DNA of 64,000 nt from Pseudofrankia inefficax (lineage in GTDB: Bacteria; Actinomycetota; Actinomycetes; Frankiales; Frankiaceae). The notes below the pieces were generated by a model. It was not told the origin of the DNA. It did no database searches and saw only the letters and a list, made by a program, of their open reading frames with translations. This document shows, piece after piece, positions 1 to 64,000 of this stretch. The stretch lies in NCBI RefSeq assembly GCF_000166135.1, contig NC_014666.1, positions 7,812,001 through 7,876,000 of the forward strand. The letters are read 5' to 3'. Positions within the stretch are counted from its first letter, which is position 1, and each line of letters begins with the position of its first letter. A program made the position numbers and the translations under genes.

Positions 1-88
1 GCGGCCGCCCAGTACCGGACGGTCACCTCCGCCACTTCCGTCACCCCGGCTCCCTTCGTCGACTCAGATCATCCCGCTCCCCGGAAGG

Positions 89-1036
89 TCACGCCGTCCC
101 GGGGCGATTGCCGGTATGTTTCACTCGCGTTTCCCAACTGTTATCCACGTCGAGCTCGGAGCCGTCCCGGTGCCCATCCAGGAGATCTGGGAGATACCTC
201 CCGATCCTGTCGACGAGCCCCGGGATCGCTCCGGCCTCCGCGTGCCCGAAGCCGGGCACGAGCCACAGCCGGGCCGACGGGCCGGCCGCGGCGGCGAGTG
301 CCCGCGGGTGCTCCAGCGAGAAATACCCATCCAGCTCACCATGGACGATCAGCGTCGGAGCGGGCGCGATCTGCCCGATCAGGTCGACCGGCGCGGCCGG
401 CTGTTCGGCGGGCACGAGCGACCACGGCGGTGCCGGAATCCGCACACCGAATCCGAGTCGGGCGACCAGTCGTCCGGTCGACGTCTCGGCCATCCAGTGA
501 ATGCGGCGCATCGGCGCGGTATCACGTACGAACCATCGACTGGTGGCGCTGACAGCGACGACGGCGTCCGGAGTGTGACGCAGCAGACGGCCGTGAACGG
601 CTGTTCCGGAACGCGCCAGCGCGGCATGTCTCACTACGGCCGCACCGCCCATCGACCACCCGACAGTGACCACGCGGTCATATCCGAGTCGCCGCGCCTC
701 GCCCACGGCAGCATCAACGTCGAACACCTCGCGGTCACCGAACGTGCAACGACCGGTGGAGCTACCGTGACCCCGCGTCTCGATCAGCAGCACGCTCGCG
801 TGCCAGCGCAAGCCCTCGGCGACGGAGCGCACCGGTCGCCGGGCGATGGTTCCCGAGAATCCCGGGACGACCACAGCCGCTGGTGGCCGTGGTCCGGCCC
901 CCACCAAAGGGCCGTAATCGAGCAACGCAGTGGCCAGAATCTCAGCGTCGGCGGTCGGGAGAACCCGGTAGACGGTGGGAGCGCAGTCGAGCACTCCGCT
1001 ATCCTCCTCACGTACCGATGTGCGTTTCATGCCCAT
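89..1036 (-). CDS. alpha/beta hydrolase family protein
   Basis: An alpha/beta-hydrolase-fold protein of about 315 residues, probably an esterase or lipase-like enzyme of unknown substrate. The nucleophile elbow reads GWSMGG, the acid is likely the Asp in GELDGYF near the C-terminus, and the His is in GFGHAE, in the correct order for the fold. An oxyanion-side RGHGSS segment precedes the elbow. I place the start at the ATG at 1036; the frame is open to 1138 but those extra residues are basic and lack family character, and an ATG at 1030 is also possible. It is divergent from glnR with roughly 115 bp between them. No signal peptide or membrane segment is seen, so it is probably cytoplasmic. The fold assignment is secure; the substrate cannot be read from the sequence. 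Confidence 0.8.
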   Translation of the reverse strand: MGMKRTSVREEDSGVLDCAPTVYRVLPTADAEILATALLDYGPLVGAGPRPPAAVVVPGFSGTIARRPVRSVAEGLRWHASVLLIETRGHGSSTGRCTFGDREVFDVDAAVGEARRLGYDRVVTVGWSMGGAAVVRHAALARSGTAVHGRLLRHTPDAVVAVSATSRWFVRDTAPMRRIHWMAETSTGRLVARLGFGVRIPAPPWSLVPAEQPAAPVDLIGQIAPAPTLIVHGELDGYFSLEHPRALAAAAGPSARLWLVPGFGHAEAGAIPGLVDRIGRYLPDLLDGHRDGSELDVDNSWETRVKHTGNRPGTA

Positions 1037-1152
1037 GACGGTCGTGAGACGCCGCAGTCCGACTTGTGTCAACCAAGGCCAAGAACGGACCGCTCGGCAC
1101 CACTTGGGTCGACGCTGCCCCACCACCATCCGCCGCACCTGGAGGAGCCGTC

Positions 1153-1899
1153 TTGAGCGTCGTCCTTTTGCTCACCAACGCCCCCGGTCCGTCCGCCGAG
1201 TCCTTCCCATCACTCGGCCTGCTCACCCACACCGTGCGCGTCGCACCGCTGGAGGCCAGCGCGCTGCTCGACGCCCCGCCGGTCGACGTCATCGCCGTGG
1301 ACGGACGGCGTGAGCTCGTCATCGCCCGAGGCCTGTGCCGCCTGCTGCGCACGACGGGCCTCACCACCCCGCTGCTCGCCCTGGTCACCGAGGGCGGCCT
1401 CGCCGCGGTCTCCGCCGACTGGGGTGTCGACGACGTGGTGCTCGACACGGCGGGCCCGGCGGAGGTGGAAGCCCGGCTGCGCCTCGCGATCGGCCGGGTA
1501 GCCGCCGCTGGCGGGACCGCCGAGGCCGGCGTCATCCGTTCGGGCGACCTCTCCGTGGACGAGACCACCTACTCCGCCAAGCTGCGTGGCCGTCCGCTCG
1601 AGCTCACCTTCAAGGAGTTCGAGCTGCTCAAGTACCTCGCCCAGCACCCGGGCCGGGTGTTCACCCGTGCCCAGCTGCTGCAGGAGGTCTGGGGCTACGA
1701 CTACTACGGCGGCACCCGCACCGTGGACGTCCACGTCCGGCGGCTGCGCGCCAAGCTCGGCGCCGAGCACGAGTCGATGATCGGTACGGTTCGGCACGTC
1801 GGTTACAAGTTCGTTGCCCCGCCGATCACCCCGCTGCCGGACACGAACGCCGCCGGCCGGCTCGAGCGCGACGAGATCCGCACTCCCGAGCGCGTCTGA
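1153..1899 (+). CDS. glnR: GlnR, OmpR-type global nitrogen regulator
   Basis: The 248-residue product has the GlnR layout: an N-terminal receiver-like domain opening with SVVLLLTN and containing VDGRREL, then a C-terminal winged helix ([44 protein letters not shown]). The receiver keeps an Asp near residue 50 but lacks the usual acidic pocket, as in actinobacterial GlnR, an orphan regulator with no partner kinase. None is encoded nearby. In Streptomyces GlnR controls amtB, glnK, glnD, glnA and nir genes; a matching GlnR box precedes amt in this same window. The start is taken as TTG at 1153 because a GGAGGAG ribosome site lies 5 nt upstream; the frame is open from a GTG at 1066, which adds a Pro/Ala-rich stretch without family similarity. 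mshD follows, the same neighbourhood as in Streptomyces. Confidence 0.93.
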
Positions 1900-2124
1900 C
1901 CTCCGGGCGGCGGACCCACCTCCCGAGGCCAGCTCGCGGCTCTCCCCGGGCCGGCGGTCCCCTTCCCCTGGGCCGACGGGTTCGCGCTCCCTGACATGCG
2001 GCAAGTTCGACGCGGCGCCGGCCAGCAGGCCGGCGCCGCTTCGGCGTCCGCCGGCGAATCCGGCCGCCGGTCCGCTTCGTCCCCGGTTCGTGCGGCACGA
2101 GCGGACCTGGCTTACCGTCGGCTG

Positions 2125-3102
2125 GTGAGCTTGCTGAGCTGGTCGGACACTCTGTCCGCGGGACAAGCCGCCGGCATCGGCACGCTGGTCGCCGCGGCGC
2201 GGGCCGCCGACGGTGTCGGGCCAGTCTCGGACGACGTGGCGCTGACGCTGCGCCCGGGTGCCGGCGCCTCGCCCGGCCGGTCTCATCTGGTCGCCGCCGA
2301 CGAAGCGGGTGCCGTCACCGGGTACGCCCAGCTGGCCCGGGCCGGCGACGGCGCCTGGGAGGCTGAGCTGGTCGTCCACCCGGCCCACCGGCGCCACGGC
2401 GTCGGAACGCGGCTGGTCGCGACACTGCTCGACGCCGTGCGCCAGGCCGCGCCGGCGGTACCAGCCCGGCCGGCCACGCTGGACATCTGGGCGCACGGCG
2501 ACTCGGCCGCGGCCGCGGCGCTGGCGGACCGGGCCGGGTTCTCCCGTGGCCGCGTGCTGCTGCAGCTGCGCCGCCCACTGGCCGGCCTCGACGGGGCCGA
2601 CCTGGCCGAGCCGGTCTGGCCGGCCGGCGTGACGGTGCGGACGTTCGAACCGGGGAAGGACGAGGGCCGCTGGCTCGCGCTGAACGCCCTGGCCTTCGCG
2701 AGCCACCCGGAGCAGGGCCGCTGGACCGAGCAGGACCTGCTGCCCCGCGAGGCGGAACCCTGGTTCGACGCGGCCGGCTTCTTCCTGGCCGAACGGGGCG
2801 ACGACCTGGTCGGCTTCCACTGGACGAAGGTGCACCCGGTGGATCCCGCGCCACCGGCCGGGGCCGCGGCGGGGCCGATCGGGGAGGTCTATGTCATAGG
2901 CGTCGATCCGGCGCGGGCCGGCGGCGGCCTGGGCCGGGCTCTCACCCTGGCGGGGCTGCGCCACCTGCGGGACGACCGGGGCCTGGCCGCGATCATGCTC
3001 TACACCGACGAGGACAACGTCCGGGCGGTACGGATGTACGAGGGGCTTGGATTCAGCCGCTACGCGGTCGACACGCAGTACCGCGCCACCGTCAGGCTTT
3101 AG
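2125..3102 (+). CDS. mshD: mycothiol synthase MshD
   Basis: Mycothiol synthase acetylates Cys-GlcN-Ins with acetyl-CoA, the last step of mycothiol synthesis in the cytoplasm. The protein of about 325 residues contains two tandem GNAT domains. The N-terminal one has the acetyl-CoA loop region VHPAHRRHGVGTRL, and the C-terminal one has GVDPARAGGGLGRAL followed by MLYTDEDNVRAVRMYEGLGF, the typical GNAT ending. The signature WTKVHP and GEVYVIGV segments of MshD are present. Start chosen at GTG 2125, which gives a length close to the family norm (about 300-320); the frame extends upstream to an ATG at 1996 through Arg/Ser/Ala-rich sequence. It lies downstream of glnR on the same strand with a gap of about 225 bp. 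Mycothiol is found only in Actinobacteria, which supports the taxonomic call. Confidence 0.93.
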   Translation: MSLLSWSDTLSAGQAAGIGTLVAAARAADGVGPVSDDVALTLRPGAGASPGRSHLVAADEAGAVTGYAQLARAGDGAWEAELVVHPAHRRHGVGTRLVATLLDAVRQAAPAVPARPATLDIWAHGDSAAAAALADRAGFSRGRVLLQLRRPLAGLDGADLAEPVWPAGVTVRTFEPGKDEGRWLALNALAFASHPEQGRWTEQDLLPREAEPWFDAAGFFLAERGDDLVGFHWTKVHPVDPAPPAGAAAGPIGEVYVIGVDPARAGGGLGRALTLAGLRHLRDDRGLAAIMLYTDEDNVRAVRMYEGLGFSRYAVDTQYRATVRL

Positions 3103-3120
3103 CCCGTGCCGGGCCACCGG

Positions 3121-3498
3121 TCAGTTGCGGCGGCTCGCGGGACGCGGGCCGGTGACCGCGGCCACGGCCGGCGGTTCACGCACGCCGCCCTCGACCTCCA
3201 GAACCGCCGTGAGGTTCGTGACGTGCAGCAGGCGGCAGGCCATGTCGTTGAGGTTGCGGAGGATCAGCCGCCCGCCGGTGGAACGCTGCCGACGGTGCGC
3301 GTAGAGGATGACGGCCAACCCCTGCGAGTCGAGGAACCCCACCTCGGCGAGGTCGACCACGATCTCGCTGACGCCCGCCATCCGGGCGTCCATCAGAGCC
3401 TCGCGCAACGGGTCGAGGGACGAGTAGTCGATGTCGCCCTCTGGCCGGATCACGATGGCATGCGGGCCTGTCACTTCGACGCTCACTCTAAGGATCAT
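3121..3498 (-). CDS. STAS-domain anti-sigma factor antagonist
   Basis: A single STAS domain of 125 residues, the SpoIIAA/RsbV type of anti-anti-sigma factor. It opens with beta strands (VEVTGPHAIVIRPEGDIDYSS) and carries the helix motif VDLAEVGFLDSQGLAVIL. In this family the Ser of DSxGL is phosphorylated by an anti-sigma kinase (SpoIIAB/RsbW), which switches partner binding; here it is DSQGL, so the phosphosite is kept. No kinase or sigma factor gene is adjacent, so the partner is unknown. It converges on mshD, with only 18 bp between the stop codons. A Frankia genome would be expected to have several such orphan antagonists. Confidence 0.85.
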   Translation of the reverse strand: MILRVSVEVTGPHAIVIRPEGDIDYSSLDPLREALMDARMAGVSEIVVDLAEVGFLDSQGLAVILYAHRRQRSTGGRLILRNLNDMACRLLHVTNLTAVLEVEGGVREPPAVAAVTGPRPASRRN

Positions 3499-3721
3499 CG
3501 CTCCCCGCCACCGCCGGTCCAGGCCAATCGATCGATGCCCTACCCCTCTCCGTGCACGCTCACACCCCGTCCACCAAGTTCACCCACCGCATCCCCACCG
3601 GTCCGGACGGCGACCCGAACGCGCGACCGGCGAGCCCGAGCCCGGCGGTCTCGGGCCGGTCGCCAAAAGGTCCCCGCCTCGCGGGGTGGGATCGGGCCGA
3701 CTCCGGTGCGATCTTTCGATC

Positions 3722-4267
3722 ATGCGTGATGAACAGGCCCGTACCCCCAGCCAGCGCACCGCGGCGCCGGGACCCGCGTCGGCCGTGGCTTCCAGCCACC
3801 CGACGCTGGCCTTCCCCGGCGAACGAGACCGGAGCGGAGTCACGTTCCTGCACCGGACCGACGGAAGCTCGGTCACCGTCAGCACCCAGCCCGGGGGTGC
3901 CACGGGGGATCGGGTGGTTCTGCTGCGGCTGCAGTCACCGCTGCTCGACGCCGTCAACGCGGTCTACCTGCGGCCGGCCGAGGCCGACCGGCTCGCCGAC
4001 GGGCTGACGCACGCCGCCGAGGTCACCCGCCGCGACCTCGCCGCGGGCGGGGCCGCTGACCGGGTCCGGACCGACGGCGAAGAGGCACGTCGGGCGCCGG
4101 CCGGACGGCGCGTCGTCGTCGTGGGCGAGGGAACCAGCGCGCAGGGCCTGTGCGCCGTGCTGGCCGAGCTGCCACCAGGGGCAAGCCTGCGGGATTTCAG
4201 CTCGGACGCCGACCTGAGCCTCGTGTTCGCGCTGCCGGCGCCGGACGCCGGGCCGGAGCCCGGCTAG
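3722..4267 (+). CDS. hypothetical protein
   Basis: An unrecognised protein of 181 residues. I take the ATG at 3722; the open frame continues to 3431 but that part is Arg/Pro-rich and overlaps the promoter region of the divergent STAS gene. The middle region (VTFLHRTDGSSVTVSTQPGG, VVLLRLQSPLLDAVNAVYL) looks like beta strands followed by a helix with the pattern LRPAEADRLADGL, which reads like a small folded domain of actinobacterial conserved hypothetical proteins. The last third is rich in Ala, Gly and Pro. Codon use is strongly G/C at third positions across the frame, which supports coding. No function can be inferred from the neighbours. Confidence 0.55.
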   Translation: MRDEQARTPSQRTAAPGPASAVASSHPTLAFPGERDRSGVTFLHRTDGSSVTVSTQPGGATGDRVVLLRLQSPLLDAVNAVYLRPAEADRLADGLTHAAEVTRRDLAAGGAADRVRTDGEEARRAPAGRRVVVVGEGTSAQGLCAVLAELPPGASLRDFSSDADLSLVFALPAPDAGPEPG

Positions 4268-4322
4268 GCCCGACACCTGGGCTGTTGCCCCGGCAAGGCG
4301 AAGGCCCGCCGACCAGCGCGGC

Positions 4323-4694
4323 TCAGCCGCGGGTCAGCCGAGCCTCAAGCTCCGCGCGGTCAGTGACCCAGTAGGGGCCGTCATCCTCGACGACATCGGC
4401 CAGGAGCACGTGATGACGACCGGCGTGGCCATTCGGGAGCAGGCAGGTCAGGCCGTCGGCGCGGCAACTGGGCGCGACGACGGTCTTCGGCACGGTCCAG
4501 AGCAGCCAGACCTCGTCGTCGCCCCAGCCCTGCAGGACGGCGGTGTGGTCGCCCTGATGGCCGTGCTCGAGCGCGCAGGTCACCTCGTCGGGCACCTCGT
4601 ACGCGGCCCCGGGCACGTCACCGAGCCGCTGCGCGATCTCCTCCGGCACCCGCTGCCATTCGCCACAGGCGCCATCGTCCACGGTCTCGCCCAC
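4323..4694 (-). CDS. hypothetical protein with two Cys/His motifs
   Basis: A protein of about 123 residues if translated from the GTG at 4694, which has a GGAGG element about 10 nt upstream; the frame is open up to 4847. Two similar motifs are visible, C-x3-HGHQGDH and C-x4-NGHAGRHH, each followed within about 20 residues by aromatic residues (DDEVWLLW; DGPYWVTD). The duplicated Cys-(x)-GHxGxH arrangement recurs in small actinobacterial proteins and could bind a metal ion, but I know of no assigned function. It is acidic and has no signal peptide. It lies on the same strand as the pentapeptide-repeat gene upstream, separated by about 250 bp containing a hairpin. Confidence 0.6.
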   Translation of the reverse strand: MGETVDDGACGEWQRVPEEIAQRLGDVPGAAYEVPDEVTCALEHGHQGDHTAVLQGWGDDEVWLLWTVPKTVVAPSCRADGLTCLLPNGHAGRHHVLLADVVEDDGPYWVTDRAELEARLTRG

Positions 4695-4931
4695 GCCCCA
4701 CTCACCTCCGCCGAAGCGGCCACCCGGATCGCCGACTGTGGTCGACCTCGCGGTGCCCGCGCTGTCCACGACGACAGGACGTCTCCGAGCCCGCGAGCTT
4801 CGCCCGACGGAACGGCTCACACCCTGTCGACGCACCGATATAAGCACGCTGGGTCGCGGGTCCCGACACCGGGTCGAAACGATCCGTACAGAACTAGTTA
4901 CTCGTAGAACCCATCACCGGGCCGCCTGGAC

Positions 4932-4959
4932 CTTTCAGTGACAGGAATGTCACTGAAAG
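4932..4959. terminator. perfect 12-bp hairpin overlapping a stop codon
   Basis: Arms at 4932-4943 and 4948-4959 are exact inverted complements around a four-base GGAA loop. The TGA stop of the pentapeptide-repeat gene (minus strand) lies inside the right arm. There is no T-tract on either strand, so it is terminator-like rather than a classical intrinsic terminator; it may instead protect the 3' end or be a small repeat. Confidence 0.5.
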
Positions 4960-5609
4960 ACGATGCCGAGCGCGGTCGCGAGCGACGGGGCGAGACCCAC
5001 CAGGTCCCCGGCGCCGACCTGGGCGCCGGCCAGGCCGTCGGCGCCGGTCACCCGGTCGAACCGGCAGTCGGCGAACCGCGCGGCGACGACGGTCATGCCG
5101 GAGAAGTCGGCGCCGGTCAGGTCGCAACGGATGAACTCGACGTGGTCGAGCCGGCTCCTGGTCAGATCCAGCCCGGTCAGGTCACAGTCCTCGAAGCGGC
5201 AGCGGTGCAGCCGGCAGAACCGCAGGGTCAGGCCGTCGGCGCGCACACCGGTCAGGCGGGCGTCATGGATCTCGCCGCTCACCCAGACGGCGCCGGACAG
5301 CCGGCCACCGTCGACGGCCACCCTGGTCGCCGCGCCACCGTCGGCCACGGTCCCCGCGAGCGCCACCTCCCGGGCCGCGACGTCCCGCAGGGTGACGCCG
5401 GCCAGGTCGCCACCGACCACGCGCAGCCTCGCCAGCCGGGCCCCGACCAGCGTGACGTCGCGTCCGTTCCCGTCGCCGGTGGTGGCGAGCAGGTCGGCGA
5501 GCTCGACGGGCTCCGCCGGGCCGGGCGCCGGCGCGCCCGGCGGCTCGGACGGGAGATCCGGAACCACTGGAGCCCAGGGATCGCCCCGCCGCCGCGCCGT
5601 CGTCGCCAT
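4950..5609 (-). CDS. pentapeptide-repeat protein
   Basis: A 219-residue protein. After a Pro-rich N-terminus (residues 1-35) comes a run of five-residue units of the A(D/N)LxX type: VTLVGARLARLRVVGGDLAG, then CRLHRCRFEDCDLTGLDLTR, then VEFIRCDLTGADFSG. Pentapeptide repeats fold as a right-handed quadrilateral beta-helix. Some members mimic DNA and protect gyrase (Qnr, MfpA); others are of unknown role. The repeats here are irregular in the middle (GEIHDARLTGVRADG) and better towards the C-terminus, and the chain is close to MfpA/Qnr length (180-220). Whether it binds gyrase cannot be told from the sequence. The gene ends within a hairpin and the GDT1 homologue lies just upstream on the same strand, 31 bp away, so the two may be co-transcribed. 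Confidence 0.8.
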   Translation of the reverse strand: MATTARRRGDPWAPVVPDLPSEPPGAPAPGPAEPVELADLLATTGDGNGRDVTLVGARLARLRVVGGDLAGVTLRDVAAREVALAGTVADGGAATRVAVDGGRLSGAVWVSGEIHDARLTGVRADGLTLRFCRLHRCRFEDCDLTGLDLTRSRLDHVEFIRCDLTGADFSGMTVVAARFADCRFDRVTGADGLAGAQVGAGDLVGLAPSLATALGIVFQ

Positions 5610-5640
5610 GGGAACAGCATGCCGGGTCGCGCCGGCCGGC

Positions 5641-6405
5641 TCAGCCGCGGATGACGTCGACCAGGCTGATGACCGCGAGGACGACGAACGCCGCCGCCGC
5701 GACCCGGGTGATGACCTTCACCGGGATGACCCGCAGCAGGCTGCGGCCGCCGGCGATCGCGAGCCCGGCGACGGCCCAGAGCGCGAGGACCGCGCCGAGC
5801 CAGACCGACACCGGCGAACCGAACCGGGCGGCGAGGTTGGCCGTCGAGATCTGGGTCAGGTCACCCATCTCGGCCACGAAGATGACGGTGAACGACGTCG
5901 CCGCCACCCGCCAGAACCCACGCGGCGTCTCCCGGGCCTTCTTGCCGCCCGCGGTCACCACACCCGCCGCCGCCACGCCGGCCGCCGAGGCGTCTGTCGC
6001 CGACGAGGGCTCGTCGGACCGGGCCACGCTGGCGGCGCCCACCGGACCCGGCCCGGCCTCAGCCGTCGCGCCCGGCCCGTCCGGGCCGACAGCCTGCGCG
6101 ACCTCCCGCTCGGCCTCGGCCTCCTCCTCGGCCTCGTCGTCGTTGCCCTCCCGGTAGACGAGGACCGCCCCGATGACGAACAGCGCGAGGGCCACGGCGT
6201 CGACGACGCGGTGTGGCAGGAGCGTGAAGACGCTGCCGACGGCGACCGCCAGCGTGACGTGCACGAGGAACGCGGCGGCGACCCCGATCCACACGTGCAG
6301 CGGCCGGAACCGGCTGCCGAGCACCAGGCTCGCGACGAGGGTCTTGTCGGGCAGCTCAGCAAGAAAGATGACGCCGAACGTTACGAGCGCGGCGGTAAGG
6401 CTCAC
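5641..6405 (-). CDS. GDT1/UPF0016-family manganese (calcium) exporter
   Basis: A membrane protein of about 254 residues with two homologous halves of three helices each, the layout of the TMEM165/GDT1 (UPF0016) cation:H+ exchanger family. Each half carries a version of the family motif ExGD(K/R)(T/S): AELPDKT near residue 20, where Gly is replaced by Pro, and AEMGDLT in the second half. A long charged, acidic loop (REGNDDEAEEEAEAE) joins them. Bacterial relatives (MneA) export Mn2+. The start is taken as GTG 6405, with GAAGGG a few bases upstream, because the family begins at a first helix like LTAALVTFGVIFLAELPDK; the open frame continues to 6630 through what I read as a leader RNA. A yybP-ykoY-type motif in that leader supports a manganese role. 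Confidence 0.85.
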   Translation of the reverse strand: MSLTAALVTFGVIFLAELPDKTLVASLVLGSRFRPLHVWIGVAAAFLVHVTLAVAVGSVFTLLPHRVVDAVALALFVIGAVLVYREGNDDEAEEEAEAEREVAQAVGPDGPGATAEAGPGPVGAASVARSDEPSSATDASAAGVAAAGVVTAGGKKARETPRGFWRVAATSFTVIFVAEMGDLTQISTANLAARFGSPVSVWLGAVLALWAVAGLAIAGGRSLLRVIPVKVITRVAAAAFVVLAVISLVDVIRG

Positions 6406-6926
6406 GGCCTGGCCCTTCTTCTCGGGCCGGGCCGTGGCGCGGGGACGCCTTCGACCCGGCGTCGCGAACCGGATCGAAGGTCTCGCCCACCCGACCGGTT
6501 CCGAGACCGACCAGGCCCAGCCGCCGGGCCTGCGCCGCGTACCGGCCGGCCGTTGCCGACCCGCCTCACGACGCCGCCAGTATGTCGACGACAGGGCCGC
6601 CCGACACGGGCCTACCGAAACAGCAGGCATGCCGGACAGCAGGGCTACTCCCCTTCTGGGCTCACCTTACCCAGGCCTCGTGGGACGCAGGACCCCGTTG
6701 CGGCGTCCATCACCCCGCCGCAAGCGGACGTGACCTGGCCAGTCCGCCCCGGCCAGTCCGCCGGACGCTTCGCCCCAAAAGGGCCCAGCCCGGCCCACAG
6801 ATGCGACAGACCGCTATGAAATCATCGCCCGGGCACCGCCCACGGCAGACGTACCTGGTCTGTCGACGGCGGCGCGCGGCCCGCGGTCGAGGACCCGTAG
6901 TCGAATCCGTAGTCGAGGAGAGGCGC
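6406..6926. other. divergent intergenic region with leader RNA
   Basis: These 521 bases separate the GDT1-family gene (minus) from the methyltransferase gene (plus). The part towards GDT1 is its leader and holds the candidate manganese riboswitch. The part towards the methyltransferase ends in a strong ribosome site (GAGGAGAGG). Open frames crossing it look like chance frames of GC-rich DNA. Confidence 0.6.
6555..6675 (-). ncRNA. candidate yybP-ykoY manganese riboswitch
   Basis: On the minus strand the leader of the GDT1-family gene contains AAGGGGAGTAGC (plus-strand 6644-6655), the hallmark first conserved loop of the yybP-ykoY class, and about 60 nt downstream GTCGTCGACATA (plus-strand 6580-6591), which resembles the second conserved, metal-contacting loop. 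This class senses Mn2+ and commonly precedes UPF0016/MntP-type exporters. I could not confirm the P1 pairing by eye, so the boundaries are approximate. About 150 nt separates it from the GTG start. Confidence 0.65.
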
Positions 6927-7778
6927 ATGGCTTCCAAGAAGCAGGTCGCGACGTACGCGAACCAGGCCAAGTCGACCCTGCGCAGCGCGGTCCGGCAGGC
7001 GGGCTTCGACGTCGTCCGGCGCCGCGCCGGGTTCGACCTGCCGGGCATGGACGCGCTGGCCGTCTCGACCATCCGGGAGACGTCGCCGTACACCATGACC
7101 GACCCGTCGAAGGTCTTCGCGCTCATCCAGGCCGTCCGCTACCTGGTGAACAACCGGATTTCCGGCGACATCGTCGAATGCGGCGTCTGGGCCGGCGGTT
7201 CGGCGATGGCGGCCGCGCGCACGCTGCTCCAGCTCGGCGACACCTCACGCCATCTCTACCTGTTCGACACCTTCGAGGGGATGCCGGCGCCGACCGGGGC
7301 CGATATCGCCCCGGATGGGCAGACCGCCGAGAACCTGCTGGCTCACGCCGACCCGACCGACCCCGCGTCCGCCTGGTCGATCGTGCCGCTGGAACAGGTC
7401 CGGACCAACGTCGCCCAGATCGGCTACCCCGAGGACAAGATCCACTTCGTCAAGGGCCTGGTCGAGCGGACGGTGCCCGCGCAGGCACCGGAGCGGATCG
7501 CGCTGCTGCGGCTGGACACCGACTGGTACGAGTCGACCCGGCACGAGATGGAGCACCTGTACCCGCGGATCACGCCCGGTGGGGTGCTGATCGTGGACGA
7601 CTACGGCTGGTGGAAGGGCTCCCAGCAGGCCGTCGACGCCTACCTCGCGACCCACCGCATCCCGATTCTGCTCAACCGGATGGGGCCCGAGTGCGGCGCG
7701 ATCGGCGTCGTCCCGGCGGCCGGCGCGGCCCCTGCGCGGCCGGTGTCCCCGTCAGCGGCTGGCGCCAAGACCTTCTGA
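6927..7778 (+). CDS. TylF/MycF-like O-methyltransferase
   Basis: A 283-residue protein of the macrocin O-methyltransferase (TylF/MycF) family, SAM- and Mg2+-dependent enzymes that methylate sugar hydroxyls in macrolides; homologues outside antibiotic clusters act on other sugars or glycolipids. Visible landmarks are the SAM-binding strand and loop DIVECGVWAGGSAMAAA, the following FDTFEGMP, the DTDWYEST strand and the metal-binding VDDYGWWKGSQQAVD, all canonical. Start ATG 6927 follows GAGGAGAGG. No sugar-biosynthesis or polyketide genes surround it, so its substrate is unknown. The stop is followed by a palindromic repeat that may form its 3' hairpin. Confidence 0.88.
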   Translation: MASKKQVATYANQAKSTLRSAVRQAGFDVVRRRAGFDLPGMDALAVSTIRETSPYTMTDPSKVFALIQAVRYLVNNRISGDIVECGVWAGGSAMAAARTLLQLGDTSRHLYLFDTFEGMPAPTGADIAPDGQTAENLLAHADPTDPASAWSIVPLEQVRTNVAQIGYPEDKIHFVKGLVERTVPAQAPERIALLRLDTDWYESTRHEMEHLYPRITPGGVLIVDDYGWWKGSQQAVDAYLATHRIPILLNRMGPECGAIGVVPAAGAAPARPVSPSAAGAKTF

Positions 7779-7828
7779 CGCCACGCCCTCCGGCCCTACC
7801 CGGCCCCCAGCCGCCAACTTCGGTTCAA

Positions 7829-7902
7829 GATCGCCGTCTTGGCCCTGGAGTGGTCGCGGACGGTCCCAGAACACGACCAGTCAAGGGCCAAAACGGCGAT
7901 CA
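7829..7902. repeat. palindromic intergenic repeat, family A, copy 1
   Basis: An approximately 75-bp imperfect palindrome with outer arms GATCGCCGTCTTGGCCCT and AGGGCCAAAACGGCGATC and an inner pair of TGGTCG and CGACCA. It lies between the methyltransferase and efeB stop codons. The same element recurs at 12283-12357, 22787-22858, 32221-32297 and 50233-50306. Confidence 0.8.
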
Positions 7903-7937
7903 TCTCGACCACCGGGTCGGGCTGGCCAGCGCCGGGC

Positions 7938-9188
7938 TCAGGCGAACAGGCCTCGGGCCCAGTAGTCGCCGCCGGTGGCGGAGACGCCCGGGGGGACGGC
8001 GAACAGCGCGCTGCTGGTGTGCCGGATGTACTCGTTCAGCGCGTCCGACTGGGCCAGCCTGCGCTGGACCGGGACGAACCCGGTGCGCGGATCGCGTTGG
8101 AAGGCGATGAAGAACAGGCCCGCGTCGAGCTGACCGGTCTGCTGGTCGACGCCGTCGGTGTACGAGTAGCCCCGCCGCAGCAGCGTGATGCCGCCATTGG
8201 TGGCCGGAGCGGCGAGCCGGATGTGGGCGTCGGCCGGGATCACCTGGGCGCCGTCCTCGCCCTTGGCCGCGAGCGGCACCGGGTCGAACTCCGTCTCCGC
8301 TCCCAGGGGGGCGCCGGTGTCCTTCCGCCGGCCGAAGACGTCCTCCTGGTCGGCGAGGAAGTCGCGGTCCCACGCCTCCAGCAGCATCCGGATCCGGCGG
8401 GTGACCACGTAGGTGCCGCCCCGCATCCACGCCTGGTCGGTGTCCGGGCCGACCCAGACATGGGTGGCGAGGGACTTGGTGTCCTCTCGCTTGATGTTGT
8501 TCGTGCCGTCCTTGAAGCCCATCAGGTTGCGCGGGGTCTGCTGGGCGGAGCTGGTGGTGCTCGTCCGGCCGAATCCCAGCTGGAACCAGCGCAGGACGGC
8601 GGTGCCCTGGGCCAGCCGGCGCAGGTTGCGCACGGCGTGGAAGGCGACCTGCGGGTCGTCGGCGCAGGCCTGGATGCACAGGTCGCCGCCGCCGCGGTCG
8701 GGCTCGAGCTCGTCGCGGGGCATCGCGGGGATGTCGGCGAGCGCCGCCGGCCGCCGGGCGCTCAGGCCGAAACGGTCGTCGAACAGCGACGGGCCGACGC
8801 CGAAGGTGATGGTCAGGTTGGCCGCGGACAGGCCCAGCGCCTCGCCGGTGTCCCTGGGCGGCGACTGCGGCGCCGACTCGACGTCGCTGACCGGCTCGCC
8901 GGCCGCCATCCGGCTGGCGGCGTCGGTCCAGATCCGCAGCAGGTCACGCAGCTCGTCGCGGGTCACACCGGCCGAGACGTCGAAGGCCGCGAAGGCCAGC
9001 CGGTCCTGCGCCGCGGTGCTCACCCCGGCCTGCTGCGGGCCGTGGAACGCGACGACGTCTCGCGGCGCGCCGGCCGGCGGCTTCGAACCGTCGTCCGAGC
9101 AACTGGCCAGTGTCGCCGCCCCTGCCCCCGCCAACCCGGCCGCGCCGAGCAGCGCCCGGCGTCGAGAGAGCCCACGCTGCTCGGCCAT
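7938..9188 (-). CDS. efeB: EfeB, Tat-exported Dyp-type heme peroxidase
   Basis: A Dyp-type peroxidase of 416 residues, third gene of efeUOB. The N-terminus has a twin-arginine signal (SRRRALLGAAGLAGAGAATL) ending in ASC, so the protein is exported folded with heme. The Dyp signature GFKDGTNN supplies the distal Asp. Conserved segments FGVGPSLFDDRFGL and the C-terminal LFFIAFQRDPR match the EfeB branch. EfeB was proposed to oxidise Fe2+ for EfeO/EfeU or to release iron from heme (deferrochelatase); the first is the better supported view in Gram-positives. The start is ATG 9188, directly preceded by an in-frame GTG. It follows efeO by about 90 bp on the minus strand. Confidence 0.93.
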   Translation of the reverse strand: MAEQRGLSRRRALLGAAGLAGAGAATLASCSDDGSKPPAGAPRDVVAFHGPQQAGVSTAAQDRLAFAAFDVSAGVTRDELRDLLRIWTDAASRMAAGEPVSDVESAPQSPPRDTGEALGLSAANLTITFGVGPSLFDDRFGLSARRPAALADIPAMPRDELEPDRGGGDLCIQACADDPQVAFHAVRNLRRLAQGTAVLRWFQLGFGRTSTTSSAQQTPRNLMGFKDGTNNIKREDTKSLATHVWVGPDTDQAWMRGGTYVVTRRIRMLLEAWDRDFLADQEDVFGRRKDTGAPLGAETEFDPVPLAAKGEDGAQVIPADAHIRLAAPATNGGITLLRRGYSYTDGVDQQTGQLDAGLFFIAFQRDPRTGFVPVQRRLAQSDALNEYIRHTSSALFAVPPGVSATGGDYWARGLFA

Positions 9189-9279
9189 CACTGCTGAATC
9201 CCCTCGTGATCTTCCTGGGAGGTACCCACCGCCTGGCGGCCGTCCGGCTTCTCGCTCGAACGGCCGCCCGTGCGGTGCC

Positions 9280-10428
9280 TTACTGCACGATCGTCCCGGC
9301 CACCTGCGACAGCGGCTCCGCCAGCGCGTCGACGGCCTGCGAGAGGGTCTTGCGCTGGGCCTCGGTCACCTTGTCGTAGGAGACGTAGCCCGTCCCCTCC
9401 TTGTACGGCGCCATCGCGGCGTACATGTCGGTGAAGCGGCCCTGGACCGTCGAGGCCAGCGTCGGGTTGATCTTCGACAGACCCGGCTGGAGCAGGGTGA
9501 ACGCCTTGTCCGCGCCATCGATGTTGCCCTGCATGTCCAGCAGGTCGAGCTTGCTGTAGCGCTCTTCCTCACCGGTGATCTTCGACTGGCCCACCTCGTC
9601 GAGCAGCTCGGTCGCGCCGTTGGCGACCTGGGCCGGCTGGTAGGTCGTCGTGGCGACGAGCGTGTTCAGCTTGCCGACGTCGGCCTGCAGCTGGTCGGCG
9701 ATCGGGCCCATCCCGTCCAGCGACTTGTCGGCGAAGATGGCCTTCTCCAGGCGGTGGAAACCGGTCCACTTCGCCGGGTCGTCGACGTCGTCGATCCGGG
9801 CGTCAATGGCGGGGTCGAGATCCCCGAACGCCTCGGCGACCGGCTCGATCCGCTCGTAGTTCAGGCGCGGCGCGCCGTAGAGGGCGGCGGCCTGGGTGAG
9901 GTCGCCGGCCTTGACCGCGGCGACGAACGGCGTCGTGTTGGTCACCAGCTCCGCGACCTGGGCCTTCACGTAGTCGGCGTACTGGGTGGCGGCCGTGTTG
10001 AGCGCGGTGACCACCTCCGGCGAGAGCGTGGTCACCGCGGCACCGGAGGCCGCCTGGGTGACGACGAAGTCGACCTTCTCCGGGCCGCCCTTCGCGCCCG
10101 GGCAGTAAAGCTGGTACTTGCCCGGCTTGACGTTCAGCGAGAACGTGCCGGAAAGGCCCGGCGTGAGGTTCTCCTTCTCACCGAGAATCGTGTCGCCGTT
10201 GAGCAGCTCGGCCTCGGTGATGGCGTCGGCGTCCTTGTTTGTGATCTTGAACGTCGTCGCCCCCGCCGGAATGGTGGCCGGGTCGGCAGTACAGCCCTTG
10301 GACGAGATCGTCACGTTGACGGTCTGCTTGCCGGCGCTCGTCCCGGATCCCGACGAGCTGCCTCCGCAGGCGGCGCACGCGGCGGTGATGACGGCGATGG
10401 CGCTGAACGCGAGTGGTGCGCGGCGCAC
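9280..10428 (-). CDS. efeO: EfeO, iron-binding lipoprotein of the EfeUOB system
   Basis: EfeO is a 382-residue exported protein with an N-terminal cupredoxin-like domain (about residues 35-125: VTISSKGC, TFKITNKDAD, NLTPGLSGTFSLNVKPGKYQLYCPG) and a C-terminal imelysin/M75-type helical domain with the expected GFHRLEKAIF motif and iron-ligand Glu/His region. The signal sequence has Cys at residues 18 and 21, consistent with a lipoprotein. Start is GTG 10428, preceded by GGGGGTA; upstream in-frame residues do not resemble a signal peptide. It binds ferric or ferrous iron outside the membrane and hands it to EfeU. It sits between efeU and efeB, all on the minus strand. Confidence 0.93.
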   Translation of the reverse strand: MRRAPLAFSAIAVITAACAACGGSSSGSGTSAGKQTVNVTISSKGCTADPATIPAGATTFKITNKDADAITEAELLNGDTILGEKENLTPGLSGTFSLNVKPGKYQLYCPGAKGGPEKVDFVVTQAASGAAVTTLSPEVVTALNTAATQYADYVKAQVAELVTNTTPFVAAVKAGDLTQAAALYGAPRLNYERIEPVAEAFGDLDPAIDARIDDVDDPAKWTGFHRLEKAIFADKSLDGMGPIADQLQADVGKLNTLVATTTYQPAQVANGATELLDEVGQSKITGEEERYSKLDLLDMQGNIDGADKAFTLLQPGLSKINPTLASTVQGRFTDMYAAMAPYKEGTGYVSYDKVTEAQRKTLSQAVDALAEPLSQVAGTIVQ

Positions 10429-10575
10429 GGAGTACCCCCAGTATTTGTGAGTGTTTGTTTGTGTGGGCGGACAGCCCCGGGCGGGACCGTGGGCTGTCCA
10501 GCCACCAGCTGCCCTGGCCGCGGCGGGCCCGGCCAAGGCGCCGGCGTATTGCGGCCGCTGGTGTTCGACGCGGTG

Positions 10576-11550
10576 CTATTTCCGGGGAGCCGGCTCCGGT
10601 TGGAGCTCACCCGTCGACGTCTGTGCCGCCGTCCCGGCGGGCGCCGACCCGACAGTCGCCGGCACGGTGGTGTCGGGGGCGGAGCCCTGCGGTGTCGCGG
10701 TTTCCGCCGCCACGGGTGCCGTCGTGGCCGCCGCGGCGGGAGACCCGCGCCGCCTGGTCGGCCAGGCGATGAACAGCACCAGCGGGACGAGATAGACGAT
10801 CCAGGCCACGAACTCGGCGACGACCGGGCGCGGCTGCAGCCCCAGCACGCCGGTCAACACGCTGGCCAACGGCGTACCCGGCCGCACAAGCCACGACATG
10901 TCGAACATCTGCTTCTGGCCGGCATTCAGCCAGCCAGCCTCGTGGCCGGTGTGCGCGGCCGTCGCAAGCAGTCCGGCGGCGACCAGGACGAGAACGAGCC
11001 CGGTAACCCGGAAGAAACGGGAGAGGTTGATGCGCACGCCGCCGCGGTAGATACCAATACCAATGACAACCGCGACGAGCACACCGAGGAGCGCTCCTAT
11101 GCCCGCGCTGGCGGGCGAAGTGCTCGCGTTGAAGGCCGCGATCAGGAATACGGCCGTCTCGAAGCCCTCCCGCAGCACGGCGAGAAAGGCCATCGCGACC
11201 AGGGCGCCGGTGGACCCCGTCTCGAGCGCCGACGCGGTCGCGTTCTCCAGCGAGCGCTTGAGGTCGCGGGAGTTGCGTCGCATCCACAGGATCATGTAGG
11301 TGACCATCGCCACCGCTATGAGCCCGATGACGGTCTCCAGCCCCTCTTGCTGGCGCTGCGGCAGCTCCCGGTCGACCGCCTGCAGGGCGATGCCGACGGC
11401 CAGGCAGAGCACCAGAGCCAGGCCGACACCGAACCAGACCTGGCGCAACGCGTCGCGCCGGCCGCGCTGCCGGAGGAAGGCGGCGACGATGCCGACGATC
11501 AGGGATGCTTCCAGCCCCTCCCGCAGCCCGATCACAAAAGTGGGAAGCAC
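10576..11550 (-). CDS. efeU: EfeU, FTR1-family iron permease
   Basis: A polytopic membrane permease of 324 residues with seven predicted helices and the two REGxE iron-translocation motifs of the FTR1/Fip1 family: REGLE at residues 10-14 and REGFE near residue 127. The last about 45 residues are a Pro/Ala/Thr-rich hydrophilic tail absent from the E. coli protein. The first helix starts immediately after the Met (LPTFVIGLREGLEASLIVG), which fixes the start. It is the first gene of efeU-efeO-efeB; a DtxR/IdeR-like palindrome lies about 50 bp upstream, so iron-dependent repression is likely. Confidence 0.94.
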   Translation of the reverse strand: MLPTFVIGLREGLEASLIVGIVAAFLRQRGRRDALRQVWFGVGLALVLCLAVGIALQAVDRELPQRQQEGLETVIGLIAVAMVTYMILWMRRNSRDLKRSLENATASALETGSTGALVAMAFLAVLREGFETAVFLIAAFNASTSPASAGIGALLGVLVAVVIGIGIYRGGVRINLSRFFRVTGLVLVLVAAGLLATAAHTGHEAGWLNAGQKQMFDMSWLVRPGTPLASVLTGVLGLQPRPVVAEFVAWIVYLVPLVLFIAWPTRRRGSPAAAATTAPVAAETATPQGSAPDTTVPATVGSAPAGTAAQTSTGELQPEPAPRK

Positions 11551-11857
11551 CGGCCACCCCTTCCCTTCGCCACTCCGGACCGACTCAAGCTGACCTAACC
11601 TAAGGCAAGCTTGCCTAACTTAGGACAGCCTTACCCTTAGACGCAAGAGCCTCCAGAACGACGATGCCCGGACTCCTGGCCCACCGAGGTGGGCAGGCCA
11701 GGCCATCGAAAACGACACGAAAGCAATAGAACGCGGGCCGTGACGGGCGAGCGGGCTAGCCACTCCGGTCGGCACCAGACCGTGCACATGGCGACACGTG
11801 AGCAGGAGCGGAGCCCACGACGTTGCCTTACTCGAACACACGTGCGAACGTTGACCT
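11551..11857. other. efeU upstream region
   Basis: A 307-base gene-free stretch between divergent efeU and a small ORF. It contains the iron-box cluster at 11595-11624; the rest shows no recognisable signal. Confidence 0.5.
11601..11619. promoter_or_regulatory. candidate DtxR/IdeR iron box upstream of efeU
   Basis: TAAGGCAAGCTTGCCTAAC, about 50 bp upstream of efeU, has a 14-bp perfect palindromic core (AGGCAAG/CTTGCCT) and resembles the actinobacterial iron box TTAGGTTAGGCTAACCTAA, with the outer TAAGG and CCTAA conserved. It is flanked by further CCTAA and TTAGG half-sites (11595-11624), as in operators that bind two dimers. A DtxR-family gene is at 31428. Confidence 0.6.
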
Positions 11858-12166
11858 GTGACTGGGACCGGTCGGCCAGAGGCCGGGGTGCGGATCGTGA
11901 TCGACGGCCAGGCGTTCGAGCTGCCGGCCGACACCGACCCGGAGGAACTGCGCCGACGCGTCGCCCAGGCCGTCTTCCGCTGCGAGGTCGAGCAGCTCCA
12001 CCTGGCGAACGGCCGAACCATGCTCGTCAACTGGCGCTCCGTCCGCACCATCCAGATCGAGCTGGGCAGCCCCGCCCGCCGCCGCGCCCAAGGCCTCCCC
12101 ACGGCCGCCTACCCACCGGCCCTCGCCGAGCACCCGCCGCCCGGCGACCGCCCGCCCACCCCCTAG
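11858..12166 (+). CDS. small hypothetical protein
   Basis: A 102-residue protein of unknown function. The core from residue about 12 to 70 (VRIVIDGQAFELPADTDPEE, then LHLANGRTMLVNWRSVRTIQ) alternates predicted beta strands with one helix and looks like a small folded domain; the C-terminal 30 residues are Pro-rich and probably disordered. GTG 11858 is the annotated start, and GTG 11888 would also fit. A strong hairpin (12170-12230) follows the stop by 3 bp, which suggests a real transcription unit. Confidence 0.6.
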   Translation: MTGTGRPEAGVRIVIDGQAFELPADTDPEELRRRVAQAVFRCEVEQLHLANGRTMLVNWRSVRTIQIELGSPARRRAQGLPTAAYPPALAEHPPPGDRPPTP

Positions 12167-12169
12167 ACG

Positions 12170-12230
12170 GATCGCGGTCGTGCCGTGGCCGGGCGGGAAC
12201 CACGGCCACGTTCCCCGCACGGCCGCGATC
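12170..12230 (+). terminator. long hairpin after a small ORF
   Basis: Arms 12170-12183 and 12217-12230 pair at 13 of 14 positions (GATCGCGGTCGTGC against GCACGGCCGCGATC), with a second internal stem of CGTGGCC and GGCCACG. It begins 3 bp after the stop of the 11858 gene. No T-tract follows. Confidence 0.5.
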
Positions 12231-12282
12231 CCCCAACCACCGAGTCACTGAGGCCGCTGGCGTGGAGCCAAGTAGCCGTTCA

Positions 12283-12357
12283 TGATCGCCGTTTGGGCCC
12301 TGGGGTGGTCGTAGAAACGCTCCCGTCGCGACCATTCCAGGGCCCAAACGGCGATCA
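12283..12357. repeat. palindromic intergenic repeat, family A, copy 2
   Basis: The best preserved copy: outer arms TGATCGCCGTTTGGGCCCTG and CAGGGCCCAAACGGCGATCA are near-perfect complements, and the inner TGGTCG and CGACCA also pair. It lies in the gap upstream of the hydantoinase B stop codon, away from any start codon. Confidence 0.85.
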
Positions 12358-12429
12358 AGTCCATGCAAAACCACGCTCTGCCGGTCAGACCGCGGCCGGC
12401 CCGCTCATGATCTAAAAGGGGACTGGTGG

Positions 12430-14070
12430 TCAGCCGGGGGTGCCCCAGCCGCCGCCGCCTGGGGTCCGGATCGTGACGACGGAGCCGGCGGTGAGGGGGC
12501 GGCTGGTCTTGGGCGGGAGGAGGTCGCCGTCTACGTCGTTGTGGCCGACGGCGCCCGGCGCGCCTCCCTCGGCGCCCTGGGGAGCGTGGCGGCGGCGGTC
12601 GGTGAGGACCGAGAGGGTCGCGGGGGCGAGCACCCGGATGGAGCGGACCAGGCCGGCCCCACCGGGGTGGCGGCCCGCGCCGGCGGTCGTCTCGTCGAGC
12701 TCGTAGCGCTCGACCCGCATCGGGTATTCGAGCTCCAACGCCTCGATCGGGGTGTTCAGCGTGTTCGTCATCCCGACGTGGACCCCGGACGGGCCTGGGC
12801 CGCGTGCCGAACCGCCCGCGCCGCCGGCGAGGGTCTCGTAGTAGGTCCAGCCGTCCCCGCCGATCACGAGGTTGTTCATCGTCCCCTGGCCCTGTGCGGG
12901 CAGCACGGGCAACGGGTCCGCGCCGGCGGCCGGCCCGCCGGGCCGGGCCGCGCGGGCGGCGTCGACGGCCGCGCCGAGCGCGGCGAGCACCGTGTCGGCG
13001 ATCCGTTGGGAGGTCTCGACGTTGCCGGCGACGACGGCCGACGGGCGGCGGGCGTCCACCAGCGACCCGGGCTCGGTCACGACGGTCAGCGGCGCGTACG
13101 TGCCGTCGTTGGCCGGCACGTCGTCGGGCAGCAGCACCCGCAGCGCGAAGCAGCAGGCCGAGCGGGTCACCGCGCGCGGGCAGTTGACGTTGCCGCGCAC
13201 GGCCGGGGAGGTGCCGGCGAAGTCGACCGTCAGGCCGTCACCGGCGATGGTCACGCGGACTCGCAACGGGATGTCGACGTCGTCAGCGCCGTCGCCCTCC
13301 AGCTCGCTGGCCGCCTCGTAGCTGCCGTCGGGCAGCAGCGCGACCAGCGCCCGGCTGCGCCGCTCGCCGTACCGCAGCACCTCGTCGAAGGCGGCCAGGA
13401 CGGTGCGGACGCCATGGCGCTCGGCGAGCTCGGCGAGCCGGACGCCGGCCAGCCGGTTCGCGGCGGCCTGCGCGCGCAGGTCACCGCGGCGCAGGTCGGG
13501 GGTACGGGAGTTCGCGCAGATCAGGTCGAGGATGTCCTCCTGCCAGACGCCGGCGCACACCAGCCGGACCGGCGGAATGATCAGCCCCTCCGCGAAGATC
13601 TCGCGGGAGTCGGCCGGCATCGAGCCTGGCCGCATGCCGCCCATGTCGGAGTGATGTGCCCGAGTGGCCGCGTAGCCGACGATCTCGCCCTCGAAGTCGA
13701 GCGGACTGACCAGGGTGACGTCCGGGAGGTGGTTGCCACCGGCGAACGGGTCGTTGAGGACCCAGACGTCACCGGGCCCGTCCGCGGCCTCGGGTGACCG
13801 CGCGGCGGCGCGCTCGGCGACCACCCGGACGGACTCGTACAGCGCGCCCAGGTGCACCGGGACGTGCGCCGCCTGCGCGACCATCCGGCCGGTAGCGTCG
13901 AACAGCGCGGCCGAGCAGTCCCGCCGCTCCTTGATGTTCGACGAGTAGGCGCTGCGGACCAGCAGCGTCCCCATCTCCTCTGCGATGCCGGCCAGCGCGC
14001 TGGACAGCACCGAGAGCGTCACCGGATCCAGCCCGGCCGCCTGCCTGTTCTCGCCGGCCCGGTCGTCCAT
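12430..14070 (-). CDS. hydantoinase B/oxoprolinase family protein
   Basis: A 546-residue homologue of the B subunit of N-methylhydantoinase (HyuB), also related to the C-terminal half of 5-oxoprolinase and the alpha subunit of acetone carboxylase. These enzymes hydrolyse cyclic amide substrates with ATP. Family landmarks are DPVTLSVLSSALAGIAEEMG at the start, SYSSNIKERRDCSAALFD-like sequence (SAYSSNIKERRDCSAAL), VLNDPFAGGNHLPDVT, and near the C-terminus GAGRHPGGAGLVRSI. The start is ATG 14070; an ATG 21 bp upstream is possible. The partner HyuA normally lies next to HyuB but is absent here, so this may be a solo B subunit or depend on a distant HyuA. It is divergent from an M20 peptidase with about 110 bp between. 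Confidence 0.85.
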   Translation of the reverse strand: MDDRAGENRQAAGLDPVTLSVLSSALAGIAEEMGTLLVRSAYSSNIKERRDCSAALFDATGRMVAQAAHVPVHLGALYESVRVVAERAAARSPEAADGPGDVWVLNDPFAGGNHLPDVTLVSPLDFEGEIVGYAATRAHHSDMGGMRPGSMPADSREIFAEGLIIPPVRLVCAGVWQEDILDLICANSRTPDLRRGDLRAQAAANRLAGVRLAELAERHGVRTVLAAFDEVLRYGERRSRALVALLPDGSYEAASELEGDGADDVDIPLRVRVTIAGDGLTVDFAGTSPAVRGNVNCPRAVTRSACCFALRVLLPDDVPANDGTYAPLTVVTEPGSLVDARRPSAVVAGNVETSQRIADTVLAALGAAVDAARAARPGGPAAGADPLPVLPAQGQGTMNNLVIGGDGWTYYETLAGGAGGSARGPGPSGVHVGMTNTLNTPIEALELEYPMRVERYELDETTAGAGRHPGGAGLVRSIRVLAPATLSVLTDRRRHAPQGAEGGAPGAVGHNDVDGDLLPPKTSRPLTAGSVVTIRTPGGGGWGTPG

Positions 14071-14180
14071 GCGTCCAGAATCCCAGCCCACGGCCGGACG
14101 GCGCGCCCGAGGTGGGCGGGGCCTCGTGATCCGCCATCCGGCGCCGGCACACCTGTGGGGGGCGTGGTCAGATAGTGGCC

Positions 14181-15683
14181 ATGCCCGTCGCCCCCGGCCC
14201 GTCCCGGACCTCCCCGACCGCCGGCCTGTCCGGCCGAGACGCCACCGCCGCTCCGGCCGGAACCCCGGGGTTGTCCGACGCCGTCACGCGGGAGCTGGCG
14301 GCCGAGGTCGCCGGGCGGGTGCGGGCGTTGATGCCGCGAGCGATCGAGGATCTCGCCGAGCTGGTGGCGCTGCCGAGCGTCTTCGACCCGAAGACCGGGC
14401 CGTCGGCCGACTGTGTGCGCGCCGCCGACCTCGTGGCGGCCGCGCTGCGGGACGCCGGGCTGCCGGACGTCCGGCTGGTGGAGACGCCGGACGGCTCGAC
14501 GTCCGTCATCGGTCACCGCCCGGCCAGCCCGGCGGCCAAGAGCGGGCCGGAAGGCCCGGCGGATGGGCCGACGGTCCTGCTCTACGCCCACTACGACGTC
14601 CAGCCGCCCGGCGACGACACGCGCTGGGACAGCCCGCCCTTCGCGCTGACCGAGCGGGCGGGCCGCTGGTACGGCCGGGGAGCCGCCGACTGCAAGGGCA
14701 ACCTGATGGCGCACCTGACGGCGCTGCGCGCGGTCGGGGACGCGCCGGCCGTCGGGATCAAGGTGATCGTCGAAGGCTCCGAGGAACAGGGCACCGGCGG
14801 CCTGGAGCGGTTCGTCGAGCAGCACCCGGAGGTGCTCGCCGCCGACACGATCGTGATCTGCGACTCGGGCAACGTCGCCGTCGGAGTGCCGACCATGACG
14901 ACCGCGCTGCGCGGCATGGTGAGCGCCGTCGTCCGGGTGACGACCGGGACCAGCGGCATGCACAGCGGCACCTTCGGCGGAGCGACGCCGGACGCGCTGC
15001 TCGCGCTCGTCGCGATGCTCGCGACGCTGCACAACGAGGCCGGCGACGTCACGATCACCGGTCTGGCCAACGGCGGTGTCTGGGACGGCGAGGCCTACCC
15101 CGAACAGCAGCTGCGCGCGGACGCGCACGTCCTGCCCGGGGTTGACCTGCTCGGCAGCGGGACGGTCGCCGACCAGCTGTGGGCCCGCCCGGCACTGACA
15201 GTCATCGGTGTCGAGGCGCCGCCGCTGACCGGCGCTCCGTCGGCGGTGCAGCCGTACGCCGCGGCGCGGCTGAACCTGCGGGTTCCGCCCGGGGTCGACC
15301 CGGAGGCCGCCTTCGAGCTGCTCGCCGCCCACCTGCGGTCCGCCGCGCCCTGGCACGTCCAGGTCGAGGTAGAGCTGGAGGGGTTCGGCGCGCCGTTCCG
15401 CGCGTCGACGGAGGGAACCGGCTACCGGGCGATGGCCGCGGCGATGTCGCTGGCCTACGGCCGGCCGGTCACCACCGCGGGGCAGGGCGGCGCGATCCCG
15501 CTGTGCAACACGTTCGCCCGGACCTATCCGGACGCGGAGATCATGCTGATCGGCGTCGCGGAGCCGGCCTGCCTGATGCACGCGCCGAACGAGAGCGTCG
15601 CGCCGAGCGAGATCGAACAGATCGCGCTGGCCGAGGCCCTGTTCCTGCTGGGCTACCCAGCCGGCCAGGCGGCGCGGCCGTAG
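14181..15683 (+). CDS. M20-family metallopeptidase (dipeptidase-like)
   Basis: A 500-residue zinc peptidase of family M20 (ArgE/DapE/CNDP-like). All di-zinc ligands are recognisable: His and Asp in AHYDVQPP, the bridging Asp in GRGAADCKGN, the general base and ligand pair in EGSEEQGTGG, Asp in CDSGN, and His in CLMHAPNE near the C-terminus. The dimerisation domain sits between these, with HSGTFGGATPDAL typical of the carnosinase-like branch. The first about 35 residues are Pro/Ala/Thr-rich. ATG 14181 is used; a GTG two codons earlier is equally possible. It is divergent from the hydantoinase B gene. A shared role in amide or peptide degradation is only suggestive. Confidence 0.88.
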   Translation: MPVAPGPSRTSPTAGLSGRDATAAPAGTPGLSDAVTRELAAEVAGRVRALMPRAIEDLAELVALPSVFDPKTGPSADCVRAADLVAAALRDAGLPDVRLVETPDGSTSVIGHRPASPAAKSGPEGPADGPTVLLYAHYDVQPPGDDTRWDSPPFALTERAGRWYGRGAADCKGNLMAHLTALRAVGDAPAVGIKVIVEGSEEQGTGGLERFVEQHPEVLAADTIVICDSGNVAVGVPTMTTALRGMVSAVVRVTTGTSGMHSGTFGGATPDALLALVAMLATLHNEAGDVTITGLANGGVWDGEAYPEQQLRADAHVLPGVDLLGSGTVADQLWARPALTVIGVEAPPLTGAPSAVQPYAAARLNLRVPPGVDPEAAFELLAAHLRSAAPWHVQVEVELEGFGAPFRASTEGTGYRAMAAAMSLAYGRPVTTAGQGGAIPLCNTFARTYPDAEIMLIGVAEPACLMHAPNESVAPSEIEQIALAEALFLLGYPAGQAARP

Positions 15684-15802
15684 CGGAGCCGGCGCGGCCT
15701 CGCCGGCGTCGACCGACTGAAACAAGGCCCAGCACGCGGTAGGGTCCGAACCCGGCAACCCAGCGCCAAACCCGGCGTCGCCTGGTGCCATTCTTGGGGG
15801 TC

Positions 15803-18766
15803 ATGGGACCGCGGGGGGACGAGACTGCTGTGCCCGCTCCCGCACCGCCGCCCTCGTCGGCGCCCGAGCCCGTCCAGGACGCATCTTCCGAGACCGCCGT
15901 GACCGAGATCCCGCCGACGCAACCACCGTCGGCTCCGCCGGCCAAGCCGGCCCGGGCCAGGGCGACCCGCACGCGGGCCAACACGCGGGCCAAGTCGACG
16001 ACGAGCACCACCGAAGCCGCGGCCACGCAAGACGCCGCGACGCAGGCCGCGCCGGCACCGCCGGCGCCGCCGGCGCCGCCGGCCGCCCAGGACACCATGC
16101 CGGAACCGGTCGAGACCAGAAGCTCGTCGGTCGGCTCCACCGGCAGCGGGGATCTCGGTGAGTTCCTCCGTTTCCTGATCCCGGACGACCCCACGACGGG
16201 GCCGGTCCCGATCCCGCCGCCCGCGCCCGACACGGGGCCGATGCTGCTGCCGCCGATCGACGGGCCGTTCGCCACCGCCGCGGTGACCGCGCCGACCGCC
16301 ATACCCGGCGACGCGCCGACCCGCACGCGGGCCGCTGGCGCCGACACCACGACCAGGCGCTCTCCGGCCACGAGCGGCACGGCGACGGGCGAGACGGCCA
16401 CGGAGATGTCGGAAGCGCCCACCTCGGTAAGCGAGGGCGCCGCCGGGGACGACGACCCCGGCAGGGCCAGCCCGGGCGCCGAGAGCCCCGAAGAGGACGC
16501 GTCCCAGGAGGAACCGGACGCCTTCGCGGTCGTCGGGGTGCTGCCCGGTCCGGGTCGCCGCCGGTGGGCCTGGGCCCGATGGCTGCGGGTGCGGTGGGCG
16601 TGGCTGCTCCTCTGGCCGGTCGCCCTGATCTGGTCGCTGGTGCCGGGCCGGCGCCCGGCGCTGCGCTGGTCGCTGGCCCCGCACACCGAGCCGAAGCCGG
16701 AGGGGCCCCGACGGCTGCGCTGGTTCTTCGAGCGCGGCTGGCGACGGTCGCCCCGCTGGTCGCGCCCGCCGCGCGTGTCGGTCCTGCCGGGCTGGGCCAG
16801 GAACCGCGTCGACGTGACCTCGCCCGTGTACGCCGTCGCGTTCTCGCCGGACGCGCGACGGCTGGCGACGGCGAGCGGGAACGGTGCCATCCGCCTGTGG
16901 AACATCACCGACCCGACCACGCCCCGGCAGCGCTGGACGATCAGAACCCGGTTCGCCGCCGGGCCGGCGGTGGCGTTCTCCCCCGACGGGGCCTGGCTCG
17001 CCACCGGCTACGACACCGCGCACGCCGCGCTCTGGCGGATCGACCGGGCGGGCGCGCCGGTGCCCCGGGCGCTGCTCGACCACCCCGGCGGGCTGACCGG
17101 CCTGCACTTCTCGGCCGACGGGCGCCGGCTGGTCGGCACGTTCGCCGGCGAGTCCGCCCGGGTCTGGGACGTCACCGTCCCGAGCCGGCCCCGCGTCCTC
17201 GGGCGCGCCGGTGACCGGCGGGCGGCGCGCGGCGCGGCGACGTTCCCGGACGGCCGCTGGCTCGCGACGGTCGGCGAGCGGGTCGAGTTCTGGGATGTCT
17301 CCTCGGCGCCGGTCCGCCGTACGCACCTGACCGCCGGCGAGGGTCCGCTGTTCGGTGTCGCGGTCGCGCCGGACGGCCAGACGCTCGCGGTGGGGCGCAA
17401 CGACGGCGCCGTCGACCTCTGGCACACGGTCGACCCGTCGGCGCCGGCGCCACGGGCCTCGATCGACGCGCACTCCGGCTGGGTGACCATGGTCGAGTTC
17501 GGCTCGGACGGGCGGTGGCTGGCGACTGTCAGCGCCGATCAGGTCGCGCTGTGGGACCTGACCGACCCGACGGTCCCGGTCGGCCGGCTGCGGGCGCGGC
17601 TGCCGGTCACCGCGGTGGCCTTCTCCCCGGCCCGCGGGCTGCTCGCCGTCGCGAGCCTGGACGGATCCGTCAATCTGCTGCGCCCGACGGCGGCGATCGA
17701 GCTCTCGCCGGCGGAGCCGGATCTCGTGCCGATCAGGCTCGCCGACCCGGACGGTCTCGAGGACCTCCGCGACCCGGCGAACGCACCGGCGATCCCGCTC
17801 CCGGGCGAGCGGCCCAGTTCGAAGACCACGGCGCAGGGCGCGGCCTTCGGGGTGCTGTCCATCTGGCTCGGGCTCGCGCTCGCGCTCAGCCCGCATATGA
17901 CGCTTGTCCAGGCCCTCACGATCGTGATCCCGGCGGCGCTCGGCCTGCTCATGGTCGTCTTCTGGTGGCCGGCCGTCCTCGGGCCAGACCGTGGGGACAC
18001 CTCCGAAGACGACAGCCAACCCCCGACCACCGACCTGCCCGGGACGACGAGCCCCGGCCCGGTTTCCACGACCGGGCCGATTGCCGGTCCGCTTCCGATC
18101 AAGGGGCCAGCCACAGGCCCAATCCGGACGACCAGACCGCTTCCGCCCACCGGACCTCGTACCGGGCCACTCCCCCGGACCGGCCCGCGAACGGGCCCGC
18201 TCCCGAAGACCGGCCCCCGGACCGGCCCGATCCCCACCACGGGGCCGAGAACAGGCCCGATCCCCACGACCGGGCCCAAGACCGGACCGATCCCGACCAC
18301 AGGACCGAAGACCGGACCGATCCCCACGACCGGACCGAAGACCGGACCGATCCCCACCGCGGGGCCGAGAACAGGGCCGATCCCCACCGCAGGACCGAAG
18401 ACCGGACCGATCCCCACCGCGGGGCCGAGAACAGGGCCGATCCCCACCGCAGGACCGAAGACCGGGCCGATCCCCACCGCGGGGCCCAAGACCGGACCGA
18501 TCCCGACGACCGGACCTAGGGCTGGGTCAGCTCCGTACGCGGGGCCTCGCACCGTCCCGCTGCCTCAGACCGGGCCGCTCTCGACCGGACCGGGGACGAG
18601 GCCGCTCCCGACGGCCGCGCCGAGAACAGGCACGCGACCCGGCGGGCCCGGGCCGGGCGCGGATCGCGCCGACCGGGTCGCCGGCTCGGCCACCGAACCC
18701 GCCACGGGATCGACCGACGGGACGTCCGACGGGGCCACCGCGAGTGATGGCCCGGCGAGCCCCTGA
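15803..18766 (+). CDS. membrane-anchored WD40 protein with decapeptide-repeat tail
   Basis: A 987-residue protein of unknown function. Residues 1 to about 245 are Pro/Ala/Thr-rich and probably disordered. One hydrophobic segment (WLLLWPVALIWSLV) lies near residue 270 within very Arg/Trp-rich sequence. About seven WD40-like blades follow (VAFSPDARRLATASGNGAIRLW and similar), then two adjacent membrane helices (SIWLGLALALSP; ALTIVIPAALGLLMVVFWWPAVL), then a tail with twelve units of TGP(I/L)PT(T/A)GP(K/R) and a final Pro/Thr/Gly-rich end. The start ATG 15803 follows TTGGGGG. The propeller suggests a protein-binding platform at the membrane; topology is ambiguous because both sides of the first helix are basic. 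I do not recognise a named family for the whole chain. Confidence 0.75.
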   Translation: MGPRGDETAVPAPAPPPSSAPEPVQDASSETAVTEIPPTQPPSAPPAKPARARATRTRANTRAKSTTSTTEAAATQDAATQAAPAPPAPPAPPAAQDTMPEPVETRSSSVGSTGSGDLGEFLRFLIPDDPTTGPVPIPPPAPDTGPMLLPPIDGPFATAAVTAPTAIPGDAPTRTRAAGADTTTRRSPATSGTATGETATEMSEAPTSVSEGAAGDDDPGRASPGAESPEEDASQEEPDAFAVVGVLPGPGRRRWAWARWLRVRWAWLLLWPVALIWSLVPGRRPALRWSLAPHTEPKPEGPRRLRWFFERGWRRSPRWSRPPRVSVLPGWARNRVDVTSPVYAVAFSPDARRLATASGNGAIRLWNITDPTTPRQRWTIRTRFAAGPAVAFSPDGAWLATGYDTAHAALWRIDRAGAPVPRALLDHPGGLTGLHFSADGRRLVGTFAGESARVWDVTVPSRPRVLGRAGDRRAARGAATFPDGRWLATVGERVEFWDVSSAPVRRTHLTAGEGPLFGVAVAPDGQTLAVGRNDGAVDLWHTVDPSAPAPRASIDAHSGWVTMVEFGSDGRWLATVSADQVALWDLTDPTVPVGRLRARLPVTAVAFSPARGLLAVASLDGSVNLLRPTAAIELSPAEPDLVPIRLADPDGLEDLRDPANAPAIPLPGERPSSKTTAQGAAFGVLSIWLGLALALSPHMTLVQALTIVIPAALGLLMVVFWWPAVLGPDRGDTSEDDSQPPTTDLPGTTSPGPVSTTGPIAGPLPIKGPATGPIRTTRPLPPTGPRTGPLPRTGPRTGPLPKTGPRTGPIPTTGPRTGPIPTTGPKTGPIPTTGPKTGPIPTTGPKTGPIPTAGPRTGPIPTAGPKTGPIPTAGPRTGPIPTAGPKTGPIPTAGPKTGPIPTTGPRAGSAPYAGPRTVPLPQTGPLSTGPGTRPLPTAAPRTGTRPGGPGPGADRADRVAGSATEPATGSTDGTSDGATASDGPASP
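18161..18520 (+). repeat. 30-bp tandem repeat, 12 units, in frame
   Basis: Twelve contiguous 30-bp units, each encoding a decapeptide of the type TGPIPTTGPK. Units 4-6 and 7-11 are almost identical in DNA, while the first two differ (TGPLPRTGPR, TGPLPKTGPR). The multiple of three keeps the frame whatever the copy number, so length variation between strains is expected. Confidence 0.95.
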
Positions 18767-19020
18767 GGCGAACGCCTCGCGCCCCGGCCCCGCGCGTCCG
18801 ATCAACATCCCCCAAACTGGCTGGCCAGCACCCGACCTGCCACTACGCTCGAAGCGTTCGCCCGGATCCGGGTGGGTGCACGAGTTCGACGCGCGGCTTA
18901 CCGGGCACGCCAAGCGGCAGCCGGCCCCGGCCCCGTGAACGCACTGCGTTAAGTTAAAGGGATGAAGCGCCGCAAAGTCCCAGGAGCGGGCCGCCGGCCT
19001 TCGACCTACGGATACTCGGC

Positions 19021-19557
19021 GTGATGGGGGGGCAGCCTTTGTTCACCGTCCGACGGGATTCGAGCACGGCCACGCGAGGCGTGGCCGCTGAGGCACCACC
19101 GGTCCTCCAGATCGGGGACGTCGCCCGCCAGGTTGGGCTGTCGCTGCGCACCGTCCGGTTCTACGAGGAGGCCGGGCTGCTGACCCCGGTCGGGCGGACC
19201 CAGGGCGGCTTCCGGCTCTACGACGAGGATGCCCTCGACCGGCTGCTACTGATCAAGCGGATGAAGCCGCTCGGGTTCACTCTCGAGGAGATGCGGTCGC
19301 TGCTGGCCGTCCGCGATGAGCTGCGGCTGCCGGGCCTGACCGCCGAACGCCGCCACGAGCTGCGGGAGCGCCTGCGGACCTGGGCTGCGCTGGCCGAGCA
19401 GAAGCTCGCCGACCTGCGAGCCCGCGCCGGCATCGCGGCCGACTTCGTCGCCGGCCTGCATGACGACGCGACCCGTGATCCCAGCTCCCCCGCGATCGCG
19501 CCGATCCGGGATGACGACCCCGGCGACGGCCAGGAGGCGGTCACCGAACGGACCTGA
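19021..19557 (+). CDS. MerR-family transcriptional regulator
   Basis: A 178-residue MerR-type regulator. The winged helix starts near residue 30 (LQIGDVARQVGLSLRTVRFYEEAGLL), followed by the second wing (GFRLYDEDALDRLLLIKRMKPLGFTLEEM) and a long coiled-coil dimerisation helix (AERRHELRERLRTWAALAEQKLADLRARAG). No Cys cluster or effector domain is present, so the inducer is unknown. Start GTG 19021 or ATG 19024. A paralogue with the same architecture lies 120 bp downstream on the same strand. Both have the RMKPLGF/KMKPLGF signature, which suggests tandem duplication. Confidence 0.9.
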   Translation: MMGGQPLFTVRRDSSTATRGVAAEAPPVLQIGDVARQVGLSLRTVRFYEEAGLLTPVGRTQGGFRLYDEDALDRLLLIKRMKPLGFTLEEMRSLLAVRDELRLPGLTAERRHELRERLRTWAALAEQKLADLRARAGIAADFVAGLHDDATRDPSSPAIAPIRDDDPGDGQEAVTERT

Positions 19558-19676
19558 CCCGGTCCCCCGCGCCACCGACGCGGGCGCGCGAGCAGCCAGG
19601 CCGGCCGGCCTGGTCGCGGCCGGCCGCGACGTAACAGCACTCATCCGTCCGAGTCCCGCATCGAGTAAGGGTTCAG

Positions 19677-20120
19677 TTGTCCAACACCCAAAGCATCCCG
19701 TCCGCCCCCGGTGCTGGGGGCGAGGTCTACCAGATCGGTGACGTGGCGGACAAGGTCACCCTGTCGCTGCGCACCACCCGCTTCTATGCCGAGGCCGGGA
19801 TCCTCGCCGCCGTCGGCGAGGACGGGACGGGCACACCGCTGTACGACGACGAGGCGGTCGACCGGCTGCTGCTCATCAAGAAGATGAAGCCGCTCGGCTT
19901 CGCCCTCGAGGAAATGCGAGCACTCATCGACCTTCGCGACGAGGCGACCAGCGCTGATGCCGCCCCGGAACGGCGCGCCGAGCTCCTCGAGCGGCTGGAG
20001 ACCTGGATCGCCCTCGGCGAGGAGAAGCTGCGTTCCCTCGAGGAGCAGGTCCGCATCGCCGAGTCGTTCCTGGGCGTCCTGCACGACGACGCCCACCGCG
20101 CCCGCCGCGCCGCCGACTAG
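19677..20120 (+). CDS. MerR-family transcriptional regulator, tandem paralogue
   Basis: A 147-residue MerR regulator, with YQIGDVADKVTLSLRTTRFYAEAGIL as its DNA-binding helix pair, LLLIKKMKPLGFALEEMRALIDLRDE as the linker, and a coiled coil (ERRAELLERLETWIALGEEKLRSLEEQ). It is very similar to the preceding MerR gene over the DNA-binding region but has a shorter N-terminus. The start is taken as TTG 19677, since no ATG or GTG lies between the upstream stop and the first conserved residues; a weak purine-rich stretch (AAGGG) precedes it. A hairpin follows the stop immediately, so the two MerR genes probably form one transcript. Confidence 0.9.
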   Translation: MSNTQSIPSAPGAGGEVYQIGDVADKVTLSLRTTRFYAEAGILAAVGEDGTGTPLYDDEAVDRLLLIKKMKPLGFALEEMRALIDLRDEATSADAAPERRAELLERLETWIALGEEKLRSLEEQVRIAESFLGVLHDDAHRARRAAD

Positions 20121-20164
20121 GGTTGAGGGCCGGAAACGGCCCTTCGCGCCTCCGGCCCCCAACC
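20121..20164 (+). terminator. hairpin after the second MerR gene
   Basis: Arms GGTTGAGGGCCGG (20121-20133) and CCGGCCCCCAACC (20152-20164) pair with one mismatch, starting at the base after the stop codon. No T-tract follows, as is usual for hairpins of very GC-rich actinobacteria. Confidence 0.5.
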
Positions 20165-20386
20165 TCGGGCGCTGAGCGCCCTCCCAACGCCTGACTAGCT
20201 GGACGTGGATGACGTGGGGCTGGCCTCTTCGGTGGTTGGCACCCGTGGGCGCGTCCCAGCGAGCCTGTGGTTGCGTTTCGGCGAGGCCGTGGTCACGTCG
20301 TGGGGACCAGCTCCACCCTTGATGATCGCGCGAGAACGCCCAGCCGTCCCGGCCGCTCCCACGCCCGGCGACCGTGGTCGGCTCGA

Positions 20387-20473
20387 CGCCGGTTTCGATA
20401 CCAAGCTGGCGATCATCGACGGTCGGCGACGTACTCAGGTGCGATGATCGCCGGTCTGGTATCGAAACCGGCG
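20387..20473. repeat. large inverted repeat with 32-bp arms
   Basis: Arms 20387-20418 and 20442-20473 are inverted complements over 32 bases with three mismatches, around a 23-base centre. The outer part reads CGCCGGTTTCGATACCA and the inner part GGCGATCATCG, which resembles the end sequence of the family A palindromes. A degenerate relative seems to follow at about 20500-20580 (CATACCAGG...GGTATGG...CGGCGCC). It looks like a non-coding mobile repeat. Confidence 0.75.
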
Positions 20474-20689
20474 CCTCCCGCCCGATATGCGTCTTTTATC
20501 CATACCAGGTTCACGATCTTGCCTATGGCGCCGGCCGCACGAGGCCGAAGATCCGCGATTGGGTATGGAAATCGGCGCCACCGCTGCCTGCGCCGGCGGG
20601 GTTCTGCCTGCGGCAGATCTGCTGGGGGCAGAGGATCGGCCGGGGGGTGGGGTCGGCGGGGGAGGCTGGGTTTACCGGACCGGGCCTTT

Positions 20690-20706
20690 CTCGCGTCACT
20701 CGCGAG
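20690..20706. promoter_or_regulatory. palindrome upstream of clpP (possible operator)
   Basis: CTCGCG-TCACT-CGCGAG is a perfect 6-bp inverted repeat with a 5-bp spacer, ending 30 bp before the clpP ATG. ClgR operators have GTTCGC-type arms around a 5-bp spacer, and a ClgR-like gene lies 1.3 kb away. The match to the published motif is partial. Confidence 0.35.
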
Positions 20707-20736
20707 GCCCGCCGGGCGCAGCCGCCGGAGGGACAG

Positions 20737-21339
20737 ATGGCCGAGGGGTCGGACGAGTTCGGATTGGGCCAGCAGGTGTTCCAGCGCCTGCTGCGAGAGC
20801 GGATCATCTTCCTCGGTTCCGCCGTCGACGACGAGGTCGCGAACAGGGTCTGCGCGCAGTTGCTGCTGCTGGGCGCCGAGGACCCGCGCCGCGACATCTT
20901 CCTGTACATCAACTCGCCGGGCGGCGTCGTGACCGCCGGGATGGCGATCTACGACACCATGCAGTACCTGGACAACGACGTCGCGACCGTCGCGCTGGGG
21001 CTGTCCGCCTCGATGGGGCAGTTCCTGCTCTGCGCCGGCACCCCGGGCAAGCGGTACGCGCTGCCGCACGCCCGGATCATGATGCACCAGCCGTCCGGCG
21101 GCATCGGCGGAACCGCCTCCGACATCGCGATCCAGGTCGAGCAGACGCTGCACACCAAGCGGGTCATCCAGGAGCGCACGGCGTTCCACACCGGCCAGAC
21201 CGTCGAGCAGATCGACCGCGACTCGGACCGCGACCGCTGGTTCACCGCCGACGAGGCCAGGGACTACGGCCTCATCGACGAGGTCGTCGCCTCCGCCCGT
21301 GCCGTCCCGGCGGAGTCTCCCTTCGGCTACCGCACCTGA
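20737..21339 (+). CDS. clpP: ClpP-family serine protease subunit
   Basis: ClpP forms a tetradecameric protease barrel that works with a Clp ATPase. The 200-residue product has the family's core: FLYINSPGG oxyanion loop (about residues 55-63), catalytic Ser92 in GLSASMGQ, His117 in MMHQPSG, and the acidic residue in the RDSDRDRWFTADEARDYGLID segment. Position after the Ser reads SMGQ rather than the more common SMGA. Start ATG 20737 has GGAGGGACAG before it. No second clpP and no clpX follow, unlike the usual clpP1-clpP2-clpX operon, so this is a solo paralogue. A ClgR-like regulator, the known activator of clp genes in actinobacteria, is encoded nearby. Confidence 0.9.
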   Translation: MAEGSDEFGLGQQVFQRLLRERIIFLGSAVDDEVANRVCAQLLLLGAEDPRRDIFLYINSPGGVVTAGMAIYDTMQYLDNDVATVALGLSASMGQFLLCAGTPGKRYALPHARIMMHQPSGGIGGTASDIAIQVEQTLHTKRVIQERTAFHTGQTVEQIDRDSDRDRWFTADEARDYGLIDEVVASARAVPAESPFGYRT

Positions 21340-21354
21340 CCGGGCCAGGCGAAC

Positions 21355-21407
21355 AGTCCTACCTGGTGGTCACGAGGAGCCAGGATCCGCGACCACCAGG
21401 CAGGACT
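21355..21407 (+). terminator. strong hairpin after clpP
   Basis: Arms 21355-21371 and 21391-21407 (AGTCCTACCTGGTGGTC and GACCACCAGGCAGGACT) pair over 17 bases except two central ones, with a 19-base loop. It starts 16 bp past the clpP stop codon and separates clpP from the cupin gene. No T-tract is present. Confidence 0.6.
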
Positions 21408-21436
21408 CGACAGGTCACTCCCGGGGGTCGGCGAAG

Positions 21437-21808
21437 ATGAGACTTATGCCCACCTTCATCGAGAAGCCGACCATCATCGAAGCAGCCGGCAACCTCCCGA
21501 AGATCATCCGCGAGTACGTCGGGCAGGTGAACAGCGGGACGCCCGGCGTGAGCATCGCGCACATGACCGCTCCGGGCGGCTGGGAGGAGCCGGGGCAGCG
21601 CCCCGAGTTCGACGAGTACACCGTGGTGCTGCGCGGCGTCGTCACCGTCGAGCACGAGGGCGGGCGGGTGGAGGTCGGTGCCGGCCAGGCCATCCACACC
21701 GCGGCGGGCGAGTGGGTCCGCTACAGCACGCTGGGCGCGGACGGCGCCGACTACATCTCGGTCTGCCTACCCGCGTTCGCGCCCGACACCGCCCACCGGG
21801 ACGACTGA
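21437..21808 (+). CDS. small cupin-domain protein
   Basis: A single-domain cupin of about 123 residues. The motif-1 region reads EFDEYTVVLRGVVTVEHEGG and the motif-2 region GAGQAIHTAAGEWVRY. Classical cupins bind metal through His and Glu residues; here motif 1 has Glu and motif 2 a single His, so metal binding is uncertain. It resembles small cupins implicated in sugar or ligand binding rather than dioxygenases. ATG 21437 is used; ATG 21446 would start MPTFIEKP directly. It lies downstream of a hairpin after clpP, so it is probably transcribed separately. Confidence 0.8.
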   Translation: MRLMPTFIEKPTIIEAAGNLPKIIREYVGQVNSGTPGVSIAHMTAPGGWEEPGQRPEFDEYTVVLRGVVTVEHEGGRVEVGAGQAIHTAAGEWVRYSTLGADGADYISVCLPAFAPDTAHRDD

Positions 21809-22015
21809 GCCCGCCCGAACGACCAAACCCGCCAGGGACAACCAAGCCCGCCCGTGACAGCCGACCCAGCCGGGACGGCGGGGTCCGCGGAGACGACAGG
21901 CCCGCGGGGACGACCGGGCCGGCTCCTTCCCAAGGTTCCCGGACCGGGCTCGCCCAGCCGGCCTACGATCAGTGTCAAAACGGAGGCCCGCGGGCCCGAG
22001 CTGGGGAGGCGGCGG

Positions 22016-22741
22016 ATGGCCGAGTCGGGCGAGGCGCCTCCGCTGCTGCGCCGGTTGGTCGGGGACGCGCTGCGCGGCTACCGGACGGACCAGGGCCGGA
22101 CGCTGCGCGACGTCGCCGGCGCCGCCCGGGTGTCCGTGCCCTACCTGTCCGAGGTGGAGCGGGGCCGCAAGGAGGCGTCCTCCGAGGTGCTCGCGGCGGT
22201 GTGCAAGGGCCTCGACGTCCGGCTGAGCGACCTGCTCGAACAGGTCCGCCGCGAACTGCTCGCGATCGAGCCCCGGCCTGTCACTGCGCCGGAGCCGCGC
22301 CGGCCGGTCCAGGGCCCGAAGGCACCAGCCCACGCCGGCGCCGCGAGTGCCGCGACCGCCCAGGGGGCTTCGGCTGCCAGGCCGGCCGCCGCGACGGCGC
22401 CGCTGCGCCGGCTGGTCGTGATCGCGCCCGCCCGGTTGACGCCGGCCCAGCTGTCGCGACCGTCCGAGCCGGGGCCGACCTGCCAGCTCGGCGCGTCACC
22501 GCCGATGGCCGGGCCGCGTCACTCGCCACGGCCGGGTCGGCACCGTCGCCGGCCAGGCAGCGCCGCCAGCGGCCGGGGAGCGTACGCGCCGATCGTCCCC
22601 ACGACCTCGACGCGGCGCCCGCCCCGCGCCGGCGGACGGTCCACCGGGCCCGGAACGGGTCTGCGACGCCGCGCCAGTCAGGCCTGCCCCGCTGATGGTC
22701 TGCCTGTCCACGGCGTGACCGTGCCGCTCTGGCGGAGCTAG
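22016..22741 (+). CDS. ClgR-like XRE-family regulator
   Basis: A 241-residue protein. An HTH_3/XRE domain lies at about residues 8-75 ([63 protein letters not shown]). It closely follows the ClgR/PopR pattern of actinobacteria, in which the segment [15 protein letters not shown] is nearly invariant. ClgR activates clp protease genes and is itself Clp-degraded. ClgR proteins are about 100-140 residues; this one has an extra Ala/Pro/Arg-rich tail of about 150 residues that looks disordered. The start is ATG 22016 after GGGGAGG. A clpP gene lies 700 bp upstream. I leave the symbol blank because XRE paralogues of this subfamily are common. Confidence 0.75.
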
Positions 22742-22786
22742 TCCGCCCCCGAGAGAGTCTGCCCTCACCGCGCTCAGAGCATGAGC

Positions 22787-22858
22787 GCGAGCTCGGCCCT
22801 CAAACGGTTGCACCCAGGCCCGATTCACGACCACGCGAGGGCGAAAACGGCGATCATT
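22787..22858. repeat. palindromic intergenic repeat, family A, degraded copy
   Basis: The right half (CACGACCACGCGAGGGCGAAAACGGCGATCATT) matches the family A consensus; the left half has decayed to fragments such as CTCGGCCCTCAAACGG. It lies upstream of the adenosine deaminase gene. Confidence 0.55.
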
Positions 22859-22984
22859 CCGCCCGGCCCGTGCCGTGACCTGGACTTTCCCGTACCGAAA
22901 CGTCAACGACGCTCCCGACGTCCTAGCGTGGGGCCGCCCGGCCGTCCAGGCGTGCGGCCCGTGGCTGGAGCGTGGAGGCGAGCG

Positions 22985-24019
22985 ATGGACTATCCCGAGT
23001 ACCTGCGCAAGGTGCCGAAGGTCGAGCTGCACTGCCACTTCGAGGGCACGGTCCGGGCGGCGACCTTCGCCGACCTGGCCCGCAAGCACGAGGTGGCGCT
23101 GCCGACGGACGAGGTGGCCCGGCTCTACGACTACGACACCATCTACGAGTTCCTGAAGATCTTCGGCATGGTGTCGTCGACGCTGATCGACCGGGCGGAC
23201 TTCGCCCGATGCGCCTACGAGTCCCTCGAGGACGGGGTGCGGCTGGGCAACCTGCGGTACCGGGAGATGTTCTTCAACCCCACGCTGCACACCCGCCGTG
23301 GCATCCCGATGGCGACCGTCATCGACGGCCTGGTGGACGGCATCCGGGCGGCCGAGACCGACTTCGGCGTGCGCTGCAAGCTGATCGCCGACGTCTACCG
23401 GCAGGACGCGCCGGAGCTGGCCAGGCAGATGGTCGAGGAGGTGCTGGCGAACCGGGTCGACGAGCTGATCGGCCTGGGGATGGACGGCGCCGAGGCGCCC
23501 GACCCCCCGGAGAAGTTCGTCGAGGCCTACCGGGCGGCCAAGGCCGGCGGCCTGCGGCTGACCAGCCACGCCTCCGAGGACGCCCCGCCGGTGAACATCA
23601 CCACCTGCCTGGACGTGCTCGGCTGCGAGCGGATCGACCACGGCTACCACATCCTGGCCGACACCGCCGTGCTGAACCGCTGCAAGGACGAGGGCATCTA
23701 CTTCACCTGCTGCCCGACGTCGACCGCCGTCGTCTACGGCTGGCCGGACCTGACCGCGCATCCGATCAAGGACATGGTCGCCGCCGGCCTGAACGTCATG
23801 CTCAACTCGGACGACCCGACGATGTTCCACACCGACCTCGGCCGTGAGTATGTCGAGCTGTGCACAGCCCTCGGCTACGACCAGTCGACCGTCCGCACCC
23901 TTGTCCTCAACGGCGTGGACGCCACCTGGCTCGACGACACCGACAAGGCGTCGCTGCGCACCGAGTTCACAGGCGAGCTGGACGCACTCGACGCCGCCCT
24001 CACCGGCACGGACCGGTAG
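22985..24019 (+). CDS. add: adenosine deaminase
   Basis: A 344-residue member of the adenosine/AMP deaminase family, converting adenosine to inosine (and deoxyadenosine to deoxyinosine) in purine salvage. Zinc ligands and catalytic residues are visible: HxH in LHCHFEG at the N-terminus, His in SHASED, the catalytic region RIDHGYHI, and the Asp pair in NSDDPTMF. The length matches bacterial Add (about 330-350). The start ATG 22985 is preceded by GGAGGCG. A close alternative is an adenine deaminase or aminodeoxyfutalosine deaminase of the same family, which share all these motifs; no menaquinone (futalosine) genes are near, so adenosine deaminase is preferred. It converges with glnD, with 10 bp between. 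Confidence 0.85.
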   Translation: MDYPEYLRKVPKVELHCHFEGTVRAATFADLARKHEVALPTDEVARLYDYDTIYEFLKIFGMVSSTLIDRADFARCAYESLEDGVRLGNLRYREMFFNPTLHTRRGIPMATVIDGLVDGIRAAETDFGVRCKLIADVYRQDAPELARQMVEEVLANRVDELIGLGMDGAEAPDPPEKFVEAYRAAKAGGLRLTSHASEDAPPVNITTCLDVLGCERIDHGYHILADTAVLNRCKDEGIYFTCCPTSTAVVYGWPDLTAHPIKDMVAAGLNVMLNSDDPTMFHTDLGREYVELCTALGYDQSTVRTLVLNGVDATWLDDTDKASLRTEFTGELDALDAALTGTDR

Positions 24020-24029
24020 CCGCGGCTGG

Positions 24030-26567
24030 CTAGGCCTCCGGCGCCGGGGTGTCGGAGGTCATGAGGGCCGCGGCGACGGCCTCGCTGACCTCGCGGCGGC
24101 GGGCCTCGCCGACCACCTCGGCGCCGTCGGCCTCCTGGATGTAGAACGCGTCGACGACGTCCAGGCCGATCGTCGCGACGATCGCGGTGTGCACGTCGAT
24201 GCCGACGCCGGCGAGCGCCCGCACGATCCGGAACAGCACCCCGGCCCGGTCGGGCGCGCGCACCTCCAGCACGGTCCGCGAGCCGGAGTCGTCGAACGTC
24301 GCCCGCGGCGGACCGGGGGTGCGCCAGGGCCGGCGGGTCGCGTAGGCCTCCTCGCGGGCCGCGAGCTGGCCGGCGACGTCGAGCCGGCCCTCCAGCCCGC
24401 GGCGGACGTCGGCGAGCAGCCGGCGCGGGTCGGGCTCCTGCCCGTGGGTCGCCGCGACGGCCGCCTGCAGCAGCGCCCGGCCGTCCGCGCCGCGGGCCGA
24501 GGCCCGCCGGATGTCGAGCCGGTTGAGCGCGAGCACGCCGGCCGTGACCGCGAGCAGGCCGACGTGGTCGGGGGCGAGCACCACGACCTCGTACATGCCC
24601 TCGTCCGGCAGCTTGTTGACCTGCACCAGGTGCTCGTCGGGCAGCGCGAGCAGGGCGAGCTGCCGCTCGCTGAGCTCACCGGCATAGGGCACCGGGCCGC
24701 CGCCGAGGACGGCCGTCGCCCGCGCGACCAGGTCGCCGATGAGACGCGCCTTCCAGGCGCTCCAGGCGGTCGGGCCGGTCGCCTTCGAGTCCGCCTCGGT
24801 GAGCCGGTGCAGCAGGCCGAGCACGCGGATGCTGCCGGCCGCCTGCGCGACGGCCTCGATCGTGGCCGGGTCGTCGATGTCGCGGTGGGTCGCCGAGTCG
24901 GGCAGCAGCAGGTGGTGGCGGACCATCGCGACCAGCACGTCGACATCGTCCGGCGGCAGGCCGAGCCGGGGCCCGAGCTTCTCCACGATCAGGATGCCGG
25001 CGTCGGTGTGGTCGCCGGGGTAGCCCTTGCCGATGTCGTGCAGCAGCGCGCCGAGCAGCAGCAGGTCGGGCCGGTCGACCTCGCGGGTGTGCTGGGCCGC
25101 CTTCGCCGCCGCCTCGATCAGGTGCCGGTCGACGGTGTAGCGGTGGTACGGGTTGCGCTGCGGACGGCTGCGGACGGCGGCCCATTCCGGCAGGACGCGG
25201 ACGAGCAGGCCGACCTGGTCGAGCGACTCCAGCACCGGGACGGCGTTGTCGCCGGCGGCGAGCAGGGCGACCAGCGCGTCGAGCGCGGCCGGCGGCCACG
25301 GGTCGGGTAGCGGGTGCGCGTCCCGGGCGAGCCGGTCGATCGCGTACCGGCCCAGCGGGATACCGGCGCGGGCCGCGGCGGCGGCTGCGCGCAGCACGAG
25401 TGCCGGGTCGCCGGCCGGGTCGGCGTCGCGGGCGAGCTGGACCTCGCCGTCCTGTTCGACGACGCCGGCGTCCAGCGGGCGGCGGATCGGGCGGGCCGAG
25501 CGCCAGCGCGAGCGGGCCTTCAGCGCGCCGCTGACCTGGTTCCAGGTGGTGTCCCAGGTCCACGAGATGGCCCGGCCGGCGTCGGCCACGGCGTGCGCGA
25601 GCGCGAACGAGTCGGGCTGCTCGGCACCAGGGGCCGCACCCGCGGCGACGTAGCCGAGGGCGGCGGCGACCGCGTCGCCGTCCTGGAGCAGCAGCCGGTC
25701 CTGGTCCCGGCCCGCGGCGACGCGGCGGATCTCGCCCCGGACGTCGAGCAGCAGCTGCTGGGCCGCGCGCACCCGCTCACCCGGAGGCTCCGCGACCCAG
25801 GCGGCCGCCAGGGCGTGCAGTGCCTGCACGTCGCGCAGGCCGCCGCGGCCCTCCTTGAGGTCCGGCTCCAGCAGGAACGCGACCTCGCCGACCCGGCGGG
25901 CCCGTTCGGCCTGGAACTCGGCGAGCTCGGGCAGCCGCCGGTGGGCCCTGGCCCGCCAGCGCGTGCGCAGGGCCTCGACGAGCCGGGCCGCGAGTGCCTC
26001 GTCGCCGACGACCAGGCGGGCCTCGAGCAGCCCCAGCGCCGCCTTCAGGTCGCCGTCGGCCACGGACACGGCCTGCTCGACGGTGCGGACGCTGTGGTCC
26101 AGGCCGACCCCCGCGTCCCAGACCGGGTACCAGATCCCGTCGGCGATGGTGGCGAGCGCGTCGGAGCCGCGTTTGCCGTCGTGCACCAGCACCAGGTCGA
26201 GATCCGTGCCGAAGGCCGGCTCGCGGCGGCCATAGCCACCGACGGCGATGAGCGCGAGGCCGGGCCCCGGGTTCCCGAACAACGCGCGCAGCGCCGCGTC
26301 GGCCCGATCGGTCAGCGCGGCCCGCAGCGGGGCGCCGACCAGGTCCGGAAAGGCGTCGTCGCGACCGCGCAGTGCCACGAGTCCGGCGACCGCGTCGGGG
26401 CCGCCCGCGTCCGGTGCGGGGGTGGCACCGGGGCCGGGCTCACCAGTCGGCCGATCCACCGCGACCACCTCCAGATCCGTCGGTTCAGTCAGATCCTTGC
26501 CCGAAGCACACTCATCTACCGAATCGATCGGGCGGGACGGCGCCCCCGTCGCCTGGTCCACGATCAC
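24030..26567 (-). CDS. glnD: bifunctional PII uridylyl/adenylyltransferase GlnD
   Basis: GlnD modifies and de-modifies the PII protein according to glutamine. The 845-residue protein has the expected domains: nucleotidyltransferase (GGYGRREPAFGTDLDL at about residues 110-125), a GlnD-specific helical domain (LEPDLKEGRGGLRDVQALH), an HD hydrolase domain (LLLGALLHDIGKGYPGDHT) and two C-terminal ACT domains that sense glutamine (EGMYEVVVLAPDHVGLLAVTAGVL; VLEVRAPDRAGVLFRIVRAL). In the nucleotidyltransferase motif the residue before DLDL is Thr where E. coli has Ser. In Streptomyces and Corynebacterium the enzyme adenylylates GlnK. It is the last gene of amt-glnB-glnD; a terminator-like hairpin separates it from glnB. 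Confidence 0.95.
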   Translation of the reverse strand: MIVDQATGAPSRPIDSVDECASGKDLTEPTDLEVVAVDRPTGEPGPGATPAPDAGGPDAVAGLVALRGRDDAFPDLVGAPLRAALTDRADAALRALFGNPGPGLALIAVGGYGRREPAFGTDLDLVLVHDGKRGSDALATIADGIWYPVWDAGVGLDHSVRTVEQAVSVADGDLKAALGLLEARLVVGDEALAARLVEALRTRWRARAHRRLPELAEFQAERARRVGEVAFLLEPDLKEGRGGLRDVQALHALAAAWVAEPPGERVRAAQQLLLDVRGEIRRVAAGRDQDRLLLQDGDAVAAALGYVAAGAAPGAEQPDSFALAHAVADAGRAISWTWDTTWNQVSGALKARSRWRSARPIRRPLDAGVVEQDGEVQLARDADPAGDPALVLRAAAAAARAGIPLGRYAIDRLARDAHPLPDPWPPAALDALVALLAAGDNAVPVLESLDQVGLLVRVLPEWAAVRSRPQRNPYHRYTVDRHLIEAAAKAAQHTREVDRPDLLLLGALLHDIGKGYPGDHTDAGILIVEKLGPRLGLPPDDVDVLVAMVRHHLLLPDSATHRDIDDPATIEAVAQAAGSIRVLGLLHRLTEADSKATGPTAWSAWKARLIGDLVARATAVLGGGPVPYAGELSERQLALLALPDEHLVQVNKLPDEGMYEVVVLAPDHVGLLAVTAGVLALNRLDIRRASARGADGRALLQAAVAATHGQEPDPRRLLADVRRGLEGRLDVAGQLAAREEAYATRRPWRTPGPPRATFDDSGSRTVLEVRAPDRAGVLFRIVRALAGVGIDVHTAIVATIGLDVVDAFYIQEADGAEVVGEARRREVSEAVAAALMTSDTPAPEA

Positions 26568-26631
26568 CGGGCCGGCAGGAACGGGCGTACACGGCGGTGA
26601 CGTCGCGGGCAGGGACGTCAGCGGCAGCGAA

Positions 26632-26666
26632 AAGCGGGGGGTTCACCGGCGGCGAACCCCCCGCTT
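26632..26666 (-). terminator. strong hairpin after glnB
   Basis: Arms AAGCGGGGGGTTC (26632-26644) and GAACCCCCCGCTT (26654-26666) are perfect 13-base complements with a 9-base loop. On the minus strand a short T-run (TTTTC) follows, so it should terminate glnB transcripts before glnD, at least in part. Confidence 0.8.
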
Positions 26667-26843
26667 GTCAGGCCATCACCCAGCGGGGCCCGGCGGGAGC
26701 GGTCGGGAGTGCTCGGGGGTCCCGAGCCTCGGTGCGCGCTCCGGGCACGGCCGCGTCCGGAGCTTCTGGCGGCGCCGGTCGCCCGGGCGCCTGGCGGGCT
26801 GGCGCGACGTACGCGTGAGCGTCGTCGCTGGCCCAGCGTCGCG

Positions 26844-27781
<938 letters not shown>

Positions 27782-29125
27782 TCAGGCCGTCGCGTCTTCA
27801 GGCACGAGCGACGGGGCCGGCGAGGAAATGGTGCCCGCACCGCTGATCGAGCTGTACTGGTACGCGGCCTCACCGTGCAGGGCCTCGTCCATACCGATCT
27901 CTTCGTGCTCTTCGCTGAGACGGCCCTTGACGACGTACCGGATGAACAGACCGAGGATCAGCGTGCCGACGGCCGAGTAGCCGAGAGTCGCGCCGACGCC
28001 CACGGCCTGCCAGCCGAGAACGCTCCATGGCCCGCCGTAGAGGACACCGTCCTTGCCCAGCGGGTTGACGTCCGTGGTGGCCAGGAAGCCGTTCAGCAGA
28101 GCGCCGAGAACACCACCGACGAGGTGGACGGCGCCGACGTCGAGGGCGTCGTCGATGCCGACCTTGCCCTTGATCGCGGTAGCGAGAGCGCAGAGCGCGC
28201 CGGCGAGAACACCGACGATGATCGCGCCCATCGGCGAGACGAAACCACAGGCCGGGGTGATGGCGACCAGGCCGGCGACGGCACCAGAAGCGGCACCGAG
28301 GGTGGTCGGCTTGCCGTCACGCAGCCACTCGACGACGACCCAGGCGAGCGAGGCGACACCGGTGGCGATCTGGGTGTTCAGGAACGCCCAGCCCGCCAGC
28401 GAGCCGGAGCCAGCACCCGAACCGGCGTTGAACCCGAACCAGCCGAACCACAGGATGCTGGCGCCGAGGACGACGTACGGAACGTTGTGCGGACGGAAGT
28501 CGCCGCCCGGCCAGCCCTTGCGCTTGCCGAGCACGAGCGCCAGGACGACACCCGCGATACCGGCGTTCGCGTGGACGACCGTTCCACCAGCGAAGTCCAT
28601 GACGGCGTGCTTGAACAGCCAGCCGTTCGCGTTCCAGACCCAGTAGGCGATCGGCGAGTAGATCAGGACCGACCACAGGGTGACGAAGAGGCAGAACGCG
28701 CCGAACTTGAGGCGGTCCGCCGTCGCGCCGGTGATCAGCGCCGGGGTGATGATGGCGAACATCATCTGGAAGGCGACGAACACCGTCTGGTGGGTGGCGC
28801 TGCCCTGCGGGTTGATCGACCCGATCGCGGTCGGGTCACCCAGGTGCTGCATCGCGGCGTAGTGGAAACCACCGAAGAAGCCGTTGGTGTCCGGCCCGAA
28901 CGCGATGCTGTAGCCAATGAGGGCCCAGACCAGCGTGACAATGCCGATGGCAAAGAAGTTCTGCATCAGCATGCCCAGGACGTGCTTGCTGCGGACCATG
29001 CCGCCATAGAAGAAGGCAAGTCCCGGCGTCATGAAGAGCACCAGCGCGGAGCTGGCGAGCATCCAGGCGTCGTTCGCGGACAGGCCTGCGTTGGTGACTG
29101 CGTCCTGTAGTTCTTGTGGGGACAT
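27782..29125 (-). CDS. amt: ammonium transporter Amt
   Basis: A 447-residue ammonium channel of the Amt/MEP family with 11 membrane segments. Recognisable parts are DAWMLASSALVLFMTPGLAFFYGGMVRSK at the first helix, FMMF-type QMMFAIITPALITGA, the conserved DFAGGTVVHANAGIAG with a pore His, and the second-His helix region VGAVHLVGGVLGALL. Uptake is gated by PII binding to the cytoplasmic face; glnB is the next gene downstream. The start ATG 29125 has GGGAGAG before it. A four-element GlnR site lies 114 bp upstream of the start, so it should be induced on nitrogen limitation by GlnR. Confidence 0.96.
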   Translation of the reverse strand: MSPQELQDAVTNAGLSANDAWMLASSALVLFMTPGLAFFYGGMVRSKHVLGMLMQNFFAIGIVTLVWALIGYSIAFGPDTNGFFGGFHYAAMQHLGDPTAIGSINPQGSATHQTVFVAFQMMFAIITPALITGATADRLKFGAFCLFVTLWSVLIYSPIAYWVWNANGWLFKHAVMDFAGGTVVHANAGIAGVVLALVLGKRKGWPGGDFRPHNVPYVVLGASILWFGWFGFNAGSGAGSGSLAGWAFLNTQIATGVASLAWVVVEWLRDGKPTTLGAASGAVAGLVAITPACGFVSPMGAIIVGVLAGALCALATAIKGKVGIDDALDVGAVHLVGGVLGALLNGFLATTDVNPLGKDGVLYGGPWSVLGWQAVGVGATLGYSAVGTLILGLFIRYVVKGRLSEEHEEIGMDEALHGEAAYQYSSISGAGTISSPAPSLVPEDATA

Positions 29126-29458
29126 ATCTCTCCCGTCGTACTCCCCCCGCGCGAGCCGCCGCGCGGACTACGGTCCCCGGTTCGCCTGCTCGCGGCACTC
29201 GTCCCGGATCCTCCGGTGTCGAAGGTTCTTTAGGCGCTGTTCCAGACCAGTGACCGCCCTGTTTCTGGTGTGTGAATTCGCTAAATTGGGCGGCACGTGG
29301 TCGAGAAGGGTGTGCCTGCAGTGGGCGCCCGGAGACTCTCCGTGTCGATCAGCGCAGATGCGTGACTGTACAACTTCGGACAGTTACTGTGACGCGCCGT
29401 GTGCAACACACGATCGGAGGGCCCCCATAGTGGCCGTGGTCTGTCCCAGGACCCGCGG
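29126..29458. other. divergent amt / NlpC-P60 promoter region
   Basis: A 333-base spacer. The amt half contains the GlnR box (29239-29276). The half towards the NlpC/P60 gene shows only a weak imperfect repeat (GTTACTGTGAC near 29383) and no assigned function. Confidence 0.6.
29239..29276 (-). promoter_or_regulatory. GlnR double box upstream of amt
   Basis: On the minus strand the order is TTCAC-N6-GAAAC-N6-GTCAC-N6-GGAAC, with exact 6-base spacers. The published Streptomyces GlnR consensus is gTnAc-N6-GaAAc-N6-GtnAC-N6-GAAAc. The two central elements match perfectly and the outer two have one deviation each. Two GlnR dimers should bind side by side, 114 bp from the amt start codon. Confidence 0.85.
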
Positions 29459-30700
29459 ATGCCACGGCGTTGGCCCGTCAGGCTCACGCCGGCACCCGCC
29501 CAGCGCGGCCGGCCTCCGGGCACCCGCGCTCTGCTGGGATTTCTGATCTCCGGGTGGCTGACTCTCGCGCCTGGAGTGTCACCCGCGTGGGCGCAGCCAG
29601 TCCCGTCCACGTCCGGCGCACCGGACACGATCGCCGGGCTGACGGCCCAGATCGCCGCCGTCCGCGACGAGCTGTCCGGCCTCGACGACCAGATGACGGC
29701 GGCCACCGAGGCGTTCGACGCCGGCCGGCTGCGGCTGGGGCGAGCCCAGACGGCCGCGGACGATGCCGCGCAGCGCGTCACCCGCGCCGACCGAACGGTC
29801 CAGGACGTCGTACAGAAGCGGCGCGACCTCGCGGCGTCGGCCTACCGGGCGGGGGGCCTGAACACGCTCTCGGCGATCCTGGGCGGCGACCCCGGGGACG
29901 CACTCGACCGCGTCGGCGCGCTGGACGCCCTCGCCCGCCGGGCCGGCGCCGCGGAGACACAGGAGCGGCTGGCCCGGGTCGACCTCACCCAGGCCCGCAT
30001 GGACGCGCAGGCATCGCTCGCCGCGGCCCGAGCCGCGTTCGACGACGTCGCGACGCAGAAACAGATCATCGAGACCTCCGCGGCACGCCAGAAGGGCCTG
30101 CTCGACGGCCTCATCAGCAAGCAGGCCGACCTGGAGCGGAAGGCCCGCGAGGAGGCGGCCGCGGCCGAACGCGCCCGCCAGCAGGCGGCGGCGGCCGCGG
30201 CGGCGCGGATCGCGCAGCAGGCGGCCGACCAGCAGGTCCAGCTGCGCCAGCAGTCGGCCCTCGTGGGGCAGGCGGCCAACGCGTTCACCGGGACCCCCGT
30301 CACGCCGCCGGCTCCCGCGACCGCGCCCGCAGTCGCGGTCGCGGGGGGCGGTGGAGCCGCGACCGCCGTGGCCGAGGCGTACAAGCAGCTTGGCAAGCCC
30401 TACGTCTGGGGAGCGGCCGGCCCCGACACGTTCGACTGCTCAGGTCTGACGCAGTGGGTCTGGGCGAAGGCCGGCGTCCAGCTGCCGCACTACACCGGCG
30501 ACCAGTGGAACGCGGGCCGTCACGTCACCCGCGACCAGCTGATCCCGGGCGACCTGGTCTTCTTCGACCCGAGCCTCGACCACGTCGGCATCTACATCGG
30601 CAACGGCCAGATGATCCACGCTCCGCACACCGGCGCCGTCGTCCGGGTCGAGAACGTCTGGTGGAACGCCTTCCAGGGCGCCATCCGCCCCGCCGGCTAG
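29459..30700 (+). CDS. secreted NlpC/P60 peptidoglycan endopeptidase with coiled coil
   Basis: A 413-residue secreted cell-wall hydrolase. A signal peptide (ALLGFLISGWLTLAPGVSPAWA) is followed by a long Ala/Gln/Arg-rich coiled coil (about residues 55-270), as in RipA/CwlO-type enzymes, where the coil regulates activity. The C-terminal NlpC/P60 domain carries the catalytic Cys in DCSGLTQWVW, His in LDHVGIYIG and a third polar residue in MIHAPHTG; these enzymes cut D-Glu-meso-DAP bonds in stem peptides. The start is taken as ATG 29459; the frame reaches 29399. It is divergent from amt. Confidence 0.9.
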   Translation: MPRRWPVRLTPAPAQRGRPPGTRALLGFLISGWLTLAPGVSPAWAQPVPSTSGAPDTIAGLTAQIAAVRDELSGLDDQMTAATEAFDAGRLRLGRAQTAADDAAQRVTRADRTVQDVVQKRRDLAASAYRAGGLNTLSAILGGDPGDALDRVGALDALARRAGAAETQERLARVDLTQARMDAQASLAAARAAFDDVATQKQIIETSAARQKGLLDGLISKQADLERKAREEAAAAERARQQAAAAAAARIAQQAADQQVQLRQQSALVGQAANAFTGTPVTPPAPATAPAVAVAGGGGAATAVAEAYKQLGKPYVWGAAGPDTFDCSGLTQWVWAKAGVQLPHYTGDQWNAGRHVTRDQLIPGDLVFFDPSLDHVGIYIGNGQMIHAPHTGAVVRVENVWWNAFQGAIRPAG

Positions 30701-30912
30701 CGACTGCCGGCCGAGCGTGGCCTGTATGCCGTGGCGGCCTTCAGCGGGACGCTGACGTCCTCACGGGCGCCACCCGGCGCCCTGGCATGCCCGGACGGCC
30801 ATGCGGCTCGTGCCGGGCGTACGAGGGCTGGGCATCGCCAGGAAGCGCGGCAGTGGAAACCGTCGAAGACCGGACCGCGACCGGGCCAGCTGGCCCGGGC
30901 CGGGGCGAGTCT

Positions 30913-31137
30913 CTAACCGAACTGCTCGGCCATCTCGACGAGTTCCTTGCACTTCGGGCAGACCGGGAAGCGGCTCGGGTCCCGGACCGGCTCGAACTTG
31001 AAGCCGCACAGCGCGGTCACACGACCGCCCTCGATCGACGCCCGCACGATGTCCTCACGGCGGGCGAAGTGGGAGTAGTCATCGCCCTCGCCCGTGCGCG
31101 TGTCGGACGTCTCTGGCCGGATCTGCGTGGTGCTCAC
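30913..31137 (-). CDS. DUF3039 family protein
   Basis: A 74-residue protein of the actinobacterial DUF3039 family, whose function is unknown. The pattern HFARREDIVRASIEGGRVTALCG, then FPVCPKCKELVE, is characteristic: one Cys followed about 18 residues later by a CxxC pair suggests a small zinc site. I place the start at GTG 31137 (VSTTQIRPE); the longer frame to 31437 overlaps the promoter of the divergent dtxR-like gene. It stands alone between the NlpC/P60 gene and the DtxR-family gene. Confidence 0.85.
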   Translation of the reverse strand: MSTTQIRPETSDTRTGEGDDYSHFARREDIVRASIEGGRVTALCGFKFEPVRDPSRFPVCPKCKELVEMAEQFG

Positions 31138-31427
31138 CGGCCAAGTGTAGTTCTCGCCTGTGGTCACTGCCCGGCATGGGATCCGGCGCGCGCCCCGGCC
31201 CGGAGTGCTCATCGAGGCGTGGACCGTCGGCTTTGCGCCCATGGAATCGGCGGTCCGCGCTGGTTGTTGCCCCTCACGCGCCGGGTGGCAAGCCGAGCCA
31301 TGGCAGGAGACTCTTGTCAAGGGCCGTTCCGACGGCGCGCCCGGTCGACCCGGAGCGTCGGCGCGCCCCACGGGGCTCTTATCGCGGCGGGTGCCGGCGT
31401 ACCCTGGGCAGTGAACGAAGGAGGCCG

Positions 31428-32105
31428 GTGACTGCACTGATCGACAGTACCGAGATGTACCTCCGTACCCTGTACGAGCTACGGGAAGAGGGCATCCCGC
31501 CGCTACGCGCGCGCTTGGTGGAGCGGCTGCACGTCAGCGCTCCCGCCGCCAGTGAGTCGACGGCTCGACTGGCGCACGAAGGCCTGGTCTCTCTCGCCGA
31601 GGACCGGACCGTCCAGTTCACCGACAAGGGCCTGCTCCGGGCCACGGCAGTGATGCGTAAGCACCGCCTCGCCGAGCTGCTGCTCACCAAGGTCATCGGC
31701 CTCGACTGGGCTCTCGTCCACAACGAGGCCTGCCGGTGGGAGCACGTGATCTCCGACGAGGTCGAGGCCCGCCTGACGGTGCTACTGGGCGATCCGAAAT
31801 TCTGTCCGTTCGGCAACGAGATCCCGCCCGCGGTGGAACAGATCGCGAACGGCAGCGGCATCCCGAAGAGCCTGCTCTCGACCGCGGACGGCGCGGCCGG
31901 GCAGGCGAAGCCGGTCACGGTCGGCTGGATCTCCGAGCGACTACAGAGCTACGAGGACGTCATGCGCCGCCTCCAGGAGGCCGGCATCGTCCCTGGCGCC
32001 CCGATAGTCATCGAGTCCGCCGGCGACATCGTGAGAATCCACCAGAAAATCGACAAACCCGCCCAGATCGACCGCCGAACCGCTTCTCTCGTCTACGTCC
32101 AGTAG
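31428..32105 (+). CDS. DtxR/IdeR-family metal-dependent repressor
   Basis: A 225-residue repressor. The N-terminal winged helix (YLRTLYELREEGIPPLRARLVERLHVSAPAASESTARLAHEGLV) is followed by the dimerisation and metal-binding domain. Metal ligands of DtxR are recognisable: KHRLAELLL, NEACRWEHVISDEVE (His and Glu) and CPFGNEIP, where Cys102 of DtxR is kept and the usual NPIP reads NEIP. The C-terminal SH3-like domain is present (APIVIESAGDIVRI). Full length fits IdeR (about 230) rather than short MntR (about 140). The start is GTG 31428 after GAAGGAGG. It would be expected to bind Fe2+ and repress iron uptake; the efe operator in this window is the obvious target. Confidence 0.9.
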   Translation: MTALIDSTEMYLRTLYELREEGIPPLRARLVERLHVSAPAASESTARLAHEGLVSLAEDRTVQFTDKGLLRATAVMRKHRLAELLLTKVIGLDWALVHNEACRWEHVISDEVEARLTVLLGDPKFCPFGNEIPPAVEQIANGSGIPKSLLSTADGAAGQAKPVTVGWISERLQSYEDVMRRLQEAGIVPGAPIVIESAGDIVRIHQKIDKPAQIDRRTASLVYVQ

Positions 32106-32220
32106 TCGCGCTCACGACCGGCGCCGCTGAGCCTCGCCCAGCGGCGCCTCCGCGCTGCCCCGCGTCGGTCGGCGCACGGCCCTCCGGCCCCTCGCACCCC
32201 CGGCCCCTCGCGCGGCTCTC

Positions 32221-32297
32221 ATGATCGCCGTTTTGGCCCTCCAGCGGTCACGGAAACGCCCCGATCACGACCACTTGAGGGCCGAAACGCCGATCAT
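32221..32297. repeat. palindromic intergenic repeat, family A, copy 3
   Basis: Outer arms ATGATCGCCGTTTTGGCCCT and AGGGCCGAAACGCCGATCAT pair with few mismatches; inner GCGGTCACGG and the CGACCA region are recognisable. It lies between the dtxR-like gene and tRNA-Arg. Confidence 0.85.
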
Positions 32298-32493
32298 GGC
32301 CGGTGGGGTGGCGGGCGCGCTGGGCCAGGGGCTTCGGGGAGGCGTCCCGGCGGGACTCCGGCCTGGGTCACCAGACAGGGCCCGGCCCGGCGGACCTCGG
32401 TCGCGAGCCGGCAGGCGATCCGGCGTACTCTTGCTTGGTCGACGCGCGGCATGATCCGGTCTCAGCCGGCTCCGGCGCGCAGCCGACACGCCC

Positions 32494-32566
32494 GCCCTCG
32501 TAGCTCAGTGGATAGAGCGACCGCCTCCTAAGCGGTAGGCCGCAGGTCCGATTCCTGCCGGGGGCA
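32494..32566 (+). tRNA. tRNA-Arg (anticodon CCT)
   Basis: A complete 73-base cloverleaf. Acceptor stem GCCCTCG pairs with CGGGGGC (one G-T pair), D-arm contains TAGCTCAGTGG, the anticodon stem-loop is ACCGC-CTCCTAA-GCGGT with anticodon CCT for AGG codons, and the T-arm is GCAGG-TCCGATT-CCTGC. Discriminator base A; the CCA end is not encoded. The 3' 40 bases recur at 37747-37786, marking this gene as a probable integration site. Confidence 0.95.
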
Positions 32567-32765
32567 CTCACTTTGACCGTCTGACCAGCATGTTTACGGC
32601 TCTCGCCGATCGACGCGGGCAAGCGCTCCGGTCGTAGGCCTACTAACTTTCGCGGTGCAGCGTTCCGACGCACACGGTCGGGTGGCGGCTCGCCGAGCAC
32701 GGCGCGCCAGCGCCCCGCGCAGGCGGGTCGTCGGGTCCTTGCCGTGCGTGGCGTGAGGGGCGCGG
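32525..32765 (+). repeat. direct repeat A: 3' half of tRNA-Arg plus flank
   Basis: Bases 32525-32564 (anticodon loop through acceptor stem) match 37747-37786 with one mismatch in 40. Similarity continues in patches for about 200 bases (GTCTGACCAGC; CGGTCGT-GGCCTACTAAC; CGGGTGGCGG; CGCGCAGGCGG), then stops. It is the left boundary of a 5.2-kb island. Confidence 0.8.
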
Positions 32766-32799
32766 CGCGCCCCGTGGATCTGATCAGCGGTGGCGGGCG

Positions 32800-33210
32800 C
32801 TACTCGTCGTCTGGATCGCCGCAGGAGTCGATCCAAAGGTCTCCGGGCAGCGCAAGGAGCCGTGATAGCAGGCGCCGGTCGAGCTCGACAGCATGCTCGG
32901 TGGCCTCGGAGGCCACGAAGCAAAACCAGTTGGCCCAATAGCCGGCGTCGACCAGGTCCCACAGCGGCTGGGCGAGCGGCTCCAAAAGAACCAGCAAGCG
33001 ATGCAGGTGGGTTTCCAACTCCACGCCGGACTCGACCTGTGGACTGGACTGCAGTAGCCACCCAGACGTGCCGCGAATCGATCGTGAGCGACTGCTAACC
33101 GGCGTGCAGACCTCGAACGCCTTAGTGGGTTGGAGACCCAGGCGCTGGGTCACGGCCGCTGCAGTCAGCCCATCAGGCCCAACCAGTCGGTACGTCGCGG
33201 TAGTGCGCAC
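32800..33210 (-). CDS. DUF4279 domain protein
   Basis: A protein of about 136 residues matching the DUF4279 pattern: an opening strand TATYRLVGPDGLTAAAVTQRLGLQPT, then the GTSGWLLQSSPQVESGVELETHLHRLLVLLEPL block, a strand with Trp and Cys (YWANWFCFVAS), and a C-terminal ELDRRLLSRLLALPGDLWID. Function is unknown; such small proteins are often found near toxin-antitoxin or defence genes. The start is uncertain: GTG 33210 gives the usual domain start, whereas the frame is open to 33513 across a repeat. It is the first gene inside the tRNA-bounded island. Confidence 0.7.
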   Translation of the reverse strand: MRTTATYRLVGPDGLTAAAVTQRLGLQPTKAFEVCTPVSSRSRSIRGTSGWLLQSSPQVESGVELETHLHRLLVLLEPLAQPLWDLVDAGYWANWFCFVASEATEHAVELDRRLLSRLLALPGDLWIDSCGDPDDE

Positions 33211-33291
33211 AGGATCAGTGTGGTTGAGGGCCTGGCCGTCATGCCCCAGGTAGAGCGTGATCCCTTCGGTGTGCCGGCGGCTCTGCCCTAC

Positions 33292-33450
33292 CTCCGGGTT
33301 CTCGGCCGCGCAAGATCCGCCAACGGGACCTGCGGACGGACACCGTCCGGCAAGATCCGCCAACGCTGCCCGCCGACCTCGCGAACCATGCGGATCTTGC
33401 AGGGCGGTAGGCCGGCGGTCCCCAACGCCTGCCGTGCCAATCTTGCGCGG
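33292..33450. repeat. GCAAGATCCGCCAACG repeat cluster, copy 1
   Basis: The motif GCAAGATCCGCCAACG occurs at 33310-33325 and 33350-33365, with inverted partners CGGATCTTGC (33391-33400) and CAATCTTGCGCGG (33438-33450). The leading CCGGGTTCTCGGCCGCGC is shared with a second cluster at 38432-38505, so the two have a common origin. Confidence 0.75.
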
Positions 33451-33494
33451 CACACCGTCGTCACCAAGCCAGGACTTGACCGTGAACGCCTCCT

Positions 33495-33863
33495 TCAGCA
33501 CCGCCACCGCCACGGGAAGCCGGTCCAGGCGGGATGAGTCCTACGGGTCTCCTGTCCGACGACCCCGCATCGGTCCGCCAAACCGCCTTGGTCCTGGTCA
33601 GAGCGCCATCCAGGGTCCTGGAGTAGGTCGCGGACCAGGACGCGGACTTTTGGGTGGTCTCGGATCTGCTCGGGCGCGATGCGCTCGGCCTCCAGAAGCG
33701 CGGCGATAGCGTCGCCGCGGTCGCGGCGCTGAGCGTGGGCGCGCGCCACATCCACCAGGAAGCGGCCACGCCGTTCCGCTGATAGTCCGGTCGTGTCGAT
33801 GCGGCCGGCTCGGTCGAGGGCCTCGCCAGCGTCGCCCAGACGGCGAAGAGCGCCAAGAGATCA
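33495..33863 (-). pseudogene. C-terminal remnant of an XRE/TPR-type regulator
   Basis: The frame encodes GEALDRAGRID, then LSAERRGRFLVDVARAHAQR and AIAALLEAERIAPEQIRDHP, then VRVLVRDLL. This is the usual C-terminal end of large actinobacterial helix-turn-helix regulators with TPR-like helices. A TGA codon lies directly upstream in frame (about 33861-33863), and no start or DNA-binding domain is present, so only about the last 100 residues remain. The tail beyond the conserved part (GLADRCGVV) runs on a further 20 residues to 33495. It is the decayed remainder of a gene cut at its 5' side, inside the tRNA-bounded island. Confidence 0.7.
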
Positions 33864-33886
33864 AGGGCCGGGAGCCAGGTTGGCAG

Positions 33887-34087
33887 CTATGCCAGCGGAC
33901 GATGACGGACGGTCGTAGACGTCTGTGGACTCCAGACCGCCGTGACGTTCACCAGGTGGTCGTCCATGGACGACCGGTCGATGATCTCGAATTCTCCGGT
34001 CACCGATTCAAAATCAACCTTCCCGAAGCCTTCCGGGCCGAATGCTCGTAGAAAGTGGGGTCTATCGGCCGGAGTTGTTTCCATCAT
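33887..34087 (-). CDS. small protein overlapping the STAND gene
   Basis: A 66-residue ORF whose ATG-ATG start (34087) lies inside the 3' end of the STAND-TPR gene, overlapping it by 26 bases in another frame, as in translationally coupled pairs. It reads like a small folded protein (PHFLRAFGPEGFGKVDFESVTGEFEIID, DDHLVNVTAVW) with no recognised family. Lower GC than its surroundings matches the upstream gene. If real it may be a small partner of that protein. Confidence 0.5.
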   Translation of the reverse strand: MMETTPADRPHFLRAFGPEGFGKVDFESVTGEFEIIDRSSMDDHLVNVTAVWSPQTSTTVRHRPLA

Positions 34088-37070
34088 CCGCTAAGGCTTG
34101 TCGGGCCGCCAGTGTGTCTGGGTGGTCGTCGCCGAGAATCCGGCGAGATCGGGTGACGACGTCGTCGAACAACGCTCGCGCCCTCTCGTAGTCGCCCTGA
34201 TCTCGGACTACTAACGCGAGCGCGTGCGCTGCGGCAATCGTGTCGGGATGGTTCTTGCCAAGGATCCTGTCGCGTCGGGTGACGACGTCATCGAACATTG
34301 TCTGAGCCGTCACGTAGTCGCCCTGATCTTGAGCTACGAACGCGAGTTCGTGTGCTGCAGCGATCGTGGACGGATGGTCCTCGCCGAGGATCCGACGCGA
34401 GCGGGCCAAGACGTCGTCGAGCATTGCCCGAGCCATAATGTGGTCGCCCTGACCTCGCACGACACGAGCAAGTTCGTGTGTTGCGGCGATCGTGGACGGA
34501 TGGTCCTCGCCAAGGATCCGACGCGAGCGGGCCGAGACGTCGTCGAATAGCGTGCGCGCCGTCACATAGTCGCTTTGATCCCTAGCTACGAATGCGAGGG
34601 CGTGTGCTGCGGCGATCGTGGACGGATGGTCCTCGCCAAGGATCCGGCTACGTCGGGCCAGAACATCGGCGAACATTGTCTGCGCGGCCGCATAGTCACC
34701 CTGATCCCTTACGACGCGGGCGAGTTGATGTGTGGCTTCAATTGTGGACGGATGGTCGTCACCGAGAATCCGACGCGAGCGGGCCAGGACGTCGTCGAGT
34801 ATTGACCGGGCAGTGGCGTAGTCACCCTGATCTCGAACCGTGAATCCGAGGGCATTTCCGGCCGCGATTGTGTCAGGGTGATCCTCGCCGAGGATCCGTG
34901 CGCGTCGTTTGACGACGTCTTCAAGCATGGTTCGCGACGCCGCATAGTCACCTTGATCCCGCGCGATGGCTGCAAGGTTGTGCGCGGCGCTAAGCGTGTC
35001 CGGATGATCCTCTCCGAGGATCCGGCGATATAAGGTCAGGACGTCGGCGAACATTGTTCGCGCGGTCGTGTAGTCACCCTGGTCTCGCATTACGCCTGCA
35101 AGTTGATGTGCGGCTCCTATTGTCGACAGGTGGTCCTCGCCGAGGATCCTCCGGGACCGGTCCAGGACGTCGGCAAACATTGCCCGTGCCGTCACATAGT
35201 CGCCTTGGTCCTGGACAATGAACGCAAGCGCATGCGCGGCTGCGATCGTGGACGGGTGATCCTCGCCGAGGATTCGACGGCGTCGAGTCAGGACATCGTC
35301 GAACATTGTTCGCGCGGTCGCGTAGTCACCCTGATCTCGCACGACGCGAGCGAGTTGATGCGCGGCGTCAATTGTGGACAGATGGTCCTCGCCGAGGATC
35401 CTCCGGGATCGGGCCAGGACATCGTCAAACATTGCGCGCGCCATCACATAGTCACCCTGGTCTCGGACTACGAACGCGAGTGCATGCGCGGCGCTCAGCG
35501 TGTGCGGATCGTCTTCGCCGAGAATTTCCTTGCTATGATCTAGTGCGCTCTCACCCAGGCTGCGACTGCTCGGGTAATCGCCGCGGTCCCGTAGATATCG
35601 GATCAGCCAGGCGACCATGTTGCGGCTATCCGGGTCGTTATCGTCAACTAACCCGATGGCCAGCGCGTGCGCGTGCAGGAGGGCATACCGAGGCCACGCC
35701 TCCGGCCGGTCGCGCACCTGAGGATGTCCATGGGCAATGAGTCGACGCGCCACCCTGCGCAAGAACGATCGCAATTCGCCGGGCGTATCATCCCGCAGAA
35801 CGCGCGCGACTAGCCGGTGCATAACCACCGCGTCTGTGCCCTCGGTGCGGCGCACGAGCGCCAACGCGAGCACCCGACCAACCAACTCGGCCCATGCAAT
35901 CCGGTCCGCGGCCACCTCATTCAACGGGGCTGGAAGGATCTCAGCAGCGTGCGGACCCACCAGGTCCAGCGGGATCGGCTCCGGAGCAAACTGCGCAAAC
36001 AGCCGAGCTACCATCACCACAGCCGGGTCGTCGAAGGCGTGAAGAATCACCGTCCATGTCGCTGCGACCGGCCGGACGCCGCTCGGTGCACCCCGGCCCA
36101 TCAGCCGTTGTAGCTCCGTCGCCAGCAGATCAGCGTACTCGGAAGGCGCCATCGATGTCGCCCCTAAGAACGCCCCGGCCTGCTCGACCGCCAGCGGCAG
36201 ATTTCCCAAGGCTGTGACGATCCGGCCCGCGTCTTCTTCACCTACATGCTCGACGTGCGCCCGCAGCAGCATCACCGCGTCTGCCGACGGCAGCACGTCT
36301 ACGGCAATAGTGCGCGCCAGCCCCGACCAGCGATGATCACGCGAAGTCACCAGCACGTGTCCACCCGACACCGCCGCCGCCCTCAGCACCCCGAACAGGT
36401 CCTCCGGCTCGCCCACGTTGTCCAGCACCAGCAGCCAGCGGGAGAACCTATTACTCGACGCCAACATTGTTACGAGCGCATCGACCGACTCCTCGGCAGA
36501 CCCGACTGTCGCAATCCCCACCCGCTCCACCAGCCGGGTAAATGCAGCTAAGGCCGACGACGACTCCTCCGCCGGTATCCACCACACAAGGTCGTACTGT
36601 CCGCCAAATCGGTAGCAGTACTCCACCGCCAATTGTGTCTTCCCTACGCCGCCCAGCCCATGGAGTGCGACTGGCAGGACCGCAGCTGACCCTGACCCCA
36701 CCAGCCGCTCCCGCAACGCTGCCAGTTCATCCTCCCGCCCAACGAACAGCGGATTTCGCGGCCAAGCCACCTCCCACACCACGCCGCCTGCCGGGCCGCC
36801 CGGCGACGACCCGCCAGGTCCGGTGTCGAGACCCGGATGACCCGGAAACCGGTGACGAGCGATTGTCATCAGCCGTTCCGCGCCTCCAACGGCGACACCA
36901 TGGGCGAGCAGCGTCGAAACCGCCGTCCAGAACACTCGCGGACTTTCAGAACTCCACGGCACATCGGCCGTCGCGATCCCCGCCTCCTGCACCAGTTGAC
37001 GCGCCGACACCGGGTCCGCGAAAACCTCGGCAAGCGCAGCGATCTGCCAGTCGGTCAGACCCGACCTCAT
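34062..37070 (-). CDS. EAD1-like / NB-ARC / TPR STAND NTPase
   Basis: A 1002-residue STAND-class ATPase. Residues 1 to about 80 (GLTDWQIAALAEVFADPVSA, then FWTAVSTLLAHG) resemble effector-associated domain 1, an adaptor of bacterial conflict systems. An NB-ARC ATPase follows: FVGREDELAAL, Walker A HGLGGVGKT (about residue 140), Walker B WLLVLDNV, GHVLVTSRD, and the GLPL-like GNLPLAVEQAG. After a helical linker come twelve 42-residue TPR units of the kinesin-light-chain type, each ending RRILGEDHPxT. Start ATG 37070 follows GGGGGGTGG; an in-frame ATG lies at 37106. Such proteins sense a ligand through the repeats, oligomerise with ATP and trigger an effector. No effector domain is fused, so a separate EAD1 partner is expected elsewhere. 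GC content is lower than in neighbouring genes. Confidence 0.85.
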   Translation of the reverse strand: MRSGLTDWQIAALAEVFADPVSARQLVQEAGIATADVPWSSESPRVFWTAVSTLLAHGVAVGGAERLMTIARHRFPGHPGLDTGPGGSSPGGPAGGVVWEVAWPRNPLFVGREDELAALRERLVGSGSAAVLPVALHGLGGVGKTQLAVEYCYRFGGQYDLVWWIPAEESSSALAAFTRLVERVGIATVGSAEESVDALVTMLASSNRFSRWLLVLDNVGEPEDLFGVLRAAAVSGGHVLVTSRDHRWSGLARTIAVDVLPSADAVMLLRAHVEHVGEEDAGRIVTALGNLPLAVEQAGAFLGATSMAPSEYADLLATELQRLMGRGAPSGVRPVAATWTVILHAFDDPAVVMVARLFAQFAPEPIPLDLVGPHAAEILPAPLNEVAADRIAWAELVGRVLALALVRRTEGTDAVVMHRLVARVLRDDTPGELRSFLRRVARRLIAHGHPQVRDRPEAWPRYALLHAHALAIGLVDDNDPDSRNMVAWLIRYLRDRGDYPSSRSLGESALDHSKEILGEDDPHTLSAAHALAFVVRDQGDYVMARAMFDDVLARSRRILGEDHLSTIDAAHQLARVVRDQGDYATARTMFDDVLTRRRRILGEDHPSTIAAAHALAFIVQDQGDYVTARAMFADVLDRSRRILGEDHLSTIGAAHQLAGVMRDQGDYTTARTMFADVLTLYRRILGEDHPDTLSAAHNLAAIARDQGDYAASRTMLEDVVKRRARILGEDHPDTIAAGNALGFTVRDQGDYATARSILDDVLARSRRILGDDHPSTIEATHQLARVVRDQGDYAAAQTMFADVLARRSRILGEDHPSTIAAAHALAFVARDQSDYVTARTLFDDVSARSRRILGEDHPSTIAATHELARVVRGQGDHIMARAMLDDVLARSRRILGEDHPSTIAAAHELAFVAQDQGDYVTAQTMFDDVVTRRDRILGKNHPDTIAAAHALALVVRDQGDYERARALFDDVVTRSRRILGDDHPDTLAARQALADDGNNSGR
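34090..35600 (-). repeat. 126-bp tandem coding repeat, 12 units
   Basis: Twelve units of 126 bp encode the TPR array. Several are nearly identical in DNA, with recurring blocks such as GGATGGTCCTCGCCGAGGAT and GTCACCCTGATC. Identity this high at the nucleotide level implies recent duplication or gene conversion. Confidence 0.92.
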
Positions 37071-38013
37071 GCCACCCCCCGGCAGCCCGAACCACCCGAG
37101 CGACACAGTCTGTGACGCTGTCGATCAGCATCCCATGTTCCGCCACCAACCAGCACATCAGCAGAGGACCCGGCGAGCTACTACGGGACACTGGTCAGTC
37201 AGCGGCCGTCTAGGACAGGCGGGTCCGGAGATCGAGAGGGGTTGGTTGACGGTCAGGCCAGCGGAGAGCGACGCCCGCCGAGGTTCCAACATCGAAATTC
37301 GGGTGTGATGCTTGATACGACGGCTGTGACGGTTGGGAGTTGGCATGCCTGCACGACTGCAACGTGTAGTCCGACTACGCGGCCCGCAGTGCGAAGTCGA
37401 TCATGCGCCGGCAGCCAGCGTTGCAGCCAAGCCGGCAGACGGCGGACGAGAGTGGATGCCCGCAGAATTCATTCGACGCGTGACCTGCACTTACAGATGT
37501 TCACGGACAATGACCAATATCTCTTGATTCGCGGGTCGAGGACCGCCCGCACGACGGTGCCGTCCCGCGCTGCCTGCCGCTTCCGCTCCTCGACGCCCGC
37601 GCGCTTGCGGTGCCCGCGGGCAGGAACGCGTGGTCTCAGTCTTGGTCTCGTTCACGGCCGTTCAGCGGCGGTCGAGACCACATAGTGGCATTGCCCCGCC
37701 AGCGTCGCGGACCGCCGTGAAGGCTGGCGTACGAGCCACCGTGGCACTCCTAAGCGGTAGGCCGCGGGTCCGATTCCTGCCGGGGCGCTCTCCATGTCTG
37801 ACCAGCGCGTTTGCAACGCCACGCCAGGCCATCACCGATGGCTATGCGCTTCGGTCGTGGGCCTACTAACCTCCGAGATGCGACGCTCCGACGCGCGCGG
37901 GCGGGTGGCGGCCGACGCGCCCGCCGAGCCAGCACCGCGCGCAGGCGGCTGCGTGGCGGTCGCCGGGTCCTGGCCGTGCGCGGCGCGTGCGGCGAGACGT
38001 GGTGGAGGGGCTG
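37071..38013. other. region upstream of the STAND gene, including right island boundary
   Basis: A 943-base stretch without a gene I can support. Its left half is the promoter side of the STAND gene; open frames at 37242-37685 have an unnatural amino-acid composition (Arg/Thr/Ser-rich, no recurrent pattern). The right part from 37747 is the duplicated tRNA end and flank. Confidence 0.55.
37747..37990 (+). repeat. direct repeat B: partial tRNA-Arg copy and flank
   Basis: Bases 37747-37786 copy the 3' 40 bases of tRNA-Arg(CCT) with one difference (A to G in the T-stem). The acceptor and D-arm halves are missing, so it is not a functional tRNA. About 200 diverged bases after it resemble those after the intact tRNA. 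It marks the right end of the 5.2-kb island. Confidence 0.8.
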
Positions 38014-38328
38014 GTGGCTCTCAACAAGCGGGGTAGCAGACTGATCGTGGTCGACGGCGACCACTACCGCTGGATCGTTCGCCGGAAGCCGACGTATTGC
38101 CAGGGCAACGCCTGGACACCACTCAGCTTCGCGGTTGAACGCGCGAACCCGCCCGGCCGCACCGCCCTCGTCGTCCGCCTGGCCACCCCTCGTCTGGACA
38201 ACTGGCTAATGGCCCCGGCCGCCCCCTTACTTCCCTCCGCGGTCGCCAGCGCCATTCGACAAGCGCTGGAGCACGGATGGCGGCCAAGTGCTCCGGGCTC
38301 GCCTTTCGTACTCGACCTCGGGCGATAG
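38014..38328 (+). CDS. conserved hypothetical protein
   Basis: A protein of about 104 residues (113 from GTG 37987). The run GSRLIVVDGDHYRWIVRRKPTYCQG, then LSFAVERA, VVRLATPRLDNWL and AIRQALEHGWRP matches a recurrent small actinobacterial protein whose function is unknown to me. The strand-rich first half and the final helix with W-x-P suggest a complete domain. GTG 38014 follows GGAGGGG closely. It is the first gene to the right of the island boundary. Confidence 0.65.
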   Translation: MALNKRGSRLIVVDGDHYRWIVRRKPTYCQGNAWTPLSFAVERANPPGRTALVVRLATPRLDNWLMAPAAPLLPSAVASAIRQALEHGWRPSAPGSPFVLDLGR

Positions 38329-38431
38329 CAGCCCGCGTCGTCGCGGGCCGGGCCCGTCAAATCCGAGGGCCTTGCCCTCATGGCTGGGGCGAGCGTGATT
38401 CCTCCCGAGAGCTGGCGGGCTTGTCCCCACC

Positions 38432-38505
38432 GCCGGGTTCTCGGCCGGGCAAGGTCCGCCAACGCCCCCTGACCCGAGCCCCAGCCATACGGATCTTGCG
38501 CGGTC
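38432..38505. repeat. GCAAGATCCGCCAACG repeat cluster, copy 2
   Basis: CCGGGTTCTCGGCCGGGCAAGGTCCGCCAACG is 33 bases long here as at 33292-33325, with three differences, and the inverted partner CGGATCTTGCGCGG follows at 38490. It abuts the truncated 5' edge of the transposase remnant. Confidence 0.7.
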
Positions 38506-38508
38506 GGG

Positions 38509-38889
38509 GTTCCGATCGACGGCGACCAGCTCCACATCTTCGACCCGCAAACCGGCGGGCTCCTCCGCACCCAGTCGAACCCGCTCACCCCCGACCAGGC
38601 CCGCCGGGTCCAGGGCGCCCGTCCCGCCGGCCCACAACCCGGCCCTCGATCGAGCCTGCCACCGTCCAGCGCCGCGTCTCGGACTCCGGCCCTGTCATGA
38701 TCGCCGGCCAGTACGTCCTCGTCGGCCGACGCGCCGCCGGCCGCACGATCACCGCCCACGCCGCCGACCCCCACGATCACCACCGAAGTCGGAGACGGCG
38801 AACCACCCCGCGCCCTCGGCCGGACCACCAGCCGGCCCGTCACGAGGATCAAGGCCTACCGGCCCCCCAAGGCCGGTTCAGTTTCCTAG
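38509..38889 (+). pseudogene. frameshifted transposase/integrase C-terminal remnant
   Basis: Reading through two frameshifts gives a coherent tail: GDQLHIFDPQTGGLLRTQSN, PLTPDQARRVQGARPAG; then (frame change near 38645) EPATVQRRVSDSGPVMIAGQ and VLVGRRAAGRTITAHAAD; then (change near 38775) ITTEVGDGEPPRALGRTTSR and PVTRIKAYRPPKAGSVS-stop. This is the C-terminal portion typical of rve/IS481-like transposases of actinobacteria. The catalytic DDE core is absent, the left edge is cut at the repeat cluster, and the frameshifts rule out activity. CATCAGGTGGGAC and CATCAACTGGGAC at 38903-38940 may be what is left of the insertion-sequence end. Confidence 0.55.
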
Positions 38890-38946
38890 CCCTGCCGTCA
38901 GGCATCAGGTGGGACAGAAACGTCATGCATCAACTGGGACTAGACA

Positions 38947-39315
38947 CTAGCTCGGCAGGCGCTTCAGCGCGTCAACGATCTCGTACAGGACTTCACCGAG
39001 TCGATCTGTATCGGTGCCACCGAGAACCTTTCGCTCCACCTTGGCCACGGCATCGCGAACCCGATCGAGAGTCCCATTCAGTGCGAGCACCACTCCCGCC
39101 CGCTGGCCCAGAGGTGATCGAAATGGACCTTGTACTGGTCGAACGCGCCGTCGTACTGTTTGCAGCAAAGGTGGAAGGTAAGACTCCAGTGCCCAAGTCG
39201 ATCCGCGATCGTCCCGCGGCGGCCACACCGAGGGAGCTGGGTCGGTGCGGCTCTCCCACATGGAGACCTGGCCTTTGGTGACGCCGATGGCGAGGGCGAC
39301 TTCGGCCTGGGTCAT
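38947..39315 (-). CDS. XRE-type helix-turn-helix protein
   Basis: A 122-residue ORF starting with TQAEVALAIGVTKGQVSMWE, the second and recognition helices of an XRE domain. The middle (about residues 25-70) is Arg/Pro-rich and unlike a folded domain; the end (LDRVRDAVAKVERKVLGGTD, EVLYEIVDALKRLPS) forms a helix pair. Upstream of the ATG the frame continues with LGRLPASDELAAVR, which would complete the first helix, but no start codon supports it. The gene may be a worn copy with a compensated frameshift in the middle. No target can be proposed. Confidence 0.5.
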   Translation of the reverse strand: MTQAEVALAIGVTKGQVSMWESRTDPAPSVWPPRDDRGSTWALESYLPPLLQTVRRRVRPVQGPFRSPLGQRAGVVLALNGTLDRVRDAVAKVERKVLGGTDTDRLGEVLYEIVDALKRLPS

Positions 39316-39644
39316 CCGAACTGCTGCGAGTTCGTCTGAGGCCGGTAGCCGGCCTAACGGGGCGATCTGCTTGGTGGCGCTGGGTCTGGCGGGTCACGGA
39401 TGGACACCGACAGAACGTCGGGATTCCTGCAGCTTCGGTGTTATCTATGACCAGCGGTCGCTCAACGTGAGCTGGGTCGCCGCAGGGGAATCAGACAGCT
39501 GCTTGTCTCGGAAGCGACTGCCGTTGATACCGACGTCCCCCAGAGTGGACACTTCGGTCAAGCGTTGGCGGTAGGCCCGCCGCGCGGGACGGTGAGCGCT
39601 GCTTGATCGGGCGGCCTCGCGAGCCGGAGCACACGGGGGGCGCC
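39316..39644. other. intergenic region before the kinase gene
   Basis: A 329-base region between the divergent XRE-type gene and the Ser/Thr kinase gene. I see no gene, RNA or convincing operator here beyond short GC palindromes. Confidence 0.5.
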
Positions 39645-41048
39645 GTGGAGAACGAGACGATCCGCTACCTAAATGGCGAGCGGTACCGGCTGCTGGAGCC
39701 GCTCGGTTCTGGCGGGTTCGGGACGGTGTGGAAGGCCCTCGACCAGCGGTTGCGGGTCGATGTCGCCATCAAGGAACTGGCAGTTCCGGGCGGCGTCGAC
39801 GACCCGACGTTCGCGGAACGAGTGGCCCGCGCGGAGCGGGAGGCTCGCAACGTCGTGAAGCTGCGCGACCATCCCCATGTCGTGTCTGTGCACGACGTAC
39901 TGACGGAGCGAGGCCGGCCGTGGATCGTGATGCAGCTGGTCTCTGGCCGTTCGCTGGCGCAGATCCTCAGGGAGGATGGGCCGTTGCCGGAGGCCGACGT
40001 GGCCCGGATCGCGGTGGAGGTCATCGACGCGCTGGCCGCAGCGCACGCCCTGGGCATCACCCACCGGGACGTCAAGCCCGCGAACATCATGCTCACCCCT
40101 GAGGGTCGTGCAGTGCTCGTCGACTTCGGAATCGCAGTCCAGGAATCCGACACGAACATCACCCACGGCGTCATCGGCACCCTTGCGTACACCGCGCCGG
40201 AACGTTTCGACGGCGAGCGGGGCACGCCGGCCAGCGACGCGTTCTCCCTCGGCGCCACGCTTTACCATGTCGTCGAAGGGAGTTCTCCCTTCGCGCGCGC
40301 GGAGCAGCAGGCGACCCTGCACGCGGTGCTGTCCGAAAATCCGCCACTGGCCCAGCGGGCGCCGGGCCTCGCGCCGGTTCTGGCCGGGCTGCTCGCCAAG
40401 GACCCGGCCGACCGGCTGACCTTGATGGCTGCCCGGGAACGCATTCTGCGCCTATCGCCGGGCTCGGCCACCACTCCGCGGCCGGCCGAGGGCACGCCTG
40501 CCCCCTTACCGCCTACCAGGCCCGAGCAGCCCACGGCAGCCCGGCCAGCAGCCCGGCCCACAAGGCCGACACCCGCGCCAGCCCCCCGGCCAGACAAGAT
40601 CCAGTTCAGGTTCCACTTCCCGGTGGCCTTCTTCTTGTTCAGCCTGACCCTCCTCGGCATCGGGATCTATTTCTGTACCCGGGCGCCGGCCACTCCCAGG
40701 TCCTCCGGCGACATATTTAGTATTCTCGTAGCCTCAATCGGGACTCCGCTCGGGGCGATATTTTTCCTTGCGACCGTGCTACCCTCTGGCCGCCTCACAT
40801 TAGACAGCAAAGGAATAACGACGGAAATGCGGGGAATAAGGCCCACGGTAAACGTTCGCTGGGCTGATGTCCTAACTATTCGCATTGATCAGGGGGTGTT
40901 GGGACTCACCGCCCGGGGGAACGGCAAGCGCTCGCCGACGACCGTCACGGTCTGTCAGCTGGACCGGCTTGTCGACACCACACCCGCGCAGATCGAGGAG
41001 GCGCTACGCCTGTTCGCCGGCGCGGCCTGGACACGCGGCCGGAGATAG
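39645..41048 (+). CDS. transmembrane Ser/Thr protein kinase
   Basis: A 467-residue Hanks-type (PknB-like) kinase. The kinase domain is complete: glycine loop GSGGFG (about residues 21-26), VAIKEL with Lys43, HRDVKPAN with the catalytic Asp142, DFG at 160-162 and an APE motif. After a Pro/Ala/Thr-rich linker come two hydrophobic segments (FPVAFFLFSLTLLGIGIYF; SILVASIGTPLGAIFFLATVL) and a C-terminal beta-rich domain that resembles a PH-like membrane domain (LTLDSKGITTEMRGI). It lacks PASTA repeats. GTG 39645 is preferred over GTG-type starts at 39603. The C-terminal 450 bp is noticeably lower in GC. No phosphatase or FHA gene is adjacent. Confidence 0.85.
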   Translation: MENETIRYLNGERYRLLEPLGSGGFGTVWKALDQRLRVDVAIKELAVPGGVDDPTFAERVARAEREARNVVKLRDHPHVVSVHDVLTERGRPWIVMQLVSGRSLAQILREDGPLPEADVARIAVEVIDALAAAHALGITHRDVKPANIMLTPEGRAVLVDFGIAVQESDTNITHGVIGTLAYTAPERFDGERGTPASDAFSLGATLYHVVEGSSPFARAEQQATLHAVLSENPPLAQRAPGLAPVLAGLLAKDPADRLTLMAARERILRLSPGSATTPRPAEGTPAPLPPTRPEQPTAARPAARPTRPTPAPAPRPDKIQFRFHFPVAFFLFSLTLLGIGIYFCTRAPATPRSSGDIFSILVASIGTPLGAIFFLATVLPSGRLTLDSKGITTEMRGIRPTVNVRWADVLTIRIDQGVLGLTARGNGKRSPTTVTVCQLDRLVDTTPAQIEEALRLFAGAAWTRGRR

Positions 41049-41173
41049 GCCGCACCGCTTCGACGGCCGACGCGGTGTCCGTCGCAGTACACGTCTGCTC
41101 CACCTCGCGCCCAGTCCCCTGGCCGGCGGGGCGCTGCAGGCGCCCAGATCGCCTAGGATGTCGGTGTCCAGCG

Positions 41174-41392
41174 GAGGTGCTGGCAGATCCACTCGCTCAC
41201 GACCACATCCACGGGCAGTACCGCTCTCACGTCTACCCATCGGACGTCGTCCGGCTGACTGGACGAGTAACCGGCCAACGACTCGACGACAGCGGCGACG
41301 CCGTGGTCGAGATCGAGACCTGGGCGACCAACCAGCGCGGCCAGAACGTCATGGCGGGCACCGCTCCCGACGCGCTCCCGCGCAGACCATGA
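41174..41392 (+). pseudogene. MaoC-like dehydratase C-terminal remnant
   Basis: The frame encodes ADPLAHDHIHGQYRSHVYPS, then DVVRLTGRVTGQRLDDSGDA, then VEIETWATNQRGQNVMAGTA. This is the C-terminal end of a hot-dog MaoC/enoyl-CoA hydratase domain: the VYPGD-like step and the terminal NQRGxxVMxGTAxxxLP motif. The first half, with the catalytic Asp/His, is missing, and upstream sequence in this frame has no family similarity. It ends 12 bp before the universal stress protein start. Confidence 0.7.
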
Positions 41393-41403
41393 GGACGCAC
41401 CAC

Positions 41404-41829
41404 ATGGACACGATCATTGTCGGCGTCGATGGAAGTGACACCGCGAGCAAGGCGGCCACAACAGCCGCCACACTCGCTTCCGCCCTCGGATACGAGCTGA
41501 TCGTCGTCAGCGCCTTCAGCTCCACCGACCGGCCGCAGACAGCTCGCCCCTTCGACGAACTCGACCTGACCGCGAGCGACACCGCACTGAAGATCGCCGA
41601 GCAGGCGATCGGGGATCTCCCGACCGACTTCGCCAGCCTGCCAACCACTCCCCGCTCGGAGCTCGGCAAGCCGGCTGACGTGCTCGTCAGCGTCGCCGAG
41701 GAACTCGGAGCGAGCATCATCGTGGTGGGCAACAAGCGCGTCCAGGGCGTCACCCGGGTCCTGGGCAGTATCGCCGCGGACGTCGCCCATCGCGCGCCCT
41801 GCGACGTCTACATCGCGCACACCCACTGA
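41404..41829 (+). CDS. universal stress protein (UspA family)
   Basis: A single Usp domain of 141 residues. It opens with MDTIIVGVDGSDTASKAATTAA and ends with the ATP-binding loop and strand: IIVVGNKRVQGVTRVLGSIAADVAHRAPCDVYI. The consensus G-x2-G-x9-G-(S/T) is only partly kept (GNKRVQG..GS), so nucleotide binding is likely but not certain. Such proteins respond to hypoxia, starvation or other stress. ATG 41404 is chosen because GAGGACG precedes it; ATG 41389 is in frame. A hairpin (41835-41878) follows the stop. Confidence 0.9.
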   Translation: MDTIIVGVDGSDTASKAATTAATLASALGYELIVVSAFSSTDRPQTARPFDELDLTASDTALKIAEQAIGDLPTDFASLPTTPRSELGKPADVLVSVAEELGASIIVVGNKRVQGVTRVLGSIAADVAHRAPCDVYIAHTH

Positions 41830-41834
41830 GGAGA

Positions 41835-41878
41835 CAGCCGCGGGCCTGGCGCTGGTCATGTGATCGGGTCCGCGGCTG
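41835..41878 (+). terminator. hairpin after the universal stress gene
   Basis: CAGCCGCGG (41835-41843) pairs with CCGCGGCTG (41870-41878) around a 26-base loop, starting 5 bp after the stop. No T-tract. Confidence 0.5.
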
Positions 41879-41914
41879 GGGTCACGCGGGGAGGGGACCG
41901 CGTCTGATCGCGGG

Positions 41915-42373
41915 CTACGACGTCGGGTCGGCGAACAGCTCAAGCTGGATGTTGTCGGGATCACGCAGGACCAGGACGGCAGCGCCGGGAATGGAGTTCG
42001 CCGGCGCGACCGCCGAGTGGATGACACCGCTGTCCGCCAGCCGCCGGGCCCACCTATCCAGCTCATCCCGGTTGGCCACGGCGAACGCCAGGTGATCGAG
42101 GCCCACCCGCGTCTCGTCGAACGAACCGCCGTCACCGTCGCGGTGCTGGGTGAGCCCCAGGCGCACGTTCAGGCCCCGGTGCCGCAGGAACACCTTGCGG
42201 CGCGACCCGTCCGGGGCCTCGTACGCTCCCACCCGCGTGAAACCAAGGACGTTCTCGTACCAGGCCGCGCTGGTCTCGACGTCCCGCACAGTCAGTCCGA
42301 AATGGTGGATGCCGACAATGCCGCCGACCGCCGCATCCACCGGCGTCTCGGATACAGGCCCCACCTCGGACAT
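41915..42373 (-). CDS. VOC-superfamily (glyoxalase/dioxygenase-like) protein
   Basis: A 152-residue protein of the vicinal oxygen chelate superfamily. Two beta-alpha-beta-beta-beta modules are visible: GIHHFGLTVRDVETSAAWYENVLGF at the start and LDHLAFAVANRDELDRWARRL in the middle, closing with LRDPDNIQLELFAD. Metal ligands fit: His in IHHFGL, His in LDHLAF and Glu in QLELF. The reaction (glyoxalase, ring-cleaving dioxygenase, fosfomycin-type or other) cannot be assigned. The start is ATG 42373; the frame is open to 42496 without similarity. It is a single-gene unit on the minus strand. Confidence 0.85.
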   Translation of the reverse strand: MSEVGPVSETPVDAAVGGIVGIHHFGLTVRDVETSAAWYENVLGFTRVGAYEAPDGSRRKVFLRHRGLNVRLGLTQHRDGDGGSFDETRVGLDHLAFAVANRDELDRWARRLADSGVIHSAVAPANSIPGAAVLVLRDPDNIQLELFADPTS

Positions 42374-42606
42374 GACCGACAGCATAGGCAGAGCAACGCC
42401 GCTGTCACCTCCGCGCGACCCGCCGATTCCCGACACGACCCCTGTCAGACGATCGGGTGATGTCGCCACCCCGCCGCCCGCCTGGGCCACCGACAATCGC
42501 GGCGACGACGCTCCGCAACCATAGGACCCGCGTCAGATCCGATCTTGAAGCAGTCCCCTCGCGGGGGCCCATTCTTATTTGCCTTGTTAGGGAGCGGAGC
42601 AGGTAG

Positions 42607-42717
42607 ATGTTTTCCGGACGGACATTGCTCACGGCGGCCGCGGTCGCCGCCGTGACGGTCGCGGCCGCGGATCGCTGCGGTGGTGTTAGAAGGGGCGTAG
42701 GTCGGTCGGGATGGTGA
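42607..42717 (+). other. short ORF with signal-peptide-like start (possible remnant)
   Basis: GGAGCGGAGCAGGTAG precedes an ATG that encodes MFSGRTLLTAAAVAAVTVAA and then a few basic residues to a stop at about 42717, inside the opposite uracil-DNA glycosylase gene. It looks like the N-terminus of a secreted protein whose remainder was lost, or a chance ORF. Confidence 0.3.
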
Positions 42718-43501
42718 CGACTATGGTCGCTCGCCGCTCGACGGGGGAGGTGCCCTGCCGGCTTGCCCAGGCCTCGTCGGCGCGCATCCAGGCAGGCAGT
42801 CCCGCGGGCAGGTCCCGCTCGGGGATTGTCGCGAGGTCGCCGGGCGTGAGGTCGTCGCCGTAGTGCACCAGCGGCGTCACAAGGTCGGGGTGGGTGATCG
42901 CCGGGTGCAGGACATCGAGAGCGGCGTTCCAGTTGGCGAGCATCGCCGCCATCGCCGCAGTTGGGTCACCGTCGGCCGCGGTGGAACTGTCGGGGTACGT
43001 GGGATGCAGGATGTGCTGGTAGGCACCGCTGTACTGGCTGCCCGTCGGCGTCGCCCTCCAGTGGTGAAAAGCCTTGTCAGCCAGGGTTCCGAGCGCGACG
43101 ACGGCGTCGATGGGGTTGGTCGCGGTCAGTGCGTCGAGCCAGCGGTGGCGGTAGGCACCGATCGCCGGGTCGTGGGCGTGCCGGTTCCCGCCGGTCTGGC
43201 CGTAGACGCTGTACACAAACGTGTTGATCATCGTGTAGCTGTGGGTGATCCCAAGCTTCGCGAGAAAGCCCTGGATACGGCGCCCGGCGGTGCCGATGAG
43301 GATCCGCCGCGCGATCGCCTCATGCGCGGCCGGGTCCTGCCCTAGCACCAGGAGACGGGCGGTTCCGTCGAGTCTGCCGCGGTGGAAGATCGGCCCCCAC
43401 TCGACGCGGAAATCCGCCGCCGGATTGACCTCCGGGCCCGGGCAGCCCGCCACGAGGCTGGCGTACGGTTCCTGGCCGTAGCCGGGATCGAACTCGGTCA
43501 T
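42686..43501 (-). CDS. uracil-DNA glycosylase superfamily protein
   Basis: A 271-residue protein of the uracil-DNA glycosylase superfamily. The first motif reads RLLVLGQDPAAHEAIARRIL, with GQDP as in family 1 UDG, and the second, uracil-contacting His motif is ILHPTYPDSS. A central IDAVVALGTLADKAFHHW region fits the superfamily core. The typical active-site pattern of family 4 (GEAPG with iron-sulfur cysteines) is absent, so it is a divergent member. The start ATG 43501 is followed by EFDPGYG; the frame runs to 43831 over the promoter of the divergent amidohydrolase. A role in removing uracil or damaged bases from DNA is inferred. Confidence 0.8.
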   Translation of the reverse strand: MTEFDPGYGQEPYASLVAGCPGPEVNPAADFRVEWGPIFHRGRLDGTARLLVLGQDPAAHEAIARRILIGTAGRRIQGFLAKLGITHSYTMINTFVYSVYGQTGGNRHAHDPAIGAYRHRWLDALTATNPIDAVVALGTLADKAFHHWRATPTGSQYSGAYQHILHPTYPDSSTAADGDPTAAMAAMLANWNAALDVLHPAITHPDLVTPLVHYGDDLTPGDLATIPERDLPAGLPAWMRADEAWASRQGTSPVERRATIVVTIPTDLRPF

Positions 43502-43724
43502 CGCCGCCCACCGTTCGCCGTTGGCCCACCCGTCCGCGCCGCCCCGACCAGTCCCCGTCCAAGGACGGCTAGCCGCTGGGCTGCAGCCTGACACGCCCGT
43601 TCCACCCAGTGGACAGGAATCGCCGACCGGGCGGTGACGGCAAGCCGACGAGTCGCTTCCCCACAGCCGCCACCATCGATGCTGTACTACCGAATGGAGT
43701 CTTCCGAACACAGATAGTAACGAA

Positions 43725-45380
43725 GTGGCAGTGGCGCAGCCGACCAACTCTGACGGCGGACCGCGGTTCGCGTTGCGCGGCCGGATCGTGACCATGGATG
43801 CCGCCGACACCGTCCTGCCCGACGGCGCCATCTACGTTTCCGGCGGGGTCATCGACGCGGTCACCCCCGCCGACGCACCGCCGCCTGCCGGCCATGAGGC
43901 GATCGTCCCGGTGGCGACGGGTGGCACGGTCTATCCGGGGCTGATCGAGCTGCACAACCACCTGCCCTACGACGTGCTGCGCCTATGGGACGTGCCCCGC
44001 CGCTACACGAACCGCGACCAGTGGGCCGGCACCGCCGACTACCACCGCCTGGTCACCGGGCCGATGACCGTCCTGGGCTCCGACCCGACGCTCATGCCCG
44101 CCGTCGTGCGCTACGTCGAAACGAAAGCCCTCGTCAACGGCACCACCACCAGCCAGGGCATCGCCCTGTTCAGCAACACCGGAGCCCGCCACATGTACCG
44201 CGGCGTCGTCCGCAACGTCGAACAAACCGACGACCCGACACTCCCCGCCGCGCTGTCCCGCATCGCCGACGTCGAAGCCACGGACGCGGCCAAATTCCTC
44301 GCCCGCCTCCGCGGCAACCACCGGCTCCTGCTCCACCTCGCCGAAGGCATCGACACCGCCGCCCGCAACCACTTCCTCGCCCTGCAACTGGAAGACGGCC
44401 AGTGGGCCATCACCGACAACCTCGTCGGCATCCACTGCACCGGCCTACACCCCGAGGACTTCCAGGTTCTGGCCGCCCACGGCGGGTCGATGGTCTGGTC
44501 GCCGCTGTCGAACCTGCTGCTGTACGGCCAGACCTCCGACATCGCCGCCGCCAAGGCCGCGGGTGTCCGCATTGGCCTGGGTGCCGACTGGTCCGTCTCC
44601 GGGAGCAAAGGCCTCCTCGGCGAGCTCAAGGCCGCCCGCCTCGCCTCCACCGCCGCCGGCGGCGTGTTCACCGACCGCGACCTCGTCGCCATGGCCACCC
44701 GCGATGCCGCCACCATCCTGCAATGGAACGGAAAACTCGGCACCCTCGAAACCGGCCGCTACGCCGACCTCCTCGTCATCGACACCACCACCGCGGACCC
44801 CTACACCGCGCTGATCGACGCCCGCGACCACGACATCATCCTCGTCACCATCGCCGGCATCCCCCGCTACGGCACCACCACCCTCATGCACACCCTCACC
44901 GCCGACGACGACCAGCCCGCACCCGAGGACCCCCACCTCGACGGACCGGGAAAGCGGCTCCTCTACCTCCGGCAGGACACAGCCGACCCCACCGTCGAAG
45001 CACTCTCCCTCACCGAAGCCACCGGCCGACTCACCACCGCGCTCGCCGACCTCCCGAACCACGTTGCGCAACCATCCGCCGCAGCGACCTTCGCAGCCGC
45101 CGGAGGCCGGCCCCGCTGGCGACTCGCCCTCGACGAGATCGAACCCACCGGGCTCGCCCTACGTCCTCACCTGCCCCTCCGCACCGGCGCCGCCCGCCCC
45201 CGCGAGACCACGCCGAACGAGTCGCCGCCCGGACCGTTCACCCACGCCGCGCCGGCCCAGCATCCCGTCGCCCTCGACCAGCTCACCTCGCAGGACGACG
45301 AAGAATTCCGCCAGATCCTCGGCGCCGAGCACAACCTGCCCGACGGCTTCGGTAAAAGTCTCACCGATCTGTTGACCTGA
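43725..45380 (+). CDS. amidohydrolase family protein
   Basis: A 551-residue amidohydrolase with the TIM-barrel and small beta-sandwich layout. VYPGLIELHNH is the first metal-binding HxN/HxH element (HNH here), LLLHLAEG supplies a later His, VGIHCTGLHPED another, and GADWSVSGS the catalytic Asp region; TILQWNGKLGTLETGRYADLLVID closes the sandwich. The HNH in place of HxH suggests the mononuclear-metal type, such as triazine or guanine deaminase-like hydrolases. The C-terminal 150 residues are Pro/Thr-rich and not part of the fold. The start is GTG 43725; it is divergent from the glycosylase gene. Confidence 0.85.
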   Translation: MAVAQPTNSDGGPRFALRGRIVTMDAADTVLPDGAIYVSGGVIDAVTPADAPPPAGHEAIVPVATGGTVYPGLIELHNHLPYDVLRLWDVPRRYTNRDQWAGTADYHRLVTGPMTVLGSDPTLMPAVVRYVETKALVNGTTTSQGIALFSNTGARHMYRGVVRNVEQTDDPTLPAALSRIADVEATDAAKFLARLRGNHRLLLHLAEGIDTAARNHFLALQLEDGQWAITDNLVGIHCTGLHPEDFQVLAAHGGSMVWSPLSNLLLYGQTSDIAAAKAAGVRIGLGADWSVSGSKGLLGELKAARLASTAAGGVFTDRDLVAMATRDAATILQWNGKLGTLETGRYADLLVIDTTTADPYTALIDARDHDIILVTIAGIPRYGTTTLMHTLTADDDQPAPEDPHLDGPGKRLLYLRQDTADPTVEALSLTEATGRLTTALADLPNHVAQPSAAATFAAAGGRPRWRLALDEIEPTGLALRPHLPLRTGAARPRETTPNESPPGPFTHAAPAQHPVALDQLTSQDDEEFRQILGAEHNLPDGFGKSLTDLLT

Positions 45381-45541
45381 CGGTTCCGGCAGGGCTGTCT
45401 CGGCAACGGCTCAGGCTCCGCCAGCTCGCGGTGCAGAAACCCAGTCCGGCTTCGGGCCGTCCCGCGACCGGGTGAGAGCTTCACCCCGTCGCGGGGTGAC
45501 CGCTGACTGGACACGGCGGCACCAGTGGGAGGATCGGCCAT

Positions 45542-47125
45542 GTGACGAACGACGCCGGAAAGGTCGTGCGGGCGTGGGACTTTTTCATCTCCTACACCGC
45601 CGCCGATCGGCAATGGGCGGAGTGGATCGCGTGGCAGCTGGAGGATGCCGGATATTCCGTGCTGGTCCAGGCGTGGGATTTCGTCCCCGGCTCGAACTGG
45701 ATGCTGGGCATGCAACGAGGCGTCTCCTGCGCGCGCAGGATGATCGCCCTGCTGTCCGTTAGCTACATAGGGTCGGTGTACGGCGGCGAGGAATGGCACG
45801 CCGCGCTCGCCGCGGACCCGGAAGGCTTCGCGCGCAAACTGCTTCCCGTCCGCATCGAGGACTGTGAGCGGCCTGGCCTGCTGCGCAACGTCGTCGGGTT
45901 CGACCTGTTCGACTGTGAACCGGACGCCACGTGTGCCCATCTGCTTGAACAGGTGGCGCACAGCCTCAAAGGGCGGGCCAAGCCCGCCGTCCCGCCAGCG
46001 TTTCCCGTGAACCGGCGTCCGCGGGCGGTCGAACCGGCCTTCCCATCACCGGCCGACCCTGCTACGCCACGCCATCTTTTCGGCACACCGTTGGCGGTCC
46101 TGACGGGCCACACCCATGAGGTGAACACCGGGTCTTTCTCTCCGGACGGCTTACTTCTTGTCACGACCTCCAGAGACAACACGGCGCGGCTGTGGGACGT
46201 GGCCACCGGCCAGCAGCGAGCGGTTCTGTCCGGTCACACCGGTGTCGTGTGGTCAGTGGATTTCTCTCCCGACGGCGCCCTGCTCGTCACGTCCTCCTGG
46301 GATGGGACAGCGCGCCTGTGGGACGTCGCCACCGGCCGCCAGCGCGCCGTGCTGACCGGCCACACCGGACCCGTCTGGTGGGCGGCGTTCTCCCCGAGCG
46401 GCGACCAGATCGTCACCAGTTCCGTCGACGGGACAGCGCGGTGCTGGGATCCCTCAACGGCGCGACAACAACGCGTGCTCACTGGTCACATCAACACCGT
46501 CTACTGGGCTGGCTACTCCCCAGACGGCACCCTGCTCGCCACCACCTCCAAGGACGGGAACGCCCGTCTGTGGGAGGTGGCCACCGGCCGCCAGCGCGCC
46601 GTCCTCACCAGCCACACCGACCCAATCTGGGCGGGCGCATTCTCCCCGGACAGCACGCTGCTCCTGACCACCTCCAGAGACAAGACAGCGCGGCTGTGGG
46701 ACGTCGCCACCGGCGAACAACGATTCTCGCTCTCCGGCCATACCGATCCCGTGCCGTGGGGAGGGTTCTCCCCGGACGGCACTCTGATCGCCACTACCTC
46801 CAGAGACAAGACGGCACGGCTGTGGGACGCCGCCACAGGCAAACAGAAGGCTGTTCTCACTGGCCACACGGATCCGGTGTGGTTCGCATCGTTCTCCCCC
46901 GATGGCACCCTGCTTGTCACCACGTCCAGGGACAAAACGGCACGGCTTTGGGACGTCGCCACCGGTGAACAGCGCGCCATCCTGACGGGACACACCGAAC
47001 CGGTGGCCTGGGGCGCGGCATTCACCCCGGATGGCGACATCCTGGCGACCCTGTCCGCGGACAGGACGGTGCGCCTATGGGCGGTCGGTTCATCGGACGC
47101 GCCGCGGCCGCGACCCGAACGGTAG
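45542..47125 (+). CDS. TIR domain-WD40 repeat protein
   Basis: A 527-residue protein with an N-terminal TIR domain (about residues 11-130: WDFFISYTAADRQWAEWIAW, then FVPGSNWMLGMQRGVSCARR, then LLSVSYIGSVYGGEEW) and eight WD40 blades (about 185-520), each of the form LTGHTxxVWxxxFSPDGTLLxTTSxDxTARLWDVATG. The Glu pair at 83-84 sits where NAD-cleaving TIR domains have the catalytic Glu. Bacterial TIR proteins fused to sensor repeats act in immunity by depleting NAD or making signalling nucleotides, but TIR-WD40 proteins are also common in multicellular actinobacteria and cyanobacteria without known function. GTG 45542 follows GGGAGGA. It has no ATPase domain and no obvious partner next to it. 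Confidence 0.88.
   Translation: MTNDAGKVVRAWDFFISYTAADRQWAEWIAWQLEDAGYSVLVQAWDFVPGSNWMLGMQRGVSCARRMIALLSVSYIGSVYGGEEWHAALAADPEGFARKLLPVRIEDCERPGLLRNVVGFDLFDCEPDATCAHLLEQVAHSLKGRAKPAVPPAFPVNRRPRAVEPAFPSPADPATPRHLFGTPLAVLTGHTHEVNTGSFSPDGLLLVTTSRDNTARLWDVATGQQRAVLSGHTGVVWSVDFSPDGALLVTSSWDGTARLWDVATGRQRAVLTGHTGPVWWAAFSPSGDQIVTSSVDGTARCWDPSTARQQRVLTGHINTVYWAGYSPDGTLLATTSKDGNARLWEVATGRQRAVLTSHTDPIWAGAFSPDSTLLLTTSRDKTARLWDVATGEQRFSLSGHTDPVPWGGFSPDGTLIATTSRDKTARLWDAATGKQKAVLTGHTDPVWFASFSPDGTLLVTTSRDKTARLWDVATGEQRAILTGHTEPVAWGAAFTPDGDILATLSADRTVRLWAVGSSDAPRPRPER
46090..47095 (+). repeat. eight WD40 coding repeats of about 126 bp
   Basis: Eight consecutive units of about 126 bp encode the WD40 blades. 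Several share exact DNA blocks (GGCACGGCTGTGGGACG; ACCTCCAGAGACAAGAC), so the array has expanded recently. Confidence 0.85.
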
Positions 47126-47285
47126 AACCCATATACATCTGCCGCTCGACCAGCTCGCCGCCGTGGCGAACGTCGACGTCGGCCGCCCGCATCGTCCTCG
47201 TTCCCCAGCCGTGAGCTGGAAAGACCAGTTGATCGGCGTCGCTTCATCGCGATCGGAGCCGTGACCGCGTTCAGCTGAGGTCAGC

Positions 47286-48425
47286 TCAGCTGAGGTCTGT
47301 GGGTGGCGCGACGAGCGGGCCGGGCAGGTACTGAGCGATCCAGTCGATCGCCGGGCCGAAGGCCGCGGAGAACACGCCCCAGTTGTGCCCACCGGACGCG
47401 GTGAGCATGGTCGTCGTCGGGAGAGACGGGGCATAGTGCCGCAGCGTCGCCGTCATCGCGCGTGCCTCGGCCATCGCGCCCGGATCGCCGCCTGAGGCCG
47501 AGAGGAACAGCGGGGGCGCGACCGGGTTGCGGTAGCGGACCCACCAGAGGGGCGAGTTGTCCCGGCTGGCGAACCTCGACCCCTGGTAAAGGCCTGGCGT
47601 TCCCGGGTCCTGGCCGGCGGTGAAGTAGCCCGAGATGCTGGCCGCCGCCGCGTAGCGCTCGGGGTGGTGCAACGCGACGTTCGCGGCACAGAACCCGCCG
47701 GTGGAGATGCCCAGCGTGGCCCAGGAACGAGAGGCGTCGACGCGGAAGGTCCTGGTGACGTCGTCGAGGACGTCGACGGACAGGTACGTCTCCCACTGCT
47801 CTCCGTGGACGGCGTTGACGCACTCGGAACTGTGGCCGCCGGCGTAGACCTGCGGGATCACCAGGACAACGGGTGGGACCCGGCCGGCGGCGATCTCGGT
47901 TTCCAGGCGGGCCTGGATGTTCATCAGCTGGGGAAAGGTCTCGGGCGAGCCGGGGTAGCCGTGGAAGACCTCCACCGCGGCGAACCGGCGCTGCGCGTTG
48001 CCCGTGAAGTAGGCGGCGGGGAGGTAGAGCAGGCCGTGGTGGGTCAGTCCGCTGCGCATCCCGGGGTACAGGACGTTCAGCAGGAGGCCGTGGCCGTGGC
48101 GGCTGTCCCGGCGGCCGAGCGCGGCCCAGTCCGGGGTCAGCACGGTCACCTGGGAGCCGGTCCCGGAGTGCGCCGGCATGGCGAGGCTACGCGGGCTGGC
48201 GGGGCGGCCGAGCAGATCCGAGACCGAGGTGTAGAAGCCGTACGAACGGTTGACCTGCGCCAGCGCGAGGACTCCGCCGAGCGCCATGACCAGCAGCAGG
48301 CTGGCCGCACGCCCGGGCAGCGCCCACCAGCCGGGCCACCGATTCCACAACAGGGAGGTGCCCACGGCGCACAGCAGGCCGATCATGCCCAGCAGGAGCA
48401 GGAACGGCCATCCCGTGAGGGTCAT
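47286..48425 (-). CDS. membrane-anchored esterase (antigen 85/esterase D type)
   Basis: A 379-residue alpha/beta hydrolase with two N-terminal membrane helices (WPFLLLLGMIGLLCAVGTSLLW; ALPGRAASLLLVMALGGVLALAQV), so the catalytic domain is outside the membrane. The esterase fold carries VEVFHGYPGSPETF, the nucleophile elbow GISTGGFCAA, and the His in ASGGHNWGVF. It belongs to the putative-esterase group that includes mycolyltransferases (antigen 85) and S-formylglutathione hydrolase. In Frankia-like bacteria without mycolic acids an acyl-ester or polyester substrate is more likely. It follows a lipoprotein gene on the same strand (gap 86 bp). Confidence 0.82.
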   Translation of the reverse strand: MTLTGWPFLLLLGMIGLLCAVGTSLLWNRWPGWWALPGRAASLLLVMALGGVLALAQVNRSYGFYTSVSDLLGRPASPRSLAMPAHSGTGSQVTVLTPDWAALGRRDSRHGHGLLLNVLYPGMRSGLTHHGLLYLPAAYFTGNAQRRFAAVEVFHGYPGSPETFPQLMNIQARLETEIAAGRVPPVVLVIPQVYAGGHSSECVNAVHGEQWETYLSVDVLDDVTRTFRVDASRSWATLGISTGGFCAANVALHHPERYAAAASISGYFTAGQDPGTPGLYQGSRFASRDNSPLWWVRYRNPVAPPLFLSASGGDPGAMAEARAMTATLRHYAPSLPTTTMLTASGGHNWGVFSAAFGPAIDWIAQYLPGPLVAPPTDLS

Positions 48426-48511
48426 CGGACCTCCGTGTCAACGTTGACGCCTGTCATTGTCGACGCCGAAGACGGAAATGAGAATTCTGGTCGTTCAAGC
48501 CCTGTCGCCGT

Positions 48512-50077
48512 TCAGCGTTCGAGTCCGGTGACCTTGTGGGCGTAGTCGGTGGGTACGGACCGCGCGGCCGGATGTCGCTGACCGGCCGGCCCCGCCGCGA
48601 ACGCCTGCAGCAGATTCGTCGTCACCTGGCTGGTGAAGGCCTGAATCCGTGGCCCGCTCGCACCGGCTCCGCAGACGTCGCCCAGCGTGCACACCCAGGC
48701 GCTCGTGCCCGCGTCGAACACCCCGGCGCCTGACGCGGCGGTGTAGTAGGTGACGTCGGAGAAGTCCGGAGCGCCTCGGCAGGTGACCGGCGAGTGGGCA
48801 AGCACCTCGATGTTGGGTGGCGTCGGCGCGGTCGCGTCATAGCGGTCGTACTCCGAGCCGATCATGCCTGGGACATGTTCGCCGGCCGTCGCGGCCGTGC
48901 CGGACAACAGCCACTGATGCGGATTCCAGACGACCAGGTCGGCGTGCACGGGGTTGCACTGGTACATCCCACCGGTCAGGGCGCTTTCCGGGCTTGCCAG
49001 CGGCGGGGTCGGCCAGTTCGCGGTGATCTGGGCGTTGTCCTTGCCGTAAAGCGGGTCCTCCGTGGCGACCTTGTAGCCGGCCTGCGTCCGCTCCGGTCCG
49101 TACGGCGACGGCGACAGCCGGATCCGCCGGTAGACCGCGTTGGCGCCGAGGAACGCGAGGTTCGTGCCGCGGTCCCTGGCGCCGGTGAGCGCGTCGCGCA
49201 TCGCCCGCGAGTAGTACTCGTCGTGGCCCAGGGAGATCACCGCGCGGGCGCCGTCGAGCAGGTGGGGGTCCGCGTCCAGGTCGACGTCGGTCGCGTAGTC
49301 CAGCGGCAGGCCAAGCCGCTCGGCGAGCGCGACCAACGGCTCCTCGTTGCCGGTGAAGTCGGCGGCGCCGTCGCCGTAGTCGTAGGGCCGGTCGAACGAG
49401 ACGACGCGGGCCCGATCCGCGAACTGGCCGTCGGGGCCGTGATACAGGCTGTAGCCGCCCCAGGCGTTGTAGGCCTGCCAGGTCGTCACCGCGTTGAGAA
49501 TCACGATCCGGCCCGCCGCCTTCGGACCGCGCACGGTCAGCGGCACATACCACTGCCAGCCGTGCGCGTCGTCCAGCCGCATCAGATAGTCCCCGGGCGG
49601 CCAGCCGCCGGTCTGGAACGTCGTCGCCGGGCTCCAGGTCGTCGCGACGGTGTGCACCGTCGGGGTCGGGGTGGGCAGCGGCTGGCGGACGCCGGCCAGG
49701 CCGGTCACCTGGTCGACGAGCCGACAGCCCCGACCGCCATACCAGCCAGTGCGGAAGACCGACACCATGAACGAGGGCGCCGTCGTCGACACGTACAGCC
49801 GGACCGGTTCACCGGGGGAAATGCTCGCCCGGTCAAGCCAGCCCTCGATCGCGTGGTCACGGCCCAGCCGTGCCAGCCCACAGTCGGCCCCTGGCTTGGC
49901 GTTCTCGGCCAGCACGTCGGAGCCCGCGGGCGCCGAGGTGGTCACCGGGGCGGGTCGTTGGCCCGTCGAACTCCCACTGGAAGGCCGGCTGGTCGGACCG
50001 GGGCCGCCACAGGCCGCCAGCACCGCGGCCAGCACCCCGACCGCTACCGTGCCAAGGCCGCCGCGGCCTAACCTCAT
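48512..50077 (-). CDS. lipoprotein with N,N-dimethylformamidase-like domain
   Basis: A 521-residue exported protein. A lipoprotein signal (VAVGVLAAVLAACGG, Cys23) is followed by a Pro/Ser/Thr linker, a beta-sandwich module (EGWLDRASISPGEPVRLYVS, VSVFRTGWYGGRGCR) and a large domain with RPYDYGDG, LGLPLDYATDVDLD, ARAVISLGHDEYYSRAMRDAL and TNLAFLGANAVYRRIRL. This is the C-terminal-domain architecture of the N,N-dimethylformamidase large subunit, shared with many secreted actinobacterial proteins. The HDEYYS segment probably belongs to the active site. The activity as a dimethylformamidase is not established for exported members. ATG 50077 is preferred over ATG 50098. Confidence 0.75.
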   Translation of the reverse strand: MRLGRGGLGTVAVGVLAAVLAACGGPGPTSRPSSGSSTGQRPAPVTTSAPAGSDVLAENAKPGADCGLARLGRDHAIEGWLDRASISPGEPVRLYVSTTAPSFMVSVFRTGWYGGRGCRLVDQVTGLAGVRQPLPTPTPTVHTVATTWSPATTFQTGGWPPGDYLMRLDDAHGWQWYVPLTVRGPKAAGRIVILNAVTTWQAYNAWGGYSLYHGPDGQFADRARVVSFDRPYDYGDGAADFTGNEEPLVALAERLGLPLDYATDVDLDADPHLLDGARAVISLGHDEYYSRAMRDALTGARDRGTNLAFLGANAVYRRIRLSPSPYGPERTQAGYKVATEDPLYGKDNAQITANWPTPPLASPESALTGGMYQCNPVHADLVVWNPHQWLLSGTAATAGEHVPGMIGSEYDRYDATAPTPPNIEVLAHSPVTCRGAPDFSDVTYYTAASGAGVFDAGTSAWVCTLGDVCGAGASGPRIQAFTSQVTTNLLQAFAAGPAGQRHPAARSVPTDYAHKVTGLER

Positions 50078-50232
50078 CTGCCACACGGCCCACAGCATCC
50101 ACCGGGCGGTTCAACTCCGGGCGGCCACCCCCGGCCAAATCGATCTTCTTCTACACGCGTCTAGCAGATCGCGCTGGGACTGGCCGACCTTTCTGGCTAC
50201 GGACGCGGCCAACAAGGTCGGCCGGGTAACAA

Positions 50233-50306
50233 GATCGCTGTCTGCGCCCTCGCGTGGCTGTAACCGCGGCGGTTTCGTGACCATTCGAGGGCCAAATCGG
50301 CGATCA
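50233..50306. repeat. palindromic intergenic repeat, family A, copy 5
   Basis: AGATCGCTGTCTGCGCCCTCG and CGAGGGCCAAATCGGCGATC form the outer arms with some mismatches. Inner sequence (GTGGCTG...CGTGACCA) retains the family pattern. It is located between the divergent/convergent ends of the lipoprotein and SDR genes. Confidence 0.7.
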
Positions 50307-50337
50307 CGCTAACGGGCCGACCTTGCCGGGAGTGGCG

Positions 50338-51201
50338 CTAGATCGCGCGTTCGCCCTTGAGCATCGAGCCCGCGTCGAGCCGGATGTTGAGGCCGGTGAT
50401 GTAGCGGGAGTCGTCGCTGGCGAGGAACGCGACCAGGGCCGACGCGTCGCCGACCTCGATGTAGGGAATCGGCATCGGCTGCATGGCCGGGAAGGCCACC
50501 TCCGCATCCTCGCGGGTCGGGATTTTGCCCGCGGCGACGAGATCCGGGCGGAACGAGCGGTAGATGTCGTCGTTCATCAGCAGCCGGGTGTTGACATTGG
50601 TCGGGTGGACCGCGTTCAGCCGGATGTTGTGCGGGGCCAGCTGCAGGGCGAGCGTCTCGACGTACTGGAAGACCAGCCTCTTGGCGAACGAGTACCCGAC
50701 ACCACCGGTCTTGCCCATCGCCTCGGTGGTGTTCTTCATCAGGCCCGCGCACGAGCCGGTGACGATGATCGAGGCGCCCGCCCGCAGATGCGGCGCGACG
50801 ACGGCGACCGTGTTGTGCGCGCCGACGAAGTCGACGTCCATGCCGTCGATGAAACCCTCTATCAGGGTGCGGTCATTCATCGGCAGAATGCCGGCGTTCG
50901 CGCAGACGATGTCGACCCGGCCAAACCGGGCGAGGCCCTGGTCGAGCGCGGACTTCAGCTGTTCCTTGACCCGCACGTCGGCCTTGACGGCCACGATGGA
51001 GCGTCCGGTCGCCTCGACCTCCTTGACGGTCTGCGCGAGGTCCTCCGCGCTGGCCATCTCGTAGTTGACGGTCGGGATGTCCTCGCAGATGTCGACCGCG
51101 ATGATGTCCGCGCCCTCGCCGGCCAACGTGACGGCATGGCTGCGGCCCTGCCCGCGGCCGGCGCCCGTGATGAAGGCGACCTTGCCCTCCAACTTGCCCA
51201 T
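50338..51201 (-). CDS. mycofactocin-associated-type short-chain dehydrogenase
   Basis: A 287-residue SDR. The N-terminus KVAFITGAGRGQGRSHAVTLAGEGADIIAVDICEDI is the signature of the mycofactocin-coupled SDR subfamily, whose tightly held NAD is re-oxidised through mycofactocin. NAG in CANAGI, the catalytic Ser in TGSCAGL and YSFAK (Tyr and Lys) are intact. Substrates of the subfamily include terpenoid and other secondary alcohols. Start ATG 51201 follows GAGGA. It lies 64 bp downstream of the aldo/keto reductase gene on the same strand, so the two are probably one transcript under the divergent TetR regulator. Confidence 0.88.
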   Translation of the reverse strand: MGKLEGKVAFITGAGRGQGRSHAVTLAGEGADIIAVDICEDIPTVNYEMASAEDLAQTVKEVEATGRSIVAVKADVRVKEQLKSALDQGLARFGRVDIVCANAGILPMNDRTLIEGFIDGMDVDFVGAHNTVAVVAPHLRAGASIIVTGSCAGLMKNTTEAMGKTGGVGYSFAKRLVFQYVETLALQLAPHNIRLNAVHPTNVNTRLLMNDDIYRSFRPDLVAAGKIPTREDAEVAFPAMQPMPIPYIEVGDASALVAFLASDDSRYITGLNIRLDAGSMLKGERAI

Positions 51202-51265
51202 CTGGTCCTCCCGGCTTGCCTGTGGAGATCGACTTCGTCTCGGTGGACGTACCTCTCGGCGTCCG

Positions 51266-52315
51266 CTACGTAGAAGGGTGCGGTGGTCGGCGGCGGGCCG
51301 CGGGCAGCAAGGACGGGTAGCGCGTGAAGTGGTCGATGCCGGGGAGGTCGGTGCCCGGTGGAACGATCTTGTCGATCGCGTCGAGGATGTCCGGACTGAG
51401 CTCGATGTCCGCGGCGTCCAGAGCGTCGTCCAGATGCTTCGCCGTACGCGGTCCGATGATCGTCGAGGTGATCGCGGGGTGGCTCGCGACGAACGCGAGC
51501 GCCAGCGAGGTGAGGGTGATGCCCGCCTGGGTTGCCACGTCACGCAGGGCGTCCACCGCGTCGAAACGGGTGGGGTCCGCCCGTTCCGCGGCAGTACTGA
51601 CGGTCCCCTGCATGAAGGGACTGGTGGGGTCGTACCGTGAGCCGGCCGGTGGCTCCTGGCCGCGCTGGTACTTGCCGGTCAGCCACCCACCCGCGAGCGG
51701 GCTCCACGGGATGACGGCCATCCGGTGTCGTTGGCAGGCAGGAAGCACCGCCTGCTCCACCGAGCGGGCGAAGATCGAGTACTGCGGCTGCTCGCAGACG
51801 AACCGTTCCGCGCCGCGCCGCGAGGCCGCCCACTGTGCCTCGACGATCCAGTCCGCCGGGAACGAGGACGATCCGAGGTAGAGCACCTTTCCCTGCCGTA
51901 CCAGGTCGGTGAGCGCTCCGAGGGTTTCCTCCAGCTCGGTGTCCCAGTCGAGCTTGTGTATCTGGAGGAGGTCGATCCGGTCGGTGCCCAGCCGTCGCAG
52001 GCTGTCCTCGACCGCCTGCGCTATCCATCGGCGGGAGGAACCCCGCTGGAGTCGACCGCCCATGGGGAAGAAGCACTTGGTGGCCAGCACCACCTCTTCT
52101 CGGCGCGATTTGACCGCTCGCCCGATTATTTCCTCACACTCGCCGTGGGAATACACGTCGGCGGTGTCGATGAAGTTGATGCCGCCGTCGAGGGCACGAT
52201 TGATGATCGGCACGCACTCGTCGGGCTCGGTGCTGCCCAGCCGGCCGAACGTCATCGTCCCCAGGCACTGGCTGCTCACCTCGACGCCCGTCCTGCCAAA
52301 CCTGCTGTACCTCAT
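51266..52315 (-). CDS. aldo/keto reductase
   Basis: A 349-residue NADPH-dependent aldo/keto reductase. The tetrad is present: Asp in FIDTADVYSHG, Tyr in the same motif, Lys in LATKCF and His in LLQIHKLD. The cofactor end is given by IIGPRTAKHLDDAL, near the C-terminus. It is nearest to the general AKR group of YajO/voltage-gated-channel beta-type proteins (AKR 8/13-like). ATG 52315 begins MRYSRFGRTGVEVS, the usual start. It is divergent from a TetR gene across a 213-bp spacer containing a 21-bp palindrome, and co-directional with an SDR. Together they suggest an alcohol or ketone interconversion module. Confidence 0.9.
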   Translation of the reverse strand: MRYSRFGRTGVEVSSQCLGTMTFGRLGSTEPDECVPIINRALDGGINFIDTADVYSHGECEEIIGRAVKSRREEVVLATKCFFPMGGRLQRGSSRRWIAQAVEDSLRRLGTDRIDLLQIHKLDWDTELEETLGALTDLVRQGKVLYLGSSSFPADWIVEAQWAASRRGAERFVCEQPQYSIFARSVEQAVLPACQRHRMAVIPWSPLAGGWLTGKYQRGQEPPAGSRYDPTSPFMQGTVSTAAERADPTRFDAVDALRDVATQAGITLTSLALAFVASHPAITSTIIGPRTAKHLDDALDAADIELSPDILDAIDKIVPPGTDLPGIDHFTRYPSLLPAARRRPPHPST

Positions 52316-52499
52316 CAGAACCCTTCAGGAGATCTCAGCCATAGAGGGCCCCAGAATCAGCGAGGACGCATCGCGGAGGCCCTACACGCATCAGAACCCC
52401 AGTCCCGCGACACAGGTAGTCACGACGCAGGCGTCGGCCATTAACGGAAGCCGTGAATGCCACCCGCGATACGACCAGGCCCCTCGCCGGTGGACTGAT

Positions 52500-52520
52500 T
52501 ATGCGACCGCCGGTCGCATA
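52500..52520. promoter_or_regulatory. perfect TetR-type operator palindrome
   Basis: Ten-base arms TATGCGACCG and CGGTCGCATA around one central base give a perfect 21-bp palindrome. It ends 8 bp before the GTG of the TetR gene, in the divergent spacer with the aldo/keto reductase. Position and symmetry fit an autoregulatory TetR operator. Confidence 0.8.
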
Positions 52521-52528
52521 GTGTCAAG

Positions 52529-53320
52529 GTGGTGTTAGATGGCCCGGTGAGCCGGCAGCTTCCGACCGAGAGCGACGAGTCGGGGCCCGTCCGCCAGGAG
52601 TTCCTCGCGCCCAAGCCCGGCTCCGCTGAGTGGTGGACGCAACGTGATGCCACGGATGCGAAGCGCCGGCCACGCTCGGGCGGCCTGACGACCGCACGCA
52701 TCATCGAGGCCGCCCTGGAGATCCTCCGGGACGGAGGACTTGAGGCGCTGACCGTGCGGGCTCTGGCCGAACGGTTCGAGACGAGCAATGCCTCGCTGTA
52801 CCGGCACTTCGCGAGTCGCGACGAGTTGATCGCGCTGATCGGCGACCACGTCATGGGCGAGGTACGGCTGGACCGAACCGGGCGGGGCTGGCGCGCCGAC
52901 GTCGAGGCGTTGATGTCCGAGATGCGGCGCGTCATCCTCGGCCAGCCGCTGCCGTCGTCCGCGGCCCGGCGCATGTCCGCCTACGGCCCCAACATGCTGC
53001 GCATCGTCGACGCCGCGCTCGGGCTGTTCCTCGAGGCCGGCCTCCCCAACGACGAGGCGGCTCGCACGACCATCAGCATGATCAACTTCGTCGCCGGCTC
53101 GGCCGACATCGACCGCAGCGCTGCCGGGCGCGGCCCGCGAGGCGACACCGGGTCGGCCGGATTCGACCGGCTTCTCGACAGGCTGCCGGCCGACCGGTTC
53201 CAGGCGCTGCGCGCGGCGGGGCACGCCTATACGTCGGCACCTGTCGACGATGTCTTCGCCCACGGTCTGGCGATCTTCCTCGACGGGGTGACCAGCCAGC
53301 TCGCCGCGACCGGACGCTGA
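52529..53320 (+). CDS. TetR-family transcriptional regulator
   Basis: A 263-residue TetR regulator. The HTH lies at about residues 52-98 (LTTARIIEAALEILRDGGLE, LTVRALAERFETSNASLYRH, FASRDELIALI). The N-terminal 50 residues preceding it are unusually long and polar, with a WWTQRDA segment seen in some actinobacterial members. The ligand domain belongs to the TetR_C family with helices such as MLRIVDAALGLFLEAGLP. Start GTG 52529 is provisional; GTG 52547 would trim six residues. It sits beside the perfect palindrome and is divergent from the reductase/dehydrogenase pair that it probably represses. Confidence 0.85.
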   Translation: MVLDGPVSRQLPTESDESGPVRQEFLAPKPGSAEWWTQRDATDAKRRPRSGGLTTARIIEAALEILRDGGLEALTVRALAERFETSNASLYRHFASRDELIALIGDHVMGEVRLDRTGRGWRADVEALMSEMRRVILGQPLPSSAARRMSAYGPNMLRIVDAALGLFLEAGLPNDEAARTTISMINFVAGSADIDRSAAGRGPRGDTGSAGFDRLLDRLPADRFQALRAAGHAYTSAPVDDVFAHGLAIFLDGVTSQLAATGR

Positions 53321-53504
53321 CCGGAGCTCCGCACGCGACCGGCTCCAGCGCGACCGGCGTCGCGCCGGCCCTCAGACCGCTGCACGCCGGACACCCGCGC
53401 GCCGCCTCGGTGCGGTCGTCCATCCGACAGATGCTGGCAATCAACGAGAAGCGTCCCAAAATGCAAATTGCATAAGTAAATTTGCAGATGTTGGGAGACG
53501 TCTC

Positions 53505-54257
53505 ATGGAGTCATCCGTCGTCGCACGGGCTGTCAGAGGCTTCGTCCACCGGCGTGACCGGGCGGCCGCCGAGCGCGGGCCTGCCCGCGCGAGTGCCGGC
53601 CGATCGCGACTGGCCGCACTGTGCCTCGCGACGTTGGCGGTCACCGCCACCACGGCTATCGCGGCCTGCCAGCCCTATCCCGGAATGCCCCTCCCGCCGC
53701 CCACCCAGAGCCAGCCCGGTCCGCCTGGCATCAAGCTGTTCGTGGCCCCGACCAGCGGCGCGGCGCCGCTGCAGGTCGGCCTCACCGCAGCGGCCGCCGG
53801 CGGAACGGGCACGTTGGCCTTCCGATTCGACTTCGGCGACGGCACGGTCGTCGGCCCGCAATCGGGCGCCAAGGCGGCGCACCTGTACACGAAGGTCGGA
53901 ACCTTCCAGCTGACGGCGACCGTCACCGACAGCATTGGCAGGTCGGCGTCGGCGACCCAGGCGGTGACCGTCTCAGCGCCGACACCGCACATCTCGGCCA
54001 GCGCGACCACCGCCCCGATCGGCCAGGGCGTGACGCTCACGGCCACCGGCGCCGTCCCTCCGGCCGGCGACTACACGTGGAACGCCACGAACCCCAACGG
54101 CCTGTCGTTCCGCCTGGACGACACCACCACCCCGACCTACTTCATCAATCCAGATCTCGCGGGCACCTGGACGTTCTCGGTCGACATCTCGGACGCCGCC
54201 GGGGCCTACCGCCCCTCCAACAAGATCCAGGTCACCTTCACCGCCCCCGCCTCCTGA
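53505..54257 (+). CDS. PKD-domain lipoprotein
   Basis: A 250-residue exported protein. After a basic N-terminus a hydrophobic stretch (LAALCLATLAVTATTAIAAC) ends at Cys55, a plausible lipobox (AIAAC). A Pro-rich spacer precedes a PKD domain (about residues 78-155) recognised by FDFGDGTVVGPQSGAKAAHLYTKVGTFQLTATVTD, and a second immunoglobulin-like fold follows (VTLTATGAVPPAGDYTWNAT, GTWTFSVDISDAAG). PKD domains bind polysaccharide or protein at the surface. No enzyme domain is attached, so an adhesin or binding role is the simplest inference. It has its own short upstream region. Confidence 0.75.
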   Translation: MESSVVARAVRGFVHRRDRAAAERGPARASAGRSRLAALCLATLAVTATTAIAACQPYPGMPLPPPTQSQPGPPGIKLFVAPTSGAAPLQVGLTAAAAGGTGTLAFRFDFGDGTVVGPQSGAKAAHLYTKVGTFQLTATVTDSIGRSASATQAVTVSAPTPHISASATTAPIGQGVTLTATGAVPPAGDYTWNATNPNGLSFRLDDTTTPTYFINPDLAGTWTFSVDISDAAGAYRPSNKIQVTFTAPAS

Positions 54258-54356
54258 GCCACCGCGGCCTCGGCCGACACCGCCGCGCGGTGTCGGCCGG
54301 GGCCGCCGCTCGTGGATCACCGTTCTGGCGGCCCGGCGAGGCGCCAGAGCCTGGGA

Positions 54357-55031
54357 TCAGGAATTCCGGCGCGCCGGAGACGGAGTCTGTGAGCGCTCGG
54401 GCCCCTCCCCCGTCCGGGACCGAGACGGCGAGCTCTCCCGGTGCCGGCGCCGCACGAGGTAGCGGACACCCTCGATGATCCCGGTGACGGTCAAAGCGAT
54501 GCCGAACGCGAGCAGCAGGCCCTTCCAGGGCTCGTCCTCGAACGTCTGGCCGCCGGCCATCCCGATGAGGGTGTTGTAGACGGCCCAGAAGACGGCACCG
54601 ATCCCGGCACCCACCGCGAAGCGACGCCGGTAGGGCATCCCCAGCATTCCGGCGGTCAGGGTCGTCGCGGTCCGCCCACCGGGGACGAACCGGGCGACGG
54701 CGATGATCAGGATGCCGCGCCGCTCGATCATCCTCCGGGCCCACTCGACGGCTCGTCTGCCCTTGTCACCGCGCAGGAGCCGGCGTTGGGCCGCCGGCCC
54801 CCACCGCCGCCCGATCAGGTAGCTGGCCGTGTCGCCCGCGAAGGCCCCGAGCCCGGCCACCACGATGACCTCGAACGGGTTGAGCCGGCCCGATCCGGCC
54901 AGCACCCCCGCCGTGACCACTGCCGTCTCGCTGGGCAGGATCGGCAGCAACGAGTCGCCGAAGCACACCGCCAAGAGCAGCGGATACGTCCACCACGCCC
55001 CGGACACGACATCGACGACCTGATCGAACAT
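54357..55031 (-). CDS. DedA-family membrane protein
   Basis: A 224-residue DedA/SNARE-associated membrane protein. The motif FGDSLLPILPSETAVVTAGVLAG at the first re-entrant segment and ARFVPGGRTATTLTAGMLGMPYRRRFAVGAGIGAVFWA in the second half are diagnostic, with Glu and Arg residues that matter for DedA activity. Bacterial DedA proteins act as lipid flippases (undecaprenyl phosphate or phosphatidylethanolamine) and affect envelope integrity. The last about 30 residues are polar and basic. It stands alone, upstream of the substrate-binding protein gene on the same strand (order on minus: substrate-binding protein first). Confidence 0.88.
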   Translation of the reverse strand: MFDQVVDVVSGAWWTYPLLLAVCFGDSLLPILPSETAVVTAGVLAGSGRLNPFEVIVVAGLGAFAGDTASYLIGRRWGPAAQRRLLRGDKGRRAVEWARRMIERRGILIIAVARFVPGGRTATTLTAGMLGMPYRRRFAVGAGIGAVFWAVYNTLIGMAGGQTFEDEPWKGLLLAFGIALTVTGIIEGVRYLVRRRHRESSPSRSRTGEGPERSQTPSPARRNS

Positions 55032-55154
55032 TTCCCAGACATACCCCGCGGTAGACGGCTACCGCGGCCGGGGCCGAGACAAGAATCTCGGCCCCGGCGC
55101 GACGTCCGTGATCAGGACGCTTCCACGGTGAACCGGCTCAGGCAGCGGGTGGGG

Positions 55155-56474
55155 CTAGCCCACGGACTTCCCGGGAATGACCGTCCCGCAGACGGGATCG
55201 GCACCGGAGACGACCGAGAACGACTGCCCCTTGAACAGGGTGAACCACAGGCAGTTGTCGGCCCCCGGGCCACCGACGCCGCGCTGGTCCATCCCGAAGT
55301 TGATGGTGTGGCCGCCGAGGAGCCCGGCCCCGTCGTAGTTCGTCACCTTGAGAAGGGCATCGATCATCGAGGCGCGGGTCGGCTTGGCGCCGGCGCCCTT
55401 CAGGCCCCAGGTCACCGCGTCCATCGACGTGTAGGCCAGGTACTCGGGAAGCCCGGGGACCTTGGTGGTTCCGGCGGCCTTCAGGTCGGCCTGGAACTTC
55501 TTCGTCGCCGCCGTCTGCAACTCGAGCGGCTCCCAGCCGAGCGAGAAGTAGACGTCCTGGGCGTCCTGGATCTCCGCGGGGCCGGCGGACAGCAGCGAGT
55601 CTCCGTAGCCGATGGACAGCACCGGGGCCTTCAGATCGACCCCCTGCTGGCGGAGCGACTTGATGATCTGGAAAGCCGAGATCTCCTGGAGGGCGATGTC
55701 GAGCCCGTCGATCCCCGCGTTCTTCATCGCGAGCACGGCGGGGCCGACGTCGGTGCTGCCGAGCTGGAACGTGTCGTTCAGGTAGCCCGCCTTCAGGCCG
55801 GCGGTCTGCGACGACACCACGGCGCCGCGGGCGGCATCGGCCGCGCTGGGCACGCTGCCGTAGCCGATCGCGCCGATGTTGGTGGCGCCGACCTTCTTGT
55901 AGAACTCCCCGAGCGTCGTCGTGACCTTCGAGTAGTCCGGGAACCCGAACACGGAGAACATGTTCCGGTCGGTGTTCCACTCCGTGGAGTCGACGGCGCC
56001 GCCGATCACCGGAACGCCCTGCGCGGCCAGGTAGGGAGCCGCGGCGAAGGTCAGGTCGGAGATGGCGATGACCGCGAGCACGTGCTCCTGGTCGACCAGG
56101 CGGTGTGCCGCGGTGAGCTCGCCGGCCGGCGAGGACGCCCCGTCGGCGATCACGTACTTGAGGTTGTAGCCGTCGGCGGCCGCCGCGATGGCCCCGGCCT
56201 TGATCGCCGCGGGCAGGTTCTTGTTGGAGGCACCGAGGGCGCCGGTGAGGTCCGAGATGACGCCGATCGTGTAGGTGGGGCCGCTCGCGGCGCCCGACGA
56301 GCCGGCCGCGGCCGAACCACCGGAGCTTCCGGAGCTACCGCACCCGGCTACCGCGAAGGTCGCGGCGGCCAGCAGGACCGCTCCGAGCCGCCAGCCCCGT
56401 CGCCGCGCGAGGCCGCCGGATAAGCCTCCAGGCTCCCGGTGCCTGCCAAATCCTGGTGTGCGCCGTGCCGTCAT
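55155..56474 (-). CDS. branched-chain amino acid-type ABC substrate-binding lipoprotein
   Basis: A 439-residue type-I periplasmic-binding-fold protein (Peripla_BP_6/LivJ family) with a lipoprotein signal (AVLLAAATFAVAGC, Cys45) and a Ser/Gly/Ala-rich linker. Landmarks are YTIGVISDLTGALGASNKNLP, the VAVI-type AHRLVDQEHVLAVIAISDL, and GYLNDTFQLGSTDVGPAVLAMKNAGIDGLDIAL. The ligand is unknown; in Frankia-like genomes such proteins often serve aromatic or carboxylic acid uptake. No permease or ATPase genes (livHMGF) are adjacent, so it is an orphan binding protein. It is divergent from the CoA-transferase pair across a spacer with a 22-bp palindrome, suggesting a joint regulator. Confidence 0.88.
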   Translation of the reverse strand: MTARRTPGFGRHREPGGLSGGLARRRGWRLGAVLLAAATFAVAGCGSSGSSGGSAAAGSSGAASGPTYTIGVISDLTGALGASNKNLPAAIKAGAIAAAADGYNLKYVIADGASSPAGELTAAHRLVDQEHVLAVIAISDLTFAAAPYLAAQGVPVIGGAVDSTEWNTDRNMFSVFGFPDYSKVTTTLGEFYKKVGATNIGAIGYGSVPSAADAARGAVVSSQTAGLKAGYLNDTFQLGSTDVGPAVLAMKNAGIDGLDIALQEISAFQIIKSLRQQGVDLKAPVLSIGYGDSLLSAGPAEIQDAQDVYFSLGWEPLELQTAATKKFQADLKAAGTTKVPGLPEYLAYTSMDAVTWGLKGAGAKPTRASMIDALLKVTNYDGAGLLGGHTINFGMDQRGVGGPGADNCLWFTLFKGQSFSVVSGADPVCGTVIPGKSVG

Positions 56475-56567
56475 CCCTTGCTCCCGTCAGGTCGAGGGCG
56501 GACCCCGCGCCAGTTCCCGCAGGTGAGCGCCGGTCGTATGACCTGCAGCACACCAGGGGCTGGACTT

Positions 56568-56589
56568 TTCTGTCAAGCGCTTGATAGAA
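56568..56589. promoter_or_regulatory. 22-bp operator-like palindrome between divergent genes
   Basis: The core TCAAGCGCTTGA is a perfect 12-bp palindrome; outward TTCT and AGAA also pair, with a single G/T mismatch between. It lies 43 bp before the CoA-transferase start and 94 bp before the substrate-binding protein start. The TetR encoded at 59174 is the nearest candidate binder. Confidence 0.65.
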
Positions 56590-56631
56590 CCAACCCGCCG
56601 CAGAAACGCTGGACCCTGCAGGAGGCATCGA

Positions 56632-57945
56632 GTGGTCGAACCGTCACCGCGGGCCGAGGCCGCACCCCCGGTCGACCGGTGGGCCGGGTGCCCTCCCGAG
56701 CTCGAAGCCCGGTCGGCCGCGTTACGCCGGATCCGCGTGTGCGACCTCAGCGGCCAGCTCGCGGGGGCCGGGGCGACCAGGCTGCTCGCCGCCTTCGGCG
56801 CCCAGGTGATCCGTGTGGAGGACCCGGCTACCAGGGGTGGGTGGGACATCGTCCGGGGCGCTCCGCCGTTCCACGACGAGCGCCGCGGCCTGGAGTTCGG
56901 CGGCGGCTTCAACAACCACAACACCGAGAAGCTGGGAGTCACCCTCAACCTGCGCACCGAGCGTGGGCGTGACCTGCTGACGCGGCTGATCGCGGTGTCG
57001 GACGTGGTGACCGAGAACTTCGCCGGCGGGGTGTTCGCGCGGCTCGGCTTCCCGTACGAACGGCTCCAGGAGATCAAGCCCGACATCGTCTACGTGTCCC
57101 ACAGCGGCTTCGGCGCCACCGGCCCGTATCGCGACTTCCGCACCTGGGGACCGATCGTCCAGGCCGTCAGCGGGCTGACGTTCACCGCGGGCCTGGCCGG
57201 GCAGCCACCCGCCGGCTGGGGCTACTCCTACATGGACCACCAGGGTGCCTACGCGATGGCGATCGCGATGCTGGCGGCGCTGTGGCACCGCGACCGCACC
57301 GGCGAGGGGCAGTGGGTCGACCTGGCCGGCGTCGAGGTCGGCCTGAGCCTGACCGGCCCGGACATCCTTGATCACCATGTGAACGACCGTCCGGCCCGGG
57401 AACCGGGATCGGTCGACTCCAACCGCGGCGGCGCGCCCGCGATGGCGCCGCACGGGATCTACCCGGCCCAGGGCGAGGACCGCTGGGTCGCGGTGGCCTG
57501 CCGCGACGATCTCGACTGGCGGCGGCTGGCGGACGAGATCGGCCAGCCCTGGGCCCTCGGCGACGACCTGGCGACGCTCGCGGCTCGGCTCGCCGGCCAG
57601 GACGCGCTGGACGCCCGGCTGAGCGCGTGGACCGCGGGCTTCGACAACCACGGCCTGGCCGAGCGCCTCGTCGCCGCCGGTGTCCCCGCGAGCCCGGTCC
57701 GCACGCCGGCCGAACGGATCGACGGACCGCCCGCGACGCCCGGCTGGGATCTGTGGCCGACCGTCGTGCATCCCGACATCGGGCCGGCCCGCGTCGAGGG
57801 ACTACCGGTGCATCTGTCGGAGACCGACTGGTCGCTGCGGCGCGGGGCGCCCCGCCTCGGCCAACACAACCAATTCGTGCTGCGCGACGTCCTCGGCGTC
57901 GACGAGACCGAACTCGACGAGCTGACGGCCGAAGGAGTCTTATGA
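56632..57945 (+). CDS. class III CoA-transferase (CaiB/BaiF family), first of pair
   Basis: A 437-residue family III CoA-transferase. Motifs are RIRVCDLSGQLAGAGATRLLAAFGAQVIRVED near the start, NHNTEKLGVTLNLRTERGRDLL, DVVTENFAGGVFARLG, and YMDHQGAYAMAIAMLAALWHRDRTGEGQWVDL, where the Asp (about residue 202) matches the catalytic Asp that forms the glutamyl/aspartyl-CoA intermediate. Such enzymes move CoA between carboxylic acids in carnitine, oxalate, bile-acid, steroid or aromatic degradation. GTG 56632 follows AGGAGG. The stop overlaps the start of a second family member (ATGA), so they are translated together and may form a heteromer. Confidence 0.9.
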   Translation: MVEPSPRAEAAPPVDRWAGCPPELEARSAALRRIRVCDLSGQLAGAGATRLLAAFGAQVIRVEDPATRGGWDIVRGAPPFHDERRGLEFGGGFNNHNTEKLGVTLNLRTERGRDLLTRLIAVSDVVTENFAGGVFARLGFPYERLQEIKPDIVYVSHSGFGATGPYRDFRTWGPIVQAVSGLTFTAGLAGQPPAGWGYSYMDHQGAYAMAIAMLAALWHRDRTGEGQWVDLAGVEVGLSLTGPDILDHHVNDRPAREPGSVDSNRGGAPAMAPHGIYPAQGEDRWVAVACRDDLDWRRLADEIGQPWALGDDLATLAARLAGQDALDARLSAWTAGFDNHGLAERLVAAGVPASPVRTPAERIDGPPATPGWDLWPTVVHPDIGPARVEGLPVHLSETDWSLRRGAPRLGQHNQFVLRDVLGVDETELDELTAEGVL

Positions 57946-59177
57946 CCGGCCCACTGGACGGCCTGCGGGTACTGGAGATCGCGGGGCAGTTCACCGCGTA
58001 CCCGAGCAAGGTCTTCGCCGACCTCGGAGCGGACACCGTCGTGATCGAGCCGCCCGGCGGCGCGGCGGCCCGGGCACTGGGCCCGTTCGTGGGCGACGAG
58101 CCTGCACCCGAGGCGAGCCTGCACTGGCGCCACTACAACACGTCCAAGCGCGGCATCGTGCTCGACCTGACCGACGAGGCGGACCGCGCGCGGCTACGGC
58201 TGCTGCTCGCCGACTGCGACGTCCTGCTGGAAGGACTGCCCGAACCGGAACTCGCCGGGCTCGGGCTGACTCCAGACCGCCTCGCCGCCGCGTTTCCGTC
58301 GCTCGTCTGGGTCTCGGTGACGCCGTTCGGGCGGCGTGGGTCCCCGCCCGACGTCCCGACCACCGATCTCACGCTGCTCGCCGGCGGCGGCCCCGTGCAC
58401 AGCTGCGGCTACGACGACCACACACTTGCGCCCGTGCGCGGCGGCGGCGGCCAGAGCGCGCACACCGCCGGCTCCTTCGCGGCCGTGGCCGCCCTGACCG
58501 CGCTGATGTGGCGAGCCGTCTCCGGGCGCGGCCAGCACGTCGACGTGAGCGTCGACGCGGCGCTCAACGTCTCCAGCGAGCTGGCCACCACCCAGTACCT
58601 CACCGACGGAGGAATCGTCAGGCGGCAGACCGGCCGGCACGCCATGGTCGAGCCGACCGCCCCGACCCAGGTCGAGGCCGCCGACGGGCACCATGTCGTG
58701 CTCGGTTTCCCACCGCGGGCGGCCGAGGACTACGCGGCGATCGTCGAATGGATCGACCTTGTCGGGTTACGCGAGGACTTCGCGGACGTCGTCCTGTTGG
58801 AACTGGGGGTCGAACGCGGCGGGGTCGCCGTCGTCGAGCTCGCGACCGACCCGTTGGCGCAGGAGATCTGGAACGCCTCACGGGACGCGATGATGCTGCT
58901 CGCCGCGCGGCTCCCGGCCTATGAGTTCTTCCTCGGCTGCCAACGCCGCGGGCTCGTCGCGGGATTCGTCGCCTCACCCGAGGCGGCGCTCGAAGACCCG
59001 CACCTCGTCGCACGCGGATTCGCCACGTCGGTGACCGATTCACACACCGGCCGCACCGAGACGCATCCCGGGGCGCCCTACCGGTTCAGCCGGACGCCCT
59101 GGCACATCTCGCGGCCCGCGCCTCGGATCGGCGAACACACGGAAAGCTTTTTCAAGACTCACTGGAACGATTGTTAG
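57942..59177 (+). CDS. class III CoA-transferase, second of pair, lacking the usual Asp
   Basis: A 411-residue relative of the CaiB family (LDGLRVLEIAGQFTAYPSKVFADLGADTVVIEPP; NTSKRGIVLDLTDEADRARL; DVLLEGLPEPELAGLGLTPD). In the region where catalytic members have Asp (DxxxG before AAxAxLAAL), it reads QSAHTAGSFAAVAALTAL, with no Asp. It may be a non-catalytic partner subunit of the first CoA-transferase, which starts 1.3 kb upstream and overlaps it by 4 bp. The C-terminal half contains FFLGCQRRGLVAGFVASPEA and LVARGFATSV, typical of the family's end. Stop codons of this gene and the TetR gene overlap by 4 bp in convergent orientation. Confidence 0.85.
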   Translation: MTGPLDGLRVLEIAGQFTAYPSKVFADLGADTVVIEPPGGAAARALGPFVGDEPAPEASLHWRHYNTSKRGIVLDLTDEADRARLRLLLADCDVLLEGLPEPELAGLGLTPDRLAAAFPSLVWVSVTPFGRRGSPPDVPTTDLTLLAGGGPVHSCGYDDHTLAPVRGGGGQSAHTAGSFAAVAALTALMWRAVSGRGQHVDVSVDAALNVSSELATTQYLTDGGIVRRQTGRHAMVEPTAPTQVEAADGHHVVLGFPPRAAEDYAAIVEWIDLVGLREDFADVVLLELGVERGGVAVVELATDPLAQEIWNASRDAMMLLAARLPAYEFFLGCQRRGLVAGFVASPEAALEDPHLVARGFATSVTDSHTGRTETHPGAPYRFSRTPWHISRPAPRIGEHTESFFKTHWNDC

Positions 59178-59935
59178 AACGCGTCTCGTCCGGACGGGCC
59201 GGCCTCGTCTCCGGGGCCGGCATCCTTTTCGGGGCCGGCATCCTTTTCAGGGCTGGAACCGCCGGCCAGTATGTTCGCCACCGTGTCCGTCAGCATCATC
59301 GACAGGTGACGCCGGGTTGTCTCCACCTGGGACCCGACCCATTTGGCCAGGGTGCCGTTTCCGGTGCCAAAAATGATCAGTGTCATCGCGCTGGCCACCC
59401 GGAAGAGGCGCTCCGCCGTACCGATGTCCGGGGTGAGCGGGGTGAGCCGCGCCACGACGGCGTCACTCTCCGGGGTGGCGCGCGAACTCACCAGGTGCCG
59501 GTACTCCGGGTCGTTCATCAGGGCGATCAGGAACGGGTGGTAGTACTGGCCGGTCTCGTGTTGGGCCATCTCCGCCGCGGCGGCCACCATGGCGCGGGCA
59601 ATGTCACGAACCGTGACGTCCCGGTCCGGGACGTTCACCGCGAACAGCCGTTCCAGATCGGACCGCAGCTCGCCGGTGCGGGAGTCGACGATCGCGAGCA
59701 CAAGGCCCGACTTGGAACCGAAATGATAGTGGACGGCGTCACGGCTGATGCCGGCCTCGGCGGTGATCTGCCGGGTCGAGGTGCGAGCTATGCCCTGTTC
59801 GGCAAAAAGCCGCTCGGCGGCGCGGAGAAGCAGCTCCCGTGTCTGAACACCGCGTGCGTCCTTACGCACCTCAACCCCGGCCGGGGATTGCGTATCCAGC
59901 GACGCCACGAAAACAGTGTACCGCGCCGATGCCAT
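59174..59935 (-). CDS. TetR-family transcriptional regulator
   Basis: A 253-residue TetR regulator with the HTH at about residues 30-78 (QTRELLLRAAERLFAEQGIA, TSTRQITAEAGISRDAVHYH, FGSKSGLVLAIV). The C-terminus has two copies of a short Glu/Lys/Asp/Ala/Gly repeat (PEKDAG, PEKDAG). It lies 40 bp downstream of the epimerase gene on the same strand and converges on the CoA-transferase pair. It is the natural candidate to control the local catabolic genes, possibly through the palindrome at 56568. Confidence 0.88.
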   Translation of the reverse strand: MASARYTVFVASLDTQSPAGVEVRKDARGVQTRELLLRAAERLFAEQGIARTSTRQITAEAGISRDAVHYHFGSKSGLVLAIVDSRTGELRSDLERLFAVNVPDRDVTVRDIARAMVAAAAEMAQHETGQYYHPFLIALMNDPEYRHLVSSRATPESDAVVARLTPLTPDIGTAERLFRVASAMTLIIFGTGNGTLAKWVGSQVETTRRHLSMMLTDTVANILAGGSSPEKDAGPEKDAGPGDEAGPSGRDAF

Positions 59936-59975
59936 CAGTCCCGCGATGGAAGGTGGTCTTCTCGTTAGATCCGGG

Positions 59976-60983
59976 CTACTTCGCCGCCGCGCGCTCCTGT
60001 TCGACGTAGTACTTCGCCGCGGCGCGGATGGAATCCCGGGTCGGGGCCGGGTGCCAGTCCAGCTCCCGAGAGGCCTTGCCGTGGTCGAGCGGCGACATGA
60101 AATGCATGAGCCGTACCGTGACGCTGGTCATCACCATGTCGCGGCGCAGTACGCGTCCGCCCAGGTCGCCGAGGCGGCCGAACACCTTCATCACGCCGAT
60201 CGGGATCCCGAAGCGCGGCGGACGGGTGCCGACCGCCTCGGCCGCCGTCGTCACGAGTTCCTGCCAGCTCATGAAGGACTCGCTGATGATGTACCGCTCG
60301 CCGACTCGCCCCTTCTGTCCGGCGAGCAGGAAGGCCGCGGCGGCGTCGGTGATGCCGACCACCTCCATCGACGCGTTGCCGAAGTAGATGGGCAGCTTGC
60401 CGAGCGCGGCGTCGGACACCATGCGGCCGTGCGGCGAACCGAAGTCAGGCGCCCCGTACGTCGTCGACACGTTCATGACGATCCCCGGCAGCCCGCGCTG
60501 GCGGCAGTACTCCAGAACGAGCTCCTCGGCTGCGACGCGCGCCCTGATGTATGGCCCGCCGAGGTGCATCCAGTTGTGCGGGAGTTCTTCGTCGGCCAGA
60601 CCGTCCGTGGACACACCGATCGTGCCGACGGTGCTACAGAAGACGAAGCGCCGCACCTTCATCTCCAGTGCCGCGTCGAGCGCGTGCCGCAGGCCGTCGA
60701 CGTTCGTGGCGAACAGCGGCGCCGGGTCGCGCAGCCAGGCCCGAGCGTCGACGACGCAGTAGAACACCGTGTCGACGTCGCGCATCGCCTCGCGCATCGC
60801 CTCGTCGTCGGTCAGCTCCCCGTAGCAGCGCTGCACCGGAAGGTCGTCGAAGGCCCGGGTCGAGCTGGACCGGCGAATCCACACCCGGACGTCGTCGCCG
60901 CGCTCCACCAGCTGTCGTGTGACGTGCGAGCCCAGAAATCCGCTCGCGCCCATCACCAGTTGCCTGTCGACCACGAATGACAT
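59976..60983 (-). CDS. NAD-dependent epimerase/dehydratase (extended SDR) with YxxxR
   Basis: A 335-residue extended SDR of the NAD-dependent epimerase/3-beta-hydroxysteroid dehydrogenase type. The cofactor loop is VMGASGFLGSHV, with DDVRVWIRRSS after it. The active-site helix reads HLGGPYIRARVAAEELVLEY: the catalytic Tyr is kept, but the Lys of YxxxK is Arg. The catalytic Ser/Thr is in CSTVGTIGVS. The start ATG 60983 has GAAGGG before it; the frame is open to 61097. Relatives reduce dihydroflavonols or oxidise hydroxysteroids. The setting with CoA-transferases and an alcohol dehydrogenase suggests degradation of a steroid-, terpene- or aromatic-type compound, which is inference. Confidence 0.85.
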   Translation of the reverse strand: MSFVVDRQLVMGASGFLGSHVTRQLVERGDDVRVWIRRSSSTRAFDDLPVQRCYGELTDDEAMREAMRDVDTVFYCVVDARAWLRDPAPLFATNVDGLRHALDAALEMKVRRFVFCSTVGTIGVSTDGLADEELPHNWMHLGGPYIRARVAAEELVLEYCRQRGLPGIVMNVSTTYGAPDFGSPHGRMVSDAALGKLPIYFGNASMEVVGITDAAAAFLLAGQKGRVGERYIISESFMSWQELVTTAAEAVGTRPPRFGIPIGVMKVFGRLGDLGGRVLRRDMVMTSVTVRLMHFMSPLDHGKASRELDWHPAPTRDSIRAAAKYYVEQERAAAK

Positions 60984-61380
60984 CCCTTCGCTGCCGCGTT
61001 CGTCCGCCATCGGACTCCGCGAGCCCACTATCCAGCGGGGCGTCCACAGAATCCACCCGGTCCCATGCGCCCCGACCGTCATCCGTCTACTGACCATGGC
61101 CGTGACGGCACGGCTGAGGCATCAGGCTGTCATACCCGCGCCGACGGCCTGGATGTGGACCGCTCCCGGGTAATGACAGACCCTCCCTCACGTCTGCGAC
61201 CGGACCTAGCGTGGAGTCAGCGACGCCCCCGCGGGGCTCGGGCCGGCGCCGGCGCCGGTGCCGGTGCCGGTGCCGGTGGACGCGATCCGGCCGGCGCCCG
61301 GCCGGGTACCACAGGCGCGGGGACGCCCCTGACCATCAGCGACTCCAAAGAGTTTCCTATTGACTACGAAAGGTGCCGTT
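60984..61380. other. divergent spacer between epimerase and alcohol dehydrogenase
   Basis: A 397-base region between two divergent start codons. It holds a six-copy GCCGG(C/T) hexamer tract (61242-61277) and the ribosome site of the dehydrogenase gene. I see no convincing inverted-repeat operator. Confidence 0.5.
61242..61277. repeat. hexanucleotide microsatellite, 6 copies
   Basis: Two units of GCCGGC followed by four of GCCGGT with no interruption, located about 100 bp upstream of the alcohol dehydrogenase start. Such tracts can vary in copy number and alter promoter spacing. Confidence 0.85.
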
Positions 61381-62412
61381 ATGCGCGCGACTGTGATGTA
61401 CGGTGCCGGCGACGTCCGAGTCGAGAACGTCCCCGACGCTCGACTGGCGGAGCCGACCGACGCCGTGGTGCGCGTCGTGGCCGGCTGCATCTGCGGCAGC
61501 GACCTGTGGCCCTACGGCTCCATGGAGGCCACGGGCCAGGGCCGCCGGATGGGGCACGAGTTCCTCGGCGTCGTCGAGGAACTCGGGTCCGAGGTGCGCG
61601 GCCTGCGCCAGGGCGACCTGGTGGTCGCGCCGTTCGTCTGGGCCGACAACACCTGCGACTTCTGCCGCGAGGGCCTGCAGACCTCCTGCCGCCACGGCGG
61701 CCTGTGGGGCAACGACCTCGACGGCGGCCAGGGCGAGGCGGTCCGGGTGCCCCAGGCGCAGGGAACGCTGGTCAGGCTGCCGGTCGGCGCGGACTCGGCG
61801 CTGCTGGCGTCCCTGCTGACACTGTCGGACGTGTTCTCCACCGGCCACCACTGTGCCGTCACCGCCGGAGTCAGCCCGCGCACCTCCGTCACCGTGATCG
61901 GGGACGGCGCCGTCGGGCTGTCGGCCGTGCTGGCCGCCCGCCGGCTCGGCGCCGAGCAGATCATCCTGATGGGCCGGCACAAGGACCGCACCGATCTCGG
62001 CCGCGAGTTCGGTGCCACGGACGTCGTCGCCGAGCGCGGTGAGGCGGGGGTCGAGCGGGTCCGGGAGCTGACCGGCGGCGACGGCACCCACACGGTGCTC
62101 GAGTGCGTCGGCCTGCGGCCGGCGATCGAGACCGCCCTGGGGGTCGTCCGGGCCGGTGGCGCCGTCAGCCGGGTCGGTGCACCCCAGTACACCGAGGTAC
62201 CGATGGACTTCGACGCCTTCTTCCGCAATGTCACCCTCACCGGTGGGGTGGCGCCGGCCCGCGCCTACATCGAGGAACTCCTGCCGGACGTGCTCGACGG
62301 CAAGATCGACCCCGGGCGCGTCTTCGACCGGGTCGTCGGCCTCGACGACACCCCGGCCGGCTACCGGGCGATGGCCGACCGAGAGGCGCTCAAGGTGCTC
62401 ATCCGCCCCTGA
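61381..62412 (+). CDS. zinc-dependent alcohol dehydrogenase (MDR family)
   Basis: A 343-residue medium-chain dehydrogenase. Catalytic zinc ligands are Cys in AGCICGSD and the His-Glu pair in MGHEFLGVVEELG. The structural zinc loop is DNTCDFCREGLQTSC, with only three Cys: the first of the usual four is Asp, as in a subgroup with an alternative ligand. The Rossmann motif is VTVIGDGAVGLSAVLAARRLG and the C-terminus is ADREALKVLIRP. It is closest to threonine/sorbitol-type and general alcohol dehydrogenases. ATG 61381 is used; an in-frame start at 61360 adds seven residues. It is divergent from the epimerase gene and may share the same pathway. Confidence 0.9.
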   Translation: MRATVMYGAGDVRVENVPDARLAEPTDAVVRVVAGCICGSDLWPYGSMEATGQGRRMGHEFLGVVEELGSEVRGLRQGDLVVAPFVWADNTCDFCREGLQTSCRHGGLWGNDLDGGQGEAVRVPQAQGTLVRLPVGADSALLASLLTLSDVFSTGHHCAVTAGVSPRTSVTVIGDGAVGLSAVLAARRLGAEQIILMGRHKDRTDLGREFGATDVVAERGEAGVERVRELTGGDGTHTVLECVGLRPAIETALGVVRAGGAVSRVGAPQYTEVPMDFDAFFRNVTLTGGVAPARAYIEELLPDVLDGKIDPGRVFDRVVGLDDTPAGYRAMADREALKVLIRP

Positions 62413-62517
62413 CCGGCCAACGGGGGTCACCGGCGACTTACCGTCCCCGGACCCACCGGCACAGGCCAGGCGCCCTCGCCTCGTCCGGCTGGCCCGCCGT
62501 GCCCTAGGGTCGCCGGC

Positions 62518-63129
62518 ATGACCTCTCCTGGGCTCGCGCTCGGGCCCCTTCGGCCGAGCTACCCGATCGAGACCAGACGGCTCCTGCTGCGGCCCATCGA
62601 CCCGGTCGGCGACCTCGATGCCATGCACGCCTACCTCTCCCGGGAGGACGTGTGCCGGTACATCCCGCCGGAGCCGAGGAGCCGGGAGCAGGTCGCCGAG
62701 CGGCTCGCCAATCCCGAGCTCGTCCGGTCGGAACTGGACACCGAGGGGCAGTGCCTGGCGCTCGCCGTCGTGCTGCGGGAGTCGGGGGACCTGATCGGCG
62801 ACCTGATCTTCTTCTGGCACAGCGCCCTGCACCGCAGCGGCGAGATCGGCTACGTCGTCAATCCCGAGTACCACGGGCAGGGCTACGCCACGGAGGCCGC
62901 GCGGGCCCTCCTCGGCCTGCTGTTCGACGAGTTCGGGCTGCACCGGGTGACGGCTCGCATCGACGCCGAAAACCCGGCCTCGGCCGCGGTGCTGACCAAG
63001 CTCGGCATGCGGCAGGAGGCCCTGCTGGTCGAGAACGAATGGTTCAAAGGACGGTGGAGCACCGAGATCGACTTCGCGATCCTCGATCGGGAATGGCGCG
63101 GACGGGCCGGCCTCGGCTCTGATTCGTGA
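62518..63129 (+). CDS. GNAT-family (RimJ/RimL-type) N-acetyltransferase
   Basis: A 203-residue GNAT of the Acetyltransf_3 group. It opens with ETRRLLLRPIDPVGDLDAMHAYLSREDV, has GEIGYVVNPEYHGQGYATEA, in which the GQGYAT loop binds acetyl-CoA pyrophosphate, and ends with RIDAENPASAAVLTKLGMRQEALLVENEWFKGRWSTEIDFAIL. These enzymes acetylate ribosomal protein N-termini, antibiotics or other small amines; the substrate is not evident. ATG 62518 lies just downstream of the dehydrogenase gene (106 bp) on the same strand. Confidence 0.9.
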   Translation: MTSPGLALGPLRPSYPIETRRLLLRPIDPVGDLDAMHAYLSREDVCRYIPPEPRSREQVAERLANPELVRSELDTEGQCLALAVVLRESGDLIGDLIFFWHSALHRSGEIGYVVNPEYHGQGYATEAARALLGLLFDEFGLHRVTARIDAENPASAAVLTKLGMRQEALLVENEWFKGRWSTEIDFAILDREWRGRAGLGSDS

Positions 63130-63208
63130 CCCTGGCGCCGGACCACCTCCGACCCGCCCATACCGGCCCGGCCGCAGGAGGCCGACCCGTCCGGCGAGGT
63201 CATCCGGA

Positions 63209-64000
63209 TCAGCTGGGCTGGCCGCTCTCGCGGTGCTCCAGCGCCTCGGCAAGCAGGTCCGCCACCCGCGCGACGCCTGTCGCATTCGGGTGGTAATAGA
63301 TGCCGTAGGTGTCGGAACCATTGAGCCAGCGGTCGGTGGAGCTGGCGCACACGTCATGGCCGACGCTCGCGGTGTAGACATCGACAAAGGAGACGTCGGT
63401 GTCCGCGGCCGACCGCCGCAAGGTTGCGTCGAGCACCAGCCCGATCGACGTCAGCCGACCGGTGTCCGCCGCGGAAATAATATTGTCAGTGCAAGTTGCA
63501 GGCGGGTCCGGAAATATGCGCGGATAGCCGAGGATGTAGATGCGCGCATCCGGCGCATCCGCCCTCAGCGCACCGATGAGCCGAACGAGACCGGAATGCA
63601 GGGCCACCGCGGCCTGTCCCAGATCGGTCGCGGCGGGCAGCCCGGGGCATGGCTTGCTCGCGCGGGCGGCCTCCATGCAGCGCTGGATGGCGGCGCTGTA
63701 GTCGAGGTCGTTCCCACCGGCCGTGATCGTCACCAGGCGGGTGTCCGGGGTGACCGCGTCGAGCTGCGCGGGACGGCCGTCCTGCGGTGTGTCGAACAGG
63801 TTCGCGATAGTCGCGCCGGCGCAGGTGACGTCGACCAGGTTGAGCCCGAAGCGCTTGGCCACGACGTGCGGATAGTTGTCCGCCGCGCGCTGACAGCCCG
63901 ACCCGATGTCGGGACCGGTTCCGGAACCGGCGGCGAACGAGCTGCCCATGGCGACGTAGCGACCGGTCAGCGGCACGGGGGAACTGCTCGGAGAGGTGGT
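63209..64000 (-). CDS. SGNH-hydrolase (lipase/esterase), 5' end beyond the window
   Basis: A secreted-type SGNH hydrolase whose 5' end lies outside the window: the frame stays open through position 64000, with Thr/Ser/Pro-rich residues before TGRYVAMGSSFAAGSG. Visible blocks are GSS (block I, Gly-Ser-Ser in place of GDS), TITAGGNDLDYS (block III with Asn) and the Asp/His pair in YYHPNATGVARV. Six Cys residues and a leader-like Thr/Ser/Pro stretch fit an exported enzyme. Relatives hydrolyse lipid or carbohydrate esters. GTG 63976 could serve as an internal start but would remove the expected signal peptide. Confidence 0.8.
   Translation of the reverse strand, partial: TTSPSSSPVPLTGRYVAMGSSFAAGSGTGPDIGSGCQRAADNYPHVVAKRFGLNLVDVTCAGATIANLFDTPQDGRPAQLDAVTPDTRLVTITAGGNDLDYSAAIQRCMEAARASKPCPGLPAATDLGQAAVALHSGLVRLIGALRADAPDARIYILGYPRIFPDPPATCTDNIISAADTGRLTSIGLVLDATLRRSAADTDVSFVDVYTASVGHDVCASSTDRWLNGSDTYGIYYHPNATGVARVADLLAEALEHRESGQPS

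Follow-up and report, generated by a model that had tools for sequence, protein, structure and literature searches.

A well-known class of manganese-sensing riboswitches is yybP-ykoY (RF00080). Two Mn-sensing riboswitches, those of mntP and alx, have been reported in Escherichia coli (PMC9603457). For the aptamer of Xanthomonas oryzae a crystal structure exists, in which A48 contacts Mn2+ through N7, and the same paper proposes for the class a weak P1.1 switch helix and control by antitermination (PMC6754395). A review counts, among 333 screened bacterial strains with UPF0016, 328 in which the gene stands under a yybP-ykoY element, and names MneA of Vibrio cholerae as a Mn2+ exporter (PMC7380456). 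A member with a three-way junction, that of Streptococcus mgtA, has also been described, as told in PMC9495176. In Corynebacterium glutamicum, RF00080 members have bit scores of 43.71, 49.13 and 49.90, and a transcript has been observed for the member before terC (PMC3890552). Among titles and abstract openings retrieved on yybP-ykoY/Mn2+ riboswitches in Streptomyces and Mycobacterium, or on riboswitches in Frankia, none concerned the element analyzed here.

The current work deals with the leader of a GDT1/UPF0016 gene of Pseudofrankia inefficax, the genome of which measures 8.8 Mb in one contig. The window is the whole stretch of 64,000 nucleotides that was analyzed (NC_014666.1, 7,812,001 to 7,876,000), and all positions are counted within it. 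The leader is very probably a yybP-ykoY-class predicted Mn2+ riboswitch of an actinobacterial form that controls the GDT1 gene. This agrees with what a sequence-only reading of the same DNA had proposed, and support comes from the core motifs, covariation, the recovery of alx and mntP by a model of the new form, a P1-P4 fold and the linkage to GDT1. The switch is ordinary in kind, since the class is well known; the window's member is new.

The gene lies at 6405-5641 on the minus strand and encodes 254 amino acids from a GTG start at 6405. Its protein matches PF01169 (E 1.8e-37) in two stretches that correspond to the two GDT1 repeats, which bears out the UPF0016 gene that had been placed downstream of the leader. 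The repeats carry the motifs ELPDKT and EMGDLT, whereas GDT1/UPF0016 proteins have the full E-x-G-D-K/R-S/T in both repeats. An exporter role for Mn2+ is predicted, and we infer both this role and Mn2+ as the ligand of the switch. In the best segment, the protein shares 90% identity with its counterpart in Frankia sp. AgB1.9; for the counterparts in Pseudofrankia sp. BMG5.36, Frankia nepalensis and Pseudofrankia asymbiotica the identities are 60-67%. Eight proteins were scanned; seven are GDT1 (the window's and those of 6 relatives) and the eighth is the window's FTR1 permease. The pairing of regulator and gene in the window is the same as that reviewed for GDT1/UPF0016 under yybP-ykoY (PMC7380456).

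The two motifs quoted in the sequence-only reading are found on the minus strand in the order claimed: motif 1, AAGGGGAGTAGC, at 6655-6644, and then motif 2, GTCGTCGACATA, at 6592-6581, which has the longer form GTCGTCGACATACT at 6592-6579. The distances needed correction. From motif 2 to the start codon there are 175 nt, where about 150 nt had been given, and the span 6555-6675 is too short, as the 3' half of the aptamer reaches 6476. The rest of P3, P4, the 3' strands of P1.2 and P1.1 and a third core element, GGCGAGACCTTC (6487-6476, minus strand), fall outside that span. This third element, the strand that closes P1, was absent from the earlier reading.

Motif 1 has a sole exact copy in the window and three further sites with 2 mismatches, where about 2.5 chance sites are expected at up to 2 mismatches. 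In the genome, GGGGAGTAGC occurs in 12 copies, a number equal to that of the reversed control, so motif 1 alone is at chance level. The three elements taken together are beyond chance: sought as GGGGAGTA[GC], GTCGACA[CT][AG] and [GA]AGACCTT, in this order and not more than 330 nt upstream of the gene, they were found before the GDT1 homologue at 70 of 80 loci in the relatives' genome contigs and not found within that distance at the remaining 10. Of the 35 genomes of the window's family, 27 yielded GDT1, and the leader motifs precede it in 24 of the 26 other family genomes that have the gene, the exceptions being L147 and L162.

In comparison with the yybP-ykoY class, the window has the same L1, GGGGAGUAG, with P1.1 below and P1.2 above it (6656-6642), the same GUC-ACAUACU of P3/L3 and the same closing strand, GCGAGACC; it also shares the P1 switch helix, the competing anti-P1 pairing and the Mn2+ exporter gene downstream, these last being predicted in the window. 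It differs in that RF00080 does not detect it, L3 is flanked by a G-C rather than an A-U pair of P3, the helices P2, P3.2 and P4 are long, and the whole is G+C-rich. The E. coli alx and mntP elements have L1 and the closing strand as in the window, and L3 of mntP is ACAUACU; however, the proteins downstream are Alx and MntP and the G+C content is lower. The likeness to the Xanthomonas oryzae aptamer is drawn from L3, where ACA48U49ACU52 of the crystal structure is letter-identical to L3 of the window (PMC6754395).

The aptamer extends from P1.1 to P1.1 at 6656-6476 on the minus strand, as judged from the three core motifs, a covariance-model match and the fold with P1 imposed. Its first part (6656-6642), placed by covariation and folding, consists of the 5' strand of P1.1 (6656-6652), L1 GGAGUA (6651-6646, with the conserved A6649) and the 5' strand of P1.2 (6645-6642). 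P2 (6640-6596) is a long hairpin, 6640-6629/6607-6596 continued by 6628-6621/6617-6610, and is enlarged in the lineage of the window. P3 (6592-6586/6526-6520) has an inner extension, P3.2, and with it occupies 6592-6520, on the evidence of covariation and folding; the L3 bulge ACAUACU (6585-6579) matches both L3 of Xanthomonas oryzae and the RF00080 consensus. P4 (6516-6506/6499-6489) has 98.7% of cells paired in 7 sequences and one pair changed on both sides. The 3' part (6488-6476), supported by conservation and folding, comprises the P1.2 strand GGGC (6488-6485), a GAGA joint and the P1.1 strand CCTTC (6480-6476). When P1 is imposed, the canonical P1-P4 fold with a 7-nt L3 is obtained from the sequence of the window; P1 and P2, the failure of which to form had been named beforehand as a ground for rejecting the riboswitch, can thus both form, as can the 3- or 4-way junction of the class. 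The unconstrained minimum-energy fold of the leader is not the canonical P1-P4.

Covariation of the helices was evaluated in an alignment of 35 aptamers, none of which is from the genus of the window and one of which (L160) is from its family. P1.1, P1.2, P3 and P3.2 covary, with 89.9% of cells paired in comparison with 27.9-46.0% when the partner strand was slid, a control that accounts for relatedness. Twelve pairs changed on both sides, and the covariation score was 0.314 against 0.120; in both measures 0 of 500 shuffles were as high, though these shuffles ignore relatedness. The weakest of the five measures was that of further pair types, for which 24 of 500 shuffles were as high. In a second alignment, A2, of 7 sequences (the window and 6 relatives), 96.6% of aptamer-helix cells are paired, and 4 of 500 shuffles matched its doubly changed pairs; further pair types were not above the shuffles (494 of 500 as high). 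P2 is well kept in A2, where 99.0% of its cells are paired and 4 of its pairs are doubly changed; P1.2 is mismatched once in 2 of the 7 sequences, and P3 itself is without a doubly changed pair.

The space between L1 and P3 varies in length. L1 and GTCGACA are 55 nt apart in the window, 38-118 nt apart in most of the family and 14 nt apart in L160 and L161. Stretches of 104-118 nt between L1 and P3 were seen in the family members L144, L146, L148, L149, L158 and L159. Among the 35 aligned aptamers, columns 16-40, from L1 to the conserved GTCG of P3, hold 14 letters in 26 and 15 letters in 7; with 14-15 letters between L1 and P3, those aptamers have no room for a real P2.

The motif ACAUACU is present in 22 of the 35 aligned aptamers, and the discriminator A at alignment column 47 in all 35. 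A6583 aligns with A48 of Xanthomonas oryzae and is on that basis predicted to be the discriminator adenosine that coordinates Mn. The window reads CGUCG for CGUCA, and replacement of the Mn-coordinating adenosine by G was considered and rejected, as the changed base belongs to the P3 pair beside L3 (A-U to G-C). The change leaves the discriminator adenosine, the second A of ACAUACU, intact.

A covariance model, R1, was built from the 35-aptamer alignment. With this model both E. coli switches are recovered, alx at 38.8 bits (E 6.9e-10) and mntP at 33.0 bits (E 3.2e-8). In the window, R1 gives one match at E up to 10, at 6659-6472 on the minus strand, with 20.9 bits and E 8.5e-4 after a bias correction of 16.2 bits. 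Genome-wide, the site is the best of 7 matches, yet its E of 0.116 is not significant, and under the stricter filters of a scan of 148 genomes the window's own genome is not counted. Relatives with a shorter P2 score higher: 43.3 bits in L018, 43.2 in L020, 40.9 in L142 and 32.7 in L138. Three of these, L018, L020 and L142, belong to the genus of the window, and it is through them that the window is linked to the validated members. The nearest relatives, L017 and L137, have the same long P2 as the window and score 18.0 bits. On the antisense strand of the L018, L020 and L142 aptamers (and of duplicate entries), R1 reaches 19.4-20.1 bits; scores near 20, including the 20.9 of the window, thus prove little alone. 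Because its own R1 score is weak, the element in the window rests more on its motifs, helices and relatives.

Among the best 50 R1 matches in 148 genomes of the class, a set that includes training genomes, at least 48 lie 69-487 nt upstream of a GDT1 gene on the same strand. Some candidate copies were discarded on inspection. The weak R1 matches L169-L171 were not taken as second copies: around L169 and L171 there is no L1 motif at up to 2 mismatches, and L170 has 2-mismatch L1 lookalikes only. Some Frankia loci have two R1 matches each, which could be taken for tandem aptamers; at L154 the two matches are parts of a single aptamer interrupted by a long P2 region.

The check that the sequence-only reading had itself suggested, a search of the site with RF00080, returned nothing, an outcome that had been named as a ground for rejection: the leader gave no match at E up to 10, and there was none in the window at the gathering score and none at the site in a search of the whole genome, in which the four weak matches were all away from it. 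The site therefore falls short of the gathering score of 45 bits. At that score neither alx nor mntP of E. coli is listed in Rfam 15. On the validated alx leader (L167:1874-2001, plus strand) RF00080 has no match at E up to 1, and under relaxed settings mntP receives 44.9 bits, 0.1 below gathering. Since RF00080 misses alx and mntP falls just short, its silence at the site is not decisive, and the score does not define the class. None of 20 leaders of relatives matched at the gathering score; with relaxed settings, the short relative L040 was aligned in register (25.6 bits, E 1.4e-5), a sign that the family is present in divergent form.

Among the 148 genomes of the window's class, none has an RF00080 match above the cut-off and 9 have one at E up to 0.01; at least 113 of the same genomes contain GDT1, and 86 have an R1 match that reaches E 0.01. 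Training sequences of R1 came from twelve of these 86, and others may sit among the training contigs, so the comparison somewhat favors R1. The standard RNA-family search misses the switch of the window and many of its actinobacterial relatives, which constitutes an annotation gap; with a model tuned to the G+C-rich forms, many GDT1 genes of actinobacteria would gain a prediction of Mn2+ control.

A riboswitch that has degenerated and lost its function in this lineage would explain the failure of RF00080, and the low R1 score and the large growth of P2 are in keeping with it. The low score, however, is accounted for by insertions. Across the 7 A2 sequences no change is seen in L1, in GAGA or in the strands of P1 and anti-P1, nor in L3 save one C in L019, and the pairing of P2 has been kept through changes on both sides. 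Degeneration is accordingly very improbable.

The functional riboswitch, which is preferred, is also preceded by a conserved promoter element. A -10 element, TAAGGT (TANNNT), lies at 6669-6664 on the minus strand, and its placement before P1 is conserved: TANNNT is found 7-20 nt upstream of the 5' strand of P1 in 107 of 108 non-identical leaders (ten identical upstream regions having been dropped from 118), as against 0-3 of 108 in six control windows of 14 nt. A scan with the sigma-70 consensus found no promoter at the leader. Judged from the conserved -10 box, transcription probably starts where the 5' strand of P1 begins, which would give an untranslated leader of about 250 nt.

The GDT1 frame is open upstream to an ATG at 6630 (6406-6630), across most of the aptamer, and automatic annotation may set the GDT1 start inside the riboswitch. 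It could be argued from this open frame, from the silence of RF00080 and from the chance-level frequency of motif 1 that the motifs are accidental, or that the stretch from 6630 is GDT1 coding sequence. This explanation is refuted by the conservation at 70 of 80 loci, the covariation, the -10 box just upstream and an indel of 17 nt: in L138 the P2 region is 17 nt shorter than in the window, and as this is not a multiple of three, the stretch behaves like an RNA element rather than like coding sequence.

The riboswitch has a strong hairpin that competes with P1. The anti-P1 hairpin (6480-6448, minus strand) pairs CCTTCGATCCGGT (6480-6468) with GCCGGGTCGAAGG (6460-6448) over 13 bp, and because its first arm overlaps the 3' strand of P1, the two structures exclude each other. 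Its 13 contiguous pairs compare with a mean of 5.7 in shuffled sequence, and 0 of 60 shuffles were as long; the hairpin is invariant in all 7 A2 sequences. After ten identical 3' regions were dropped (119 to 109), a contiguous anti-P1 stem of at least 7 bp was found in 102 of 109 non-identical leaders, which share ancestry. The stems of 7-8 bp in most Streptomyces are individually not significant against 60 shuffles, and stems of only 4-6 bp are those of L109-L113, L116 and L119. Where P1 has changed, the partner follows: in L133 and L134, in which P1 is CCTCC, over 9 bp (0 of 60 shuffles), and in L097 and L099, in which it is CCTTTG, at a length not above shuffles (15 and 10 of 60). The search picks the best complement, which favors finding such co-changes of P1 and anti-P1.

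In folding without ligand, anti-P1 is favored in the window by about 13 kcal/mol (ensemble -169.2 versus -156.2), and its probability is at least 0.94 in 21 of 22 folded leaders and 0.81 in L148. A gap of 13 kcal/mol is large for a switch at equilibrium; control would therefore need to be exerted during transcription.

The stage at which the riboswitch acts, translation or transcription, stands at about even odds. A ribosome-site hairpin (6436-6403, minus strand) holds an SD-like GAGAAGAAGG (6423-6414) in or beside its loop and GTG (6405-6403) in its stem. If output is translational, formation of P1 with Mn2+ would indirectly open this hairpin, and such output has close to an even chance of being correct. 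The hairpin is shared by the 7 A2 sequences with 89.3% of cells paired, the leader of the window is without a U-tract terminator, and in L109 and L112 the 3' strand of anti-P1, GTCGAAAGG, occupies the place of the SD 8-9 nt before ATG, although the contiguous anti-P1 stem of these two is only 4 bp and needs a bulge. The hairpin of the window, on the other hand, forms in both modeled states: whether P1 or anti-P1 is imposed, the SD (mean unpaired 0.50) and the start codon (at most 0.01) are hidden to the same degree. No consistent shift in accessibility was seen across 22 folded leaders (L138 left out), and the hairpin covaries little (56 of 500 shuffles as high, both helices together). A relay, by which the letters of anti-P1 would open the ribosome-site hairpin once they are freed, was rejected, as folding did not support it. 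In L109:1384-1439 and L112:1369-1424 (minus strand), where GTCGAAAGG stands before ATG, the alternative helix would mask the ribosome site.

With transcriptional output, transcription at low Mn2+ would be stopped either by the anti-P1 hairpin, acting without a U-tract, or by Rho that loads onto the open leader. This form of the same riboswitch has somewhat below an even chance. The strength of the 13-bp hairpin speaks for it, as do the Frankiaceae counterparts that lie well upstream of the start codon and the unresponsiveness of the ribosome-site hairpin in folding. Against it, no U-tract terminator and no terminator-like site was found in the leader of the window, and hairpin termination without a U-tract is disputed in actinobacteria.

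With either output, the preferred riboswitch would operate as follows. Transcription would begin at the 5' strand of P1. At high Mn2+, the ion would bind between L1 (GGAGUA) and L3 (ACAUACU, through A6583) and dock both arms. The docked arms would stabilize the weak switch helix P1 (GAAGG/CCUUC) while the transcript is being made and tip the choice away from anti-P1. At low Mn2+, CCUUCGAUCCGGU would pair with GCCGGGUCGAAGG in the 13-bp anti-P1 hairpin, and expression would be low. The switch is thus likely to be of Mn2+-ON polarity; binding would turn the GDT1 exporter on, by which Mn2+ excess would be relieved. Such a switch explains how a soil bacterium of the Frankia type probably senses an excess of Mn2+.

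A wider claim can be made tentatively, and it is doubtful at present: actinobacterial GDT1 leaders could form a large, mostly unannotated subclass of Mn2+ switches with rebuilt outer parts. In such a subclass, P2 would be near-absent in Streptomyces and Mycobacterium types, 38-118 nt would separate L1 from P3 in most Frankiaceae, and the anti-P1 strand would be the ribosome site or, in Frankiaceae, part of a terminator hairpin without a U-tract.

Some features of the neighborhood were also recorded. A gene for a pentapeptide-repeat protein (4950-5609, minus strand) begins 31 nt past the GDT1 stop. A homologue is present at 7 of 13 tested loci of relatives, with 76-96% identity in five of them and 48-58% in L158 and L144. 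Given the same strand, the 31-nt gap and the homologues in relatives, this gene may be co-transcribed under the switch. On the other side, minus-strand genes at 7938-11550 encode an FTR1 permease (10576-11550), an imelysin/cupredoxin protein (9280-10536) and a DyP-type peroxidase (7938-9191), which we take to be a probable EfeUOB-type cluster for ferrous iron uptake.
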